From an uncultured Methanomicrobiales archaeon (lineage in GTDB: Archaea > Halobacteriota > Methanomicrobia > Methanomicrobiales > Methanospirillaceae), in NCBI GenBank assembly GCA_903832665.1, contig CAILCG010000012.1:1-58724 (forward strand): a stretch of DNA of 58,724 nt, given 5' to 3'. The notes beneath the pieces are model-generated. The model made no database searches. It was not told the DNA's origin and was given only the letters and a program-made list of their open reading frames with translations. Numbering within the stretch: position 1 is the first letter of the stretch; each line of letters begins with the position of its first letter. Below, piece after piece: positions 1 to 58,724 of the stretch. A program made the position numbers and the translations under genes.

Positions 1-480
1 AAAAGAAAGTTCAGCGGCGATCTCAAAGCTCGAAGATTTCTGATTCAGACAAAAGAAATCGCTACCAAAATGATTGTTTGTAACATTCACACGTTCCTAC
101 AATTTCTCATCATTGAGGTTTTCTACAGAGCAGAAATTTTCGTATTCTGTTGTGGCGCATTGCATTTTACCGGTGTTTTTTGAGTAATTGAGATTGTTAT
201 TTTTTTTATCCCGGCCGGATTTTTTTTACCGGTAATGAAAAATTTTCGCTGTCACATGTCCTGCGGGGAAATTCTTATTTTTTTATTAAAAATCCCCGGG
301 CGTGATCGAACTAATGAGATCCTGCATGACCTTCTCCTCCCATTTCAAAAACGGGAATTACCCTCCCCCCGGTTCTCTGTCTTCCTTTATCAGTCTGGCC
401 CACGCAATAAATTCTATTGCTGTAATATCTAAATCAAGAATATAATTCCTAACATATTCCGCAGACATTGAGAAAAAGAA
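1..480. other. AT-rich region, no gene recognised
   Basis: Reading frames here are short and low in complexity. I see no ribosome binding site with a plausible coding sequence, and no RNA gene. It may hold the 3' flank of a gene lying outside the window. Confidence 0.4.
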
Positions 481-485
481 AGCCT

Positions 486-497
486 TAAATATAATTA
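486..497 (+). promoter_or_regulatory. TATA box before the 37-codon ORF
   Basis: The stretch TAAATATAATTATAG matches an archaeal TATA box. It lies about 45-50 nt before the ATG at 539, leaving room for a short leader with a strong Shine-Dalgarno sequence. Inference from sequence only. Confidence 0.4.
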
Positions 498-538
498 TAG
501 TGCAGTGTAAAATATATGCCCTAAAGGGAGGTGATGTT

Positions 539-652
539 ATGTTTGACTGGGCATTGTTCCTGAAAATCATCATTGCTGTAATCCAGGCTATCTTCCAGAA
601 TCTGCCCCCGATGCGATCGGGCAAGCCTGGACAAAAAATTTCCCGTTTTTGA
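539..652 (+). CDS. Small hydrophobic peptide, 37 aa
   Basis: Too short for routine ORF calling, but it has one of the best translation signals in the window: GGGAGGTGAT 3-5 nt before the ATG, and a TATA box upstream. The product starts MFDWALFLKIIIAVIQAIF, an amphipathic or membrane-spanning helix of about 18 residues. A short basic tail with Pro, Gly, Lys and Arg follows. It converges with ileS, which ends 43 nt away on the other strand. I do not recognise the family. A small membrane peptide, possibly toxin-like, is the likeliest role. A chance ORF remains possible. Confidence 0.4.
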   Translation: MFDWALFLKIIIAVIQAIFQNLPPMRSGKPGQKISRF

Positions 653-694
653 TTGAGGCAATCTTTGAAATACAAAAGAACACAAATAAGCTTT

Positions 695-3600
695 TTATCC
701 GTTCTTTGAGATCCCGATTGTCATCGCGATACCTTCGACATCCCAGTCTTTGACCATTCCGTACGGTTTTGCCGCAGCGCCGGCGGAATGAATTGCGAGC
801 TCCCGGGCCCGCACTTCTTCCATAATTCCTGTACGCCAGGTACCCTGTACCAGGGCACAGATTCGCTCATCTGTCACCGCAACATCGGCGATGATGAAAT
901 CCTCGACCGCGAGATCGAGCTGCTTGCGCATCTCGTTGATCCGGCGGATCACTTCACGGGCATATCCTTCCGCTTCGAGTTCCGGTGTCAGTTGCACATC
1001 CACGTACACCGTGGCATCCGGCATCGGGGCCGAGAAGACTTCGGGGGGTAACTGTTCGGCGAAGGTCACGTGATCGGCACCGATCTCGAAGACTGCCTCT
1101 CCTTCCCCGAGTTTCACGGTCCGCCCGGCGCTGATCTCGGCCTTGAGCATGTTGCCATCAGCCGCTTCGATGAGGGTCTTGACGGCAAAGGAGTTCTTGC
1201 CAAACCCTTTCCCGAGCGCCTTCATGATCGGTTCGGCCTTCCACCCGATCCGCTCCCACCGGCCCATCACGACCCGGACGGTCTTGGCATTGGCCCGATC
1301 TTTGCAGACCGCATTGAGACGTTGTCCTATCGCTTCCCGGACCGGTTCCGAGTCTGTCACTACGACCACCTCATCAACCGGCCACCGGAGTTTGCGCTTG
1401 CCGGCCTGGCGGGCATTGGCGCACGCCTCATCAAACGAGCGGACGATCCCGACCGCCTGTTCGAGGCTCTCGTTCACGAGTGCCGGCTCGCCCTTGTTCC
1501 AGTCGAGCAGGTGCACGCTGGCGGGATCGTTTGGCAGGCGCAGGTTGCTGTAGATCTCTTCGGTGATGTGCGGGCAGACCGGTGCGAGCAGCCCGATGAG
1601 TTTGCGCATCACGTAATAGATCGTCTCGTAGGCAAAGTGCTTGCTCTCAGACTCGCCCTCGATCCACATCCGTTCCCGGACGAGCTGGACATACCAGCGG
1701 GAGAGATCTTCTAATATGAAGTTGATGAGTTCCCTTGTGGCCCGGTGGAGCTGGCATTCCTTTATCACCGCATCGACTATGGCTGCGACCGAGTTGATCC
1801 GGGAGATGATGAACCTATCTTCGTCGGGTAGCTGGCTGAGGTGTGAGCGGACATAGGCATCATCCCAGACGCCAGCCTTGTTCGCCGGCTCGAACTTATC
1901 GAGGATCATGTACGGAACCGGGAAACGGTACACGTTCCAGAGGATGTTGGCTGTACGGTTGACCGTACCGATCCCTTCCCAGTTGAACTTCAGGTCGTCC
2001 CACGGTGCTGAAGATGAGAGAATGTAAAGCCGGAGAACATCGACCCCCACCTTGGCGATCACTTCTTCGGGTGTTACTACGTTGCCGAGGCTCTTTGACA
2101 TCTTCTTTCCCTCGGCATCGAGCGCAAACCCGTGCATACAGACACTCTTGTAGGGTGCCCTCCCAAACGCAATCGTGCTGGCCCCGAGCTGGGAGTAGAA
2201 CCAGCCTCTTGTCTGGTCCTGTCCTTCCGTGATGAAGTCCGCGGGCCAGAGGCTCTCAAAGTCCTGTGTCTTGCCCGGGAACCCGATCGTTGCCCATGAC
2301 GCAACCGCCGAATCGAACCAGACATCGAAGATATCCTCGACCCGCTTCATCGTGCCGCCACAGGTGCACGGGATCGTGACATCATCCACATAGGGGCGGT
2401 GGGGATCGGCCAGCGGTTTGCCGCTGAATTTTTCGAGTTCTGCAATCGTACCGACAACGCGGTACGCATCGCACTTCGGGCAGACCCAGACCGGGATCGG
2501 GATGCCCCAGTAGCGCTGGCGCGAGATGCACCAGTCACGGGCGTCCTTGATCCAGTCGTAGAAGCGGGCGCTTCCTGCCCACTCGGGATACCAGGTGACT
2601 TTCTCCACCTCTTTGAGCATCAGTTCCCGCATCTCGGAGATCTTTAAGAACCACTGCGAGGTGGCCCGGAAGATGATCGGGGTCTTGCAGCGCCAGCAGT
2701 GGCCGTAGCGGTGGGTGATTACCTCCTTGGCAAAGAGATGATCCCCGAGTGCCACCAGCACGTTCTCGTTGGAATCCCGGACGAACTGGCCGGCAAAGAT
2801 ACCGGCCTCCGGCTTGAAGTTCCCTGCCCCGTCAACGGGACAGACAATCGGGAGCCCTTCTTTTGTACCGAGCACAAAGTCATCCCAGCCATGGCCGGGT
2901 GCGATATGGACCATACCGGTATTCTCGAGAGCAACGAAATCCGCTGCAAGAACCTTGTGGGCGATATCGCACTGGAGTGGTACGCAGGATGCGAGCGGGG
3001 ATTCATATGCCCATCCCACCAGTTCTGCGCCCTTCCTTGTCTCAATGATGGAGTAGTCCTTGCAGCGCCCCTTCTTAAGCACTGCCTTTACCAGGGGCTC
3101 GGCCATCCAGAGGAGCGTCTCCTTGTCGTCTTTTTTGGCAAGCACTTTTGCGTACAGGAAATCCTTGGAAATCGCAACGGCCACGTTGGCCGGCAGAGTC
3201 CATGGGGTTGTGGTCCAGATGACGAGGAACTCATTTGGCCTGCCGGTGAGGGGGAACTTGACGAAAACCGAGGGGTCGTTCTCGTCAGCATATTCCACTT
3301 CAGCGTCGGCGATTGCCGTCTCGCACCGGGGGCACCAGTTCACGACCCGGTGCCCGCGCTCGAGCATGCCTTTGTCCTGCGCCCGGGCAAGTGTCCACCA
3401 TGCAGCTTCGATGTAATCAGGAGTAACGGTCTTGTATGCGCCGGGGAAATCGAGCCAGACCCCGAGGTTGGCGAACTGGTCATCCATCAGGAGTTTGTTA
3501 TTTATCGCAAACTCCCGGCACTGCTCGATAAATTTTTGAATACCGTATATTTCGATATCTTTTTTTGACTTGAAACCGAGCGCCTGCTCGACCTTGACTT

Positions 3601-3874
3601 CAATCGGCAGCCCGTGCATGTCGTAGCCGGCCCGGTCGATCACGTGGCGGCCGTTCATGCGGTGGTAGCGGAGGATCGAGTCTTTTAAGATCTTGTTCCA
3701 CGCGGTGCCCAGGTGAATGGTGCCGGTGGTGTAGGGCGGACCGTCAACAAAGAAGAATGGTTTGCCCTGACTGCGATGCTGTTTTACGGTTGCGTACGTA
3801 TCGTTGGTACGCCAGTGCTCCTGCACCTGGCTTTCTATAACGTTTGCATTGAAGTTTGCAGCGACTTCCTTCAC
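695..3874 (-). CDS. ileS: Isoleucyl-tRNA synthetase
   Basis: Class I aminoacyl-tRNA synthetase of 1059 aa that charges tRNA-Ile in the cytoplasm. The HIGH-type motif is GTIHLGTA at residues 51-58, and KKMSKSLGN lies near residue 590. Between them is the large CP1 editing insertion, with TWTTTPWTLPAN-like sequence (IWTTTPWTLPANVAV). The C-terminal anticodon-binding region has the length and character of the archaeal/eukaryotic form. The frame opens with GTG at 3874 (MKEVAANFNAN). The gene is monocistronic and divergent from the lipoprotein at 4172. No missing residues or breaks are seen. Confidence 0.97.
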   Translation of the reverse strand: MKEVAANFNANVIESQVQEHWRTNDTYATVKQHRSQGKPFFFVDGPPYTTGTIHLGTAWNKILKDSILRYHRMNGRHVIDRAGYDMHGLPIEVKVEQALGFKSKKDIEIYGIQKFIEQCREFAINNKLLMDDQFANLGVWLDFPGAYKTVTPDYIEAAWWTLARAQDKGMLERGHRVVNWCPRCETAIADAEVEYADENDPSVFVKFPLTGRPNEFLVIWTTTPWTLPANVAVAISKDFLYAKVLAKKDDKETLLWMAEPLVKAVLKKGRCKDYSIIETRKGAELVGWAYESPLASCVPLQCDIAHKVLAADFVALENTGMVHIAPGHGWDDFVLGTKEGLPIVCPVDGAGNFKPEAGIFAGQFVRDSNENVLVALGDHLFAKEVITHRYGHCWRCKTPIIFRATSQWFLKISEMRELMLKEVEKVTWYPEWAGSARFYDWIKDARDWCISRQRYWGIPIPVWVCPKCDAYRVVGTIAELEKFSGKPLADPHRPYVDDVTIPCTCGGTMKRVEDIFDVWFDSAVASWATIGFPGKTQDFESLWPADFITEGQDQTRGWFYSQLGASTIAFGRAPYKSVCMHGFALDAEGKKMSKSLGNVVTPEEVIAKVGVDVLRLYILSSSAPWDDLKFNWEGIGTVNRTANILWNVYRFPVPYMILDKFEPANKAGVWDDAYVRSHLSQLPDEDRFIISRINSVAAIVDAVIKECQLHRATRELINFILEDLSRWYVQLVRERMWIEGESESKHFAYETIYYVMRKLIGLLAPVCPHITEEIYSNLRLPNDPASVHLLDWNKGEPALVNESLEQAVGIVRSFDEACANARQAGKRKLRWPVDEVVVVTDSEPVREAIGQRLNAVCKDRANAKTVRVVMGRWERIGWKAEPIMKALGKGFGKNSFAVKTLIEAADGNMLKAEISAGRTVKLGEGEAVFEIGADHVTFAEQLPPEVFSAPMPDATVYVDVQLTPELEAEGYAREVIRRINEMRKQLDLAVEDFIIADVAVTDERICALVQGTWRTGIMEEVRARELAIHSAGAAAKPYGMVKDWDVEGIAMTIGISKNG

Positions 3875-4138
3875 AAAACCCCTCGTGTATTGTTATCGGA
3901 CGCTAAATTTGCGTGCGTGAAGGAATGTTGGTTTCACAGCACAAAGTAGTTTTTCTCCCATCCCGCTTTTTTGGCCGTTGTGGTTTTTGCTGTATGCGAT
4001 TGCGACAGTTGCCTGCCCGTTTCATTCCTGAAAACGATTAAAAAGACCAGGAAATGACAAGAAAAAAACGAGAAAAAATTTCGACTGTCCCCTTTTGGGT
4101 CAAGCACTTGGGGTCCGCTCCGCCTGATTAAAATCGTA

Positions 4139-4148
4139 ATGCATAAAT
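4139..4148 (+). promoter_or_regulatory. TATA-like box before the lipoprotein pseudogene
   Basis: ATGCATAAAT lies 24-33 nt before the ATG at 4172, the spacing expected for a leaderless archaeal transcript. No Shine-Dalgarno sequence is visible. Confidence 0.35.
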
Positions 4149-4171
4149 GTGCCGATTTTATATTAAAAACT

Positions 4172-4759
4172 ATGAAAATCAACGGATACTTTGTCCTCTT
4201 TGCAGCACTGGTGATTCTGCTGGTATGTGCAGCAGGCTGCACCATCCCCCAGGCACCCGGTGCAACCACGCCGGTACCCTCTGGTTCGGCAGCGGTAACC
4301 GGCTCCTAGCAGAGCTCGGTGGCAGCACCAGCATCAACTGCAGCAGCGGCAGCAACAAAATCATCGAAAATCGATACTGTAATTAGCGTCCATTTCAACG
4401 ATATCGGTTGTATTGATCTCCAGAAGGAGCTTGGCGTTGAATATCTCTATCCTGACCAGAAATACAAGATTACCGCCGCCTCCCCGAATGCAGCCGCAGT
4501 AAATGTCAATGTTCTTTTTGTCGATGAAAATGACAAGTTGATCTTAGGCCAGACCAAACCCCAGTGGGACTCGCTCCAGAAGGCCTGGGCGTACCCGGGC
4601 CTCGTGCCGGTTGTCCAGTTCAATGATATCACCGTGCCGCAGGAAAAGACATTCACGATAAAAACCCAGAGCAAGTATTACATCTGCGCAGATGACCGGA
4701 AAGAGACCGACATGAATGATGTTATGCTCAGGGTACCCGTGACCCTGACCCGTCTCTAG
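4172..4759 (+). pseudogene. Lipoprotein interrupted by an in-frame TAG
   Basis: The ATG at 4172 opens a lipoprotein signal peptide (MKINGYFVLFAALVILLVC, then AAGC as lipobox) and a Thr/Pro/Ser-rich linker. A TAG follows at 4307-4309, codon 46. The same frame then runs on without a break for 150 codons to tandem TAG-TAA stops at 4757-4762. The downstream part encodes a soluble domain of about 130 aa with several beta-strand-like segments and no known motif. Signal peptide and domain fit a single exported protein. The amber codon is therefore probably a nonsense mutation. Pyrrolysine read-through is unlikely because TAG ends other genes here. An internal start around 4319 would give a protein without a signal peptide. 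Confidence 0.65.
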
Positions 4760-4919
4760 TAAGCCCGTTTGCGAATAATACATCCCCTTTTTTCCTATCC
4801 CCTTTCCAATCTTTGTGGCAGTACCCTGATCGGGATGAGGCAGCTCTTTATAGATGGATTTTTCATGCTGTACCAAGACCAACCGGTAGTATACACACCG
4901 GGGCAGGAGTACCAGTACC

Positions 4920-6353
4920 ATGGAGACGTACCCCCTCATTCTTGGCGGAGTAAAGAAGCAGACCGATGAGATCGTAAGCGTGCGGTTCCCCTTCACCGGT
5001 GAAGAGTACGCGCAGGTCTGCCAGGCGAGCACCCTCGATCTCAAGAACGCAGTGACCGAAGCGGTGAAGGGATTCGAGACAACGAGAAAACTCACTTCCG
5101 GTGCCCGGGCAGGGATACTCACCCGGCTTGCCGACGAGATTCATGGCCGGGCCGATGAACTCGCTGAAGTGCTGGTGATGGAAGGGGGCAAGACCCGGAA
5201 GTTTGCCATAAACGAGGTGGCCCGGGCAGAGATTACCGTCAGGACGTCTGCGGAGGAAGCCAAGCGGATCTACGGCGAGATCATCCCGCTGGACTGGAGC
5301 GACGATGCAGCGGGACGCACCGGTTTTCTCCGGCGTTTCCCGCTTGGCCCCGTTGTCGGGATCGTGCCGTTCAATTTCCCCCTCAATCTCGTGTGCCACA
5401 AACTGGCACCGGCGATCGCGGCAGGCAACTCCATCATTCTCAAGCCCGCATCCTCCACCCCGGTCTCCAGCCTGTTGCTGGGTGAGATGGCAATCGCGGC
5501 GGGTATGCCCCCGGCAGCGATCAGCGTTGTGCCCTGTGCCGGGGGGCGGGCCGAACAGCTGGCCCGGGATCCCCGGGTAGCCTATCTCTCGTTTACCGGC
5601 AGCTGCTCGGTCGGCTGGCACCTGCGGGAGATTGCGGGCAGGACCAAGATCGGGCTGGAACTCGGTGGCAACGCCGCGGTGATTGTGCACGAGGATGCGA
5701 ACCTGGATTATGCTGCGCAGCGGATCGCCACTGGTGGGTTCATCAACGCCGGGCAGGTCTGCATCTCGGTACAGCGGGTGCTTATCCACCGCCCGGCCTA
5801 TGACCGTGTCGTTGAAAAGATCCTTGCAGCAGTCAGGGCGCTCAAGGTGGGAGACCCGCGTGACCCGGCAACTGACGTCGGGCCGATGATCGACCGGCTC
5901 AAGGCGGAGGATGCATACCGGAAGATGCAGGAAGCCGTACGGCAGGGCGCCCGGATCCTGACCGGCGGCACGCTCGAAGAGACGATGTTTGCACCCACGA
6001 TACTGGTGGATACCACGCCTGCGATGCGGGTGAACCGGGAGGAGGTGTTTGCGCCGGTCCTGTCCCTGACCCCGTACGATAGTTTCCCGGATGCAATCCG
6101 GATGGCCAACGATGGGGAGTATGGACTGCAGGTCGGGATCTTTACCCAGAATATCAACCGGGCCATGCAGGCTTTCACCGATATGGAGGTCGGGGGTGTC
6201 CAGGTGAACGATATCCCGACATTCCGGGTTGACCAGATGCCCTACGGCGGGGCCAAAGGTTCAGGGCTTGGCCGGGAAGGACCACGGTACGCGATCGAAG
6301 AGATGAGCGAACTCCGGCTGATGGTCATCAACCGTGACGGCGGGATGGAGTAA
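4920..6353 (+). CDS. cofA: NAD(P)-dependent aldehyde dehydrogenase, probable lactaldehyde dehydrogenase
   Basis: A complete 477-aa aldehyde dehydrogenase. The general fold signature PFNFPLN includes Asn152. LELGG carries the catalytic base Glu247, and the nucleophile is Cys281 in NAGQVCIS. The methanogen homologue (MJ1411 type, CofA) oxidises lactaldehyde to lactate, feeding phospholactate into coenzyme F420 synthesis. The same clade also contains glyceraldehyde-3-phosphate dehydrogenases, so the substrate is inferred. It starts at ATG 4920, with a TATA-like CTTTATAGATG about 70 nt upstream. It is followed by a separate promoter for the next gene, so it is likely monocistronic. Confidence 0.85.
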   Translation: METYPLILGGVKKQTDEIVSVRFPFTGEEYAQVCQASTLDLKNAVTEAVKGFETTRKLTSGARAGILTRLADEIHGRADELAEVLVMEGGKTRKFAINEVARAEITVRTSAEEAKRIYGEIIPLDWSDDAAGRTGFLRRFPLGPVVGIVPFNFPLNLVCHKLAPAIAAGNSIILKPASSTPVSSLLLGEMAIAAGMPPAAISVVPCAGGRAEQLARDPRVAYLSFTGSCSVGWHLREIAGRTKIGLELGGNAAVIVHEDANLDYAAQRIATGGFINAGQVCISVQRVLIHRPAYDRVVEKILAAVRALKVGDPRDPATDVGPMIDRLKAEDAYRKMQEAVRQGARILTGGTLEETMFAPTILVDTTPAMRVNREEVFAPVLSLTPYDSFPDAIRMANDGEYGLQVGIFTQNINRAMQAFTDMEVGGVQVNDIPTFRVDQMPYGGAKGSGLGREGPRYAIEEMSELRLMVINRDGGME

Positions 6354-6376
6354 GGGCCCGCGCTCCACCCCCCCCT

Positions 6377-6392
6377 GCGCACCCCGGTGCGC
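6377..6392 (+). terminator. GC hairpin after the aldehyde dehydrogenase
   Basis: GCGCACC-CC-GGTGCGC is a perfect 7-bp inverted repeat, 24 nt after the stop at 6353 and 19 nt before the next TATA box. It has no T-tract. A terminator or a processing site is possible. Confidence 0.3.
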
Positions 6393-6410
6393 GACCATTA
6401 CCCTATCCAC

Positions 6411-6419
6411 AATATTTAT
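6411..6419 (+). promoter_or_regulatory. TATA box of the glycogen phosphorylase gene
   Basis: AATATTTAT centred about 33 nt before the GTG start at 6449. No Shine-Dalgarno sequence is seen, so a leaderless or nearly leaderless mRNA is likely. Confidence 0.5.
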
Positions 6420-6448
6420 CCCCCTACGATCCTAAGCCACACACTAGC

Positions 6449-8602
6449 GTGAAGACCATCCGCGACCAGTACACCCATATCCCGTTCCGGATATCGGGGC
6501 TTCTCGATCTTGCGTACAATCTCTGGTGGAGCTGGCACCCTGAGGTCCGGATCCTGTTCAAACAGTTGAACCAGGAGGCCTGGAAAGCGAGCATCCATAA
6601 CCCGGTCCGGATGCTGCGGGACATTCCTGCCGAGTTTTTGGAAGCCGCTGAGAACAATGCCGAGTATCTCCGCCGGTACGATATCATTATGAACCGGTTC
6701 CGGCGGTACCTGAAGTCCCATTGTGGCTGGTTCGGGGATCAGTACCCGGGAAAGGAATCCCTGACCATTGCCTATTTTTCTGCGGAATACGGCCTGCATC
6801 ACTCCCTCCCCTTCTATGCCGGGGGGCTCGGTTTTTTAGCCGGCGATCATCTGAAGGAGTGCAGCGACCTGGGCGTGCCGCTCGTTGCGGTGGGTTTCAT
6901 GTACTCGGAAGGGTATCTTCACCAGCATATCCAGGCGGATGGCTGGCAGACTGCGGCAAAAGAGCACCTCGAACGGGAGGCCACCCCCCTCAAGAGGGTA
7001 CTGAACTGGGACGGGGATCACCTGGTTGTCCAGGTGCCGTATGTTGAGCCGGCGATCTTTGTGGCGGTCTGGAAGGTGGACGTGGGGAATGTACCGCTGT
7101 ATCTCCTCGACACCGACATCCCGCTCAATGACAAGGAGACCCGGAGGATCTCTTCGAGCCTCTACATGAGTGACCGGGAAGAGCGGCTCCGGCAGGAGAT
7201 CGTGCTCGGTATCGGTGGTCGCAAGGTGCTCCGGACCCTCGGGATCGAATACTCAGCCGTGCATCTCAATGAAGGCCACCCGGCCTTTGCCCTGCTGGAG
7301 CGGATCCGGGAACGCACCAAGAACGGGATCCCGTTTGAAAAGGCGGTGCAGCAGGTACGGGGAACCTCGGTCTTTACCACCCATACACCAGTCGCAGCGG
7401 GTCACGATGTCTTTTCAACAGAACTCATGGACAAATACTTCGGTGCGTATTACGGTGAGCTTGGCATTGACCGCAACCAGTTCCTTGCCCTGGGGGCCCA
7501 TCCGGATTTCCCGGATAACGGGTTTAACATGACGGTCCTGGCACTGCGACTCTCCGGCTACCATAATGGCGTCTCGAAAAAACACGGTGCGGTGACCCGG
7601 CAGATGTGGCGGGGGCTGTGGCAGGACCGTAATGAGGACCAGATCCCGATCGATGCGATCACCAACGGGGTACACCTGCCGACATGGATGAACCCCCGGA
7701 TCCAGGATCTCCTCGACTCCCATTTCTATTACGTGGCGCCCAACTGGCAGGAGGAGCATGACGATGAGACGCTCTGGAACCTTGTCGATGAGATCCCCGA
7801 TAAGGATCTCTGGGATCTCCATCTCCAGCTCAAGAACAAACTGATCAACCGGATCCGTGAACGCAAGCGGGTGAAGTGGATCAAGGAGCGCGATGACGTC
7901 CCCAACTTCATCACGGAAGGGCTTTTCTTAAACCCGTCTGTTCTCACCATCGGGTTCGCCCGGCGGTTTGCCACCTACAAGCGGGCAGACCTGATCTTCC
8001 ACGATCTTGACCGGCTCAAAAAGATTATCTCAAACCGCTGGAGACCCGTCCAGATCATCTTTGCCGGCAAGGCCCACCAGTCGGATTATGAGGGGAAGCG
8101 CATTCTCCAGAAGATCTACCAGTTTGCCCGGCAACCGGAATTCGAAGGCAGGATCGCCATTGTGGAGGATTACAGCGAACAGACCGCCCAGTACCTGGTG
8201 CACGGGGTCGATGTCTGGCTCAACAATCCGCTGCCACCAATGGAAGCCTGCGGCACGAGTGGCATGAAGGCGGGCATCAACGGCGTCCTGAACCTGAGCA
8301 TTCCGGATGGCTGGTGGCTGGAAGGCTTCAATGGCAGGAATGGCTGGACGTTTGGTGCGGAATCCGGCGAAGGAGACCGGGATGTGGCGGACGCAGCTGC
8401 CCTGTACGAGATTCTGGAACGGGAGGTGATCCCCCTATACTACAGCAGTTCGCTTGACGCAATTCCCCACGGGTGGGTAAAGATGATGAAGGAATCCATC
8501 AAGAGCATCGCCCCCCGGTTCTGCGCCCGGCGGATGGTCAAGGATTACGTGAACAATTATTATCCGAAACTGGTCTCTTCCGCAGATGCAGAACGGATGT
8601 GA
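6449..8602 (+). CDS. glgP: Alpha-glucan (glycogen) phosphorylase
   Basis: GT35-family phosphorylase of 717 aa, of the short archaeal/bacterial type with the N-terminal DUF3417-like segment (NLWWSWHPEVRILF). It releases glucose-1-phosphate from stored glucan using pyridoxal phosphate. The PLP lysine is Lys607 in EACGTSGMKAG. HLNEGHPAF, THTPVAAGHDVF and GFARRFATYKRADL are further family blocks. The start is GTG at 6449, supported by the TATA box at 6411. A leaderless start explains the lack of a ribosome binding site. The gene stands alone. It indicates glycogen storage and turnover in this methanogen. Confidence 0.93.
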   Translation: MKTIRDQYTHIPFRISGLLDLAYNLWWSWHPEVRILFKQLNQEAWKASIHNPVRMLRDIPAEFLEAAENNAEYLRRYDIIMNRFRRYLKSHCGWFGDQYPGKESLTIAYFSAEYGLHHSLPFYAGGLGFLAGDHLKECSDLGVPLVAVGFMYSEGYLHQHIQADGWQTAAKEHLEREATPLKRVLNWDGDHLVVQVPYVEPAIFVAVWKVDVGNVPLYLLDTDIPLNDKETRRISSSLYMSDREERLRQEIVLGIGGRKVLRTLGIEYSAVHLNEGHPAFALLERIRERTKNGIPFEKAVQQVRGTSVFTTHTPVAAGHDVFSTELMDKYFGAYYGELGIDRNQFLALGAHPDFPDNGFNMTVLALRLSGYHNGVSKKHGAVTRQMWRGLWQDRNEDQIPIDAITNGVHLPTWMNPRIQDLLDSHFYYVAPNWQEEHDDETLWNLVDEIPDKDLWDLHLQLKNKLINRIRERKRVKWIKERDDVPNFITEGLFLNPSVLTIGFARRFATYKRADLIFHDLDRLKKIISNRWRPVQIIFAGKAHQSDYEGKRILQKIYQFARQPEFEGRIAIVEDYSEQTAQYLVHGVDVWLNNPLPPMEACGTSGMKAGINGVLNLSIPDGWWLEGFNGRNGWTFGAESGEGDRDVADAAALYEILEREVIPLYYSSSLDAIPHGWVKMMKESIKSIAPRFCARRMVKDYVNNYYPKLVSSADAERM

Positions 8603-9202
8603 AGGGTAAAAAGACGGTCTTTCAATTGCATCAGTCCAAAAAAAAGAAATTTTGCGTATTTAATCTTGTGAGCAGCCTGATGTCGGGAATTCTCAACCAG
8701 ATTTTCGGATGTCAGCAATTCTAATGATTTAAAATGGCCCTTTGGATTATTTGCAGGCAAACCTGCATAGTGCGAAACCAGGATCTATTTCACAAAAAAA
8801 ATTTCGCAATCGATCTCCGGCAAAAATTTTTCAATCGACCCCTCAGCCCCTGCATCGGATTTTTCAGGCAGACCTTGATTGCATTTCCCGGACCCTCACG
8901 CCGGAGAACGAAAAATTTTGTAGGATAAATACGCATTTTGTAGGATAATTATCCGATTGTAGCCTCACTAATTAACACCTCATAATCGCGATCGAAATTT
9001 TCCGGGCAGAGTCTGACTAAAAAAAATTCCGGAAAAAAGATCATTGTGCTGAGAAAAAGTGCACCAAAACGTACCAAAAAAATGATTTTAGGATCCCACT
9101 CAGGAATTCATCCCTATCACTTCTCCATGATACCCGTGGCCATAAAGTATACTCGCCTATGAATATGGGAGAAATATGGCAGAGTAATTTTTCCGGTAAA
9201 GA
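8603..9202. other. 600-bp AT-rich intergenic region
   Basis: No convincing gene. The 13-mer TTTTGTAGGATAA occurs twice about 20 bp apart around 8915-8948. A short palindrome-like stretch, TTTTCCGG...CCGGAAAA, lies near 8998-9034. Promoter elements for the flanking genes may be here but cannot be fixed. Confidence 0.4.
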
Positions 9203-9379
9203 TCACCGGAAGCAACTCGTCTGCGAGCCACGGATCCTGATCCCGTTGGCATCGCAGTAATCCCGGATCTCCTTTTTGGTAATGCCATACCGCGTCGCAA
9301 GGGAGAATGCCTCTTCGCAGGTGACTGAGGTTCCGATGCCATCGCTAAAAAAAGCCTGTGCAATCTTATCGGTGTCCAT
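9203..9379 (-). CDS. Small conserved-looking protein, 58 aa
   Basis: The frame starts at ATG 9379 and reads MDTDKIAQAFFSDGIGTSVT, then an acidic/basic helical stretch (EEAFSLATRYGITKKEIRDY) and a tail ending in GSQTSCFR. The pattern of two or three short helices resembles a compact helix-turn-helix. A Cys two residues before the end is unusual. It is divergent from dtdA (88 bp apart), so the two may share a control region. Codon use looks like that of neighbouring core genes. I do not recognise the family. It is below normal length cut-offs and easy to miss. Confidence 0.6.
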   Translation of the reverse strand: MDTDKIAQAFFSDGIGTSVTCEEAFSLATRYGITKKEIRDYCDANGIRIRGSQTSCFR

Positions 9380-9466
9380 GATCCAGGTCCCTTCGTGTTC
9401 GCCTTACAGAGTGGTTACCGGGCAGACCAAGAACCTTTTGGACTCAGCCCGTCCTATCTTTTAGTA

Positions 9467-10783
9467 ATGAGAGTCGCACTTGTCAACTCCCGGCAGGACA
9501 AGGCGGGAGTGAACATCCGGCACCATATAGAACAGCTGCTGGCTGCCGATCCTGACGGACGGTGGAACGAGCAGGGCCGGAGCTATGAATTTTTTGAAAC
9601 AGAGGAGCGGTTGATCAATGCTGTTGGCCTGGACCAGCGCATTGATGCCGATCTGGTGATCTTTCTCTCGCGACATTCGAGTGTCAACCCGGTGCCGGTC
9701 CTCACGGTTCATGTGACGGGGAACTTCAGGATCGCTGCACTGGGTGGGTCTGACCGGACTCTTACAAGGGCCGCACCCGCGATGATGCAGGCGACCCTGC
9801 GGGCGCTCGCGAAGCACTGTCCTGAAGGCTACCGCATCTCCTATGAGGTGACGCATCATGGTCCCACGGGCCTGAAGACACCCTCGTTCTTTGTCGAGAT
9901 CGGGAGCACCGAGAAGGAATGGACCGATCCCGCTGCCGGCAGGGCTGTGGCTGAAGCGGTCCTGGATGCTGTCCCTATACACGCGGTGCCCCTGGTGGGG
10001 TTCGGGGGAACGCATTATGCCGTTCGCCAGACCGAGATTGCGCTCTCCTCCCGCGGTGCATTCGGTCATATTGCCCACACCCGGGAGATTTGTGGGCTTG
10101 ATGATGCAATGGTCCACCTGATGCTGGCCGAAAGCGGGGCGGTTGCTGCCTATATCGATCGCAAATCCCTGGACCGGGCAGCACTCGATCACCTGTCCGA
10201 ACTGCTGGACCTGATCGCCATCCCCCGGCTATCAGAGAGTGAACTATCGGCTCTCGGCCATCTTTCATGGGAGACGTACCTGTCCGTGCGGGCGATGGCT
10301 GAGAAGGTTGCTCCCGGTTCCCGGTGCTATATTCACGCACTCAAAGGGGCCGGAACACTCTGCCTTGTCCGGGCAAATCCTGTGTTAATTGCCGAAACCG
10401 CCAAATCGGACGAACCGGGGCTGATAAAGAATCTCGATGAATTGCCGGTCGTTCACCTGTCTACGCGTGATAATCGCCTGCTTCCCGATTTTATCACGTA
10501 TGAGGAGCATTCGTCACAATTCATACATGATTTAAATACCTTGTGCGTAAAAATCATACGTAATAAAGAGATCACTGCAACAGAGAGCGATCACCTGATC
10601 ATTACTAAGGTACGGTTCGATCCCCAAAAAGCGCGCGAACTGGGGATACCGCCCGGACCAGCCTTCAAAAAACTGGCAGCAGGCCAGTCCATAGAGATCA
10701 ACGGTCAGGCGATTACACCGGCAATGGTGTCTCTGCGCAGTGAGACTGACATCCACATCCCGGGGTTGGAGAAGTTTTCATGA
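9467..10783 (+). CDS. dtdA: D-aminoacyl-tRNA deacylase, archaeal type
   Basis: DtdA removes D-amino acids (for example D-Tyr) wrongly attached to tRNA. It has the archaeal/plant GEK fold, unrelated to bacterial Dtd. Family blocks include [14 protein letters not shown] at the start, [29 protein letters not shown] and [17 protein letters not shown]. The ATG at 9467 is preferred over upstream in-frame codons because it begins exactly at the conserved N-terminus. The protein is then 438 aa. The stop overlaps the ftsZ start by 4 nt (ATGA), so the two are translationally coupled in a dtdA-ftsZ-secE-spt5 operon. Confidence 0.93.
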
Positions 10784-11871
10784 GGTCCATTGTAGAAGAG
10801 GCACTAACCAAGGCGAGGGACGAGACCATCACGCCCTCGCAAAATAATGAAGACCTCGACCAGATTCTGGCCGAGATGAAGACCGAGATCGCTGTGATTG
10901 GCTGCGGCGGCGGTGGATCGAATACGATCTCCCGTATGATGGAGGAGGGTATCCACGGGGCGAAGCTGATCGCTATCAACACCGATGCCCAGCACCTGAT
11001 CCGCACCCATGCCGACCAGCGTATCCTTGTCGGCAGGCAGCGGACCCGGGGTCTTGGCGCCGGCTCCATCCCCCAGATCGGCGAGGAAGCGGCCCTTGAG
11101 AACGAGCAGGAGATCCGGGCGGTAGTCTCCGGCTGCGACATGGTCTTTATCACGGTCGGTCTCGGTGGCGGCACGGGTACCGGTGTGGCTCCCGTGGTGG
11201 CAAAGGCCGCCCGGGAAGAAGGAGCGCTCACGATTGCGGTCGTGACGCTGCCGTTCGCTGCGGAAGGAGCCATCCGCATGGAAAACGCAGAGGCAGGCCT
11301 TGAGCGCCTGAGGGATGTGGCGGACACGGTCATTGTTGTGCCCAATGACCGGCTTCTGGAAGTCGTGCCGAAACTCCCCCTCTCTGCAGCATTCAAGATC
11401 GCTGATGAAGTCCTGATGCGGGCGGTCAAGGGTATCACCGAACTCATCACGATGCCCGGTCTCGTCAACCTCGACTTTGCCGATGTCCGCACCGTCATGG
11501 AACGCGGCGGTGTTGCCATGATCGGTATGGGAGAGAGTGACAGCGAGGATAAGGCAGCAGATTCAGTCAAGAAAGCGATCCGCTCCCCGCTGCTCGATGT
11601 GGATATCTCCGGGGCAACCGCAGCACTCGTCAATGTGGTGGGCGGTCCCGATATGACCATGGAAGAGGCAGAGGGCGTTGTGCAGGAAGTCTACGGCCGC
11701 GTGGACCCGAACGCCCGGATCATCTGGGGTGCCCAGATCGATCCCGCCATGCAGAACAAGATGCGCACGCTGCTTGTGGTCACGGGCGTACGGTCGCCAC
11801 AAATATATGGTCGGAGCGAGAAACTTACCCCCAAAGTACAGAAACAGTTTGAGATCGATTTTCTCAAGTGA
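10780..11871 (+). CDS. ftsZ: Cell division GTPase FtsZ
   Basis: Tubulin-like GTPase that forms the division ring, 363 aa. The nucleotide loop [10 protein letters not shown] lies near residue 40 and the tubulin signature GGGTGTG at about 128-134. The T7 synergy loop ([11 protein letters not shown]) needed for polymer GTP hydrolysis is present. The N-terminal extension of about 35 residues before the GTPase core is typical of euryarchaeal FtsZ1. The end has a conserved short tail (QKQFEIDFL). It overlaps dtdA by 4 nt, and secE follows after 6 nt, so it is part of a tightly packed operon. Confidence 0.96.
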
Positions 11872-11877
11872 GCCAAT

Positions 11878-12087
11878 ATGGAAATTTCAAAACCTGATTT
11901 CAAAACAGGCGTGCTACATGAGGAATTATTCCGCAAGTACCTCCGGGTCCTAAAACTCGCGCGCACCCCAACAAGGGAAGAATTTGGAAAGATTGCAACG
12001 GTCGCTGCCGCAGGTGTGCTCCTCATCGGATTGATCGGGTTTATCATCTACGTTATGTTCGAACACCAGAAACTGCTGGGATTCTGA
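11878..12087 (+). CDS. secE: Preprotein translocase subunit SecE (Sec61 gamma)
   Basis: A 69-aa single-span membrane protein of the SecYEG translocon. An amphipathic N-terminal helix (EELFRKYLRVLKLARTPTRE) is followed by one transmembrane helix at about residues 44-63. The Arg-Thr-Pro-Thr motif at the membrane border is typical of archaeal SecE. Its position between ftsZ and spt5 is the standard euryarchaeal order and supports the call despite the short length. Confidence 0.93.
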   Translation: MEISKPDFKTGVLHEELFRKYLRVLKLARTPTREEFGKIATVAAAGVLLIGLIGFIIYVMFEHQKLLGF

Positions 12088-12092
12088 TCCTG

Positions 12093-12617
12093 ATGTCCAT
12101 GACTCCCCAGGCTCCTCCCGCCGCCCCACTGGTTCCCGCCGCCCCGGAAGTCTTTGTCAACCGGATCTTTGCGATCAAGACCACGTCCAAGCAGGAACGG
12201 ACGGTAGCAGACAATATCCTCAAATCGATCGAGACCAAGGCGACCGATGTCAAGGTGACGTCGATCATTGTGCCCAATGAACTGCAGGGATACGTGCTCA
12301 TCGAAACCCCGGAGAAGATGAACCGTATCGAGCAGCTCGCGGAACTCATCGCCCATGCGCGCACGGTCATCAAAGGCGAGACCAGCCTTGCAGAAGTCGG
12401 TCATTTCCTGATCCCGAAGCCGGTCGTTGCCGGTATTGATGAAGGGACCATCGTCGAACTGATTGCCGGACCGTTCAAGGGCGAGAAGGCAGTTGTCAAG
12501 CGGGTTGATTCCGCCAAGGAAGAGATCACCGTTGAGCTCTACGAGAGCGTTGTTCCGATCCCGATCACTGTACGTGGCGATAATGTCCGCGTGGTCGAGA
12601 AGTTCTCGGACCGGTGA
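12093..12617 (+). CDS. spt5: Transcription elongation factor Spt5 (NusG)
   Basis: 174-aa archaeal Spt5. The NGN domain (FAIKTTSKQERTVADNIL to IAHARTVIKG) binds the RNA polymerase clamp. The C-terminal KOW domain (GTIVELIAGPFKGEKAVVKR) links to the ribosome or RNA. The first about 20 residues are Pro/Ala-rich and poorly conserved, so the ATG at 12093 or 12099 could be the start. It ends the dtdA-ftsZ-secE-spt5 run. In most Euryarchaeota rpl11 comes next, but here it is 20 kb away. Confidence 0.94.
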   Translation: MSMTPQAPPAAPLVPAAPEVFVNRIFAIKTTSKQERTVADNILKSIETKATDVKVTSIIVPNELQGYVLIETPEKMNRIEQLAELIAHARTVIKGETSLAEVGHFLIPKPVVAGIDEGTIVELIAGPFKGEKAVVKRVDSAKEEITVELYESVVPIPITVRGDNVRVVEKFSDR

Positions 12618-12623
12618 TTCCTC

Positions 12624-12784
12624 ACTTTTTTTTAAGTATTTTTGTGCAGCTGACCGTGTAGGATACTGAATTGCTGCGTCCGGAATTTTAGTCGATCTTA
12701 CGAAAAACGAAGAATGATCGATTGCCAGCGATGGCTCCCCGCCTCAGGGCCTCTCCGAGGCAAGGCGGGGCAAGGCGGTTTTTT
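12624..12784 (+). terminator. T-tract and hairpin terminator after spt5
   Basis: A T8 run at about 12626-12633 follows the spt5 stop, with a second T-rich tract near 12640. Further on, CCCCGCCT (12737) pairs with AGGCGGGG (12763), enclosing an inner GCCTC-TCC-GAGGC stem, and T6 follows at 12779. Either could end the operon transcript. Confidence 0.5.
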
Positions 12785-12884
12785 CCTGACTTGATTTTTA
12801 TTTCTCTGCCTTGATCTATAGCGGGGTCTATTGTTTTAGGATTGGATCTCTTAAACGAGTGAAAATCCCAGAATGGAACTACAA

Positions 12885-12947
12885 AGGGGGGGTCAAGGGG
12901 CGCTCCCCCTGGGTTGCTTCCCCCTCTGGGGGAGAGAGGGGGTCACC
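12885..12947 (+). repeat. GC-rich dispersed repeat E, copy 1
   Basis: About 60 bp, closely matched by 17010-17074. It starts GGGGGGTCAAGGGG and contains a hairpin with CCCCCTCT pairing to AGAGGGGG around a GGGGGAG loop. It is noncoding and lies just inside the accessory block after spt5. Confidence 0.7.
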
Positions 12948-13030
12948 ATCGTAACTGTTGCAGAGAATGATCCTTTCCCGAAAAAATTATTTTGTTCCTC
13001 CTTACCTTAAAAAAATACGGACAAACCGAT

Positions 13031-13339
13031 TTACTCCAGCACTACCGTCCTGCACCCGGAAACCTCGTACACCGTCAGTTCAGTAGGTGCCGCCATCCAG
13101 TCCGCACAGAGGGCAAAATGTTCCCGCATATGAGAAGTAGCGATATGCACGTCAAGGTGTGCCTGTGTCTCCCACTCTTCATTGAACACAAACAACCCCT
13201 CTTCAAAGACGTTTGCGTGGAGTTCGTATCGCCTGCATCCCGGCTCCGCACGGACAAGGGGAATAATCCGTTCAACCTGGAGTGCAAAATCCTCGCAGTG
13301 TTCCGGGTGAATCCGGCACCTGGCGGCTATAAGTAACAT
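13031..13339 (-). CDS. Antibiotic biosynthesis monooxygenase (ABM/YgiN)-like protein
   Basis: A 102-aa ferredoxin-like alpha/beta dimer of the ABM family. The typical layout is visible: strand LIAARCRIHPEH, helix with the basic RIIPLVRAEPGCRRYEL block, then FVFNEEWETQAHLDVHIATSHM. The His-rich helix and FNEEWE motif are family hallmarks. Known members act on quinones or small aromatics, or in haem breakdown. The substrate here cannot be told. It starts with ATG 13339 and is monocistronic, 79 nt upstream of the methyltransferase-like gene on the same strand. Confidence 0.75.
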   Translation of the reverse strand: MLLIAARCRIHPEHCEDFALQVERIIPLVRAEPGCRRYELHANVFEEGLFVFNEEWETQAHLDVHIATSHMREHFALCADWMAAPTELTVYEVSGCRTVVLE

Positions 13340-13418
13340 AGGTAGTATTCGGAATATATCGGGAAAAAGTACCCGATTTCCCCGTTTTAGAATGTCCTGC
13401 GCCCGTTAAAAAAAACCG

Positions 13419-14096
13419 CTACCAGATAAATGGAATCAGCCGGTAACGGACGTGCTGCCGATACTCCCGGTAACCTTCCAGTTCCCGGGCCAGCATCGCT
13501 TCTTCCCCCTGTATTCGCGCCATGCGGAGTATCGTCACGACCAGCCCCACTAGCACGCCATAGAGGGATCCGAGCAGCAGCGGGGCTCCTATAAACATCA
13601 AAATTCCTCCCATGTACATGGGATGCCGGATAAACCCGTATACTCCTGTCGAAACCACCTGTTGCTTGCGGTCTTGTTGGATCCTGACAAGAGGAGACAG
13701 ATACGTATTATCGGTGTATGACCGGAAGAACAGGAAAAAGGATCCGCCCAGAAAGGCGATGCCGACTCCATTGAGCCAGAGGGGGAATACGGGGGACCAT
13801 CCAAATCGTCCTGCATCGAGCGGCATGATGACGATCCAGAGTATGAATCCGATGAGGAGCCCGTAGACAACATACCGGTCCCAGCCTTCCTGGTTGCCGG
13901 TACCGGGTTTTTTGTACCGCTCTTCAAGCAATGCCGGGTCTTTCCAGTACAAGTACAGGATGGTCGAAAAACAGAGGACAACAAACCAGGTACAGAAGAT
14001 CCACCCTGCCGGCCAGAAGAGATCTCCGGCAAGGAGGATGAAGAGTGCAGGAAAAATCAGGATATACAGGAATGCAAAGCCGACCTTCTTATCCAT
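13419..14096 (-). CDS. Isoprenylcysteine methyltransferase-like integral membrane protein
   Basis: A 225-aa polytopic protein with about five hydrophobic segments. The C-terminal ICMT/PEMT-like signature is present: TGVYGFIRHPMYMGGILMF, followed by ILRMARIQGEEAMLARELEGYREY. The RHPMY and E...E motifs bind S-adenosylmethionine and the membrane substrate in this superfamily. The actual acceptor (prenylcysteine, lipid or other) is unknown in archaea. It starts ATG 14096 and lies 170 nt downstream of aqpM on the same strand, possibly in the same transcript. Confidence 0.75.
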   Translation of the reverse strand: MDKKVGFAFLYILIFPALFILLAGDLFWPAGWIFCTWFVVLCFSTILYLYWKDPALLEERYKKPGTGNQEGWDRYVVYGLLIGFILWIVIMPLDAGRFGWSPVFPLWLNGVGIAFLGGSFFLFFRSYTDNTYLSPLVRIQQDRKQQVVSTGVYGFIRHPMYMGGILMFIGAPLLLGSLYGVLVGLVVTILRMARIQGEEAMLARELEGYREYRQHVRYRLIPFIW

Positions 14097-14267
14097 ATAG
14101 CCCTATTGGCGGTCAGGAATATGTGCGTTTGTGCGGGCAAGCCCGAAAGCGTGCGTCTCATGGGGACATCCAGGGTTCCCGGAGTCAGCAGAGTTGACAC
14201 CTTCGGATCCGTACCGGGCGACCCGGGACACTCCCGGTCTCGCACGAAAAAAGATGACCGGCAGTTC

Positions 14268-15008
14268 TCACTCTGCCGTGATCCGGTCGTAGAAGACCGC
14301 CGCCAGCACAGCTCCAATGACCGGGCCGATGAGGTAGATGGGGAAGTAGATCCAGAGATTCGGTCCCCCCGAAAGGAAGTCCATCACGTACGGCCCGAAG
14401 GTCCGGGCCGGGTTGAGCGATGCTCCCGAGATATTGCCGGCCATCGTGATCATCCCGGCCACGGTAAGCCCGATGATGAGCCCGGCAAATCCCGGCGGAT
14501 CACGCTTGTCCACCGCAACGCCCATGATCACAAGCATGAGCACAAAAGTCGCGATGATCTCCACGAGAATTGCCTGCCCGTACCCGATTCCCGGAAACGG
14601 TGCCGTTGCCCCGAGTCCCCCGATGGTGACCGCATCCATCCCGATGGTGAAGAAGAAGAGCAGGCTGCCGATCGCCGCCCCGATACACTGTGCGATGATG
14701 TAGGCCACGGCCTCGCCGGCAGGGAACCGCTTGGTTGCCCAGAGGGCAATCGTCACGGCAGGGTTGATGTGAGCCCCCGAGACCCGGCCGAGCGCGTAGA
14801 TGACGGCCGCAATCACGATGCCGAAGGTCATCCCGATCGCGAACCAGTCACCGAGCCCGCCCAGCTGGCCGATCCCGATGTTGAACGATGTCGCGGGCTC
14901 TGTCCCGTGGGCAATCATCAGCGTGATCGCTGCTGCCCCGGCACCAAAGTACACCAGGAGCAGGGTCCCGACGCCTTCCGCGATACTCCGGTTGGTAAGC
15001 GAAGCCAT
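14268..15008 (-). CDS. aqpM: Aquaporin / glycerol facilitator (AqpM type)
   Basis: Major intrinsic protein of 246 aa with six membrane spans. Both pore-lining NPA motifs are intact: GAHINPAVTIALW (NPA at 82-84) and GASLNPARTFGP (199-201). Archaeal AqpM passes water, glycerol and possibly H2S or CO2. The start ATG overlaps the last base of the upstream DUF2180 stop (TAATG), so the two are coupled. Together with DUF2193 they form a likely operon, an unusual partner set for a channel. Confidence 0.92.
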   Translation of the reverse strand: MASLTNRSIAEGVGTLLLVYFGAGAAAITLMIAHGTEPATSFNIGIGQLGGLGDWFAIGMTFGIVIAAVIYALGRVSGAHINPAVTIALWATKRFPAGEAVAYIIAQCIGAAIGSLLFFFTIGMDAVTIGGLGATAPFPGIGYGQAILVEIIATFVLMLVIMGVAVDKRDPPGFAGLIIGLTVAGMITMAGNISGASLNPARTFGPYVMDFLSGGPNLWIYFPIYLIGPVIGAVLAAVFYDRITAE

Positions 15009-15220
15009 TACTTTCCCTCTCCGTACGCCGCATTGCAGTCAGGGCAGAGCATCCGTGGCATCTTCTTTGGAAGTTTGTGGGAGGGGAGCGGGTACCCGCC
15101 TTCCCAGACATCGATCTCTTTTCGTATGGTATGCTTCATGCAGGTCCCCATCCCGCAGGCAACGCAGACCGCTACTGCATCACTCTCCTTTCCCTCTTTT
15201 GCGCAGACATAACATTTCAT
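15008..15220 (-). CDS. DUF2180 zinc-binding protein
   Basis: A 70-aa protein with two treble-clef-like Cys pairs. MKCYVCAKEGKESDAVAVC and ACGMGTCMKH come first, with CPDC near the C-terminus. The arrangement matches DUF2180, a small archaeal zinc-ribbon family of unknown function. A conserved LPSHKLPKKMPRMLCP block precedes the last Cys pair. Its stop overlaps the aqpM start, and its start is 30 nt after the DUF2193 stop. A role as a small adaptor or regulator of the operon is possible but unproven. Confidence 0.75.
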   Translation of the reverse strand: MKCYVCAKEGKESDAVAVCVACGMGTCMKHTIRKEIDVWEGGYPLPSHKLPKKMPRMLCPDCNAAYGEGK

Positions 15221-15249
15221 GATCTATCCCGTCTGTCCCGTTACCGGGA

Positions 15250-16749
15250 TCAGACCGCTTCCTTCCACTGGCAGGAGCAGTGCCGGAAATCCATCAGGGC
15301 TGCCGATGCACAGTCCTTGCAGATCCGGGCCGGTGCGGCGGCGACACCCTTGTGCAGGGCAATGATGTTGGTCATCAGGGTCGCTGTGACCGGCTCGCTT
15401 GTCAGCAGGCACGGGTAATCGGAGAGGCGCATCATGGCGGAGAAGCGGACGGTCATTGCACAGGCAGGATATGCATACCGCTGCGGGTTGGCGATCACTT
15501 CGTTTTTCAGGATGGGCGAGAGATCGACTTCGAACCCGGCAACTTTCGGCGTTACCAGACCCGGCTCGCTGCTCTGCATCCTCCGGGCCTTGTCGACCAT
15601 CTTCCAGCCCCGGTAGATCATATCCATGAAATCGCAGTTGTGGAGTTCGATCGCTGCACCCCGCTTTGGGTAGAGCTGGACGTAATTGTGGTAACGTTTC
15701 GTTAACATGTCCACGACCATGATCGCATTGAACCCGTCGAGTTCGAGGATATATTCCGCTGCACTGGCGGATGCCCCGGTTGCCACCGAGAGTACCTCGT
15801 TCTCGGTTTTCATCATCGGGGCCGCGGCGCGCAGGGTCTTGTCCATCACTTCAGTCACCGACTCGATGACGGCCATGATGACATCGTCCTTGCACATGTT
15901 GTACGTGGACTGGGAGATGTGGTGGGCGATATCACCGACGCAGTACGCCGGCACGGTCACGATGTTGCCGTAGTGGACTCCCTCATCGAGCGAGGCCTTG
16001 ACCGCACCGTTCATCTTTATCCGGTAATCCTTCATGTATTTCCGGCAGTCGAACGAGGACTGGCCAACACTGTCCATCAGTTTTGCCTGGGCATCGACCG
16101 GTGTATCGTAGATCGACTGGATCATCGCGACTTCCTGCTTCACGGCATCTGCCAGCGTAGCCCCGTCTTCAACCGCGTGGGCAAAGACATCCCCGATGCC
16201 ATACGAGGTGTTCATGGCCCACGACTTTGCTGCAAGGATCGTCTGCTTGTGAGCAACCGGGATATCGGTTGTCTTTAAGATCTGGTTGACGATGTTGCTG
16301 CTGCTGCCGGGTATCAGGGCAAAGTCCACGACACAGGTCGGGCCGTAAAAACCGGCGTACCGGCGGGCGGATTCCTTGCCGATAATGGCCTCGGCCTTCC
16401 CGACTGCCTTGATGAAAACGTCCACGCTCTTGCGGAACTTCGGGTCCGCATCATAGAGCATCTCCATGATGACGGGTGTCTGGTAGTGCTCGACATAGGG
16501 ATCGTCTTCGGGGCGGATGGTGTTGGTCAGGCCCTTTAAGATCGTATAGTGGGCATTGACCGAATCGGTATGCAGGGCAAAGACCGCCTTGCTCTGGTTC
16601 CCTATGGGTTTCATCGCCTTGACGGCATCCACGTACACTTTCGTGTCGTCGATGACGAAGTTCTGTTCCCGCTTCTTTTTGATCTGGTTCACGTCCGCGT
16701 GCTGGGCTGCCATCGCTTCAGTGATCATCTTTTTGATAATTTCCTGCAT
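15250..16749 (-). CDS. DUF2193 family protein, methanogen-specific
   Basis: About 500 aa, soluble, with no signal peptide. It matches my memory of DUF2193, a family found mainly in methanogens. Features include LHTDSVNAHYTILKG, GFYGPTCVVDFALIPGSSSN and a Cys-rich C-terminus (ICKDCASA, DFRHCSCQW), which could bind a metal. The start at ATG 16749 is preferred to the in-frame GTG at 16770, because GGGAG lies 12-16 nt before it while the GTG has no such signal. It leads the DUF2193-DUF2180-aqpM operon. Function unknown. The fixed Cys/His clusters suggest an enzyme. Confidence 0.65.
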   Translation of the reverse strand: MQEIIKKMITEAMAAQHADVNQIKKKREQNFVIDDTKVYVDAVKAMKPIGNQSKAVFALHTDSVNAHYTILKGLTNTIRPEDDPYVEHYQTPVIMEMLYDADPKFRKSVDVFIKAVGKAEAIIGKESARRYAGFYGPTCVVDFALIPGSSSNIVNQILKTTDIPVAHKQTILAAKSWAMNTSYGIGDVFAHAVEDGATLADAVKQEVAMIQSIYDTPVDAQAKLMDSVGQSSFDCRKYMKDYRIKMNGAVKASLDEGVHYGNIVTVPAYCVGDIAHHISQSTYNMCKDDVIMAVIESVTEVMDKTLRAAAPMMKTENEVLSVATGASASAAEYILELDGFNAIMVVDMLTKRYHNYVQLYPKRGAAIELHNCDFMDMIYRGWKMVDKARRMQSSEPGLVTPKVAGFEVDLSPILKNEVIANPQRYAYPACAMTVRFSAMMRLSDYPCLLTSEPVTATLMTNIIALHKGVAAAPARICKDCASAALMDFRHCSCQWKEAV

Positions 16750-16812
16750 GACTTTCGCAACTCCCGGCACCGATATCAGACGGGGTGCCTTCAGGCAACC
16801 TTTGGGGCATCG

Positions 16813-16822
16813 TTTATAAATA
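16813..16822 (-). promoter_or_regulatory. TATA box of the DUF2193 operon
   Basis: On the minus strand TATTTATAAA lies about 65 nt before ATG 16749, preceded by an A-rich stretch. It is a good archaeal TATA box and would start the DUF2193-DUF2180-aqpM transcript. Confidence 0.5.
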
Positions 16823-17009
16823 CCTTCATACGAACTTCAGAATTTATCATGACTATGCCCTGATGAGACCGAAATCCGTCAGAGGGGAATCCCATGTGGG
16901 GAAAATTCCCGCGTTTTTGCCGTAACCTAGCACCGGAATGGCAAGTTTTGGGAAAAACCTTCGTTTTCCCGGCAACTTTTACGAATTACAGCTCTGTCGA
17001 AACCCTCAA

Positions 17010-17074
17010 AAAAGGGGGGTCAAGGGATGCCCCCCCGGGGCTCCCTCCCCCTCTGGGGGAGAGAGGGGTTCCCC
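17010..17074 (+). repeat. GC-rich dispersed repeat E, copy 2
   Basis: Second copy of the element at 12885: GGGGGGTCAAGGG, then the CCCCCTCT/AGAGGGG hairpin. The interval 16894-17009 before it has no gene. Its CAACTTTTACGA stretch faintly resembles the hairpin core found at 53-56 kb. Confidence 0.7.
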
Positions 17075-17329
17075 CTTCAAACTGCATATAAGAAAAAGTG
17101 AATCACCGGAAATAGGATTTCAACAGGGCCCGAATTACCGCAAATTCTTTTTCACCCATCGATGGAATTATACTCCTCACGGGATAACCACAGGTACTCA
17201 TATCCGGTCCAATCCCCTTCCCCTGGACCGTACAGACCGGTACTGTCGGATCCTCATGAGTCGGTGGTGAATGGGGGCTTTACCCTTCCCGGCAAACGGG
17301 AGCAACAAGGTGGTACCTAAGGAGGAAGT

Positions 17330-17920
17330 ATGGTATTTACGCTAAAGACAGAACGGCTGATCCTGGATGACCAGACCGGGCAGGATCTCGCCAGCCTGTA
17401 GCAGCTTGCCCGGAACTCTCTCGTGATGCGGTACGTGCTCATCTGGCTTGAGAATGATGAGCAGGTTGCCGGATTCCTGCAGCACGCGATTGAGGAATCA
17501 GGGCGGATCGACCGTATGGGGTACGTGCTTGCGATCCGGATACCGCAGACACGGGAGTTTGCCGGCTTTGTGATGCTCGAGATCGATCCTGAACAGAAGA
17601 GCACTGCTGAAGTCGGGTGTATCCTGCTGCCGGCCTACTGGAAGAGCGGGTACGCCTCAGAAATTCTCCGGGCGCTTCTTGCCTTCGGGTTTGGCGATCT
17701 CGCGTTGCACCGGGTATACGGGAAATGCGATGAACTGAACCTTGCCTCGGCGCATGTCATGGAGAAATGCGGATTGCAGTACGAAGGCACGCTCCGCGAG
17801 CATGTTTGGCTGCGGGATCACTGGCGTTCGACCCGGTATTATGGGATGCTCTCCGGTGACTATTCCGGACGGGTGGAGAACGGGACCCCGGTTCCCTCCT
17901 CCGGCGATTCCTCCCGGTAA
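17330..17920 (+). pseudogene. GNAT N-acetyltransferase (RimJ/RimL type) with an in-frame TAG
   Basis: A perfect AAGGAGGAAG precedes ATG 17330, and the first residues MVFTLKTERLILD are a classic RimJ/RimL N-terminus. TAG at 17399-17401 (codon 24) then interrupts the frame, which continues without a break to 17920. The rest carries the acetyl-CoA loop region (VGCILLPAYWKSGYASEIL) and the family block RVYGKCDELNLASAHVMEKCG. The upstream signals show the true start, so the amber codon truncates the protein. A rescue start at GTG 17423 would lose the first beta strand. Normally the family acetylates protein N-termini or small molecules. Confidence 0.7.
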
Positions 17921-17921
17921 T

Positions 17922-19808
17922 TCACCGGGTAGTACCTAATAACCGGTACGCACCCTCCGGCACCGTGATCTCGAATCTGGCCCCTTTTTCCGGTCTGCTG
18001 TTCTCGGTGATGGTAATCCCGGTGATCCCGAGGATCTCCCGGGAGAGAAAGAGGCCGAGGCCGGTGTTTTTCCCAAAACCCTTCTCAAAGAGATGGGTCC
18101 TGTCCTGCGGGGCAATCCCCGTACCATCATCTTCAAACACAATGACCAGCCCGTTCCCTCCCGGGTGAGACGAGACACGAAGGGTAGTCATCCGCTCCCC
18201 CCCGTAACGCAGCGCATTGTCGATGAGATTGTAAAAGACCCGTTCCAGCAGCGGATCCCCCAGTACCTCGAGAGCAGGATCTCCGGCCTCAACCCGGATC
18301 GTTCGCATGGGCAGCAGGGTGACAACTTTGCCGATAATGGTCTGAATGTTCTGCCACACGGGGGCATTCATGCCTAATCCCTCATAGTCCCGGGTGAAAT
18401 TGATCAGGCTGGCGATCGTGTCGGTGATATGCATCTCCTTGTCGATGAATCCTGAGGTACGGGCGGGATCCTCCAGGGACTGTTTTGAGAGTTCAAGGTA
18501 TCCGGAAAGGGCCTGGAGCTGGTTTCCAATGTCGTGGCGTGTTATTCCCGACAGGAGATTGAGTTTCCTGTTGGACCGTTCGAGTGACTCCTGTGCCCGG
18601 ACATGGGCGGTGATATCCATCAGGGAAGCGACCGATTTTTTCGTGCCCGGAATCAGGTCGATGGTCAGGAAGATATTGCGAATCTCGCCGGTTTTTGTAA
18701 TGAACCTGAAATCATAATGCTTCAGGGCAGTCTCCTGGTTCTCGCGCCTCAGCCGGTGCTGGGCGAGCATCCTCTCGAGATCTTCTTTTACTACAAATTC
18801 CGTCCACTTCTTTTTACCCTCAATGTTCTCCCGTAAATCTCCCGACAGGCGCACGAATTCGGCATTGGCAAGGGATATTATCGTATCTTCTTCCAGGAGA
18901 ACTGTCGCAGTGCCGGTATTTTCAAAAATGGTCCGGTACCGGCTCTCCGACTCGGTGAGTGCCTCCTGTGCCTGTTTCAATACGGTGATATCCGTGATCG
19001 TCTCAATCGCACCAACAACCTCGCTTGTTTCGTCATAGACAGGTGCGGCGGTAGCCTTTACCACCGTGGGTTTTTCTTTGAGAACCGGATACGGGGTCTC
19101 GACCGTGAGAACTTCCCCGGTCCGTTGTATCTCCCGGTAATCGCCTTTTTTCAGGTCATCTTCTGACGAAAAGATCAGATCGATCAGGATCGGTCGCCGG
19201 TTTTTATAAAACGGGATCGCGTATTCATAATCGCCCTTCCCCAGGATATCCCGGGCCAGGACCCCGGTCATCTCTTCGATCGCCCGGTTCCAAGCAATAA
19301 CGGTCCCTTTCCGGTCAATGATAAAGGTGGCATCCGGCAGGTAATCGATCGCCCTCGACATCTCCAGCTGGTAACACACTCTCCTGTCAGAGGCCTCTTT
19401 AATGGCGGTGATGTCATCACAGATCCCGTCAACCCATGCAATAGTCCCATCCGGATTCTTCTTCGCCTGGGCCCGGAGCGAAACCCAGATCCGGGTTCCG
19501 TCTTTCTTTTTCAGCCGGATCTCATAATCCCGGACATAACCGTCTTTTATGAGCGCCCGGACGAATCTCTCCCGGTCTTCCGGATTGACATAACTGTCCA
19601 TGACCGGGTGTTCCTGGCACTCCTGTAATGAATCATACCCGAGCATCCTGACAAATGCCGGGTTTGCCCAGAGTGACCTGCCGGGAAACTCCGCGGTGTT
19701 CCGGTAGACGCCGACATTGAGATTGTCAACAAGAGAGCGGTATTTCTCTTCATTTGCCGGAGGGCATCTTCCATCTTTTTCCGTTTCGTGATATCCCGGA
19801 AATACCAT
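17922..19808 (-). CDS. PAS-domain sensor histidine kinase (3' part of a frameshifted hybrid gene)
   Basis: Encodes several PAS domains and a C-terminal kinase. PAS blocks start at EEKYRSLVDNLNVG, RAIDYLPDATFIID and ESRYRTIFENTGTA. The H-box is ITRHDIGNQLQALSGYLELS and the N-box NLIDNALRYGGE. The ATP lid follows as FEDDGTGIAPQDR and GLGLFLSREIL. The first residues (up to about 17) are out-of-frame read-through, not a real N-terminus. The true reading starts near 19757, where it joins the upstream receiver/PAS ORF by a -1 shift. Joined, the protein would be about 1165 aa: receiver, PAS repeats, histidine kinase. This layout is common in Methanomicrobiales. Confidence 0.8.
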   Translation of the reverse strand: MVFPGYHETEKDGRCPPANEEKYRSLVDNLNVGVYRNTAEFPGRSLWANPAFVRMLGYDSLQECQEHPVMDSYVNPEDRERFVRALIKDGYVRDYEIRLKKKDGTRIWVSLRAQAKKNPDGTIAWVDGICDDITAIKEASDRRVCYQLEMSRAIDYLPDATFIIDRKGTVIAWNRAIEEMTGVLARDILGKGDYEYAIPFYKNRRPILIDLIFSSEDDLKKGDYREIQRTGEVLTVETPYPVLKEKPTVVKATAAPVYDETSEVVGAIETITDITVLKQAQEALTESESRYRTIFENTGTATVLLEEDTIISLANAEFVRLSGDLRENIEGKKKWTEFVVKEDLERMLAQHRLRRENQETALKHYDFRFITKTGEIRNIFLTIDLIPGTKKSVASLMDITAHVRAQESLERSNRKLNLLSGITRHDIGNQLQALSGYLELSKQSLEDPARTSGFIDKEMHITDTIASLINFTRDYEGLGMNAPVWQNIQTIIGKVVTLLPMRTIRVEAGDPALEVLGDPLLERVFYNLIDNALRYGGERMTTLRVSSHPGGNGLVIVFEDDGTGIAPQDRTHLFEKGFGKNTGLGLFLSREILGITGITITENSRPEKGARFEITVPEGAYRLLGTTR

Positions 19809-21421
19809 ACCCTCCCGTAATATTTTCCCTCTTCTCCGAGCATGGGAGCTGAGAACCGTTCCAGAACTCTTCCGTCTTTGAGCGCGAGTTCTTCAAAGCT
19901 CTTCTCAAGGGTATGTTCATAGAGATACCGGACCCGTTCGAGGAATGTTGACGGTTCGGCAAGTTTTGTCACCACAAACTGAAGCACCGGTGCATCCAGC
20001 CGGGATGCGAGAAGGGATTCCGGAATTCCCCAGATCTCGGTAAATTTCCGGTTGTGGTTGAGAATTTTCCCGTTTTCATCAACAATGAGGATTGCATCCA
20101 GGGATCGTTCCTGCTGCGTCAGCAGGATGATCTGCTGGAATGCCCTCTCCTCTTCGGCCCGTTTCCGGTCCGTAATGTCCCGTAGGATGCCCTCGACCCC
20201 GAGGAAACTGCCGTCATCATCAAAATATTTGTGACTACTGGTGGAGACCCGGACGGGCGTTCCGTCCTTTTTTTTCAGGGTTACTTCATAATCAGTGATC
20301 TTACCCCGCAGGTTTATTTCCGCGAGAAGGCGGAAACGTTCTTCCGGATCGTAATAGAGTGATTGTGCAATATTCTTCCCGATCAATTCTGCAACCGAGT
20401 CATAGCCGAGGAGTTGTGCTGCCGAGGGGCTTGCCAGTATGAGGTTTCCTGCAGCATCGCTCCGGTAGTACGCATCCTGGATATCTTCCAGTATGCTGCG
20501 GTAATCTTCCTCGCTCTTGCGAAGTGCATCCTCCCCTTTCTTGAGCTCATCATATTGCTGCCGGAGTTCTTCTTCCGAAGCAGTGAGTTGTTCATACGCG
20601 GCCCTCAGTTCATTCTCTGTCTTCTTCCGGTCGGTAATGTCCCGGATGGATTCGATCGCCCCGGTGATGTTGCCGTGAGTGTTATAGAGTGGTGAGGCGA
20701 TAAACCACAGGTAGGCGCCTCTTCCCCCATAGAGAAGGGGCAGGAATATTTCCGAGATCAGTTTCCCGTCCTTCCGGGTGATATACGAATATTTTTCAAC
20801 AGTCTCCTGATCTTCCTGCAAAACGAGATCGAGAAGAATCGGTCTTCTCGTCCCGTAAAATGGGATGGCATAGGAATGATCCCCGGTTCCCAGGATCTCC
20901 CCCTTGGAAACCCCGGTCATCTCCTCCATCGCCCGGTTCCAGGCGATCACTTTTCCCCCGAGATCGATGGCGAACGTGGCATCCGGCAGGTGATCGATGA
21001 TGTCGGTCAACCGCTGCCGGGATTCCTTCAGTTCGTCTTCGGTCAGCCTGCGTTCTATGGCGAGCTTGAGCTTATGCTCCAGTTCCACGAACTGTGACGT
21101 GGGATCGCCCCCTTTCTGGAGGTAATAATCAACGCCACTGTTCACCGCATCTATGACCACTTCCTCCCGCCCCCGGCCGGTGAAGAGAATGAACGGGATC
21201 GGGTTGTTCTCCTTTCGTAAGAGTTTGAGAAATTCGAGGCCGTTCATCTCCGGCATCAGGTAATCGGAGACAATTGCGCGAAAAGCAGTTTTTTCAAGTG
21301 CCCGGATCCCCTCTTTTGCAGAGAGTGCGGTCTCCACGGTAATGGAACCGGATCGTTCGATAAATATTTTTCCCAGTTTCAGGAGTGCCGGCTCATCATC
21401 CACATAGAGGACGGTGTACAT
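19547..21421 (-). CDS. Receiver domain plus PAS repeats (5' part of the same hybrid gene)
   Basis: The N-terminal receiver domain shows MYTVLYVDDEPALL (acidic pair Asp9/Asp10), phosphoacceptor Asp54 in VSDYLMPEMNG, Thr in LFTGRG and the conserved Lys in YYLQKGG. PAS domains follow with IDHLPDATFAIDLGGKVIAW, a coiled-coil linker (ELRAAYEQLTASEEELRQQYD) and two further PAS/PAC units. After RKKMEDALR the sequence turns to out-of-frame residues and stops at 19547. The kinase resumes in the -1 frame (ANEEKYRSL). A single lost G in CTCCGGCAAATG near 19757-19762 explains the break. Confidence 0.8.
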   Translation of the reverse strand: MYTVLYVDDEPALLKLGKIFIERSGSITVETALSAKEGIRALEKTAFRAIVSDYLMPEMNGLEFLKLLRKENNPIPFILFTGRGREEVVIDAVNSGVDYYLQKGGDPTSQFVELEHKLKLAIERRLTEDELKESRQRLTDIIDHLPDATFAIDLGGKVIAWNRAMEEMTGVSKGEILGTGDHSYAIPFYGTRRPILLDLVLQEDQETVEKYSYITRKDGKLISEIFLPLLYGGRGAYLWFIASPLYNTHGNITGAIESIRDITDRKKTENELRAAYEQLTASEEELRQQYDELKKGEDALRKSEEDYRSILEDIQDAYYRSDAAGNLILASPSAAQLLGYDSVAELIGKNIAQSLYYDPEERFRLLAEINLRGKITDYEVTLKKKDGTPVRVSTSSHKYFDDDGSFLGVEGILRDITDRKRAEEERAFQQIILLTQQERSLDAILIVDENGKILNHNRKFTEIWGIPESLLASRLDAPVLQFVVTKLAEPSTFLERVRYLYEHTLEKSFEELALKDGRVLERFSAPMLGEEGKYYGRVWYFRDITKRKKMEDALRQMKRNTALLLTISMSASTGTPRSFPAGHSGQTRHLSGCSGMIHYRSARNTRSWTVMSIRKTGRDSSGRS

Positions 21422-21637
21422 TGCACGATCTCCGCATAGGTTAACTGGATATTGCTACACAGGTTGGTTATAAGGGTATTGACTTTTTTTTGAGGTATGG
21501 GGAATCCTTTTTCGGGCCACCGGGTTCCGGGTTATGAGATTTTTTCTTTTTCCGCCCGCTTTTGGGTCGGTGATATTCTCCTCAGTGTTCTGATATTCTT
21601 GCCAGTGTTCAATTCTCTTAAATCGCGGAGAAAAAAA

Positions 21638-22231
21638 TCACAGGAGGAGTAACCCGGCTTCTCTCTCTTCCGGGGAGATGTGCTCTTCGGTTATCATTTC
21701 GCTAAACCGGTTCTCTCCGGATTTCTCGATCTTGTCCTGGATATAGGGAGAAAAATAGCCTTTGTACCGGAGCTGCAGTTCCGGCATCATCCAGTCCTGT
21801 TCCGTTATTCTTTTCCGGCAGTGGGGGGAACCGCAGGCACAGTCCATCTCAAAGACCATATCGCTTCCCACCGATGCGGAAACGGTCATGCAGTAATCGA
21901 ACGTGACCTCCTCACCGGCCCTGATATCCCGCATTGCAACCAGGAACACCTGGCCTTTGAACCCGCAGTTGGGGTCGCAGCTGTGGTTAAAGAAATCCGT
22001 ATCCTCCGGCTCCGTGCCGGCCGGGCCCAGGACAAACCGCTCTTCGATCTGCATGGTATAACTCTGCATCATCGCAGGTATCTCGTACATCTCGTCGATC
22101 AGCATTATTTTTCCGCCGAATATGGCCAGCCTTTCATCTTTCCTGATATCGGCCCGGGCAAATATTCCCCAGCCCAGGGTATCGGAAGAGCCTTTCTCGA
22201 GATGGGGATGTAACCAGCTGTGGGTGATCAT
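21638..22231 (-). CDS. SET-domain protein (lysine methyltransferase family)
   Basis: A 197-aa protein that is nearly all SET domain. GWGIFARADIRKDE is the N-terminal block. NHSCDPN at 82-88 forms part of the SAM-binding knot. GEEVTFDY at 106-113 carries the catalytic Tyr. A post-SET zinc motif, CACGSPHCR, lies at 131-139. All key residues are present, so an active lysine methyltransferase is plausible. SET proteins are sporadic in archaea and the substrate is unknown. The ATG at 22231 is followed by normal sequence. The gene stands alone. Confidence 0.85.
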   Translation of the reverse strand: MITHSWLHPHLEKGSSDTLGWGIFARADIRKDERLAIFGGKIMLIDEMYEIPAMMQSYTMQIEERFVLGPAGTEPEDTDFFNHSCDPNCGFKGQVFLVAMRDIRAGEEVTFDYCMTVSASVGSDMVFEMDCACGSPHCRKRITEQDWMMPELQLRYKGYFSPYIQDKIEKSGENRFSEMITEEHISPEEREAGLLLL

Positions 22232-22309
22232 GAAGACGCTCTGCGGTATCTCAACAGTGTTGAGGGTCAGTATTTTTGTCCGTTGCGGTAGGGAGTTATG
22301 GCACCGCGT

Positions 22310-22909
22310 TCACGGGTACAGGGCTGCAAACGGGTCAGACCCGGAATCTTCATTCCACGTGTATTCGATCTCTTGGCTCACCTGGAGTGCAACCGACCGG
22401 CCCAGCAGGTCGGCAACGAATCCGAGTGCCATGTCGGTCCCGGCACTGACTCCCGAACTTGTATAGATGGTACCGTCTTTTACCCAGCGGGCTTTTTTTA
22501 TCCAGTGCACCGCGGGTGCCGTCCTGGTCCAGGCAAAGACCCGTTTGTTCGAAGTGGCGTTTCGCCCGTCCAGGATTCCGGTCCGGGACAGGATGATCGA
22601 ACCCGTGCAGACGGTCAGGATGAACCCGGCATTGGCGGTAAGGGACCTGAGCGTTGCAATAAATTTCTCATCATCGACCAGATCCCGTGCACTCATTCCC
22701 CCGGGAACGAAGAGAATATACCCGGTGGATTTCAGTTCGGAAAGAGGGCGTGTCATCACGGGAACCTGCTGGGAACTCCTGATGATGCCCCCGGTAAGGG
22801 AATAAAAGAGCAGGTTGAACTGCTCCGGGAGTCTTCCCAGGACTTCTACCGGGCCAAACACGTCAAGCGTTTCAAAATCATGGTACAGGATAATGACGAC
22901 ATCTCTCAT
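22310..22909 (-). CDS. DJ-1/PfpI family protein (GlxA/isonitrile hydratase-like)
   Basis: Class I glutamine amidotransferase-like fold of about 199 aa. The N-terminus MRDVVIILYHDFETLDVFGP carries the family acidic residue (Asp/Glu in DFETLD). The nucleophile elbow is FILTVCTGSIILSRTGILDG with the predicted active Cys, and the later block VSAGTDMALGFV is typical of the group with GlxA regulators and isonitrile hydratases. No AraC-type DNA-binding domain is attached. The start at ATG 22909 fits the family N-terminus. An in-frame ATG at 22966 with AGGAAGAG just before it would add 19 residues. Confidence 0.8.
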   Translation of the reverse strand: MRDVVIILYHDFETLDVFGPVEVLGRLPEQFNLLFYSLTGGIIRSSQQVPVMTRPLSELKSTGYILFVPGGMSARDLVDDEKFIATLRSLTANAGFILTVCTGSIILSRTGILDGRNATSNKRVFAWTRTAPAVHWIKKARWVKDGTIYTSSGVSAGTDMALGFVADLLGRSVALQVSQEIEYTWNEDSGSDPFAALYP

Positions 22910-23094
22910 GAGGGGACCTTCGGTTTCCTGGATGCAGGAAATGGATTTTTTAAAAGAGTGTTTCATCTCTTCCTAATTATTTCCGCTGTGCGGGAACCTC
23001 CGCACGATTGTAAGTCGCTTTCCCTGAGCATGGGCTCCACCGTATTCCCTGCCTCCTGAGTTTTCGTGAAGGCAAGGGGGTCTGTCCCTGATGA

Positions 23095-23400
23095 GGGGTC
23101 TGGCGGTGTACAAATAGATCCCCGTACTGGAGGGTGAGACCAGAAATCTACATCATAGAAATAGTATTTTTCAGTCTCGCTCATGGTCCTTGTTTTACCA
23201 AGTACACCGCCAGACCCCCCAGCACCCCTTAATTTTCTGGTCCGTTTTTTTGTACGTTTTTGATCCATTATCAGAAGTGAATTTGGTAAGGTGGTGGGGC
23301 CAAAAGCAGGTCGAACGTAAATGGGGGGTCAGGCAGTGTACTATGCAGGGCCGGCCTGGCCGCGACCTGTTGTTGGCGAGCCCGGGACTTCCCGGCGTGA
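23095..23400 (+). repeat. Composite hairpin repeat B, copy 1
   Basis: GGGGTCTGGCGGTGTAC (23095-23111) is perfectly inverted at 23202-23218. Right beside it, CCCCAGCACCCCTT (23217) and AAGGTGGTGGGG (23288) form a second, imperfect arm pair around an AT-rich core of about 55 bp. A third related motif, GGGGGGTCAGGCAGTGTACT, lies near 23325. The 562-bp gap between genes (22967-23528) holds no other feature except the promoter before 23529. ORFs through it are repeat translations. Confidence 0.65.
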
Positions 23401-23500
23401 GCCGGAGCGATACTGCAAGTTAGGTTTCATCGCCATTGCACTTCCATTCAGATTTTTTCGTCCTCCTAAATCATAACGCAACCTGTATATCCTCAACAGT

Positions 23501-23522
23501 ATATAAATCCAAGAACAGGAGA
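23501..23522 (+). promoter_or_regulatory. TATA box and Shine-Dalgarno of the secreted protein gene
   Basis: ATATAAATCC at 23501 is a strong TATA box. AGGAGA at 23517-23522 lies 7 nt before ATG 23529 and fixes that start over longer in-frame options. Confidence 0.5.
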
Positions 23523-23528
23523 GACTGC

Positions 23529-25085
23529 ATGCATTCCCGCGTATCCTATGGAATCCTCATCCTCTGCATCCTGGCTGCCACCATCCCGGTTTTTGCGGCT
23601 GCCGCCCCGGTTGTCACCGGCAATGCCCGTGTCGCCCTGACCCTGGCGCCTGCAACCACGACTCCCGTTCCCGTGACGACCGTTGCCTGTGTGGCACCCT
23701 GCCAGTGCCTCGCGTATGCAGATGCGATCACCCTCTGGGGTGATGGCGGATTCACCCAGTGTGCCGAACATCCCTGCGAAGTTTCCCGTTCGGTCACCGG
23801 GGCGCCGGTCGAGAAGTACTGCTACAAACAAAAACCAGTCACTTCTGCCACCACACCAGTGGCCCCGGTTCGCGTTGACAGGACCCTGCCTGCAACTGTT
23901 CCGACAACCCCCGCCCAGCTATCAGTCTCCCGGACCCTTCCGACACCCACGGCGACGCTGGTACCGATCGCAGATGTCCCGGCTCCCGCTCTCACTTCAT
24001 TCATCTGGGGAACCTACCGGCCGCTGGTGATAAGCGTGGGAACAAAAGAAAAATATCCCCCCCTTGATACATCGTCCCCGTATTTTGCCGGGCAGCTGGC
24101 ATCGGAAAAAACTCCCACAATAAAAACGGTCATCACTTTCTCCTCCCTGGAAGTCGATGAGATCAACGATGACCTGCTTGGCTATTTTTCCGGCAACACA
24201 GTGCACACAAATCCCCAGTGGGGCGAGACCGATACGAGCATCATCAGCCGGGAAGCAAAAGAAAAAAATGTCAACTTCCGCTGGACAACTGCCGAGAAGG
24301 GTGTAACGGGAGCCCTGTACCAGATCTCGCGGTACCCGTTCCCGGCTGATGCCGGCCACTGGCAGAACCAGTACGTGCCGGGACTCGTGGGCTCGGGACA
24401 GGTGAAGGAGGAGCGGGTCAGATATGAGGATGGTAGTGGGGCAGAGTACCGGTACTTCCGGGTCAATTTCGCCCGGGCGGCAAACCGGAATCCCGGCCTT
24501 CCTCCTTACTTTGACGGCACCGCTTCCCTGAAGCAGGACGACCAGGGGATCGGCGAAGTGCAGCAGGTGACGAAGATCCCGCTGCTGAACACCGGCCTTG
24601 TCATGATGGATTATTCGGTTGGTTCCTTTCACTTCGGGCTTCCCTCCGGCATTGTGGCTTCCGGCGAACTGACCCAGAATGAGCTGGGCAACCCGAACGC
24701 GAACCTGCTGCTCAGCTGTACTGACTGCGTTGATCTCCGTCCTTCTACTCCGCTGGAAACTGCGGTGTCCGGCACGGAACAGACCTACTATGTCAGGGTT
24801 GTACCGATCCACGCCGATGGGAATGCCGGCCTGCCCACGCTGCCGGTCACGGTCACCATACAGCGTCCCAAGCCCTGCCCCACGGGTGTGACAAACCTGC
24901 AGATCAGCCCCCCGTCGGTAAAAGTCCTCTCCTTTACCCCGACACTCTTCACTCCCCACGACCGGTTCCCTGGAGGGCCCCAGTATTTCGTTGCGATCAA
25001 GGACCCGGACAACTGCACCCAGCATTTTCTACACAAAGTTCTCCCCAGACCCATTCGTTCGGCTCGCCCTGTGTTGGTTTCATGA
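23529..25085 (+). CDS. Secreted protein, N-terminal part (frame broken near 25020)
   Basis: Starts with a Sec signal peptide (MHSRVSYGILILCILAATIP, cleavage near AAAAP). A Cys-rich segment with CVAPCQCLAY and CAEHPCE follows, then a Thr/Pro/Val linker and a large domain with no motif I recognise. Towards the end is a fibronectin-III-like part (TYYVRVVPIHADGNAGLPT). After PDNCTQ near 25020 the residues become Arg/Pro-rich and unlike the rest, and the frame ends at 25085. The neighbouring frame continues the protein. I read this as one secreted protein of about 890 aa with a -1 shift. Two coupled genes overlapping by ATGA is the alternative. Confidence 0.65.
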   Translation: MHSRVSYGILILCILAATIPVFAAAAPVVTGNARVALTLAPATTTPVPVTTVACVAPCQCLAYADAITLWGDGGFTQCAEHPCEVSRSVTGAPVEKYCYKQKPVTSATTPVAPVRVDRTLPATVPTTPAQLSVSRTLPTPTATLVPIADVPAPALTSFIWGTYRPLVISVGTKEKYPPLDTSSPYFAGQLASEKTPTIKTVITFSSLEVDEINDDLLGYFSGNTVHTNPQWGETDTSIISREAKEKNVNFRWTTAEKGVTGALYQISRYPFPADAGHWQNQYVPGLVGSGQVKEERVRYEDGSGAEYRYFRVNFARAANRNPGLPPYFDGTASLKQDDQGIGEVQQVTKIPLLNTGLVMMDYSVGSFHFGLPSGIVASGELTQNELGNPNANLLLSCTDCVDLRPSTPLETAVSGTEQTYYVRVVPIHADGNAGLPTLPVTVTIQRPKPCPTGVTNLQISPPSVKVLSFTPTLFTPHDRFPGGPQYFVAIKDPDNCTQHFLHKVLPRPIRSARPVLVS

Positions 25086-26206
25086 CCGTAGCCCACGGGC
25101 AGGCCGGCTGGCACTGGTTTGTCCCCCCGGAGGATGAGTCGCACTGGTACGATTTCCTGCCCGGATTCCTGGTCGATATCTTCAATGCCCTCAACGACAC
25201 GTACAATCATCTTTCCCTGACCTGGAACATGATCCAGAATTTTGCGGCAGAGCTGACGGCAAAGAGCTGGTCATACCTGCTCACGGGCGGCCTGTACCAT
25301 TGCGAAGATCATCCCTCGTGCCTGGGCGTGGTCCGGTCGGGGCAGTCTGCGGCGCTGGCGGCGATAGGTATTCCGCCTTCCCTGCCCACGTATGATGAGC
25401 TGATGGATTCAGGGGCAGAATTCCTGATCCAGGTTTCCGCTGACCAGCTCGGTGCCGGGGAGATTTACGCGGGAATACCTGATGAGGTGAAAGCAAAAAT
25501 CCGGGGTGAATCCAAGGACTTTGCAAAAGAACTGGTCGGAGCCCAGAGTACCTCCCGGAAAGATCAGCTGGCCGAAGCAGTGGGCACGTGGTACATGCCG
25601 GACCCGCTGTACAACTCCCCGCACCCGGCTACCGTGATGGTGCGGGTCTATAACCCGGCAGGAAATTCCCAGCTGACGAGCCGCGTGATGGTGACGGTCC
25701 GGGACTCTGCCGGGCTGTACTACCCCACCCAGAAGGCGGTTCCGCCGCTTGCACCCGGGGAAGGTGTGGCGATCCCGATGATCCTTGGCGAGAATTATGA
25801 GCCATTCAAGGGCGGTGCCAACTGCCCCAACAATTACCCGGATGATTATGGCGAGTATCCCTGCTACATGTGGAAGTGGCTGGTCCAGCGGGACAACAAG
25901 GTGTCCGCTGATACTTTCAGCGCCTCGGTGCAGTATGCGTATCCGGCTTCCCTGGGGAAGGATTCCTTCACCCTGAATAATCTAGGGCCGGAGACCAATG
26001 GCAAATCCCTCACCGGACTCCTCCAGATGGATCCCGAGACCCAGAACTGCCCCGCTACCAGTTCCGTCATCACCTACCCGCTGGGCTGGACCATGAAGCT
26101 CGATGGCAAGACGCTGGATCCCGAAGCAATGGATCCGGATTTCCTCACGGTCGGAGCCGGTGATGGTGTGATACGGACAACCTGTAAATTGCCGGACGTG
26201 TGCTGA
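25082..26206 (+). CDS. Secreted protein, C-terminal part
   Basis: 374 aa beginning MTVAHGQAGWHWFVPPEDES, with no signal peptide of its own. The frame is open upstream of the ATG, and its codons there (AFSTQSSPQTHSFG) join well to the NCTQ of the preceding ORF. It has an aromatic, possibly membrane-active segment (WYDFLPGFLVDIFNAL), a helical part and a beta-rich C-terminal domain with ATVMVRVYNPAGN and paired Cys residues. Several Cys suggest disulphides and an extracellular site. No family recognised. It most likely needs the upstream half for export. Confidence 0.6.
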   Translation: MTVAHGQAGWHWFVPPEDESHWYDFLPGFLVDIFNALNDTYNHLSLTWNMIQNFAAELTAKSWSYLLTGGLYHCEDHPSCLGVVRSGQSAALAAIGIPPSLPTYDELMDSGAEFLIQVSADQLGAGEIYAGIPDEVKAKIRGESKDFAKELVGAQSTSRKDQLAEAVGTWYMPDPLYNSPHPATVMVRVYNPAGNSQLTSRVMVTVRDSAGLYYPTQKAVPPLAPGEGVAIPMILGENYEPFKGGANCPNNYPDDYGEYPCYMWKWLVQRDNKVSADTFSASVQYAYPASLGKDSFTLNNLGPETNGKSLTGLLQMDPETQNCPATSSVITYPLGWTMKLDGKTLDPEAMDPDFLTVGAGDGVIRTTCKLPDVC

Positions 26207-26286
26207 GCCGGGAGCGGGAACTCCCGGACAAACGGAACGAGCCATGCGGATTGTTACCGTGGGGAGTCGCTCTTACTTCTGCAGGT

Positions 26287-26515
26287 GGGGGTCTGGCGGT
26301 TGCCCGGGAAGTTCACGTCAGAAAAATCTTGGTTTTCCGGATCGTTCATGACCCCGGTTTTATTAAGTACACCGCCAGACCCCCCAGCACCCCCGGATTT
26401 TTGGGCTGATTTTTTGTATATTTCTGATACATTTTACGAAGTGAATTTTGTTGATGTGCGGGTTTAATTCCGGTTGAATGCAAGTATGGTGGTCGGGCAG
26501 TGTACTTTGCAGGGC
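26287..26515 (+). repeat. Composite hairpin repeat B, copy 2
   Basis: GGGGGTCTGGCGGT (26287-26300) pairs perfectly with ACCGCCAGACCCCC (26371-26384). An AT-rich core similar to copy 1 follows (TTTTTTGTATATTTCTGATAC, then GAAGTGAATTT), and GGTCGGGCAGTGTACTTTGC ends it at 26491-26510. The copies at 23.1 and 26.3 kb flank the secreted protein gene in direct orientation. The 448-bp gap 26207-26654 holds no other feature. Confidence 0.65.
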
Positions 26516-26654
26516 TGGTTGATTATGCGGATTTTAAAAAATAATTAATCGCTTTTCGTGTTCACCTTGGCATATCGGTTCCGGTGGCCGGGGAATCGTG
26601 CCTCTCCATGACTCACGGACGCCAGCCGGTCTCCGGATGGAAATGCCCGGGTCC

Positions 26655-27020
26655 CTATCCCCCGACAAAGACCTTAAACCCGCCATACGCCATGCGATTC
26701 ATATCGAACGGCATCGTCATGTCCTTGTTTTTGGGGTCGTTCATGAGCGGATCCTGCATCACCTTTGCGTTCACCTCATCCCGGTGAGCCCGTGACTTAA
26801 AGACGATGAACGAGAAGACGACCGTCTCACCGTCCCGGGCCTTCGTCATTTTCGGGAAGGTGATGCCCGGTATCTCCGGGGTGAGGTCATCGCCGGCACA
26901 CTCGAAATATTCAAGTGCGCCGTACTTTTTCCAGAGTTTTTCCCCTATCTTTGCCATCTTGCGGTACGCCGGCATATTTTCGTCCGGCACGACCATCACG
27001 AATCCGTCAACGTACTTCAT
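26655..27020 (-). CDS. DUF1428 family protein
   Basis: A 121-aa dimeric alpha/beta-barrel type protein. The start MKYVDGFVMVVPDENMPAYR and the block GETVVFSFIVFKSRAHRDEV followed by MPFDMNRMAYGGF are diagnostic of DUF1428 (YbaA-like). The family is widespread in bacteria with unknown function and is uncommon in archaea, so transfer is plausible. The gene ends with TAG directly after the conserved Gly-Gly, showing that TAG works as a normal stop in this genome. Monocistronic. Confidence 0.85.
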   Translation of the reverse strand: MKYVDGFVMVVPDENMPAYRKMAKIGEKLWKKYGALEYFECAGDDLTPEIPGITFPKMTKARDGETVVFSFIVFKSRAHRDEVNAKVMQDPLMNDPKNKDMTMPFDMNRMAYGGFKVFVGG

Positions 27021-27197
27021 TGATTCACATCGTTTTTTTTCGTTCTGTCTCCCTCCGGGTGAAGATAAATGTTTCCCGGTGTTTCAAAACCCGGAATAAC
27101 CCAATGACTGGCAACTCCGGCATATAGACTCCTTGTCATTGTCAGGATGAAAATTTTTATCTAACCCGGTTCCCGTTATAGATCCGGTGAAAGCCTG

Positions 27198-27566
27198 ATG
27201 TCAGCGATTGTGCACTTTGATGTACCGGCAGAGGATACCGGGAGAGCAAAAAAGTTCTATTCCTCGCTCTTTGACTGGAAGTTTGAATCCTACCCGGGGA
27301 TGGAGTACTATCTCATAGCCACGAAAAACCTCGATGGCACGCCCGGGGTGGGCGGCGGCATCGGGAAACGGATGGCCCCCTCGCAGCGGATGATGAACTA
27401 TTTCGGTGTGGCCTCCATTGATGCTGCGATGAAGAAAGTGACCAGGCTCGGGGGAAAACTCATCATGGGGAAGATGCCGGTGCCGGGCATGGGCTACCTT
27501 GCAAACTGCATCGATACTGAGGGTAACTTCTTCGGTCTCTGGGAAGAGAACAAAGAGGCGAAGTGA
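27198..27566 (+). CDS. VOC family protein (glyoxalase/dioxygenase-like)
   Basis: 122 aa with the paired beta-alpha-beta-beta-beta modules of the vicinal oxygen chelate fold. It starts VHFDVPAEDTGRAKKFYSSLFDWKFE, a standard VOC opening with the metal-ligand His. The second module ends NCIDTEGNFFGLWE, which carries the usual Glu-rich ligand strand. Substrate unknown. It starts ATG 27198 and stands 62 bp upstream of tag on the same strand, so the two may be co-transcribed. Confidence 0.85.
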   Translation: MSAIVHFDVPAEDTGRAKKFYSSLFDWKFESYPGMEYYLIATKNLDGTPGVGGGIGKRMAPSQRMMNYFGVASIDAAMKKVTRLGGKLIMGKMPVPGMGYLANCIDTEGNFFGLWEENKEAK

Positions 27567-27628
27567 TCGCATTCCCGCCCGCTGTATCCGTGAGGCGTAC
27601 GAACACCATACCTGATTCGGGGTGACCA

Positions 27629-28264
27629 ATGAAAGAGAAAAAACGCTGCTCCTGGACCGGTCTCGGTACCGATCCCCTGATGCTCAAGTACCATGACGAA
27701 GAGTGGGGGGTCCCTGTCCACGACGACCAGATCCTCTTTGAATTCCTTATCCTTGAGGGTGTGCAGGCCGGGCTCTCCTGGCAGACGGTCCTCCGCAAGC
27801 GGGAGAATTACCGGAAAGCCTTCCGGCATTTCGATCCGGAGGCGGTTGCACAGTTTACCGAGGCGGATATTGAGCGCCTGCTCACGGATCCCGGTATCAT
27901 CCGGAACCGGCGGAAGTTTGCCGCTGCTGTCCGGAATGCCCGGAAATTCCTGGAGATCCGGGATGAGTATGGCTCGTTCGATACCTACATCTGGCAGTTT
28001 TCCGGAGGCAGACCGATCGATCATGCGCTGGGTTCGGTGGGAGAAATTCCGGCAACCTCACCGGAGTCGGATGCCATGAGCAGGGACCTGAAGAAGCGGG
28101 GTTTTAGCTTTGTCGGCCCCGTCATCTGCTATTCCTTCATGCAGGCGGTCGGGATGGTCAACGACCACGAGACCGGCTGCTTCCGGCATGAGGAGGTGAA
28201 ACAGGTGGCGGACTCCGGAGGGTCGGCCGGAACTCCTGGAAAAATCCGGAATTATCCGCACTGA
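27629..28264 (+). CDS. tag: DNA-3-methyladenine glycosylase I
   Basis: A 211-aa Tag-family base-excision enzyme that removes 3-methyladenine. The N-terminal CSWTG...YHDEEWGVPVHDD block, the LILEGVQAGLSWQTVL helix and the zinc-snap residues (Cys near the start, NDHETGCFRH near the end) are all present. The helix-hairpin-helix region is around LLTDPGIIRNRRK. About 20 residues after the zinc site are non-conserved. Tag is patchy in methanogens, so transfer from bacteria is likely. Confidence 0.92.
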   Translation: MKEKKRCSWTGLGTDPLMLKYHDEEWGVPVHDDQILFEFLILEGVQAGLSWQTVLRKRENYRKAFRHFDPEAVAQFTEADIERLLTDPGIIRNRRKFAAAVRNARKFLEIRDEYGSFDTYIWQFSGGRPIDHALGSVGEIPATSPESDAMSRDLKKRGFSFVGPVICYSFMQAVGMVNDHETGCFRHEEVKQVADSGGSAGTPGKIRNYPH

Positions 28265-28311
28265 TCTGACAAGAGTCCGGTCCGCACGTTCTCTCACTGG
28301 CTCATGTCACC

Positions 28312-28478
28312 TGCATTGCCCGAGTGCGCATGTTTGAACGCAATAATCTGTCGATGATCTGCTGGCAGTTATCGCAACCGGTGAGATCATCGAGAAATAT
28401 TCAGATGATGATCCCTGCCCTTCCGCTCTCATCCTTGGTTTTATTAACCATACCGCATATCATGTAGTAATGAGTTGA
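28312..28478 (+). pseudogene. DUF4258 toxin remnant
   Basis: A decayed partner of the following antitoxin. One frame gives ARVRMFERNNLS (about 28318-28352). After a one-base loss the next frame gives DDLLAVIATGEIIEKYSDDD, then a PSALILGFINHTAYHVVMS-like end and TGA at 28476. RMFER...DDLLAVIATGEIIE...LGF...HVV is the DUF4258 (RelE-like fold) pattern. The N-terminal strand is missing. Its stop abuts the antitoxin ATG, so the original operon order is kept. Confidence 0.65.
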
Positions 28479-28715
28479 ATGATTCCTGATCGCTGCACCT
28501 TCTGCAAAGGCCGGCTCGAAGAGAGAAAAACCGAGTTCATTGCATGGGCCGGTGGAGAGGTTGTCGTCATCAAAGATGTGCCGGCATACGTCTGCGAGCA
28601 ATGCGGAGAAGCGTATTATACGCCGGAAATCTCCCAGAGGATTGACGGGTTCATGCGGGACGTGCACCAGAAAAGCTCTGCGTCCGGCCGGTTCCCGCAG
28701 GCGACATGTCATTGA
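28479..28715 (+). CDS. YgiT-type zinc finger antitoxin
   Basis: A 78-aa MqsA/YgiT-like N-terminal zinc-finger protein. CTFCKGRLEE and CEQCGEAYYTPE form the four-Cys site, followed by a short helix. There is no C-terminal helix-turn-helix, as in the short YgiT antitoxins paired with DUF4258 toxins. It is intact while the toxin just upstream is broken, so it is probably a leftover antitoxin. The ATG directly follows the toxin stop. Confidence 0.8.
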   Translation: MIPDRCTFCKGRLEERKTEFIAWAGGEVVVIKDVPAYVCEQCGEAYYTPEISQRIDGFMRDVHQKSSASGRFPQATCH

Positions 28716-28810
28716 ACTGTTGATTTTTTTAATTGAACCGATAGAAGGTTAACCTACCCCCACTACGGACTTTCCGGTAAGGATAGCAACGAAGCATGCA
28801 CAGGTGCTTG

Positions 28811-29440
28811 ATGATGAAACCGAAAAAAGGAAAATCCCGGCCGTCTGCACAATCTGAAGAACAGATACTGGACAACTGTCTTTCCCTTGTCATTTCCCAA
28901 TGGGGCGAGGATTTCTGTACTAGTTCTTATTTCGAGAACCTGTCCGATAAAGAGAAAGAGGAATACGAAGGCATTGCCTTTTTCTTCACCGAGATGATGT
29001 TTACCTATCTTGGGTTGACCCCTCAGCAGTGGGACGAAGACTCTATGGAGGAGTGCTGCGTTTTTCTTTTTTCGGAAAAGATGTCCGAAGGTCCTGAATT
29101 TTTCCCGTGCATTGTCCCGGTGCTCTCTGCGTTTTTTTCGTACCTTGAAGAACATAATCTTCAGAAGAATGCCGGAGCAATGGCACGCGAAATCAAAAAT
29201 CTCCACGAGCGTATAATGGAACGGTCGTCTAATCCTGACAACTGGGGAATGGCAAAACGGTTTGTGATGACTGCCCGTGCTGACGGGATTGACGTTACTG
29301 ATGCAAAGGCTGTCCATAAGTACATCGAAGCATACAACCGGAAGGTTCTGAAAGACGGGCCCGGCTCCGGCATGTTCAAGGACGCCCCCCATGATCTTGT
29401 CATAGGGCGCACTGGGAAAAAATCTGCACGGAAATGTTGA
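28811..29440 (+). CDS. Hypothetical protein, about 209 aa
   Basis: A soluble, mostly helical, acidic protein with no recognised motif. An N-terminal basic patch (MMKPKKGKSRP) is followed by helices such as EEQILDNCLSLVISQWGEDF, a hydrophobic middle (FFPCIVPVLSAFFSYLEEHN) and a basic C-terminus (GKKSARKC). The middle resembles a small helical bundle of the kind seen in regulators or SEC-C-linked proteins, but I cannot assign it. Starts at 28796, 28811 or 28814 are possible. It has no close neighbours on the same strand. Confidence 0.6.
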   Translation: MMKPKKGKSRPSAQSEEQILDNCLSLVISQWGEDFCTSSYFENLSDKEKEEYEGIAFFFTEMMFTYLGLTPQQWDEDSMEECCVFLFSEKMSEGPEFFPCIVPVLSAFFSYLEEHNLQKNAGAMAREIKNLHERIMERSSNPDNWGMAKRFVMTARADGIDVTDAKAVHKYIEAYNRKVLKDGPGSGMFKDAPHDLVIGRTGKKSARKC

Positions 29441-29544
29441 ACCCGAGTGTAACACCGGTGTTACAACTGTATTTCCTGGTGTAGTGGGATCTTCCTTTTT
29501 TTTATGTCTCCGGCTATATCGTGAAGGAAAGGGGGTCTTGTCCA

Positions 29545-29680
29545 TAGTGGGGTGGGTGGGGCCAAAAGAAGACTGAACATGAGAGGGGAGTCGGGCAGTG
29601 TACTTTTTGCGGCGGACCGGGACCGCTCGATAATTTTGGCGAGTTGGGCCGCTCGCGGATGGGGATCGCCCGGCAGCCCA
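29545..29680 (+). repeat. Composite repeat B, copy 3 (partial)
   Basis: The part GGTGGGTGGGGCCAAAAG through GTCGGGCAGTGTACTTTTTG matches 23290-23345, and the following AATTTTGGCGAGTTGGGCC...CGCGGATGGGGATCGC matches 30930-30970. It lacks the upstream inverted arm. The gap 29441-29736 contains only this and the tandem repeat at 29701. Confidence 0.6.
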
Positions 29681-29700
29681 CATATCCGACAATTAGACTT

Positions 29701-29735
29701 AATTGACAACCTAATTGACAACCTAATTGACAACC
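29701..29735 (+). repeat. 12-bp tandem repeat, three copies
   Basis: AATTGACAACCT occurs three times in a row (the third copy incomplete), immediately after the Fic stop codon on the opposite strand. Likely a slippage product. Confidence 0.7.
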
Positions 29736-29736
29736 A

Positions 29737-30789
29737 CTACTTCAGAATATAATGAGCTCCCCGACGGATTCCTTCCATCTGGATCAACTCTTTTTCCGCC
29801 ATTTGTAATAATTCTTTTAAGGCCGCCTGGCGTGAAATGTGAAAAAGGGAAACAAGATCTGAGGTTTTAATCGATCCATTGGCATGGATATACTCAATAA
29901 TCTTCATCTGCCGTTCGGACAGTGCCACCTGCCCGCGGGCGACCTTCCGGTGCTCATCGGATGAGAGCAACAGAACCCTTTCTTTTACCCGGTGCAGTGA
30001 GATCTCTACACCCTCGGTGAAGTAATCCAGCCAGACTGTGGTATCCGGGTATGTCTTGTTCACCGCTTTGAGCACTTCGTAGTATGCGAGCCGGTCGCTG
30101 TCGTAAAAATCGTCCAGCGTAAAGAATCGCTTAATATCAAACTCCCGCATGGTGAGGATCAAGGTAGCAAGTGCCCGGGCAGTCCTCCCGTTGCCATCCA
30201 CGAACGGGTGAATCCGCACCAGCTCGTAATGTGCAATGCCGGCAACGAGCACCGGGTGCATCTCGTGCGCTGCATCGGAATTCAGCCAGGTGATGAGAGC
30301 AATCATCATCGAGGCTACCTCTTTTGGGGGCGGCGGGGAATACACGACCTCTTTTGTGTGTCGGTTTCCGACTACAATCCGGACCTTCCGGAACGCCCCT
30401 TCGGTGGCCGGATCGTCAAGGGTTTCCTGCGTGATGGCGCGGTGGAGCGCGAGGATATGAGCTTCCGATATTTGCCCGTCATTCTGATAGGCGTCGATAT
30501 GTTCCAGCACCCGCAGGTAATTGAGCACCTCGGCTTTTGCCCGTCGGGCCACCATCACATCCCGGCCTTCAGCCAGCTGGCTCACTTCTTCGAGCGTGAG
30601 CGGGTTTCCTTCAATCGCGGTTGAAGCATGCGCAGCCCGGACCAGCTGCTCCCGGCGGATTGAAACCTCCCATTTCGGTACGAGATGTGCATGGAGGATG
30701 ACTTCCCGGGCTGCAGCAATTGCGGCAAGCCGTTTCACCATCGCATGGTTGTAGGAAAATACCGGTGAAAACGTATGGAACTCCTTCAT
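29737..30789 (-). CDS. Fic family protein with C-terminal helix-turn-helix
   Basis: 350 aa. The Fic core motif HPFVDGNGRTAR at 194-205 is complete, so AMP or similar transfer to a protein hydroxyl is predicted. The inhibitory helix motif STAIEGN at 56-62 supplies the Glu that blocks ATP, placing it in the self-regulated class with an N-terminal inhibitory helix. The C-terminal about 70 residues form a winged helix (MKIIEYIHANGSIKTSDLVS...ISRQAALKELLQMAE), which may bind its own promoter. It starts ATG 30789 and stands alone between repeats. Confidence 0.9.
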   Translation of the reverse strand: MKEFHTFSPVFSYNHAMVKRLAAIAAAREVILHAHLVPKWEVSIRREQLVRAAHASTAIEGNPLTLEEVSQLAEGRDVMVARRAKAEVLNYLRVLEHIDAYQNDGQISEAHILALHRAITQETLDDPATEGAFRKVRIVVGNRHTKEVVYSPPPPKEVASMMIALITWLNSDAAHEMHPVLVAGIAHYELVRIHPFVDGNGRTARALATLILTMREFDIKRFFTLDDFYDSDRLAYYEVLKAVNKTYPDTTVWLDYFTEGVEISLHRVKERVLLLSSDEHRKVARGQVALSERQMKIIEYIHANGSIKTSDLVSLFHISRQAALKELLQMAEKELIQMEGIRRGAHYILK

Positions 30790-30880
30790 GCACTTCTCCC
30801 TTTTGTTCTCTTTTGGATGCCTGCCCTCATGGTTATTGCGGTTCGGCTCGCGATCGGGAATCCTCCCGGGATTTACTGGG

Positions 30881-30975
30881 AGGAGGGGGGTCGGGCGGTG
30901 TACTTTGCGTGGCAGGCCGGGAACGCTCTGTAATTTTGACGAGTTGGCCCTCCTCGCGGATGGGGGATCGCTTAG
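30881..30975 (+). repeat. Composite repeat B, copy 4 (partial)
   Basis: GGGGGGTCGGGCGGTGTACTTTGC and the next about 70 bp match 29590-29680. TCCTCCC...GGGAGGA just before it forms a short hairpin. The rest of the 450-bp gap to 31240 is AT-rich and holds no gene I can support. Confidence 0.65.
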
Positions 30976-31239
30976 TTGGATGTCAGGGCCTCACGTAAGC
31001 GAGAAATTCTTACAAAAAAATATTTTTCCGCATGATTTGGATCAATAAGATTACAGAATAATCATCCGACGTTTGTTATCTCCCCCGAATCAAAATCATT
31101 TCTAAAAACAGAATCGTAAATAATATTATAATCAAGCCTCAATCAGCAAGATGGAAGGATTGGTTCGGATAAAAATTTCTTTAGGTGTCCAGATAATCTG
31201 GTTGCAAAAACTGTTTCTTCCTCAAAAGCTGGTGTAACA

Positions 31240-32037
31240 TTGAAAAAAATTTATTTTTTTGAACTATTCTATTTTTGTTTATCGGTGATTCTCATCACGC
31301 AGGCGAATGCGAATCCTCTTGAACCTACGTTAACGAAGATCTTTGTCCAGCAGGATAATGTGACATTAGCGGATGTGAGTAACGCATCTGTAACCTGTTA
31401 TGGACCAGATGGAGTGAGCCCGTATTTTGTTTCACGACCTTTGCTCTGCCAATCTGATGGTTGTGCATTGTATGATCAAAATTTTGGTCCGATGATGGGA
31501 ATTTCAACCTGTATGTTAGAAGGAATCCGCAATGGGACGGCATTCAAAGCAAACCTTTCGCACCCGGGTCCGGCGGAATGCGGGCCCGTTGAGCATTGGG
31601 ATTTCGGAAAAGAACGCCGCTTATACTCACTTTCTTTCGATGAATCCGCTAACTGTTATGAGATTGGGAATCGTGATATGCGTGATTGTGAGAGATTTCT
31701 CCAACCCGAAGGTAATACAAATGGATCTTATGGTTACACACAGATCAATAACGGCTCTGGGTGGACTGTATGGAAGCGAACCCCGGAATATAATCAGTGT
31801 GTAGGTGAAACATATAACCGAACGCCTATCTGTCTTGAAGCCTACAATCGCATTGTTAACCAGACAGAAGCCCGTGAATACAAACCATCATTCTACTGTT
31901 CAATGAGGTTCACAATATCTCCCGAAAACCGTACCTTCGAACAATCTGCCCTGTCTTCAGGGTACAGGGCCGAGCCGAAAAGCCTGGTTGAGTCCCTCTT
32001 TTGCAATTTCCTCCGTTTTTTCGGGGGGGTCTGTTAG
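31240..32037 (+). CDS. Secreted Cys-rich protein of unknown function, 265 aa
   Basis: Starts TTG 31240 with a signal peptide (MKKIYFFELFYFCLSVILIT, cleavage near ANA). The mature part has about a dozen Cys and many Asn-X-Ser/Thr sites (NASV, NGTA, NNGS, NQTE), which fits an N-glycosylated, disulphide-bonded cell-surface protein. No domain recognised. The gene and the next one are clearly AT-richer than the ribosomal genes that follow, suggesting a different origin. It ends in TAG, one base before the GTG of the next gene, so the two are probably one operon. Confidence 0.65.
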   Translation: MKKIYFFELFYFCLSVILITQANANPLEPTLTKIFVQQDNVTLADVSNASVTCYGPDGVSPYFVSRPLLCQSDGCALYDQNFGPMMGISTCMLEGIRNGTAFKANLSHPGPAECGPVEHWDFGKERRLYSLSFDESANCYEIGNRDMRDCERFLQPEGNTNGSYGYTQINNGSGWTVWKRTPEYNQCVGETYNRTPICLEAYNRIVNQTEAREYKPSFYCSMRFTISPENRTFEQSALSSGYRAEPKSLVESLFCNFLRFFGGVC

Positions 32038-32038
32038 C

Positions 32039-32383
32039 GTGCTGTATGTAACCCATTTTATTCTTGCACTTGTCACGACATGGGTTATCGAAATTTCAAT
32101 TTTGATTGTTGTCTTCCGATTCGTTTTCCATGATCGAAATCTCCCTACAGGAAAGATAATTTTTACCGGGGCACTCTGCACTGCATTGACTTTACCCTAT
32201 CTCTGGTTTGTTCTGCCACCGTATACGGATCCAGTATACTATCCTTTAATTGGGGAATCTTTTGTTGTCATAGTTGAGGCTGTTATCCTGAACCGGGTGC
32301 TTGATATAAGGATGAAGCAGGCAGTTATGTGTTCGCTGGCCATGAATTCGGCGTCTTATGTACTAGGTTTTTACCTCCTCTAA
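32039..32383 (+). CDS. Small integral membrane protein, 114 aa
   Basis: The frame is open from 31988, but GTG 32039, just after the preceding stop and behind a G-rich stretch, is the better start (VLYVTHFILALVTTWVIEIS). Four hydrophobic segments are visible. A conserved-looking middle has PLIGESFVVIVEAVILNRVL and the end is MNSASYVLGFYLL. I recall similar small proteins beside secreted glycoproteins in methanogens, but no function is known. It may anchor or assist the product of the preceding gene. Confidence 0.6.
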   Translation: MLYVTHFILALVTTWVIEISILIVVFRFVFHDRNLPTGKIIFTGALCTALTLPYLWFVLPPYTDPVYYPLIGESFVVIVEAVILNRVLDIRMKQAVMCSLAMNSASYVLGFYLL

Positions 32384-32582
32384 AACCGCAAAAAATTTGA
32401 ATAACCACAAGGCAAGTCATCTCTTCGGAAGATGAAGTGGCTCATCTCTAAGGAGGAATCAATCATTCCAGATCAACCCGGAAAATCTCCTCCACCCAAG
32501 ATCACCTTTATGTCCCCAGCCATCAATATTTACAGACCCAAGCTCGGAACCCGCAAATACGGGACGGCATGGTGCAAACACT

Positions 32583-33059
32583 ATGGCAGAAGTGGTCGAG
32601 GTTTTAGTACCCGGCGGAAGGGCAACGGCTGGTCCCCCATTAGGACCTTCGCTCGGACCACTCGGTATCAACGTGAAAGCAGTAGTCGATGAGATCAACA
32701 AGAAGACGGCATCCTTCAACGGCATGCAGGTCCCTGTAACGATCACCGTCGACGCGAAGAAAGCGTTCACGATCTCCGTGGGTATTCCCCCGGTGACGGC
32801 ACTCATCAAGAAAGAGGCCAATATCGAGAAAGGATCCGCAGAGCCCAACGTCAAAGTGGTAGGCAATCTACCATTCGAGGCCGCTGTCAGAATTGCCAAC
32901 ATGAAACTCGAAAGCATGCTCTCGTACGAGCTCAAGACTGCCGTAAAGGAAGTCATAGGCACGTGCGTCAGCATGGGAGTTACCGTTGACGGCAAGAAGG
33001 CAAAAGATGTCTTCGCCCTCATCAATGAAGGCAAATACGACAGCGTTCTCGTGAAGTAA
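32583..33059 (+). CDS. rpl11: Large-subunit ribosomal protein uL11
   Basis: 158 aa, the base of the ribosomal stalk, binding 23S rRNA with GTPase factors. It starts [20 protein letters not shown], with the conserved [14 protein letters not shown] proline block and [11 protein letters not shown]. The ATG at 32583 matches the family N-terminus. It leads the rpl11-rpl1-rpl10-rpl12 operon. A possible TATA (CAATATTTAC) lies near 32524. Confidence 0.97.
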
Positions 33060-33118
33060 CATGAGAAAACCATAGGAGATCGGTTATAGGTCCGGTCGCA
33101 GAACTATGGAGGAATCTG

Positions 33119-33763
33119 ATGGTTGATAGGGCCAAAATTTTAGAAGCCGTAAACGCAGCGATTGAAAAAGCGCCAGAGCGTAAGTTCTCTGAGAGCATCG
33201 ATATTACCATCAATCTCAAGAATATCGATATGGCGCAGCCGAAAAATCGTATCGACGAGACGATTATGCTCCCCTACGGTACCGGAGATAAAATCAGTAT
33301 CTGCGTTATCGGAAAAGGAGATATCGTCACGCAGGCTAAGGAAGCCAAGGTCGAACTGATTATCGGCCCTGAAGAAGTTGAGCGGCTCGGTGGTCAGCCC
33401 CGCGAAGCACGGAGAGTAGCCAGTACATACCGCTACTTCCTTGCAGAGATGGGTGTCATGGCCGGTGTCGGCCGGTATCTGGGTCCACGGCTCGGTCCGC
33501 GGGGCAGAATGCCGCTGCCGATAGCAGCACAGCAGGATATCCGCCCCATTGTGGCGCGCCTGCGCAACTCTGTGAAGATCCGTACCAAAGACAAGACGGT
33601 CTTCTCTTCAAAGGTCGGTACAACGGCTATGAAGCCGGAACAGGTCGCCGAGAACATTGAAACGATCGTTAAAAGGATCGAATCTGTCCTTGCACAGGGT
33701 CCGTTGAACGTTCGTTCCATCTTTGTCAAGACCACGATGGGTCCCGCAGTGAGGCTGGAATAA
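33119..33763 (+). CDS. rpl1: Large-subunit ribosomal protein uL1
   Basis: 214 aa with the two-domain L1 fold. Family blocks include KNIDMAQPKNRIDETIMLPYG and GRYLGPRLGPRGRMPLP, which contacts rRNA, and the C-terminal FVKTTMGPAVRLE. GAGGAAT lies before ATG 33119. In methanogens L1 also represses its own mRNA, so autoregulation of this operon is likely, though I have not identified the site. Its stop overlaps the rpl10 start (TAATG). Confidence 0.97.
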   Translation: MVDRAKILEAVNAAIEKAPERKFSESIDITINLKNIDMAQPKNRIDETIMLPYGTGDKISICVIGKGDIVTQAKEAKVELIIGPEEVERLGGQPREARRVASTYRYFLAEMGVMAGVGRYLGPRLGPRGRMPLPIAAQQDIRPIVARLRNSVKIRTKDKTVFSSKVGTTAMKPEQVAENIETIVKRIESVLAQGPLNVRSIFVKTTMGPAVRLE

Positions 33764-34611
33764 TGGCGTTGTATACCCACCACCTGCCCACCTGGAAAAA
33801 GGACGAAGTCGCAGAGATTAAGAAGAACGCGAAAGCGTACTCCTTAATCGGGCTCGTGGACATGTACGGTATCCCGGCACAGCAGGTGCAGCAGATCCGC
33901 AGGAACCTGCGGGGACAAGCTGTCATCAAGGTGACCCGGAATACGCTTATCGAGCACGCGTTTGAGGATATTGGCGGCGACGTCAAAGATCTCTCGAAGT
34001 ACATCTCCGGTCACTCGGCGATCATCTTCACCAACGACAACCCGTTCAAGCTGTTCAAGCAGCTGGAAAAGACCAAGACCAAGATGGCGGCAAAAGCCGG
34101 CGACAAAGCACCGGAAGATATCGTCATCGAGAAAGGTCCGACCAGTTTCAAGCCGGGTCCGATTGTTGGTGAACTCCAGCAGGCAGGCATACCCGCAGCG
34201 ATTGAAGGCGGCAAGGTCAAGATCAGAGAGACCAAGACTGTTGTCAAGAAAGGCGGCGTCATCTCGGCAAAACTCGCCGCGATCCTCGCCAAGCTTGACA
34301 TCAAGCCCATGGATGTCGGTCTTGCACTGCAGGCGGCATACCACGAAGGTGGAATCTTTGAGCCGTCCGTTCTCGCGGTAGATGAGACAGTTGTTCTCGC
34401 ACAGATCCAGCTCGCAGCCACCCAGGCGTTCAACCTGTCGGTCAACGAGTCGATCCCAACCAAAGACACGATGGAAGCCATCCTGACGAAGGCCGTCCGG
34501 GAAGCCCGCGGTCTTGCGGTTGAGGCAGCGATCTACGAGAAGGACGTTATCGATGCGATTATCGGTAAAGCGCACGCAGAAAGCCAGGCGATCAACGGCC
34601 TGGTTAAATAA
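33763..34611 (+). CDS. rpl10: Ribosomal stalk protein uL10 (P0)
   Basis: 282 aa that anchors L12 dimers on the ribosome. The N-terminal rRNA-binding domain (KIKKNAKAYSLIGLVDMYGI-like, KVTRNTLIEHAF) and the archaeal insertion domain (TSFKPGPIVGELQQAGIPA) are present. The helical spine for L12 follows. It ends at INGLVK without the acidic, Gly-Leu-Phe-ending tail found on many archaeal P0 proteins, so it is shorter than the usual 330-350 aa. I believe short P0 occurs in related methanogens, but cannot check. Confidence 0.95.
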   Translation: MALYTHHLPTWKKDEVAEIKKNAKAYSLIGLVDMYGIPAQQVQQIRRNLRGQAVIKVTRNTLIEHAFEDIGGDVKDLSKYISGHSAIIFTNDNPFKLFKQLEKTKTKMAAKAGDKAPEDIVIEKGPTSFKPGPIVGELQQAGIPAAIEGGKVKIRETKTVVKKGGVISAKLAAILAKLDIKPMDVGLALQAAYHEGGIFEPSVLAVDETVVLAQIQLAATQAFNLSVNESIPTKDTMEAILTKAVREARGLAVEAAIYEKDVIDAIIGKAHAESQAINGLVK

Positions 34612-34640
34612 TAATTTGAGATTATCTGAGGTAGTTTAAG

Positions 34641-34949
34641 ATGGAGTATATCTATGCAGCACTTCTCCTGCACAAAGCAGGCAAGAAAGTCGATGAGAAT
34701 GGCGTTAAGGCAGTCCTTACTGCCGCCGGTGTAGCAGTCAATGAATCCCGCATCAAGGCACTCGTAGCAGCCCTCGACGGCGTTAACATTGATGAGTCAA
34801 TCGCCAAGGCAGCAGTCGCCCAGGTTGCAGTTGCAGCAGCACCCGCAGCAGCAGGCCACGCAGCACCCGCCAAGGAAGAGCACAAGGAAGAAGACAAGAA
34901 GGGAGAGGAAGAGAGCGGTATGGCAGGGCTCGGTGCCCTGTTCGGCTAA
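34641..34949 (+). CDS. rpl12: Ribosomal stalk protein P1 (archaeal L12)
   Basis: 102 aa. The N-terminal dimerisation domain ([20 protein letters not shown]) is followed by an Ala-rich hinge, a charged Lys/Glu stretch and the conserved [10 protein letters not shown] end, which contacts translation factors. GAGGTAG precedes the ATG. Last gene of the stalk operon. Confidence 0.97.
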
Positions 34950-34965
34950 TCTCTTTTTTTCTTCT
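34949..34965 (+). terminator. T-rich terminator of the ribosomal operon
   Basis: CTCTTTTTTTCTTCTT directly follows the rpl12 stop. Such pyrimidine/T tracts end archaeal transcripts without needing a hairpin. Confidence 0.5.
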
Positions 34966-35074
34966 TACGTTCTTGTCCGCTGATTAGCGCAGTTCTGTTT
35001 TCATTCTGATCCGTTCTGGAATTTGATCCGTTCTGGATGTTTTTGGGCATTTGTCCATCGGGTATTCGTGTACT

Positions 35075-35083
35075 GATAAATAG
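35075..35083 (+). promoter_or_regulatory. TATA box of the serpin gene
   Basis: GATAAATAG is centred about 26 nt before ATG 35105, with no Shine-Dalgarno sequence, consistent with a leaderless mRNA. Confidence 0.45.
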
Positions 35084-35104
35084 TACAACGCAGCATAAAA
35101 AAAT

Positions 35105-36367
35105 ATGAAACCCGGCATCGTTTTCCTGGCAACCGGCGCTGTTCTGGTGTTTTGTATTCTCGTAGCCGGATGCACCCAGAATCTGTCCGGTTATATTCCA
35201 TCTCCCGGTACCTCGGGTAATCCGGTTATCGATGCAAATAACCGGTTCTCGTTTGATCTGTACTCCCAGCTTGCAGGCGATGCGGCCAACAAAGACCAGA
35301 ACCTCTTCTTTTCCCCGTGGAGCATATCTTCTGCAATGGCGGTGACGTACGAAGGGGCCCGGAACAAAACCGCTGGTAAAATCAGGAATGTCTTCCATTT
35401 CCCGGAAAACCGCATCGTGCTTCGCGATGGTTACGCGGGTCTGAATTCAGGATTAAACCCGAACAACCCTGCCTATACCCTGCGAACGGCAAATGCGCTA
35501 TGGGCAGAAAAATCCTGGCCCTTCCTGCCGGAATATTCCCGGGTTGCCCTGAAATCCTATGGTGCCCATGCTGAAAACCTGGATTTTGTCCATGATGCTG
35601 AGGGATCGCGCAATGCGATCAACTCCTGGGTTGGGGAAAAAACCGATGAAAAAATTTCCCATCTCGTTTCGCCGGGAGAGATCACTCCCGTTACCAGACT
35701 GATCATCACGAATGGAATTTTTTTCAGGGGAACATGGGCGAAACAGTTTGATCAGAACAAGACTGCGGACCAGGCATTCAGCCTCCCCTCCGGGGGGACG
35801 ATTCCCGTCCGGATGATGGCCCGGAATGACAGAAATGCATTTTTCCGGTACGGAGAGACCGACCGGGTCCAGGTCCTTGAGATGCCGTACGTCAACGGAA
35901 CCGGAACCCCGTTGTCGATGTTCATTCTCCTCCCCCGGGAAAAGAACCTGGACCGGCTCGAACGCTCGCTGGATGCCCGGAAATTTTATGAGCTGAAGAG
36001 ATCCCTCTCAAAACAGCTCGTTATGGTTTATATTCCGAAATTCCGGCTTGAAACCCGATATGATCTGTCACAAAATCTTGCTGAAATGGGTATGCCCGCT
36101 GCGTTCAGTCCATCAGCAGATCTTTCGGGCATGGATGGCACGCAGGACCTGATGATTGACAAGATAATTCATAACGCCTATATCGATATCAACGAGGAGG
36201 GGACCGAAGCTGCCGGTGCCACGTATGTCAAGATTGTCCTGAAGGGCGACAGCCAGCCACCCCAGCCCCCGGAATTCCGTGCGGATCATCCCTTTATTTT
36301 TATTATCCAGGATACGGAAAGCGGAAATATCCTTTTCACGGGACGCGTTGCGAATCCGAATGGATAA
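35105..36367 (+). CDS. Serpin-family protease inhibitor, lipoprotein
   Basis: A 420-aa protein with a lipoprotein signal (VFCILVAGC, lipid on the Cys), then a full serpin. RFSFDLYSQLA opens the fold, NLFFSPWSISSAMAVTYEGA is the shutter, and the C-terminus has FRADHPFIFIIQD. The reactive loop hinge EEGTEAAGAT (P17-P8) has small residues, as in inhibitory serpins. Counting on, P1 is predicted to be Lys (IVLK-GDS), so it may target trypsin- or Lys-specific proteases outside the cell. The Pro-rich stretch QPPQPPEF after P1' is unusual. Serpins are rare in archaea, so ancient transfer is likely. Monocistronic. Confidence 0.92.
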   Translation: MKPGIVFLATGAVLVFCILVAGCTQNLSGYIPSPGTSGNPVIDANNRFSFDLYSQLAGDAANKDQNLFFSPWSISSAMAVTYEGARNKTAGKIRNVFHFPENRIVLRDGYAGLNSGLNPNNPAYTLRTANALWAEKSWPFLPEYSRVALKSYGAHAENLDFVHDAEGSRNAINSWVGEKTDEKISHLVSPGEITPVTRLIITNGIFFRGTWAKQFDQNKTADQAFSLPSGGTIPVRMMARNDRNAFFRYGETDRVQVLEMPYVNGTGTPLSMFILLPREKNLDRLERSLDARKFYELKRSLSKQLVMVYIPKFRLETRYDLSQNLAEMGMPAAFSPSADLSGMDGTQDLMIDKIIHNAYIDINEEGTEAAGATYVKIVLKGDSQPPQPPEFRADHPFIFIIQDTESGNILFTGRVANPNG

Positions 36368-36527
36368 GAAATGGGGCGGGCCCGGCGCCGGATAACTTGT
36401 TCGGGATTTATCGGTACCGGGGGACGTCCACTCGGCGGAAGCGGGGCGCCGGGAGTGTCAAATCAAATCACATTCCCCTACATTTTTTCCGGGAGAAATA
36501 ATCCCTCCCAAATGAATTACGGCAGAT

Positions 36528-36540
36528 TTTTTTATGTAAT
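36528..36540 (+). promoter_or_regulatory. TATA-like box of the MntA/HepT pair
   Basis: TTTTTTATGTAAT lies about 24-36 nt before ATG 36564. Spacing fits a leaderless transcript. Confidence 0.35.
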
Positions 36541-36563
36541 TGAACGTTCAATTCGTGTATTAC

Positions 36564-36863
36564 ATGGCCGGACCGGATATCTACCAGCTCGTATCTTCAA
36601 AAAAGGACGAGATTGCTGCGCTCGCAGCACGATACGGTGCTTCTCATATCCGTGTTTTCGGCTCGGTTGCGCGCCATACGGCCGGTGAGGACAGCGATAT
36701 CGATTTTCTCGTTGAGCTTGAACCTGGCCGGACATTGTTCGATCTCGGCGGCCTTTCTTTTGACCTGGAGAAATTGCTCGGAAAACATGTTGATGTCTGT
36801 ACGGTGAACCTTCTCCGGGATCAGGTGCGGAGCCGGATTCTTGCTGAGGCTGTCCCTCTATGA
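36564..36863 (+). CDS. mntA: MntA-type minimal nucleotidyltransferase (antitoxin)
   Basis: A 99-aa MNT-domain protein. The active site is GSVARHTAGEDSDIDFLVE, with the Gly-Ser and the Asp-X-Asp pair intact, and a third acidic strand is at VDVCTV. Such proteins AMPylate and silence the HepT RNase toxin. The start at ATG 36564 fits the TATA box and the family length. Its stop overlaps the hepT start by ATGA. Confidence 0.85.
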   Translation: MAGPDIYQLVSSKKDEIAALAARYGASHIRVFGSVARHTAGEDSDIDFLVELEPGRTLFDLGGLSFDLEKLLGKHVDVCTVNLLRDQVRSRILAEAVPL

Positions 36864-37190
36864 GAGACGATATGCTCCGTTTTTCGGATATGGCTGAAGC
36901 AATCTGCCAGATCGAAAAATATGCTGTGGAGGGTTAAGCGGGGATTTGAAACCAGTGAACTGGTTCAGGTCTGGATTGTGCACCATCTCCAGGTGCTGGG
37001 AGAAGCCGCACGTGGCGTGTCGGAAGCCTCGCAAAAGGATTATCCCGGTATTCCCTGGAGCAAGATCATCGGGTTCCGGAATATTCTTGTCCATCACTAT
37101 TTTGCAATCAATCCCGAAGAAATCTGGCGGGTAGTCATAACAGATATCCCACCGCTGAAGAAAGAAATTGAGCGGATTTTAAAAAAATAA
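36860..37190 (+). pseudogene. hepT: HepT (DUF86) RNase toxin, frameshifted
   Basis: ATG 36860 gives MRDDMLRFSDMAEAICQIEK, the standard HepT start, then YAVEG and a TAA at about 36935. Removing one T from GGTTAAG (36932-36938) restores GKRGFETSELVQVWIVHHLQ and the rest of the protein to 37190. The HEPN active site RNILVHHY (R-X4-H-X-Y) is retained downstream of the break. The toxin is therefore probably inactive by a one-base insertion, while its antitoxin mntA is whole. A sequencing error cannot be excluded. Confidence 0.75.
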
Positions 37191-37233
37191 TTTCAGATTA
37201 AACCGGGCTCTTTCATTCCCGCTGAGGCCCCAA

Positions 37234-38298
37234 TCACTGCTCCACCATTGCCGGCACCTGCCAGTCACTGTTGAAGATCGACTCCAGCCGGTCGAGGATT
37301 GGTTTCTCCGCGACTAGGATGCCCAGTTCGCGGTTCTGGTTGAGCGAAACCGTGCCGAGATTCTCCGAGCCGAGGAACGCGAGCTGCTCCGGCGTCCCGT
37401 AATCTGCCAGCACCATCTTTGCGTGTATGTAGAGCGAGGCGATCGACTTGGCCTGGGCACCGTTCGCGTTCAGGGTCTTGAGCGCGGGTGCATTCTTGTT
37501 GGGCGTGCCATCGAGATCGGCTGCGATCACCCGCACTGCAACCCCGCGTTTCGACGCCGCCACGAGCGCATTGATACTCTCCTTATCATTGATCTCTTCG
37601 TTGTACACGTCAAGCGTCTTGGTCGCATGATTGATCACGCCAAGGATCTTTTCCCGGGAATTGACCGGGCTCCAGACAAGCGTCGGGACCACGGGCGTGA
37701 TGTTCCGGTACGCCCAGTCCGCCTCGAAGGCATTCGCCACTTCCCGCACTTCCGTCAGGTTGGTGGTGAGGATCCCAAAGTCCCGGGTCGTGGCAAAGTA
37801 ACCCGGCTCCAGGTTAAACGTCATGATGAGCGAGGCAGTGCCGTCCGTAGTAAGGGTCTTCTGGTGCGTGACCGTGAAGACCGGGGAAGCCGGCTCTGTC
37901 TGGATTCCGGCACGCGAGAGGTTCGCGACCGCACCGAAGTTCGGGTTCGTCTCGTTCATGGAGGCAAACGAGGCATTATTGTACAGCACCCGGATCGCGA
38001 CGCTCCGGTTCTGCGCCGCAATAAGGGCCGCGACAAAGTCAGGGTCGGTGATCTCGTAGATGGTGAGCGTGATATTTTTGCGGGCCCCGGCTATCGTGGA
38101 GAGGACCAGGGTCTTGCCGTCATCGGGTTCAACCACGAGCGTGTGAACCGCCCGAACGAGGGCGGTCTCCCCGTTCAGGGTTGGTGCCGCGGTGACCGGG
38201 CCGGGGGTGACCGGCAGTGTCTGGGTATTCGGGCTGAGGCATCCCGCAGCGAGCAGTACCAGGAGCAGGACGATGAGCGTGATCGGGAGATATCGCAT
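37234..38298 (-). CDS. Phospholipase D-like lipoprotein
   Basis: 354 aa. A lipoprotein signal (LIVLLLVLLAAGC) and Thr/Pro linker are followed by two PLD domains. The first HKD-like motif is HQKTLTTDGTASLIMTFNL, the second HAKMVLADYGTPEQLAFLGS with LGTVSLNQNRELG after it. Both His-Lys-Asp triads are present, so phosphodiesterase activity (nuclease or lipase) outside the cell is plausible. Members with this layout include Nuc-like endonucleases and cardiolipin synthase relatives. The substrate is open. It starts at ATG 38296-38298. Confidence 0.85.
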   Translation of the reverse strand: MRYLPITLIVLLLVLLAAGCLSPNTQTLPVTPGPVTAAPTLNGETALVRAVHTLVVEPDDGKTLVLSTIAGARKNITLTIYEITDPDFVAALIAAQNRSVAIRVLYNNASFASMNETNPNFGAVANLSRAGIQTEPASPVFTVTHQKTLTTDGTASLIMTFNLEPGYFATTRDFGILTTNLTEVREVANAFEADWAYRNITPVVPTLVWSPVNSREKILGVINHATKTLDVYNEEINDKESINALVAASKRGVAVRVIAADLDGTPNKNAPALKTLNANGAQAKSIASLYIHAKMVLADYGTPEQLAFLGSENLGTVSLNQNRELGILVAEKPILDRLESIFNSDWQVPAMVEQ

Positions 38299-38521
38299 AC
38301 CGAAGGATGGGCCATGCCGATATTTATTCCTCCCGTGATGGTTTCACGGGCACATGGGGGATGCCGTTTCTCCCGGGTTGCTCACGGAAACGTTACCCGG
38401 CCCGGATGAAACGAGTGACGGAGAAGAAGGAGGGGAGAAGAGGAGAAGAATACTGAGAAGAATGGGAAGGAGGTGAAGAGGGAAGTGGACCGGCCGGGTT
38501 ATGTTTTACCGGGCAACCGGT

Positions 38522-39361
38522 TCACGCGTTATTGATGGTGATGGAGGCGAGCTGGAAATCCTTCAGGTAATCGTACTTAACGAAATTATCCCCATCCGTG
38601 ATCCAGGCGAACGTGTACACGTGGTGCGGGGTGATCACCGATTTTTTGGTATAGGCGACCGGGTAGTACTTCGTGCCCCGGGTCATTGTGACATCATAAA
38701 GCGACGTCAGGGTGTTCCCGCTGGCGAAGAACTGGTAGTTCCCCACGTACGTGGGAGCATATCCGGTCATATCCGGATAATTCTGTTCGAACTGTTTCTG
38801 GCTCCACTCGTTCGTCGGGTTGATCGTCACCATCCCGTTCAGGCCGTCAAAGAAATCAGCAGTAAAGGCGACGAGTTTTATTTTCCCATCGGCGCTCGTG
38901 AATGTAACGATCCGCCGCTCTTTCTTCAGGTCATCGTCATCGTAAAAATTGAACGGCCCGACCAGCCGGGTCTCGTTCCGGTAGCAGATTTTGTACGCGC
39001 TCGAACCCGGCTCGAGCGTGTTGGCGCAGAAGTACGGGGTATAGGTTGACCTGTTGCTATTCCAGGCCGGCGGGATATCGATACTGAAGTCGCTGTCGGT
39101 ATACCGGACGAATTTGATCCTGCCCGGATCCGTTGCATCCGCTTCAGGGACCGGTGTTGTCTTCACGACAGCAACCGTAGCCCGGGTTGTCGGCACGGTT
39201 GTGGGGGTCGTGACCGGCGTGGCATTCGTAGTGGCCGGGACTGAATTTTCGGGCGGGACGGTCGCGTTGACCTGGGGAGCCGGCGCCTGGCTTGTGCATC
39301 CTGCCACAACGATGATGCCCACGCAGAGAAGCATGAGAAGAATTCCTGAATACAATTTCAT
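38522..39361 (-). CDS. Lipoprotein with Thr/Pro linker, unknown domain
   Basis: The true start is ATG 39361 (MKLYSGILLMLLCVGIIVVA, then GC lipobox). The upstream open frame is not coding, since it overlaps the gene at 39373. A long Thr/Pro/Val linker, typical of Methanoregula-like surface proteins, precedes a domain of about 190 aa. That domain has FSIDIPPAWNSNR and HHVYTFAWITDGDNF and resembles PsbP/MOG1-like beta sandwiches seen in many lipoproteins. Function unknown. It follows the zinc-ribbon membrane gene by 11 nt, so it is in the same operon. Confidence 0.75.
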   Translation of the reverse strand: MKLYSGILLMLLCVGIIVVAGCTSQAPAPQVNATVPPENSVPATTNATPVTTPTTVPTTRATVAVVKTTPVPEADATDPGRIKFVRYTDSDFSIDIPPAWNSNRSTYTPYFCANTLEPGSSAYKICYRNETRLVGPFNFYDDDDLKKERRIVTFTSADGKIKLVAFTADFFDGLNGMVTINPTNEWSQKQFEQNYPDMTGYAPTYVGNYQFFASGNTLTSLYDVTMTRGTKYYPVAYTKKSVITPHHVYTFAWITDGDNFVKYDYLKDFQLASITINNA

Positions 39362-39372
39362 TTTTTTACACC

Positions 39373-39903
39373 TCACCTTGTCATCCACAGGTCCACAACC
39401 GGGAAAAATTTGCCCAGGTACTCCATTCCCGGCATTCCCGTGGCGAGATGGAACAGCACAATGAGGACCAGCAGTCCCAGCTCTGCCCAGAGGAAGTAAC
39501 TCTTGCCGGCACCCCCCCGTTGGTACTGGTTGATCCGCCAGGACGAAAAGACTCCCTCGCATGCAGCAGCGATCCAGATCCCGAAAAAGAGCAGGGTATG
39601 GTACTGGGACCCCCCGAGGTTGCCGAACGAGACAAGCAGGAACGCGATAAAAAATCCCACGCCCCGGAGCGTGTCGCCGTTATAGAATTGTGCGAGTCCC
39701 ACGGCCGTGACTGCCAGCACGACCGAGATGTAGATCCGCCGGAGCCCGATCACAAATGTTTTGGGCGTGTAGTTCGAGGGGGCATCCAGCTGGTCCTGGT
39801 CGGGCAGCCGCTTGTGGCAGGCCCGGCAGAAGTATTCGTCGTACGTGACCATTGCATTGCAGAATGGGCAGTGTCTCCCGATCTGCTCCTTCCTGCTGCC
39901 CAT
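39373..39903 (-). CDS. Zinc-ribbon membrane protein, 176 aa
   Basis: The N-terminal zinc ribbon CPFCNAMVTYDEYFCRAC has four Cys in two CX2C pairs. Four hydrophobic segments follow (YISVVLAVTAVGLAQFYNG, GVGFFIAFLLVSF, LLFFGIWIAAACEG, LWAELGLLVLIVLF). The topology suggests a cytoplasmic ribbon on a small membrane anchor. The AQFYNGDTLRGV segment resembles the TM2/NINE-type GQFYNGQ motif. Function unknown. It is cotranscribed with the following lipoprotein and possibly with the coiled-coil gene upstream. Confidence 0.75.
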   Translation of the reverse strand: MGSRKEQIGRHCPFCNAMVTYDEYFCRACHKRLPDQDQLDAPSNYTPKTFVIGLRRIYISVVLAVTAVGLAQFYNGDTLRGVGFFIAFLLVSFGNLGGSQYHTLLFFGIWIAAACEGVFSSWRINQYQRGGAGKSYFLWAELGLLVLIVLFHLATGMPGMEYLGKFFPVVDLWMTR

Positions 39904-39959
39904 TGTTGAACTATCCTGTTGATGAGAATATAGAGTTTATGTTGACGATGCCGGGATTC

Positions 39960-40379
39960 CTACTGCTGGGCCGGGCGGAGCCGGTATCCGACCAAGTCCC
40001 CGCGATCGCAGACGGGATGCGGGTTCTCCATCCGGGCAAAGACGAACTCGAAGGCTTCCTGCTCCACCACGTCCCTTCCGCTCTTTGTGCAGAACTGTTC
40101 GAAGGCCTCGAACATGGCATTGCAGGGAACACGGGCTGACGGATCTGCGAGCAGCACTTCTTCGTGGAATCTCCAGATGCTCTCGAACTCGAGATCGTCT
40201 TCCATCAGCGGCTTGACGATCCCTTCATCGAGTTCCAGGCTCGCGATCTGTTCCTGCGACGCGTCTTTGAGATCCTGGTAGTAATCCGTAACTACCACGA
40301 GCCCCTGGCGGAGGTCGTTGAGTTCCTGCTCAAGGTTCTTGATCTTCTGCCCCTTTTCCGTTGGTCCTGGTGGTTCCAT
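39960..40379 (-). CDS. Hypothetical protein with coiled coil and winged-helix-like end
   Basis: 139 aa. Residues about 10-50 form a heptad-patterned coiled coil (IKNLEQELNDLRQGLVVVTD). After an acidic link, the last about 60 residues (CNAMFEAFEQFCTKSGRDVV, FVFARMENPHPVC, GYRLRP) resemble the winged-helix domain found at the C-terminus of phage/D5-like primases. That is a weak resemblance only. It lies 82 nt after hypF and 57 nt before the zinc-ribbon gene, on the same strand. Confidence 0.55.
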   Translation of the reverse strand: MEPPGPTEKGQKIKNLEQELNDLRQGLVVVTDYYQDLKDASQEQIASLELDEGIVKPLMEDDLEFESIWRFHEEVLLADPSARVPCNAMFEAFEQFCTKSGRDVVEQEAFEFVFARMENPHPVCDRGDLVGYRLRPAQQ

Positions 40380-40461
40380 CGCAGCTACTTCCTTTGTTTA
40401 TGCCTCCCCACGGATAAAATGTCCGAAGAAAAAGCGGGGTGGGGGGAAGTGGGGCAGGCGG

Positions 40462-42690
40462 TTACCTTCGTGCAAGCAGTTTTCCGGCATAGATGCACTG
40501 CCCGAACGAGACGCAGCCGTCTCCCGGCGGGTACTCCGCATTGATGACGCATTCGAGACCTGCTGCCGCAATCTCGCTCCGGATCGTCTCGCGGATCGCA
40601 TGGTTGATCGCCACCCCGCCACTGATGGCAATCATCTGCATGCCATCCCGTTCCGCAGCCCGGATGGCGAGGGTGGCGATCCCCCGCGAGAGATTGTACT
40701 GGAACGAGGCGGCGATGTCCCGCACCGCCCGGCGATCTCCCCGGGCTTCCTGCTGCCGGGCAAGGGCCGTTGCCATGAGCTCGCGGGTTGAGAGAATGTC
40801 GCAGCCGTCCCGGGTGCCATACATGAGTTCCCACGGCTCGGCCTTCCCGCCGTACGCCGCCGATTCGAGTTTCATGGCAGGCTCGCCATCGTACGTCTTC
40901 TCCCGGCAGATGCCCAGCAGGGCCGAAGCGGCATCGAGTACCCGGCCGGTGCTGCTGGTCGCGGTCACATTGAACCCCGAGGCCACCTGTTTCCTCATCA
41001 CGCCGAGCTCGATGTCCGACCATCCGCGTTCCGCGAGGAGTGCGAGAATTTTTTCGTCCGGCAGGATCCCATAGAGCATCCGCTCGGGAAACTTCGTGGC
41101 CAGATCCCCGCCGGGCATGGGCACCGGTTCGAGATGGGCCACCCGCTTAAGATCCGGCACCTGCCCCGAGAATATTTCCCCGCCCCAGACGGTCCCGTCA
41201 TCGCCGTACCCGACGCCATCGATCGCGATGCCGATGCCGGGCTCCGTGGTCGCGGCCGCAATATGGGCCCGGTGGTGCTGCACCGGGATTAATTCCAGTT
41301 CGTGCTCAGCCGCCAGCTCGCGGGCGAACCGCGTGGAGAGGAACTGCGGGTGGAGGTCGTGGGCGATCACCTCGAACTCCGCCCCCAGAACCCGCTGGAG
41401 GTTCCGGACCGTCTCCTGGAGATATTCGAGCGTAGCCGGGTTCCGCACATTGCCCACGTGGGGCGACGTGACGGCAAACCCGTTCCGGTAGATGGTCGCG
41501 TTCGCGTTCAGCTCCGGGCCGACTGCAAGGATACAGCGCTTACCGAGATCGATGGCGGTCCGCTTCGGTGCAATCCCCCGCGAGAGCCGGATGATGTAGC
41601 CATCCCGCATCACCGAGTCATCGCACCGGTTCACGATCGTCCGGTTGTGGGCCAGGAAGAACTCCACGTCCCGGTTCAGCTTTGCCATGGCCTGGTCAAT
41701 CGCCGTGATCATCGGGTAGCCCGGCATGTTGGCGCTCGTCATGATGAGGAGCGGGTTTTTCAGGTACGAGAAGAGGAGGTGGTGGAGCCCCGTGTAGGGA
41801 AGCATGCAGCCGATCGTATGGACATTGCTGATCGTTGCATGGGCCGTGGGATCGCGTTTCGTCAGGACCACGATCGGGTGGACCGGGCTCGCGAGCAGTT
41901 CGCGATCCTGCTCCGAAACATCGGCCAGGAGATCGAGATAGTCCGGCCGCACCATGCAGGCAAACGGCTGCTCGTTCCGGCCGAGCCGGCTCTTGAGTTC
42001 TCCCGCCGAGTTCTCGATGCAGGCCAGGTGGAATCCGCCCGCCCCCCGGATCGCGAGGATCTTTCCCGCGTCGAGCAGTTCTGCTGCTTCTTTCACCGGA
42101 TCGCAGCAGTCCACCTTACGGCCTTCCGTATCAAAGAGTTCGACTTTGGGCCCGCAGACCGGGCAGGCGATCGTCTGGGCATGGTGGCGCCGGGAGTGCG
42201 GGTCGTTATATTCCGCTGCGCAGGCCGGGCACATCGGGAACTCGTCCATCGAAGTGCGTTCGCGATCGTAGGGGATCGTATTGATGATGCTGTACCGGGG
42301 CCCACAATTCACGCAGGAGGTGGCCCAGTAATTTTCGTACCGGCCCCCGGGGGAAAAAATATCTGTGACACATTCATTGCAGCACGCGATGTCGGGCGGG
42401 ATCATGCCGCTGAATGAACCGGTGGCGCTCGGGAGAATAAAAAAACCGCCCGGAATTTCTCTGGCTGTGTCAGAGACCGTGACCGAATCGATCCGCGAGA
42501 GCGGGGGTCCGCGGGTCAGTGCGGCCAGGAATTCCTCAAACCGCGCTCCCCGCGCAAAAATCTCCACTTCGCTGCCGAGATTTTGTACCGTCCCGGCAAT
42601 CTTAAGCGTCGTAGCCTGGGCGTATACGAACGGGCGGAACCCGACTCCCTGCACAATGCCGCATACCGTGATCTTGCCCGTCTTTTGCAT
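40462..42690 (-). CDS. hypF: Carbamoyltransferase HypF, [NiFe]-hydrogenase maturation
   Basis: 742 aa. An acylphosphatase domain (GIVQGVGFRPFVYAQA) is followed by two CX2C-X18-CX2C zinc fingers (CCNECVTDIF to CVNCGP, and CPACAAEY to CPVCGP). A YrdC-like carbamoyl-AMP domain (LLDAGKILAIRGAGGFHLAC) and a C-terminal Kae1/TobZ-like domain (HHRAHIAAATTEPG, ISGGVAINHAI) come next. It makes the carbamoyl group for HypE on the way to the cyanide ligands of hydrogenase. The start is ATG 42690. An AT-rich palindrome-like promoter at 42723 is shared with the divergent regulator. All domains look intact. Confidence 0.95.
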   Translation of the reverse strand: MQKTGKITVCGIVQGVGFRPFVYAQATTLKIAGTVQNLGSEVEIFARGARFEEFLAALTRGPPLSRIDSVTVSDTAREIPGGFFILPSATGSFSGMIPPDIACCNECVTDIFSPGGRYENYWATSCVNCGPRYSIINTIPYDRERTSMDEFPMCPACAAEYNDPHSRRHHAQTIACPVCGPKVELFDTEGRKVDCCDPVKEAAELLDAGKILAIRGAGGFHLACIENSAGELKSRLGRNEQPFACMVRPDYLDLLADVSEQDRELLASPVHPIVVLTKRDPTAHATISNVHTIGCMLPYTGLHHLLFSYLKNPLLIMTSANMPGYPMITAIDQAMAKLNRDVEFFLAHNRTIVNRCDDSVMRDGYIIRLSRGIAPKRTAIDLGKRCILAVGPELNANATIYRNGFAVTSPHVGNVRNPATLEYLQETVRNLQRVLGAEFEVIAHDLHPQFLSTRFARELAAEHELELIPVQHHRAHIAAATTEPGIGIAIDGVGYGDDGTVWGGEIFSGQVPDLKRVAHLEPVPMPGGDLATKFPERMLYGILPDEKILALLAERGWSDIELGVMRKQVASGFNVTATSSTGRVLDAASALLGICREKTYDGEPAMKLESAAYGGKAEPWELMYGTRDGCDILSTRELMATALARQQEARGDRRAVRDIAASFQYNLSRGIATLAIRAAERDGMQMIAISGGVAINHAIRETIRSEIAAAGLECVINAEYPPGDGCVSFGQCIYAGKLLARR

Positions 42691-42722
42691 GGATGTCCGC
42701 AAAAACTTATTGAATCGTATGA

Positions 42723-42736
42723 CGATATAATTATAG
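42723..42736. promoter_or_regulatory. Shared divergent TATA region, hypF / regulator
   Basis: CGATATAATTATAG reads as a TATA box on both strands. It is about 35 nt from the hypF ATG and about 15-24 nt from the GTG of the regulator, so it could serve either direction. Confidence 0.4.
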
Positions 42737-42746
42737 GGATTTTACC

Positions 42747-43259
42747 GTGCCGGGCCATATTCGAATCGTAAACGATCCAGTGGAACTCGTTCCACTCCTG
42801 ATGACGTTCAATGATCCATCTTTTAAAAAGGTCTATGAACTCCTCAATAAATCATGGCTGACTGAAGACGAAATAAAGGCCCACCTGGGCGGGGAGAGCG
42901 TGGAGGTCTGTCTCCAGCTGCTCAAGAAAGGCAACCTGGTCGAAGAGCAGTGGCGCATGCCCAAACCCGGTTCGAAACCCGAGAAGGAGTTCCGCGCCAC
43001 CTACAATAAGTTCCGGGCAAACTTCCAGTGCAATCTCTCCGACCTCGCCGACATCATCTACATCTCGCTCTCCAATGACGGGAATCTCCGGGAAGTCGTG
43101 GACAATATCGAAGGCGAACTGACGAAAGGCAACAGCTCGATCAATGAACTCTCCCGGAAATTCGGCGTGAGCCCTGTCTTTGTCAAGGGCATCGCAAAAC
43201 GGATTCCCCACATGGATGTCAAAGGGCAGGGACTGGTGCTGCTTGACACTGGGCGCTAA
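42747..43259 (+). CDS. Winged-helix transcriptional regulator (ArsR-like)
   Basis: 170 aa, starting GTG 42747. The N-terminal half is a winged helix (FKKVYELLNKSWLTEDEIKA, GESVEVCLQLLKKGNLVEEQ). A middle segment, KFRANFQCNLSDLADIIYISLS, and a second helix-turn-helix-like part (INELSRKFGVSPVFVKGIAK) follow. Close in style to ArsR-type regulators of Methanomicrobiales, target unknown. It overlaps the next gene by 17 nt and is the first of three overlapping genes with the helicase, so it may control that operon or hypF. Confidence 0.75.
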   Translation: MPGHIRIVNDPVELVPLLMTFNDPSFKKVYELLNKSWLTEDEIKAHLGGESVEVCLQLLKKGNLVEEQWRMPKPGSKPEKEFRATYNKFRANFQCNLSDLADIIYISLSNDGNLREVVDNIEGELTKGNSSINELSRKFGVSPVFVKGIAKRIPHMDVKGQGLVLLDTGR

Positions 43260-44052
43260 AGATCCTCTTTACTCTATTCTGCGCAGCAAACGCGAAGTCT
43301 CGCGCCTCCAGATTCTCGTGGAGATCGCCGAGCACCAGCCTGCCGTCCGGCAGCAGGAGATTGCCGAGAAAATGGGCGTCACCCCGCAGGCAATCTCGGA
43401 ATATATCCGCGAACTGGTAGACGAAGGCATGGTCTCGGCCAGCGGCCGGGGCAATTACGAAGTAACGAAGTCTGGCATCGAGTGGGTGCTGGCCAATGCC
43501 GAGTCGCTGGAATCGTACGCCCGGCATATCCGGCGCGACATCATCCAGCAGGTCTCGGTCTGGGCGGCGATCGCGGCGGAGAACCTGTACACGGGCGACG
43601 AGGTCGGCGTGTACATGAAGGACGGTTTTCTCTATGCCGGCAAAGCCCCGCTGGCCGCGACCGGCACGGTCGTGGCAGATGCAAAGAAGGGCCATGACGT
43701 GGGCGTGGCACGGCTTAACGGGATCATCGAGCACAAGGAAGGCATGATCCATGTCTGCAAGGTGCCCCGGATCCAGCACGGGGGCTCGAAGAAAGTCAAG
43801 CGGGCCGAGCTGCTGGCGGTCACGGGAGCGGCCGGCATGGTGGCGGCTGTTGGTCTCGAAGCGTATATCGCGCTCGAAGCCGCGGGCCGGAAACCCGATA
43901 TGTTCTTTGGTGCCCGCGAGGGAGTCATCGAGGCGGCCTTTCACGGGATCGACTGTGCGATTGTGATCGTGGACGAGGAGTTCACGGATTTCTTAAAACG
44001 ACTGGAGAGCGTGGAGCTCGGCTACGTGATCCACGACCTGATTGCGCCATGA
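43243..44052 (+). CDS. MarR-like regulator with ligand-type domain (COG1497-like)
   Basis: About 269 aa. I place the start at TTG 43243 (LTLGAKDPLYSILRSKREVS), since upstream codons translate the other gene's frame. The N-terminal winged helix has VRQQEIAEKMGVTPQAISEY and GMVSASGRGNYEVTKSGIEW. The C-terminal about 170 aa contain GVYMKDGFLYAG, GAAGMVAAVGLEAYIALEAA and a final GYVIHDLI, seen in a methanogen-specific regulator family. The ligand is unknown. It overlaps the helicase start by 4 nt, so the two are translationally coupled. Confidence 0.75.
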   Translation: MTLGAKDPLYSILRSKREVSRLQILVEIAEHQPAVRQQEIAEKMGVTPQAISEYIRELVDEGMVSASGRGNYEVTKSGIEWVLANAESLESYARHIRRDIIQQVSVWAAIAAENLYTGDEVGVYMKDGFLYAGKAPLAATGTVVADAKKGHDVGVARLNGIIEHKEGMIHVCKVPRIQHGGSKKVKRAELLAVTGAAGMVAAVGLEAYIALEAAGRKPDMFFGAREGVIEAAFHGIDCAIVIVDEEFTDFLKRLESVELGYVIHDLIAP

Positions 44053-46304
44053 AGATCATTGTCCAGCTCCAGCGGAGCGGCAACTACAAGCTGCTCTTTT
44101 ATGATGGCAAGGGTGTGCGGGGCTCGGCCTTTGTCGAGATGATGTCCACTCCCCGGGGTCCCCGGCCCACGAAGTACCGGGTGCGGTGGGGCTCAACGAA
44201 AGATTACACCCACACGCCCTCCAAGGAGCTCATCGCCCAGCTCCGCGAGTCGGACGTGCGGATGGTCAAGAAGGATCATCTCTTCGAGGAATTCTTAGAA
44301 GCGTTCCAGGTCAAGGCCGGGCCGGTCAACCTCTGCCGGATGTGCCTGCTCGATGAGCGCTACACACCCATTAGTGACGACACCGCGATCACGTTTGGCA
44401 AGAACGAGAAGATCTGCCTGGACTGCGGCAGAAAGGAGCTCCGCCGGGAGGTCTCGCATATCGGGCGGCTGGGACGCGAGGGGATCGTGCACCTGGAAAA
44501 GCTCCTCGCGAGTTACCGCAACCTGGACCGGGTGCTCGCAACGCTCTCGCCCGACTCGATCTCCATGGAGTCGGCGATCTTCGACAAGCTCGAAGCCCAT
44601 CCCGTGATGACCACGGCCTCGATCGATGAGCTGCCGCTGCCCCGCCAGTTCGTGGAGGCGAGCGGTGTGAAGCAGCTGATGCCGGCCCAGCACCTGGCAG
44701 TCGAAGCGGGCCTGCTCCGGGGCAAGGACCTGCTGGTCGTGGCCGCAACCGCGAGCGGCAAGACCTTCATCGGCGAGATGGCCGGGATGAAGAACTATAT
44801 GGAAGGCCGGGGACGCACGCTCTTCTTAGTCCCGCTGGTGGCGCTGGCAAACCAGAAGTACGAGCGCTTCACCGAGCGCTACGCGAAGTTTGCGAAGTCC
44901 GGGCTCCTCACGGGAACGAGCCGCCTGAACCTGCCCGAGACCCGCAAGGTTGGGGACCGGGCCCCCCGGGCCCCCATCATCATCGGGACGTACGAAGGGG
45001 TGGACAACATGATCCGGTGCGGCCAGAAGATGCAGAACATCGGGACCGTGATCATCGATGAGGTCCAGATGCTGGAGAATGCCGATCGGGGCCACCGGCT
45101 CGATGGCATGATCGCGAGGCTCAAGTATCTCGCCCCGCAGGCCCAGTTCCTCTATCTTTCAGCAACCATCGGCTCGCCCAAGATTTTAGCCAAGAAACTG
45201 AACTGCCAGCTCGTGCAGTACGCGGACCGCCCGGTGGGGCTGGAACGCTACCTCCTTTTTACCGAGCGCAAAATGAAGATCCCGATGATCAAGCAGATGA
45301 CGACCGAGGAGTACAAGCGGACGTCATCGAAAGGCTTCCGGGGCCAGACGATCATCTTCACGAACGCCCGGGCGCGATGCCACACGATCGCCGATGCGCT
45401 CGGCATCCGGGCTGCCGCGTACCATGCGGGCCTGAGTTCCGTGGAACGCCGGGACGTGGAGACCAAATTCCTGACCGGCAAACACATGGCGGTTGTCACG
45501 ACCGCTGCGCTCGGGGCCGGGGTGGATTTCCCCGCCTCGCAGGTGATCTTCGATGCGCTGGCGATGGGTCGCGACTGGCTTACGGTGCAGGAGTTCAACC
45601 AGATGGGAGGCCGGGCGGGACGGCCCGACTTCCACGACCTCGGCCGCGTGATTATTTTAGCAGAACCCGGCGGCAGTTACTCGCGGGAGAACCCGGGCAC
45701 CGAAGAGGAGATCGCCATCAAGCTGCTGAAGGGCGAGATGGAGGAAGTGGCGCCGGTCCACGAGTTCGAGGCGAGCTCGGAGGAGTACGTGGCCAACGCG
45801 ATCTGCTGCGATGGCGAGGAAGCGGACCTCAACCGGATCAACAACATGATGGTGGGGAGCATGGAGCCGGTCCTGCCGGAGCTCATCACGCACAAGCTGG
45901 TGGAGAAGCACGGCACGAGGCTCGTGATGACGCCGCTCGCCCGTGTGATGGCGGAGCATTTCATTGGCATGGAGCGTCTGCTGGAGATTATCCGGTTGAC
46001 GAAGTGCAACACCGAGCCGCTCGATATCATCGGGGAGCTGGAGTGCGAGGATGTGCACAAGGACAACCGGCCGGAGAAGAAGCGGGGGCCGGGCGGTGGC
46101 GGGAAGTCCGGCGACCGAAAACCCGGGGAGCGGCTGCGGGAGCCGGAGAAGCGGGGCCGGGAATCAGTGAGGGGACAGTATCAGTCCAACTCGTCTGCGG
46201 AGAAGCCGAAGCATGTGCAGTCGGCGGCGACGAAGATGCATGTGGGACATGAACTTGCGTCGCCGAAGCATCAGAAGGTCGGAGGAAGAGGTAGGGGCAT
46301 CTAG
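44049..46304 (+). CDS. Ski2-like DEAD/DEAH helicase with N-terminal zinc-type domain (DUF5814)
   Basis: 751 aa. The N-terminal about 190 residues include CRMCLLDERYTP and CLDCGRKE (a four-Cys site), consistent with the DUF5814 segment of archaeal helicases. The helicase core follows: VVAATASGKTFIGEMAG (Walker A), IDEVQML (motif II), LSATIG (III), FTNARARCHTIAD (IV) and QMGGRAGRPDFHD (VI). The last about 70 residues are Gly/Arg/Lys-rich and likely bind nucleic acid. It probably acts in DNA repair or RNA handling. It ends in TAG at 46302-46304, sharing the CTAG with the opposing GajB stop. Confidence 0.9.
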   Translation: MKIIVQLQRSGNYKLLFYDGKGVRGSAFVEMMSTPRGPRPTKYRVRWGSTKDYTHTPSKELIAQLRESDVRMVKKDHLFEEFLEAFQVKAGPVNLCRMCLLDERYTPISDDTAITFGKNEKICLDCGRKELRREVSHIGRLGREGIVHLEKLLASYRNLDRVLATLSPDSISMESAIFDKLEAHPVMTTASIDELPLPRQFVEASGVKQLMPAQHLAVEAGLLRGKDLLVVAATASGKTFIGEMAGMKNYMEGRGRTLFLVPLVALANQKYERFTERYAKFAKSGLLTGTSRLNLPETRKVGDRAPRAPIIIGTYEGVDNMIRCGQKMQNIGTVIIDEVQMLENADRGHRLDGMIARLKYLAPQAQFLYLSATIGSPKILAKKLNCQLVQYADRPVGLERYLLFTERKMKIPMIKQMTTEEYKRTSSKGFRGQTIIFTNARARCHTIADALGIRAAAYHAGLSSVERRDVETKFLTGKHMAVVTTAALGAGVDFPASQVIFDALAMGRDWLTVQEFNQMGGRAGRPDFHDLGRVIILAEPGGSYSRENPGTEEEIAIKLLKGEMEEVAPVHEFEASSEEYVANAICCDGEEADLNRINNMMVGSMEPVLPELITHKLVEKHGTRLVMTPLARVMAEHFIGMERLLEIIRLTKCNTEPLDIIGELECEDVHKDNRPEKKRGPGGGGKSGDRKPGERLREPEKRGRESVRGQYQSNSSAEKPKHVQSAATKMHVGHELASPKHQKVGGRGRGI

Positions 46305-46687
46305 AACCATTTATTCAAGGATTCCTGCCCGTTACTATTCGAATCCCTCTCTATCCCCAAAGAACCAGAAGGGATGAATCCATATTTTTTAAGTTGCTCA
46401 ATTTTGTTTTCGTCATCGTAATCTTTCTTTGAAATTGCCCATGCGAGTAAGTATTTTGGACGTGAACTTGCGACATAAGCAAAGCGTGCTGATTCGCCTT
46501 TAGCATTTGTTTTATCAAGCCAGTGTTGCCAATACCCGCTACCGGCATCTCTCCGACTGGAAGCTTTTGGGGATGAAACGAGTAAAATAGCATCATAGGT
46601 TCTACCTTTTGCGGAATGTATAGTCGATAATTCAATCGTTCCTTGAGGTTGATGTTTGACAATGTTTATTGTTTTAATGACAGGCAA
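46301..46687 (-). CDS. gajB: GajB-like UvrD helicase, C-terminal part after frameshift
   Basis: 128 aa from the first in-frame ATG, though the open frame extends back to about 46784 with SKKIQTHYEWLVSEKIEDNE. It carries helicase motif V (TIELSTIHSAKGRTYDAILL) and motif VI (ARFAYVASSRPKYLLAWAIS), which the upstream ORF lacks. Both are needed for ATPase activity, so this is the missing 2A domain of the same enzyme, reached by a -1 shift. Its stop TAG overlaps the TAG of the convergent helicase gene. Confidence 0.75.
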   Translation of the reverse strand: MPVIKTINIVKHQPQGTIELSTIHSAKGRTYDAILLVSSPKASSRRDAGSGYWQHWLDKTNAKGESARFAYVASSRPKYLLAWAISKKDYDDENKIEQLKKYGFIPSGSLGIERDSNSNGQESLNKWF

Positions 46688-46746
46688 ATCTTTTTCGCCT
46701 TTAGGTGAATTGCTAATTAACTCGTTATCCTCAATTTTTTCTGAAA

Positions 46747-48309
46747 CTAACCATTCATAGTGAGTTTGAATTTTTTTGGAAATGTATCATTGAATATTTT
46801 TCTCCAAACGTTCCAATTTTGCGTAAGATCCACTAAAGATTCAGCCTGATCAGCTAAAAACAATCTCCACTGATAACTTGGGATACTAGTCGGGCAATAA
46901 TAATTTCTACCGTTTAATTTTTCTTTTAAAAAAATCAAGTCTGAAAGAAATCGTCCTAAGTAATCCATTGATTCCTTTTTGAATTCAAAATTATTCAATG
47001 ACCATAGGTAGAGTGCAGTTGGCATTTGTTTTGTGTATGTAATTTTTTGATTGGTTCGCCCTACCAAGGAATTTTTATTAAATTTATTTCTGATTAAAAT
47101 TGCTGATTTTTCTGTGTCATGTCCATTCTCTAAAAGAAATTCTGTAAATTTTTTAGGAATTTCATGCATTGCATCTTTTTGGTAGGAAAAAATGAGACAA
47201 TGATTCTTTTCCGGAATATTTTCATATCCTACAATTTTTTCGTTATTCTCAACGAGTTTACTGCACATATTTACGATAGACTGAACACTTCTAAAATTTC
47301 TAGTCAATGATATTTTTGTAAAGTTCCCTTCATTAGAAAATTGAACAATTTTTTCGAAATCTGCATTGTTGTATGAAAAGATCGACTGATGGATGTCCCC
47401 AACTAAATGAAAGATGGAACCTTGTTTTTTTAATAAGTTAAAAATATCAATTTTATGAGAAGATAGATCTTGACATTCGTCAATAATTATGATATTGAAC
47501 CGATTTGAAATCAATTTGCATATTTCAGGATGCTCATGGAGGATTTTATAACAAATAATGTCCACATCTTCATGAGTAAGATAGCCCGCTCTCCAAAATT
47601 CACGTTTAATCCGAAATAATTCTTTTTTCATTTCATTATCTAGAGACTTTACATTTCTTATGGGATCGATGTTAAAATCCCCAGAAGAAAAAATTAATTC
47701 CATGCATTCTATGTTTAGGAAATAAAATTTATTTGCATGCACCCTTCCTGTTTGGGCAAATGAATATTTTGTCGAAAAATTTGGATTTTTTAAAAAATTT
47801 GCATCGCTCGATTTATCTATTATTTGAATACTTCGGTCTTCATCTTTACCGTTGTATCCAGTGACGAGATGAGCAAACGGATTAAGAATAAATTTGTGCA
47901 TCCAACCGTCTATGGTACCAATAAAATGCGGGTGAGTAATTCTTGAGGTACCTGCAAATTGAATAACCCGTTCGGTTATGACATCTGTAGCTTTATTTGT
48001 ATATGTCAGAACAGCGATCCCCGTCGTTTTTTTCTGCCATTTTTTAAATTCATAGGCTGATTTTAAACCAACAACTTCAGTTTTCCCACTTCCTGGACAT
48101 GCCTTCAAAAAACTATCTTTGGTTAAATCACGTTCAACATATTTTAACTGTTCAAGTGTTTTTTCAAAAATTCGGCATTTACCATATTTTTTGCAAAAAG
48201 AGTTTGTTTTACATTGACGGGAATAGCACTCTTCAGCGGAATGCCGATGGATATTGTCACATAAGACTAGGGAGATTTTATAATAGAATTCGTCATGATC
48301 TTCAGGCAT
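46747..48309 (-). CDS. gajB: GajB-like UvrD/REP helicase of a Gabija system (main part)
   Basis: 520 aa with Walker A ACPGSGKTEVV at 70-80, Walker B IIIDECQDLS and motif IV LTRNFRSVQSIV. It ends at TMNG after FPKKFKL. The codons CCA AAA AAA TTC at about 46780-46790 hold the heptamer A AAA AAA. A -1 slip there, or one lost A, continues into motifs V and VI for about 160 more residues. The N-terminus carries a Cys cluster (CYSRQCKTNSFCKKYGKC) that could bind zinc or Fe-S, unusual for GajB. Its start overlaps the gajA stop by 8 nt. Gabija degrades invading DNA when nucleotide pools fall. Confidence 0.8.
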   Translation of the reverse strand: MPEDHDEFYYKISLVLCDNIHRHSAEECYSRQCKTNSFCKKYGKCRIFEKTLEQLKYVERDLTKDSFLKACPGSGKTEVVGLKSAYEFKKWQKKTTGIAVLTYTNKATDVITERVIQFAGTSRITHPHFIGTIDGWMHKFILNPFAHLVTGYNGKDEDRSIQIIDKSSDANFLKNPNFSTKYSFAQTGRVHANKFYFLNIECMELIFSSGDFNIDPIRNVKSLDNEMKKELFRIKREFWRAGYLTHEDVDIICYKILHEHPEICKLISNRFNIIIIDECQDLSSHKIDIFNLLKKQGSIFHLVGDIHQSIFSYNNADFEKIVQFSNEGNFTKISLTRNFRSVQSIVNMCSKLVENNEKIVGYENIPEKNHCLIFSYQKDAMHEIPKKFTEFLLENGHDTEKSAILIRNKFNKNSLVGRTNQKITYTKQMPTALYLWSLNNFEFKKESMDYLGRFLSDLIFLKEKLNGRNYYCPTSIPSYQWRLFLADQAESLVDLTQNWNVWRKIFNDTFPKKFKLTMNG

Positions 48310-50167
48310 GTTTCATCTCGCACACCCAATAAATTGCATCTTCGATATACTTGGGAATCTCAAAATTCACGTTCTCATTCGATAGGGACTCAGCAAGTTT
48401 TTGGGCAAATTCCCCTTTATTATCTTCAATTTTATTGAGTAGATCCAACGCTATTTCCGCTCTTTTTTGCGGATCGGCATTACTCCAATCAGTATTTGCA
48501 TGCAACTCGTACTCTTTTCGGATGCGACCATTGGTCTCTAGAACCTCAAGGAAACAATCGATCATTGGTTTCAAATTTCCTCCTTCGATTGCTAAATCGT
48601 ATTCGAATGTTTTTAAATTTGAAAACAGACGACAATTATCAGATTTCTCTATCGTTTTAATCAAATTTAAAGCAGAATTTTTCCCCTTTCCTGAATTCTC
48701 GATTGTCGGTTTTGCGGTTTTCTCTGGGTCTGCATCGGTGATCCCTACACATTTTAATGGTATAGACAATGCTAAGGGAGTTCCTGAATTAATATTACAG
48801 AATAATTGCATGAAATGATTGAAAAAAATTCCATTGAGATTAATTACCGATATTCCTTGTTCTTCAAGATTTTTTGGAACGGCATTTTGGGATTTTAAGT
48901 TGTAATTCTTGATAACTCTCTTCGCGAGTTCTGGCATTACCATTGCTTCGGCGATACCTTCGACTAATATGACTCCTTTGGAAAATAGCAAGGTTGATTT
49001 TGTCACGTCAAGCCAACGCGTAAGGAATGCTTGGCTTGAAACCGAAAGACCGCAATCTCTTAATGGTGTTGAAATTGTCATTCTATTATTTCCCAAAGCG
49101 AGATGGATCACAGACTCGATCGAAACCGCAGAAGCCAGCACTGCGGAATGTGTTGTGACAATTATTTGAATATTGGAATTCTCTGTTTCACTTTGAAGAT
49201 ATTTTAGAAGTTTAATCTGAAGTTGAGGATGCAGATGAGCTTCGGGTTCTTCAATCAACAATATTTTCAAAAATCCTTGGTCTAGATCAATTTCCTTACT
49301 ATTTTTTAATTCCGCAAGTACGGTTGCAAGATAAATCAGATTATTATAACCTAAACTATTTTCTTCGAGGCTCCTGAATGTGATAACTTGTCCATTCGGA
49401 ACAATTTGTGGGAAGAAAAATAATCTTAAATTCTCAACAATTCTGTTAATGTTAGTCTCTGAAAATTGTATTCGAGTATCTTGACCGAAGACCGATCCAA
49501 TCGCAGCCTCAAGACTATTTTTTATCAATTTATTTGCTCTATGTATTGCCTCTTTTTCATCATTCACAATGGCCTCATTAAACGCGTTCACTTTTTCTAC
49601 CATTGCGAGAGTTTTTCCCTCAACCTTCGCTTTCAAAATTTCTTCTTTGTTAAGGTTTAGAATTAAACGTGCTAACCGTGATCCTCGCCCTTCACGTAAC
49701 TTTGCTTCGGCGTCCCTCAATGGTGGTAGATAAATACAATTTATCAGATCTACAAGCTCTTTCTCATAAGGATTGCTTTGAGATACCCCGCCCCACATTT
49801 TTCTATCGTATCGTCCCCGATTATTTTGAGTATTGTCAACTACCAATGAGAGTCGAGCGGTTCTTTTACCATCTCTCCAAGGTAAAAAAGCGGTCGCTTC
49901 CCGTTCGGATAAATTTTCAAAATTGGCTACAATTTTTATTTTATTCGAATATACAGGATCTTTTACGAATGGTGTATGAAAATCTTTTTGAGAGATCCCC
50001 GACCGTCCATATTCGTCTTCTGAAAGAATTAACCGTATCGCATCGATAATTGAACTTTTTCCAACACCATTCTCTCCAACAAGAACATTCAGACCTTGGG
50101 AAAATCTTATCGTAAAATCTTCATTAAAATTTTTATAGCCCGAGATGGAGATTTTTTTCAAAAACAT
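48302..50167 (-). CDS. gajA: GajA-like OLD-family ATPase/TOPRIM nuclease (Gabija)
   Basis: 621 aa. The N-terminal ABC-type ATPase has P-loop GENGVGKSS at 31-39, Walker B LLIEEPEAHLHP at 303-314 and the switch His-Ser at THS 339-341. The C-terminal TOPRIM has ILVEG (Glu403) and GITDADPEKT (Asp 478/480), the metal-binding acidic residues of the nuclease. Paired with an overlapping UvrD helicase, this is the Gabija arrangement. It could also be a stand-alone OLD/retron-type nuclease, but the neighbour argues for Gabija. All key residues are intact. Confidence 0.87.
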   Translation of the reverse strand: MFLKKISISGYKNFNEDFTIRFSQGLNVLVGENGVGKSSIIDAIRLILSEDEYGRSGISQKDFHTPFVKDPVYSNKIKIVANFENLSEREATAFLPWRDGKRTARLSLVVDNTQNNRGRYDRKMWGGVSQSNPYEKELVDLINCIYLPPLRDAEAKLREGRGSRLARLILNLNKEEILKAKVEGKTLAMVEKVNAFNEAIVNDEKEAIHRANKLIKNSLEAAIGSVFGQDTRIQFSETNINRIVENLRLFFFPQIVPNGQVITFRSLEENSLGYNNLIYLATVLAELKNSKEIDLDQGFLKILLIEEPEAHLHPQLQIKLLKYLQSETENSNIQIIVTTHSAVLASAVSIESVIHLALGNNRMTISTPLRDCGLSVSSQAFLTRWLDVTKSTLLFSKGVILVEGIAEAMVMPELAKRVIKNYNLKSQNAVPKNLEEQGISVINLNGIFFNHFMQLFCNINSGTPLALSIPLKCVGITDADPEKTAKPTIENSGKGKNSALNLIKTIEKSDNCRLFSNLKTFEYDLAIEGGNLKPMIDCFLEVLETNGRIRKEYELHANTDWSNADPQKRAEIALDLLNKIEDNKGEFAQKLAESLSNENVNFEIPKYIEDAIYWVCEMKHA

Positions 50168-50293
50168 AAATACTCATTTTATAATACTCAATTTAAGTTA
50201 TGGAATTTGTGTTTTGATTCTGATGGTTGTCCGGCTAACTTGCCTACGGAGAAAATGCAGATTGTTATTTAACAGAAAAATATAATTCATGTT

Positions 50294-50653
50294 ATGGTCT
50301 GGATAAAAAATTGTGAAGATGATGACTGGATTAATCTTGATAATGTATTTTCAATCTCTTTTGAACAAATGGATGCTGCTGGAAAAGACGATTGGATTGA
50401 ATTTATAGTGCGGCCTAGCGGTGCTAGAATATTTCAAATTTGTTTAGATGTTGGAATAAACCCGAATCCAGACTCAGACTCTGATAATATTTCTTGGCAC
50501 AGTCTTTTTTATGATAGGGTTATGCAAGTAACAACCTCGATATTTGAGACAATATCAAAAGCAAAAAAAGAGGATAAAATTTTGATCGATTTACAACAGG
50601 AAATCGTGATAAATTTCAAAATCGCTCGCAAAGAAGATAAAGATAAAATCTAA
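50294..50653 (+). CDS. Hypothetical protein in the defence island, 119 aa
   Basis: Soluble, acidic at the start (CEDDDWINLDNVFSISFEQM) and helical and charged at the end (KAKKEDKILIDLQQEIV). No known motif. It is divergent from gajA and 11 nt upstream of the endonuclease gene, so it may be part of the restriction-modification locus, for example a control or accessory protein. Its AT-rich codon use matches the island. It starts ATG 50294, near a TATA-like AAATATAAT. Confidence 0.6.
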   Translation: MVWIKNCEDDDWINLDNVFSISFEQMDAAGKDDWIEFIVRPSGARIFQICLDVGINPNPDSDSDNISWHSLFYDRVMQVTTSIFETISKAKKEDKILIDLQQEIVINFKIARKEDKDKI

Positions 50654-50664
50654 TCTTAAAATAT

Positions 50665-51457
50665 ATGGTTGGGTCTTATTTTTACCATGAGAGTAACCTT
50701 GATGGAAAATGCCGCGACACTCCTGTAAATTCTTACCGACGGGTATTCCAGGAGTGTATTAATTTTAAGCATAATTTTTATACCCCATATAAAGAAACAC
50801 AACTAGCGATTACAGGGATTACAAGAGCCGATATTGACAAAAAGGCAGATCTTTTAAAAAATTATTACCCTCATATAGATACTCTCGAAAAAACTCATGG
50901 AATAAAATCCCAAGCAAAACTTCGTCCGACTGTGTTAGAGGAATTCTGCGGTTTTCTGTTAAAAGATATTCCCGAAATTCAAAGATTAAATCTTGGTTTT
51001 TTTAATAAGGGAGTGTTTGCTGGAATAGTTTTGGATAGGCATGGAAAGGCCAAAATAAAAACAAAAGATATTGATTTTTGTATTGGCAAGAAATTTGATG
51101 TTAGTATTGGGGATGATCGACACCATATAATTATTCCAGTTATTGCAATAGAATGTAAGACCTACATCGATAAAACGATGTTAAGTGAAGCACAGTTTAC
51201 TGCTCAAAAAATGAAACAAGGCTCTCTCTCCGAATGTCAAGGTCTATTGCATTTCCGAACAGAATCAAATTGATGTTAACGAAATTCCTACGAAAGGAAG
51301 AACACCTTTAGATCAAATTTTTATTATTCGAGGTAAACCGACGAATCCTATTAGCAACGATGCTATTTTTGAGTTTTTCGATGAAGTAAAAATTGCCTTG
51401 GAAAAATTATCTCGTGAATCTATCAGAATAGAGATAGGTGGAATTTTACCCGATTAA
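50665..51457 (+). pseudogene. Type II restriction endonuclease (possibly Bpu10I-like), frameshifted
   Basis: The first frame (50665-51273) gives a PD-(D/E)XK nuclease: DIDFCIGKKFDVSIG supplies the Asp, and PVIAIECKTYIDKTM the Glu-X-Lys. After MKQ near 51218 the frame drifts, and the next frame continues ALSPNVKVYCISEQNQIDVN through to GGILPD and TAA at 51455-51457. The break is in the GGCTCTCTCTCC tract (about 51220-51231), a short CT repeat. Joined length is about 263 aa. The nuclease core is present, but the lost C-terminus probably inactivates it, leaving the methyltransferase alone. The family name is tentative. Confidence 0.65.
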
Positions 51458-52713
51458 TTTGTTCCTGGTAAAATTTCCTTAACCCTCTTTTTTGCTATAT
51501 TACAATATTTTTCAGATACATCAATTCCAATATATTTTCTATTTAATCTCTTTGCTACGGCTGATGTTGTTCCAACACCGTTGAACGGATCTAATATGAC
51601 ATCCCCTTCAAAACTAAAAAGCTTCAAAGCTCTTTCTACGAGATCTTCTGGAAACATCGCTGGGTGATCATACTGGATCATTTTTCTTTCTGGGGCTATC
51701 GACCACTTTGCGACAACCCATTTCTTAAATTCATCATCTTTTATGTCAATTTTGTCCGAAGATCCCTCTTTCTTCAAATCTCCCTTTGCGAATATCTCTA
51801 AAAATTCCCATGTATATTTCAAATATGGACTGCTCGGACTTTTCCAGCTTCCCCATGCACAATATTTGCAATTGTAGTTGTTTTTCTCCCAAAGAATTTC
51901 TCCCTTCCAGATCATCTTCTTCTCCATAAAATGATTTGAGATAATGTGATGGCTTGGGATGTAATCGGAGAATAATGGTTGGATGTTCACGATTATTCTG
52001 CCACCATATTTCAAAACGCGAATACACTCATCGAAAATATCAAACAATTTTTGGAAGTATTTCTCCCAATCAATCTCATCTTTCGATGTGTCATATCCCA
52101 AACCAAAATTGTACGGTGGTGACGTAATAACCAGATCAATGCAATTGTCGGGTAATTCTTTCAGAACCTCTTCGCTATCTCTGCAAATTATATTGTTTTC
52201 AAATTGTTCAGGGAGCATAGTGTTTTTCTTCGAGAAATTATTTCCCTGAGCGTAATAATACAGGCCTCTTTTATTTACTTTGGATTTGCGGTTTTCCACT
52301 TTCCTTTCGTCATTGTATGTTACGTAAAATCTTTTTCCACCTTTAATCCCGTAACTTTTAATCTTCGATATTTTTCCAATAACACTCAAAAAAATCGTAT
52401 TGTCAACTAACTCTGGATTTGTGGTACTCAGAAGACTATTGATATGAATTTTGAAGGCTTCAAAATCTATCGAATGAAGATACAAAATTATTTTGAATTC
52501 TTCGATAATCATTTGAAAGCCATTTTTTGAAAATTTCTTTTGGATTTTATTTAATAATGCAATTTCTGCCCGATTTAATGGAGTGTCAATTTTCACGATC
52601 AATTTTTTGTATTCAGATTGTGGAAATTTTTCAATATCTTCTGGGTTTTCTGTAGTTGGTACTTCCGATATAGGGATGTATTGGTTATGGGGGATTATCA
52701 CTTCTGACATCAT
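51454..52713 (-). CDS. DNA methyltransferase, beta class (N4-C or N6-A)
   Basis: 419 aa. Motif IV is DLVITSPPYNFGLGYD near residue 190, which favours N4-cytosine or N6-adenine methylation. The SAM-binding motif I comes later (ILDPFNGVGTTSAVAKRL), so the order is IV then I, the beta class. An N-terminal region of about 150 aa without motifs may recognise DNA or dimerise. It is convergent with the endonuclease, overlapping by 4 nt, and preceded by the AbrB gene 3 nt upstream. All motifs look intact. Confidence 0.88.
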   Translation of the reverse strand: MMSEVIIPHNQYIPISEVPTTENPEDIEKFPQSEYKKLIVKIDTPLNRAEIALLNKIQKKFSKNGFQMIIEEFKIILYLHSIDFEAFKIHINSLLSTTNPELVDNTIFLSVIGKISKIKSYGIKGGKRFYVTYNDERKVENRKSKVNKRGLYYYAQGNNFSKKNTMLPEQFENNIICRDSEEVLKELPDNCIDLVITSPPYNFGLGYDTSKDEIDWEKYFQKLFDIFDECIRVLKYGGRIIVNIQPLFSDYIPSHHIISNHFMEKKMIWKGEILWEKNNYNCKYCAWGSWKSPSSPYLKYTWEFLEIFAKGDLKKEGSSDKIDIKDDEFKKWVVAKWSIAPERKMIQYDHPAMFPEDLVERALKLFSFEGDVILDPFNGVGTTSAVAKRLNRKYIGIDVSEKYCNIAKKRVKEILPGTN

Positions 52714-52716
52714 CTT

Positions 52717-52914
52717 TTACTCACCCCCCCCCCTATCGTTTCCATTGGAACAAGAAATTTTTATACACGACTTGTGTTTGGGATCGTACACCCACGTAAT
52801 TTTATTGCCTTCTTTTAAATCAAATAAATCCATTATCGGTTTTGGTATTGTAGTTCTTAATGAGTCACAATTTTTATTTACTCGAATTAATGTTGTTTCT
52901 CGTATGAGCGTCAT
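52717..52914 (-). CDS. AbrB/SpoVT-type DNA-binding protein
   Basis: 65 aa with a swapped-hairpin AbrB fold: TTLIRVNKNCDSLRTTIPKP, then IMDLFDLKEGNKITWVY. It lies 3 nt upstream of the methyltransferase ATG and is probably cotranscribed, so it may control the restriction-modification genes as a C-protein does, or be a lone antitoxin. The last codons run through a G10 tract (NDRGGGE, stop), where slippage would change the tail. Confidence 0.75.
   Translation of the reverse strand: MTLIRETTLIRVNKNCDSLRTTIPKPIMDLFDLKEGNKITWVYDPKHKSCIKISCSNGNDRGGGE
52724..52733 (-). repeat. G10 homopolymer tract in the AbrB 3' end
   Basis: Ten consecutive C on the plus strand, G on the coding strand, just before the AbrB stop. 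Such tracts slip in replication. It sits between AbrB and the methyltransferase. Confidence 0.85.
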
Positions 52915-53025
52915 AGTTGAGCATTAGCCCTATTAATAGATAAAATTGTAGGTCTAAAATTTTGCAAAAAATGAAGTCAATAGTTAGACTTCTAATAGAA
53001 CAAAAAAAGAAATATGCAAAACGCT

Positions 53026-53098
53026 CCGTGAATCTTACGAGAAATTTGTACAGAAAAAAGATCCCGGAAATATCCTCAATGTGCCATACACTCATCCG
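53026..53098 (+). repeat. Hairpin element R1 (left arm missing)
   Basis: The core is present (CTTACGAGAAATTTGTACAG, then AAAAAAGATCCCGGAAAT). A right-arm-like AATGTGCCATACACTCAT follows at 53079. No complementary left arm precedes it: the upstream sequence is the AT-rich edge of the defence island, which seems to have replaced it. The gap between genes here (52915-54117) holds only repeats. Confidence 0.7.
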
Positions 53099-53156
53099 GT
53101 ATTGTCTGGTTCCTGAGTTGCCCAGTCCTTTCGTACCTAATATTTTGCCCAAAATC

Positions 53157-53290
53157 TCCGATACCTGCCCGGTCCGGTGCCCGTTCCTGTTCCGGCCAAT
53201 TGTCAAACGGCCTGCGATGACCGGCTCAAGGCTGGGCCGGTTACGCGAGACCGGCCAGCCCCCGGGTTTCGGAGGAGTGGGGCCCGGGCC
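53157..53290 (+). repeat. GC-rich repeat C, copy 1
   Basis: About 135 bp beginning TACCTGCCCGGTCCGGTGCC, with AATTGTCAAACGG, GATGACCGGCTCAAGGCTGG and GGCCAGCCCC. Strongly similar stretches are at 53911, 55562 and, in part, 57384. Confidence 0.8.
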
Positions 53291-53299
53291 GGGAAATTT

Positions 53300-53403
53300 C
53301 CGGGCAACTCGGGCAGATGTACCCTTATTTCTGGAAAGTCTTACGAGAAAATTGTACAAGAAAAAGATCCCGGAAATGACCCCAAGTTGCCCGGGCTGCC
53401 CGG
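53300..53403 (+). repeat. Hairpin element R2
   Basis: Left arm CCGGGCAACTCGGGCAGATG, right arm AAGTTGCCCGGGCTGCCCGG. They pair at about 15 of 18 positions. Between them is the conserved core with TTACGAGAAAATTGTACAAG. Total 104 bp. Confidence 0.8.
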
Positions 53404-53419
53404 TCGGTGAAAGTCCAGG

Positions 53420-53500
53420 CCCGTTCCGGTACCGCTCACTTTCCCAAAAGGTCTATCAAGTGCATTTTTTCGCCCCCAAAAATGCAGGCACTGGTCAGAT
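53420..53500 (+). repeat. Repeat D, copy 1
   Basis: About 80 bp (CCCGTTCCGGTACCGCTCAC, then TTTCCCAAAAGGTCTATCAA) almost identical to 55949-56028. It contains the small hairpin TGCATTTTT...AAAAATGCA. Confidence 0.85.
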
Positions 53501-53507
53501 TTGTTAG

Positions 53508-53612
53508 TGCGTCACTTGCGTCACTATGTTCCCTTTTTCCGGGATCTCTTACGAGGAAATTGTACAGAAAAAAGATCCCGGAAATGGCATGCAATGTGAC
53601 GCAAGTGACGCA
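53508..53612 (+). repeat. Hairpin element R3
   Basis: TGCGTCACTTGCGTCAC at 53508-53524 and GTGACGCAAGTGACGCA at 53596-53612 are a perfect 17-bp inverted repeat. Each arm is itself a 9-bp direct duplication. An inner stem TCCGGGATCT/AGATCCCGGA lies in the core. Total 105 bp. Confidence 0.9.
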
Positions 53613-53657
53613 AAAAATCCATGATGTTGAATGAAAAACTCAATCACTTTTTGACTT

Positions 53658-53760
53658 GTGTCACTTGTGTCACATTAACCCCCTTTTCCGGAAAGTCTTA
53701 CAAGAAAAATATACAGAAAAAAGATCCGGGAAAATGCCCTCAATGTGACACATGTGTCAC
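53658..53760 (+). repeat. Hairpin element R4
   Basis: GTGTCACTTGTGTCACATT (53658) pairs with AATGTGACACATGTGTCAC (53742) at 17 of 19 positions. The core between them reads CTTACAAGAAAAATATACAG. Total 103 bp. Confidence 0.85.
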
Positions 53761-53778
53761 GCTTTTGATAGATGCACC

Positions 53779-53880
53779 TGGACACTATGGACATCATTTC
53801 CGGTTATTCCGGAAAGTCTCACGAGAAAATTGTACAGGAAAAAGATCCCGGAAATCGTGAAAATGGTGTCCATGGTGCCC
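53779..53880 (+). repeat. Hairpin element R5
   Basis: TGGACACTATGGACATCATT (53779) pairs with AAATGGTGTCCATGGTGCCC (ending 53880), with some G-T pairs. The core CTCACGAGAAAATTGTACAG lies between. Total 102 bp. Confidence 0.8.
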
Positions 53881-53885
53881 GGAAC

Positions 53886-54024
53886 GGTACCGCCCCACTC
53901 CCAAAACGCTCCGGTACCTGCCCGGTCCGGTGCCCGTTCCTGTTCCGGACAATTGTCAAACGGCTCACGATGACCGGTTCAGGGCTGGGTTCGTTACGCG
54001 AGAGACCGGCCAGCCCCCGACCCG
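53886..54024 (+). repeat. GC-rich repeat C, copy 2
   Basis: GGTACCGCCCCACTCCCAAA leads into the same TACCTGCCCGGTCCGGTGCC block as copy 1. It ends GACCGGCCAGCCCC, 94 bp before the next gene. Confidence 0.8.
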
Positions 54025-54080
54025 TACACAAACCCTATAATAATTCCCAACAAAGATCCCATAACACGAAAAGAACAACG

Positions 54081-54090
54081 CATTATAAGC
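54081..54090 (+). promoter_or_regulatory. TATA box of the MNT/HEPN genes
   Basis: CATTATAAGC is about 30 nt before ATG 54118, spacing that suits a leaderless mRNA. Confidence 0.45.
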
Positions 54091-54117
54091 AAGGCAACTT
54101 AAAAAACTGGTAACTAT

Positions 54118-54462
54118 ATGAGGAAAATCTCACCCCCCCGACAGACCGAGATTGAGGAGATTGTCAATCGGATCGTTGACGCTGTACATCCTGAACAGAT
54201 CCTCCTCTTCGGTTCCACTGCGAGGGGCACCACCGGGCCGGACAGTGATCTTGACTTCCTCGTAATAAAGGCCGGCAGGTACAATGCACGAAAAGTTGCG
54301 GGCATGATCTACCAGCGGATGCGGGGAATCGCCCGGTCGATGGACTTCGTTATCGTCACTCCGCAGCAGGTGAAGGACAACCGGGACTCACCCTTTAGTG
54401 TTGTGTATCCCGCAATGCGGGAAGGCAGGGTCGTGTATGAGAGGACAAAGACGGTCGCCTGA
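54118..54462 (+). CDS. Nucleotidyltransferase-domain protein (MNT, type 1)
   Basis: 114 aa. The catalytic motif GSTARGTTGPDSDLDFLVI has Gly-Ser and Asp-X-Asp intact, and the third acidic strand is SMDFVIV. It belongs to the nucleotidyltransferase family that pairs with HEPN proteins, here the overlapping next gene. It is different in sequence from mntA at 36.6 kb. A toxin-antitoxin or small-molecule modification role is likely. The overlap is 26 nt. Confidence 0.85.
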   Translation: MRKISPPRQTEIEEIVNRIVDAVHPEQILLFGSTARGTTGPDSDLDFLVIKAGRYNARKVAGMIYQRMRGIARSMDFVIVTPQQVKDNRDSPFSVVYPAMREGRVVYERTKTVA

Positions 54463-54829
54463 CAATCCGGCAGAATGGCTTGGCCGTGCGAGAAGTTCTC
54501 TTAACCTGTCCTCAGCAAAAACTCCGGGCGTCCTCTATGAAGATCTCTGCTTCCAGGCCCAGCAGGCAGCAGAAAAAGCGCTCAAGGCTGTTTTTGTTAA
54601 CCGGAAAATACCTTACCCTTACACTCATGATATCAATGCCCTCCTCTCGGGACTCGAACAGCATGGTATGGTAATTCCCGAACCGTTGTGGCGTGCTGTC
54701 ACTCTCACTTCGTATGCATCCAACACGCGTTACCCGGGAACCATGACGCCGGTAACCAAAGAGGAATATACCGGGGCAGTTCTTCTTGCAAAGGACGTTC
54801 TTTTTTGGGCGGAAGAACAGGTCGGCTGA
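54437..54829 (+). CDS. HEPN-domain protein
   Basis: 130 aa starting ATG 54437 (MRGQRRSPDNPAEWLGRARS), a normal HEPN start. The family core is LCFQAQQAAEKALKAVFVNR, then YPYTHDINALLSGLE and a final EEYTGAVLLAKDVLFWAEEQ. It lacks the R-X4-H motif of HepT RNases, as is usual for this HEPN type. It forms a pair with the MNT gene before it. Confidence 0.85.
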   Translation: MRGQRRSPDNPAEWLGRARSSLNLSSAKTPGVLYEDLCFQAQQAAEKALKAVFVNRKIPYPYTHDINALLSGLEQHGMVIPEPLWRAVTLTSYASNTRYPGTMTPVTKEEYTGAVLLAKDVLFWAEEQVG

Positions 54830-54836
54830 TGAACGG

Positions 54837-55289
54837 ATGCAAAGTGAGAACCGCGATCCGGAAATCTGCATAACCAACCGTCACATCCCTGTACCGGCGG
54901 ATCGTATCCGGGAATTCTGCACGAAATGGAAGGTCCGGCATTTCCGGTTCTATGGTTCCATTATGCGGGACGATTTCCGGCCGGACAGCGGTATCGATGT
55001 GATGGTGGAATTTACTCCCGATGCCCATACCACATTCTTTGACCTGAGCTCCATGCAGGACGAGCTTGAGACACTTCTTGACCGCAAAGTTGACCTCGCG
55101 GATCGCCATTCCGTTGACCAGAGTCAGAACTACATCCGCAGGAAGGGAATGCTCTCCGGTAACCCCCGGTTCTTCGCCAGATGTCGTACCTTCTCGACAT
55201 GCTCATCTGGGCACGGTCGATTGAAAAGATCACGGGCAACCATCCCCTGGAACTTATCGATGAGGATAAGATGGCCTTCCATGCACTGA
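54837..55289 (+). CDS. Degenerate MNT nucleotidyltransferase-like protein
   Basis: The start is ATG 54837 (MQSENRDPEICITNRHIPVP). The domain resembles MntA, but the active site reads GSIMRDDFRPDSGIDVMVEF: the first Asp of the Asp-X-Asp pair is Gly, so catalysis is probably lost. The domain proper ends near DQSQNYIRRKGML. The remaining about 50 residues, rich in Arg, Ser and Cys, overlap the next gene out of frame and are unlikely to be native. A stop lost by frameshift near 55165 is possible. Confidence 0.6.
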   Translation: MQSENRDPEICITNRHIPVPADRIREFCTKWKVRHFRFYGSIMRDDFRPDSGIDVMVEFTPDAHTTFFDLSSMQDELETLLDRKVDLADRHSVDQSQNYIRRKGMLSGNPRFFARCRTFSTCSSGHGRLKRSRATIPWNLSMRIRWPSMH

Positions 55290-55513
55290 GTTTCAATGTC
55301 TTCCAGCTCGCAGTCTCGGCTGGGAGAGTCGATGGTATTACCCGTGAAAAAGTACCGGGTATTCCCTGGGATATTCTGGACGAAACAAACCGGAAATTTG
55401 AAGATGATCCTTTCAGCCGGGACAAACAGGTTATCAAGGATATTGCGTGGGATGTCGTTCCACGAATAATTCCTCTCCTCGCGGTTGTCATCCCTGCAGA
55501 GAATGAAGTATAA
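55181..55513 (+). CDS. Degenerate HepT-like (DUF86) protein
   Basis: 110 aa. MSYLLDMLIWARSIEKITGN and the later IPWDILDETN follow the HepT layout. The RNase motif R-X4-H-X-Y is not visible, replaced by NRKFEDDPF, so toxicity is doubtful. It overlaps the tail of the preceding ORF and keeps the antitoxin-toxin order. Both members of this second pair have lost catalytic residues. Confidence 0.6.
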   Translation: MSYLLDMLIWARSIEKITGNHPLELIDEDKMAFHALSFNVFQLAVSAGRVDGITREKVPGIPWDILDETNRKFEDDPFSRDKQVIKDIAWDVVPRIIPLLAVVIPAENEV

Positions 55514-55535
55514 TCTTTGGTATCCCGGCACATTC

Positions 55536-55690
55536 CGGTACCGCTCGCTCTCCCAACGCTCCGGTACCTGCCCGGTCCGGTGCCCGTCCCTGTCCCGGCC
55601 AATCATCAAACGGCTTGTGATGACCGGCTCAAGGCTGGGCCGTTTACGCGGAGACCCAACCAGTCCCCGGGTTCCAGACGGGTGGGGCCC
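55536..55690 (+). repeat. GC-rich repeat C, copy 3
   Basis: GGTACCGCTCGCTCTCCCAA, then the TACCTGCCCGGTCCGGTGCC block and GGCTCAAGGCTGGGCCGTTT. About 90% like copy 1 by eye. Confidence 0.8.
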
Positions 55691-55708
55691 GGGCCTTCGT
55701 TCGATAAA

Positions 55709-55811
55709 TCCGGGCAGTTGGACAGAAAGTACCTGTTTTCCGGAAGGTCTTACGAGAAAATTGTACAGAAAAAAGATCCCCAAAACAGCGATAGATCTGT
55801 CCAACAGCCCG
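55709..55811 (+). repeat. Hairpin element R6
   Basis: CCGGGCAGTTGGACAGA (55709) pairs with TCTGTCCAACAGCCCGG (55795) at 16 of 17 positions, and an inner CTGTTTT/AAAACAG adds seven more pairs. The core between them has CTTACGAGAAAATTGTACAG. Total 103 bp. Confidence 0.88.
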
Positions 55812-55823
55812 GAAGAGAAATCG

Positions 55824-55930
55824 GTTTGGACAAAGTGGACAAAAGGTGCGGTATTTCCCGCATCTCTTACGAGAAAAGTGTACAGAAAAAAGATCCCGGA
55901 AATCATGTAAGTTTTGTCCAACTTGTCCAA
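55824..55930 (+). repeat. Hairpin element R7
   Basis: TTTGGACAAAGTGGACAAAA (55824) pairs with TTTTGTCCAACTTGTCCAAA (55911) at 18 of 20 positions. The core reads CTTACGAGAAAAGTGTACAG. Total 107 bp, only 12 bp after R6. Confidence 0.88.
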
Positions 55931-55948
55931 ATTACAAGAATGAACTGA

Positions 55949-56028
55949 ACCCGTTCCGGTACCGCTCACTTTCCCAAAAGGTCTGTCAAGTGCATTTCTC
56001 CGCCCCCAAAAACGCAGGTACTAGTCAG
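55949..56028 (+). repeat. Repeat D, copy 2
   Basis: About 80 bp, nearly identical to 53420-53500, differing at a handful of bases. Confidence 0.85.
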
Positions 56029-56070
56029 ACCCGGTGCAGCAATCTCTTGTGTGCTGTTGTGCCGGAAGTG

Positions 56071-56173
56071 CCGGGCAAAAAGGCAAAAAATACCTGATTT
56101 ACGGAAACTTTTACGAGAAAATTGTACAGAAAAAAGATCCCGGAAATCGTGAAAATTTTGTCCTTTTGCCCGG
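56071..56173 (+). repeat. Hairpin element R8
   Basis: CCGGGCAAAAAGGCAAAAAA (56071) pairs with TTTTGTCCTTTTGCCCGG (ending 56173), with a small bulge. The core reads TTTTACGAGAAAATTGTACA. Total 103 bp. Confidence 0.82.
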
Positions 56174-56216
56174 ATCGGAATTGCCTGTTATTTCTGATCC
56201 CCTCGCTTCTCTCCAA

Positions 56217-56317
56217 GGGGCACATGGGGCACTTAGACCCCCTTTTCCGGAAAGTCTTACGAGAAAAAAGTACAGAAAAAAGATCCCGGAAAATATCCTC
56301 AATATCACCACGGGTCT
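56217..56317 (+). repeat. Hairpin element R9 (right arm diverged)
   Basis: The left arm GGGGCACATGGGGCACTT has the usual 9-bp duplication. The core reads CTTACGAGAAAAAAGTACAG. The expected right arm is absent apart from AGACCC/GGGTCT near the end, so the copy seems truncated or recombined. Confidence 0.65.
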
Positions 56318-56711
56318 GTCAAGCCATTCGCAGGCGAGTGGAGTGCAGCCTGCTGGATCGGGAGATCGATGGCAAAGTAATGGAGCATTGCTACGACAGA
56401 ACTAATATCGCCAGTGCAATAATGAAACATACCAGTTTTTTCAGTGCGTCAGATTGTTGTGTTTCGGACATTTACCTATCTCCGGTTATATCCTTTCAGA
56501 CACAATTATTGATAACTGTTGTTTTTAATGGGGATCAATAGACGCGTTTCATTTGTCTGATATGAATTAAGGATGCATAGTGAAGATTTGAAAAATAAAA
56601 ATATTCTACAATACATGGTGTCTTTCTTTAAAAAATCTCTAAAAAAGAAAATTGATAATGATTTTTTTCATAAACTGATAACCTTCATTGTTATCTGATT
56701 TGCCTGATTTA
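56318..56711. other. AT-rich intergenic region
   Basis: Reading frames here are short. I see no family resemblance, no RNA gene and no arm-like repeats. It probably holds the 3' end of the minus-strand lipoprotein transcript. Confidence 0.4.
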
Positions 56712-57185
56712 CTACAATGCAGGTGGCGTTACTAGCACTGCCTCCTCTTCATTTGAAGAAGAAGTTGGTTGCACGCCTTTAACAACACTCTTGATTATCG
56801 AAGAATCCTGAGTATCAAGCGTGAAAGTAAGGAGCGAGCCGTCTTTTTTGGATTGTTCCATTAAACCGATATAGGTCTTGTAGCCGGGAATATTTTTTCC
56901 CAGTGTGTAAATGCGTGCAGATGGAGTAAGCCAGACCGTAGCATATTCAGCATTTGCATTTTCGTCCACCATGATAACCTGCATCGTTATCTGATGATCA
57001 AATGTGTTGTTATCGGGGGTCTGATTCGTTGCAGTACCTGGCGAAACCGCAGTCCCCGGAACGGTATTCTGTATGCCAGAAAATGCACCGGTACATCCGG
57101 CACCCAGCAGTACAACAAAGAGTATCCCCACGCAAGGGAGAATTCCGGATCGTATACGGGATTGTGATTGTTTTTTATCGGACAT
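56712..57185 (-). CDS. Lipoprotein, 157 aa
   Basis: Starts ATG 57185 (MSDKKQSQSRIRSGILPCVG, then a hydrophobic stretch ending LLGAGC lipobox). A Thr/Pro/Gly-rich linker precedes a small beta-rich domain (FDHQITMQVIMVDENANAEY, ATVWLTPSARIYTLG) of a kind common in Methanomicrobiales surface lipoproteins. It ends in a Ser/Glu-rich tail. Function unknown. It is transcribed alone, away from the PAP2 gene. Confidence 0.7.
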   Translation of the reverse strand: MSDKKQSQSRIRSGILPCVGILFVVLLGAGCTGAFSGIQNTVPGTAVSPGTATNQTPDNNTFDHQITMQVIMVDENANAEYATVWLTPSARIYTLGKNIPGYKTYIGLMEQSKKDGSLLTFTLDTQDSSIIKSVVKGVQPTSSSNEEEAVLVTPPAL

Positions 57186-57383
57186 TATATCCCCCGGAAC
57201 GATTATAGGATGTTCAATGAAAAAGCATTTCTCGCACAATTCTTAACCGGTTCTGATATTCCGGCAATTGCCAGGGGGGGTTCATTCGGGCTGCGTTTTT
57301 TTAAACAAATCATAATACCCGGTTCTGAAATGGCAGTATGTTGTACAATCATATCGAAAGATAATCATTCAGGCAGCAGTGAT

Positions 57384-57468
57384 GTACCGCTCAATTGCCA
57401 AACGGCCTGCAATCCTCATCTCAAGGCCGAGCCGTTACCCGGAGACCGGGCTCCGGCCAGCCACCGGT
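57384..57468 (+). repeat. GC-rich repeat C, copy 4 (partial)
   Basis: GTACCGCTCAATTGCCAAAC and CTCAAGGCCGAGCCGTTACC match the middle of repeat C, with more differences than copies 1-3. It lies between the lipoprotein and the PAP2 gene. Confidence 0.65.
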
Positions 57469-57543
57469 CAGTACCGTATTTCGTGTAGTGGATACCGGAC
57501 GAAAAGAAGCACGTTCATTATGAAGTCTGCCCTATCCTAAATC

Positions 57544-58563
57544 ATGGACTTCGGGCTTCTGATGGATCCGGGAATCAATATCGCAGTCCAGAACTTCTCC
57601 CCGGCGGTCACCGCATTCTTCACCCATGGGGAATTTCTGGACTCAATGCCGTGGTACTTCCTTATCATCTCCGTAATCACATTCGGGCTGCATCCCCGGT
57701 ACGGGGTCAGGCTTGCCACGGTTTTTGGGTTGAACGTCGGCCTCAACGAGGCAGTCAAACTGGCCTGTCATATGCCCCGGCCCTATTGGGTCTCGGCAGG
57801 AGTCGAGGCTTTTTCCTCCCATTCCTCGTTCGGGTTCCCGTCCGGTGCCGCCATGTCCGGCGCGGTTCTGTACGGGTATATCGCGCTGCTGGTACGGCGC
57901 TACCTGGTTGTGATTATCTGTTGCATCCTGTTCCTCGTCACGAGTATCGTGCGGATCTTCTGCGGCATCCATTTTCTTCTCGATATTCTCGGGGGATGGA
58001 TCCTTGGCTTTCTCCTGTTAGCTGTTTTCCTGCTTGCAGCGCCAAAGGCTGAGGAATTCGCCGGCCGTCTCTCCCGACCAGCCCGCCTTGCCCTCTTTGC
58101 CTTTGTGTCGGCAATTCCGATCCTGATCGTGGTTCCGGTATACCTGTCGCTCGGCGGCTGGCAGGTTCCCGAACCGTGGATTGAGCTTGCCCGCCAGCAG
58201 ACCGGTGTAGTGATTCATCCGGATCGCATCCAGTACGCCTGGGGTGCTACCGGCATTCTCTTCGGGAGCCTTTTTGGCTACGAGTTCCTCAAATCCCGTG
58301 GCGGATGGAACCCCCCGGCAGATTTGAAACGGCGGGCAGGCGTCGTCTTTGCGGGAACCTTCTCGGTCCTTCTCATCAATGCGGCGATCCCAAGTGTTTG
58401 GGTATATGTTGGCATTACGGCCCTGTCCCCTCAGTTCGCTGTCTTCCTCAGCATTGCCGGAGTTACCTTCTGGCTCATGGCGGGTGTACCGTCCCTTGCC
58501 GCAAAGGCAGGGTTCTCAAAAATAATTCCTCCCGACCCTGCCGGCGATGGGATCGTTGCCTGA
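57544..58563 (+). CDS. PAP2-superfamily membrane phosphatase-like protein
   Basis: 339 aa with about eight membrane segments. PAP2 motif 1 is KLACHMPRP (K-X6-RP). Motif 3 is VRIFCGIHFLLDILGG, with the catalytic His and Asp. Motif 2 reads FPSGAAMSG, where the usual His of PSGH is Ala, so the general acid is missing. It may be a lipid-binding or changed-activity relative of phosphatidate/undecaprenyl-PP phosphatases. An extra C-terminal half with four spans follows. It starts ATG 57544. Confidence 0.85.
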   Translation: MDFGLLMDPGINIAVQNFSPAVTAFFTHGEFLDSMPWYFLIISVITFGLHPRYGVRLATVFGLNVGLNEAVKLACHMPRPYWVSAGVEAFSSHSSFGFPSGAAMSGAVLYGYIALLVRRYLVVIICCILFLVTSIVRIFCGIHFLLDILGGWILGFLLLAVFLLAAPKAEEFAGRLSRPARLALFAFVSAIPILIVVPVYLSLGGWQVPEPWIELARQQTGVVIHPDRIQYAWGATGILFGSLFGYEFLKSRGGWNPPADLKRRAGVVFAGTFSVLLINAAIPSVWVYVGITALSPQFAVFLSIAGVTFWLMAGVPSLAAKAGFSKIIPPDPAGDGIVA

Positions 58564-58647
58564 GTGCCGCGGTTCAGCACAGCACCAGCCCGTTCTTCTT
58601 TTTTCCCACAACCACCACCCGAGACGGGCATAATAAAAGCCGGACCC

Positions 58648-58724
58648 GGACCAGACCCGGACCAGACCCGGACCAGACCCGGACCAGACCCGGACCAGAC
58701 CCGGACCAGACCCGGACCAGACCC
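58648..58724 (+). repeat. 11-bp tandem repeat, at least seven copies
   Basis: GGACCAGACCC is repeated exactly seven times up to the last base of the window, so the array probably continues. It lies 85 bp after the PAP2 gene. Seven uniform copies suggest recent expansion. Confidence 0.95.

Follow-up and report, generated by a model that had tools for sequence, protein, structure and literature searches.

The locus analyzed here raises the question of why a group of small hairpins should share a constant middle and differ in their ends, with the two ends of each copy still complementary to each other. The window, by which we mean the whole stretch of DNA that was analyzed, comprises 58,724 nucleotides from an uncultured Methanomicrobiales archaeon, and the set of cores spans positions 53035 to 56292 (Table 1). 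All nine cores of the preliminary description were recovered at their places on the plus strand, with 0 to 4 mismatches to TTACGAGAAAATTGTACAGAAAAAAGATCCCGGAAA, and shuffled window sequence gave no match to this core at that level. The core is thus shared as claimed, but that of R4 carries 4 mismatches. R2 to R8 were likewise found to be real hairpins of about 105 nt by folding (n = 7, z of -4.5 to -9.8), and no hairpin was obtained by folding for R9 (z -0.4). The left arm that is absent from R1 is also absent from its ortholog in a related species (L063/L165). R8 is preceded by what is left of a CCGGCAC-class unit, namely its right arm (TGTGCCGGAAGTGCCGG). The window cluster is located in a defense island, in which the two nucleotidyltransferases match the PADLOC model PDC-S09 and form, with their partner genes, pairs of the MNT/HEPN type as judged by inspection.

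Table 1. Hairpin units, repeats and defense-related genes at the hairpin cluster (window positions; z from folding)
Feature	Position	Strand	Core	z	Arms, words and context
R1	53035..53095	+	53035		core and right arm (CAATGTGCCAT..); left arm absent
R2, solo hairpin	53299..53404	+	53341	-5.3	word class CGGGCAA/CGGGCAG
R3, solo hairpin	53508..53612	+	53549	-9.8	GCGTCAC twice
R4, solo hairpin	53657..53761	+	53698	-4.8	GTGTCAC twice
R5, solo hairpin	53778..53882	+	53819	-5.1	TGGACAC/TGGACAT; outer right word GTGCCCGG
R6, solo hairpin	55709..55813	+	55750	-5.9	CGGGCAG/TGGACAG
R7, solo hairpin	55825..55931	+	55867	-4.9	TGGACAA twice
R8, solo hairpin	56071..56173	+	56111	-4.5	CGGGCAA/AAGGCAA
R9	56216..56300	+	56257	-0.4	left arm GGGGCAC twice, and core; right arm destroyed
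GC-rich repeat of ~120 bp, copy 1	53145..53266	+			interspersed with hairpins
GC-rich repeat, copy 2	53898-54019				interspersed with hairpins
GC-rich repeat, copy 3	55548-55669				interspersed with hairpins
Two pairs of nucleotidyltransferase and partner gene	54118..55513	+			inside the hairpin cluster
GajB and GajA (Gabija)	46747..50167	-			adjoins the hairpin cluster
DNA methyltransferase (MTase_II)	51454..52713	-			directly precedes R1

Clear evidence emerges for the pairing of the arms. Within R2 to R8, the true assignment of left to right arms ranks first among all 5040 permutations. Over 64 copies drawn from the genus and from its relatives, the arm-pairing scores summed to 990, as compared to 511 ± 27 for shuffled arms, with none of 2000 shuffles being as good. 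Pairing better than chance is hence seen in further copies as well. In 48 aligned copies, compensatory changes were identified at 11 of the 14 stem pairs, and the nearly invariant part of the stem was the G.CA anchor of the words described below. As had been proposed, these paired changes show a constraint toward complementary arms. The arms had also been described as specific to each copy and unshared among copies, and this part does not stand. The same arm classes recur in other genomes, across Methanoregula species, so that the arms are class-specific rather than copy-specific; the middle of the hairpin is conserved and its ends vary by class.

Each arm is made up of a pair of 7-nt words (NNGNCAN) that are spaced by approximately 9 nt (8 nt in some) and are found inverted in the opposite arm. 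The words identified include GCGTCAC, GGGGCAC, GTGTCAC, CCGGCAC, TGGACAC, TGGACAA, and CGGGCAA, among others, and the inner word is, with exceptions, the same as the outer one. In the genome to which the window belongs, the looser pattern GTGNCNCNWGTGNCNC occurs only within these hairpins. Besides Methanoregula, a single related genus of the same family was found to have the core: a scan of GTDB genomes returned real matches in Methanoregula and Methanomicrobiales bins, and a scan of IMG/VR returned none. The GTDB scan also gave apparent chance matches in unrelated AT-rich genomes.

A partner gene was identified at 15 loci, where the hairpin starts 16 to 28 nt past the stop codon of a gene on the same strand, termed Rep here, or of its remnant. 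Such pairs are present on another contig of the same genome (C7) and in other species, and some of the Reps are truncated. The Rep-linked hairpins have arms of 12 to 23 nt and loops of about 60 to 70 nt, and the copy on contig C7 has the same word class as R9. Rep is a protein of ~850 to 900 amino acids belonging to the D5/P4 family of primase-helicases (SF3 helicase), as evidenced by matches to Pfam D5_N and DUF5906 and to TIGR01613 (E value of 7e-70, above the cutoff). The closest PDB sequence is that of the African swine fever virus (ASFV) primase C962R, and no Pfam family was found in the N-terminal 462 amino acids, even at an E value of 10. For the C-terminal 130 residues, AlphaFold2 predicted a winged helix with a pLDDT of 72 to 90 over the domain; the best fold matches of this model, all of them Foldseek matches above an E value of 0.001, are RFX DNA-binding domains, and the origin-binding domain of P4 (1ka8) ranks lower. 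For this winged helix, Pfam Pox_D5 is sub-threshold in the Methanoregula Rep and above threshold in that of the isolated virus Blf4. No integrase was found beside Rep, though Phage_integrase matches occur in these genomes; a single such match shares a contig with Rep, at a distance of about 80 kb. Among the neighboring genes scanned with PHROGs for viral hallmarks, the primase was recognized, and all other matches were to families that are unknown or uninformative.

The arm words can be linked to one part of this protein. The distance between arms tracks that between Rep winged helices with a Mantel r of 0.51 (0 of 5000 permutations; partial correlation of 0.55 given the helicase) in a small set of 16 related pairs with words assigned by hand, and no tracking of the helicase was detected in the same test (r of -0.12). 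When a single pair per class was retained, the partial correlation was 0.35 to 0.42 (41 and 13 of 5000 permutations, p of 0.003 to 0.008). When a window of 40 residues was moved along Rep, r ranged from -0.23 to 0.03 for the helicase and from 0.35 to 0.45 for the winged helix. At the level of single residues, the recognition helix starts with IS in those intact Reps of Methanoregula and of the genus g17 for which the inner word has an A at position 4, and IS is missing from this place for inner words with G or T at position 4. This rule is incomplete, since Blf4 has VS with GGCA words.

The same layout has been found in more distant elements. In genus g17, Reps are 61 to 65% identical, and the hairpin, starting 3 to 12 nt past the stop codon, has similar words but another core, which argues that the arms go with the specificity of Rep and the core with the lineage. 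In Blf4, whose Rep is 57% identical over residues 431 to 876 (the helicase/C-terminal half), the primase-helicase gene is immediately followed by three tandem hairpins that obey the 9-nt word grammar described above. Approximately nine distant Reps of the Methanomicrobiales have a stem-loop that starts no more than about 17 nt from the stop codon and that beats its own shuffles, with words that are quite different (e.g., GTGACAGGTGACAGG and GTGTATGGTTGTGTATGGTT); several other distant Reps of the order have no clear hairpin at that place. In a Thermaerobacter plasmid that encodes a primase of the P4 family, the HTH and primase genes are preceded by an inverted (GTGAACGAT)x3 hairpin.

Taken together, these data make it very probable that virus- or plasmid-like elements of Methanomicrobiales use the hairpin as a stem-loop origin of replication, with the arms being inverted iterons that would be read by Rep and the window copies being solo origins. 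This reading is based on the place beside Rep, the word grammar, the covariation of the arms with the winged helix only, and the same layout in relatives; from these we infer binding, melting, replication or origin activity, and the origin of the solo copies. In the proposed mechanism, the C-terminal winged helix of Rep would bind both words of an arm, which are phased by 9 nt, and the inverted words would place Rep symmetrically on either side of the AT-rich core, which the Rep helicase would then melt, with priming following. Each arm pair would thus be the address for the Rep of one element. Differences in the arms among copies may reflect a winged-helix specificity that is particular to each element lineage, and such lineage-specific words would prevent cross-firing among co-resident elements, as in incompatibility groups. 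The arms may remain complementary because a single Rep must read both sides, and the core constant because it is tied to this lineage of Rep. The copies in the window would be origins without Rep that have gathered with other repeats in a defense island, R1, R4, and R9 being in decay. The preliminary description was right to see a constraint on the hairpin, but of the causes that it offered, neither an insertion process that targets palindromes nor a small RNA accounts for the data as well as words read by the Rep winged helix.

An origin role alone does not explain the approximately 49 of 64 copies, all window copies included, that have no adjacent Rep gene. Two readings concern these solo copies, and each is compatible with the hairpins being origins. 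We lean, as the default, toward the solos being passive, functionless leftovers or fortuitous copies of origins that decay and recombination through the core have scattered. Traces of such a history can be seen: the solo e39 still has the last Rep codons and the stop codon upstream, e37 and e58 follow truncated Reps, and decay is visible in R1, R4, R6, and R9. Chimeric units with arms of two classes (e30, e34, and e32) are evidence of recombination through the core. Plain decay predicts no sharp borders, however, and some solos match Rep-linked copies from other species over precisely the extent of the hairpin; for R3 the identity is 94 to 96% across 103 to 109 bp, and no similarity continues into the flanks. 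The comparison with empty sites revealed an orthologous locus without hairpins (G053) and one with a single hairpin (G071), and no clean single-insertion site.

It is unlikely that the solos are decoys kept by the host, or origins triggered by viruses, that titrate an incoming Rep or fire, so that the element is blocked or defense genes are amplified. Such a role would fit with solos being nearly as intact as Rep-linked hairpins (median pairing of 16 versus 17, p of 0.07; core mismatches of 2.5 versus 1.9, p of 0.35), with two genomes that have hairpins and no Rep match (G069 and G070), and with a possible association with defense genes, many word classes being found within one array beside Gabija, methyltransferase, and MNT genes. 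Other solo clusters are also near a methyltransferase, a PDC-S02 nuclease, or a PDC-S22 (KilA-N) gene, and ORF904 of the Sulfolobus plasmid pRN1 apparently acted on an origin in trans (PMC3869888). On the other hand, several window copies are broken, and an exclusion of same-class solos and resident Reps was not found; these co-occur slightly more often than expected (6 versus 3.3, P(>=) of 0.055). Passive remnants or copies are the default because a decoy role predicts exclusion and the opposite trend was seen, same-class solos tending to co-occur with residents. A little less likely still is the more specific proposal that Methanoregula genomes maintain, in their defense islands, arrays of intact origins from many incompatibility classes, in which the matching chromosomal origin titrates, or is fired by, the Rep of an invader, amounting to a specificity-coded immunity or an amplification, triggered by infection, of defense genes close by.

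The hairpins themselves have two further explanations, both highly improbable. An RNA element of the Rep transcript, either a terminator or a small RNA, would be in keeping with a hairpin that immediately follows Rep on its strand and that is stable when folded as RNA, but an Rfam search of the hairpins returned nothing above the gathering score (only sub-threshold chance matches to miRNAs), neither the 9-nt phasing of the words nor their covariation with a DNA-binding domain would be anticipated for a structured RNA, and in pRN1 the terminator beside the origin could be mutated with replication retained (PMC4234260). A transposable element with terminal inverted repeats, that is, a MITE or a REP moved by a RAYT-type transposase, shares with these hairpins the small interspersed palindromes with complementary ends and, in some cases, sharp borders, but was rejected, given that the core is constant and the ends are class-specific, the reverse of the MITE layout as already recognized in the preliminary description, and that the partner gene encodes a replication initiator and no transposase. 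Nor were target-site duplications noticed at the copies examined.

How primase-helicases of the pRN1 type and many viral ones of the D5/P4 type recognize stem-loop origins without a conserved sequence has been an open question. The present set offers dozens of natural variants in which phased inverted arm words change along with the Rep winged helix, which would make a recognition code testable. It also provides a sequence-only route to the origins of archaeal viruses and plasmids, as shown for Blf4, and it raises the question of why host genomes contain whole arrays of intact origins but not the replication protein that goes with them.

The preliminary description knew of no family like this. 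It is not a categorically new family of hairpins, and a described kind exists, namely, the pRN1/P4-type origin. Replication of pRN1 requires, as its origin, a stem-loop of ~100 nt that closely follows the replication gene and that suffices when combined with the replication operon; among pRN-family relatives the origin is the part with the least conserved sequence, its structure being kept, and similar stem-loops have been noted in phages (PMC4234260, PMC3869888). The Methanoregula hairpins resemble it in size, in the stem of ~20 nt and loop of ~58 nt of pRN1, in the location 3' of the replication gene, and in a replication protein with an SF3 helicase and a C-terminal winged helix (predicted in Methanoregula), as well as in a variable sequence with a retained structure and in compatible relatives that coexist in one host. 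The pRN1 authors described an origin without iterons, with a Rep-binding motif not yet identified (PMC4234260, PMC3869888), whereas the Methanoregula arms are 9-nt-phased inverted words that track the winged helix around a conserved core; furthermore, most of the Methanoregula copies are Rep-less hairpins in host genomes, and no AEP primase domain was detected. The alpha protein of phage P4, whose C-terminal winged helix binds to origin repeats (PMC4234260), is similar in its TIGR01613-type helicase and in 1ka8 being among the fold matches of the Methanoregula Rep, but the Methanoregula repeats form a single hairpin beside the gene and the predicted fold is closer to RFX than to P4. The Methanoculleus virus Blf4 (L4768) shares the related primase-helicase and the word grammar of the hairpins 3' of the gene, and differs in its tandem arrangement and its core; hairpins, stems, and primase are unmentioned in the Blf4 paper as far as a term search of it reaches (PMC8540584). 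As compared to these systems, what is new is the word grammar, a putative protein-DNA specificity code, and the large number of intact hairpins that are putative solo origins.

The hairpins of the window are interspersed with a GC-rich repeat of about 120 bp (CCGGTACCTGCCCGGTCCGG...TCAAGGCTGGGCCGG). The archaeon's own genome has 10 matches to this repeat, grouped on three contigs (C12, C19, C10), and related islands contain many others. A separate repeat, with inverted ends GGGGTCTGGCGGTGT...ACACCGCCAGACCCC, occurs at two places in the window (23095-23377 and 26286-26505), and additional partial copies lie downstream of it.

Further features of the window
Feature	Position	Basis
Gabija pair GajA, GajB	46747-50167	Strong PADLOC matches covering most of each protein
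GC-rich ~120-bp repeat	53145-53266, 53898-54019, 55548-55669; also 57383-57449	

Some hairpins are chimeric, their left and right arms belonging to different classes, namely, the copies e30 and e32, found in loci L096 (position 8079) and L089. Such two-class arms are evidence that recombination has taken place through the core.

In the Methanoculleus virus Blf4, the primase-helicase gene is followed by three tandem hairpins (L170 5375-5650, corresponding to about 35817-36090 of MZ171369.1), which overlap an annotated small ORF and are likely to be the replication origin of this virus. A small Thermaerobacter plasmid (NZ_CP037897.1) carries an inverted (GTGAACGAT)x3 hairpin (L171 287-392) upstream of HTH and primase genes.

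The top fold matches of the Rep C-terminal domain (structure model m4ad771453ae8) were eukaryotic RFX DNA-binding domains, and the Pfam family RFX_DNA_binding matched the Blf4 Rep weakly. The hairpin words (G-N-C-A-C/A) appear to resemble the RFX half-site.
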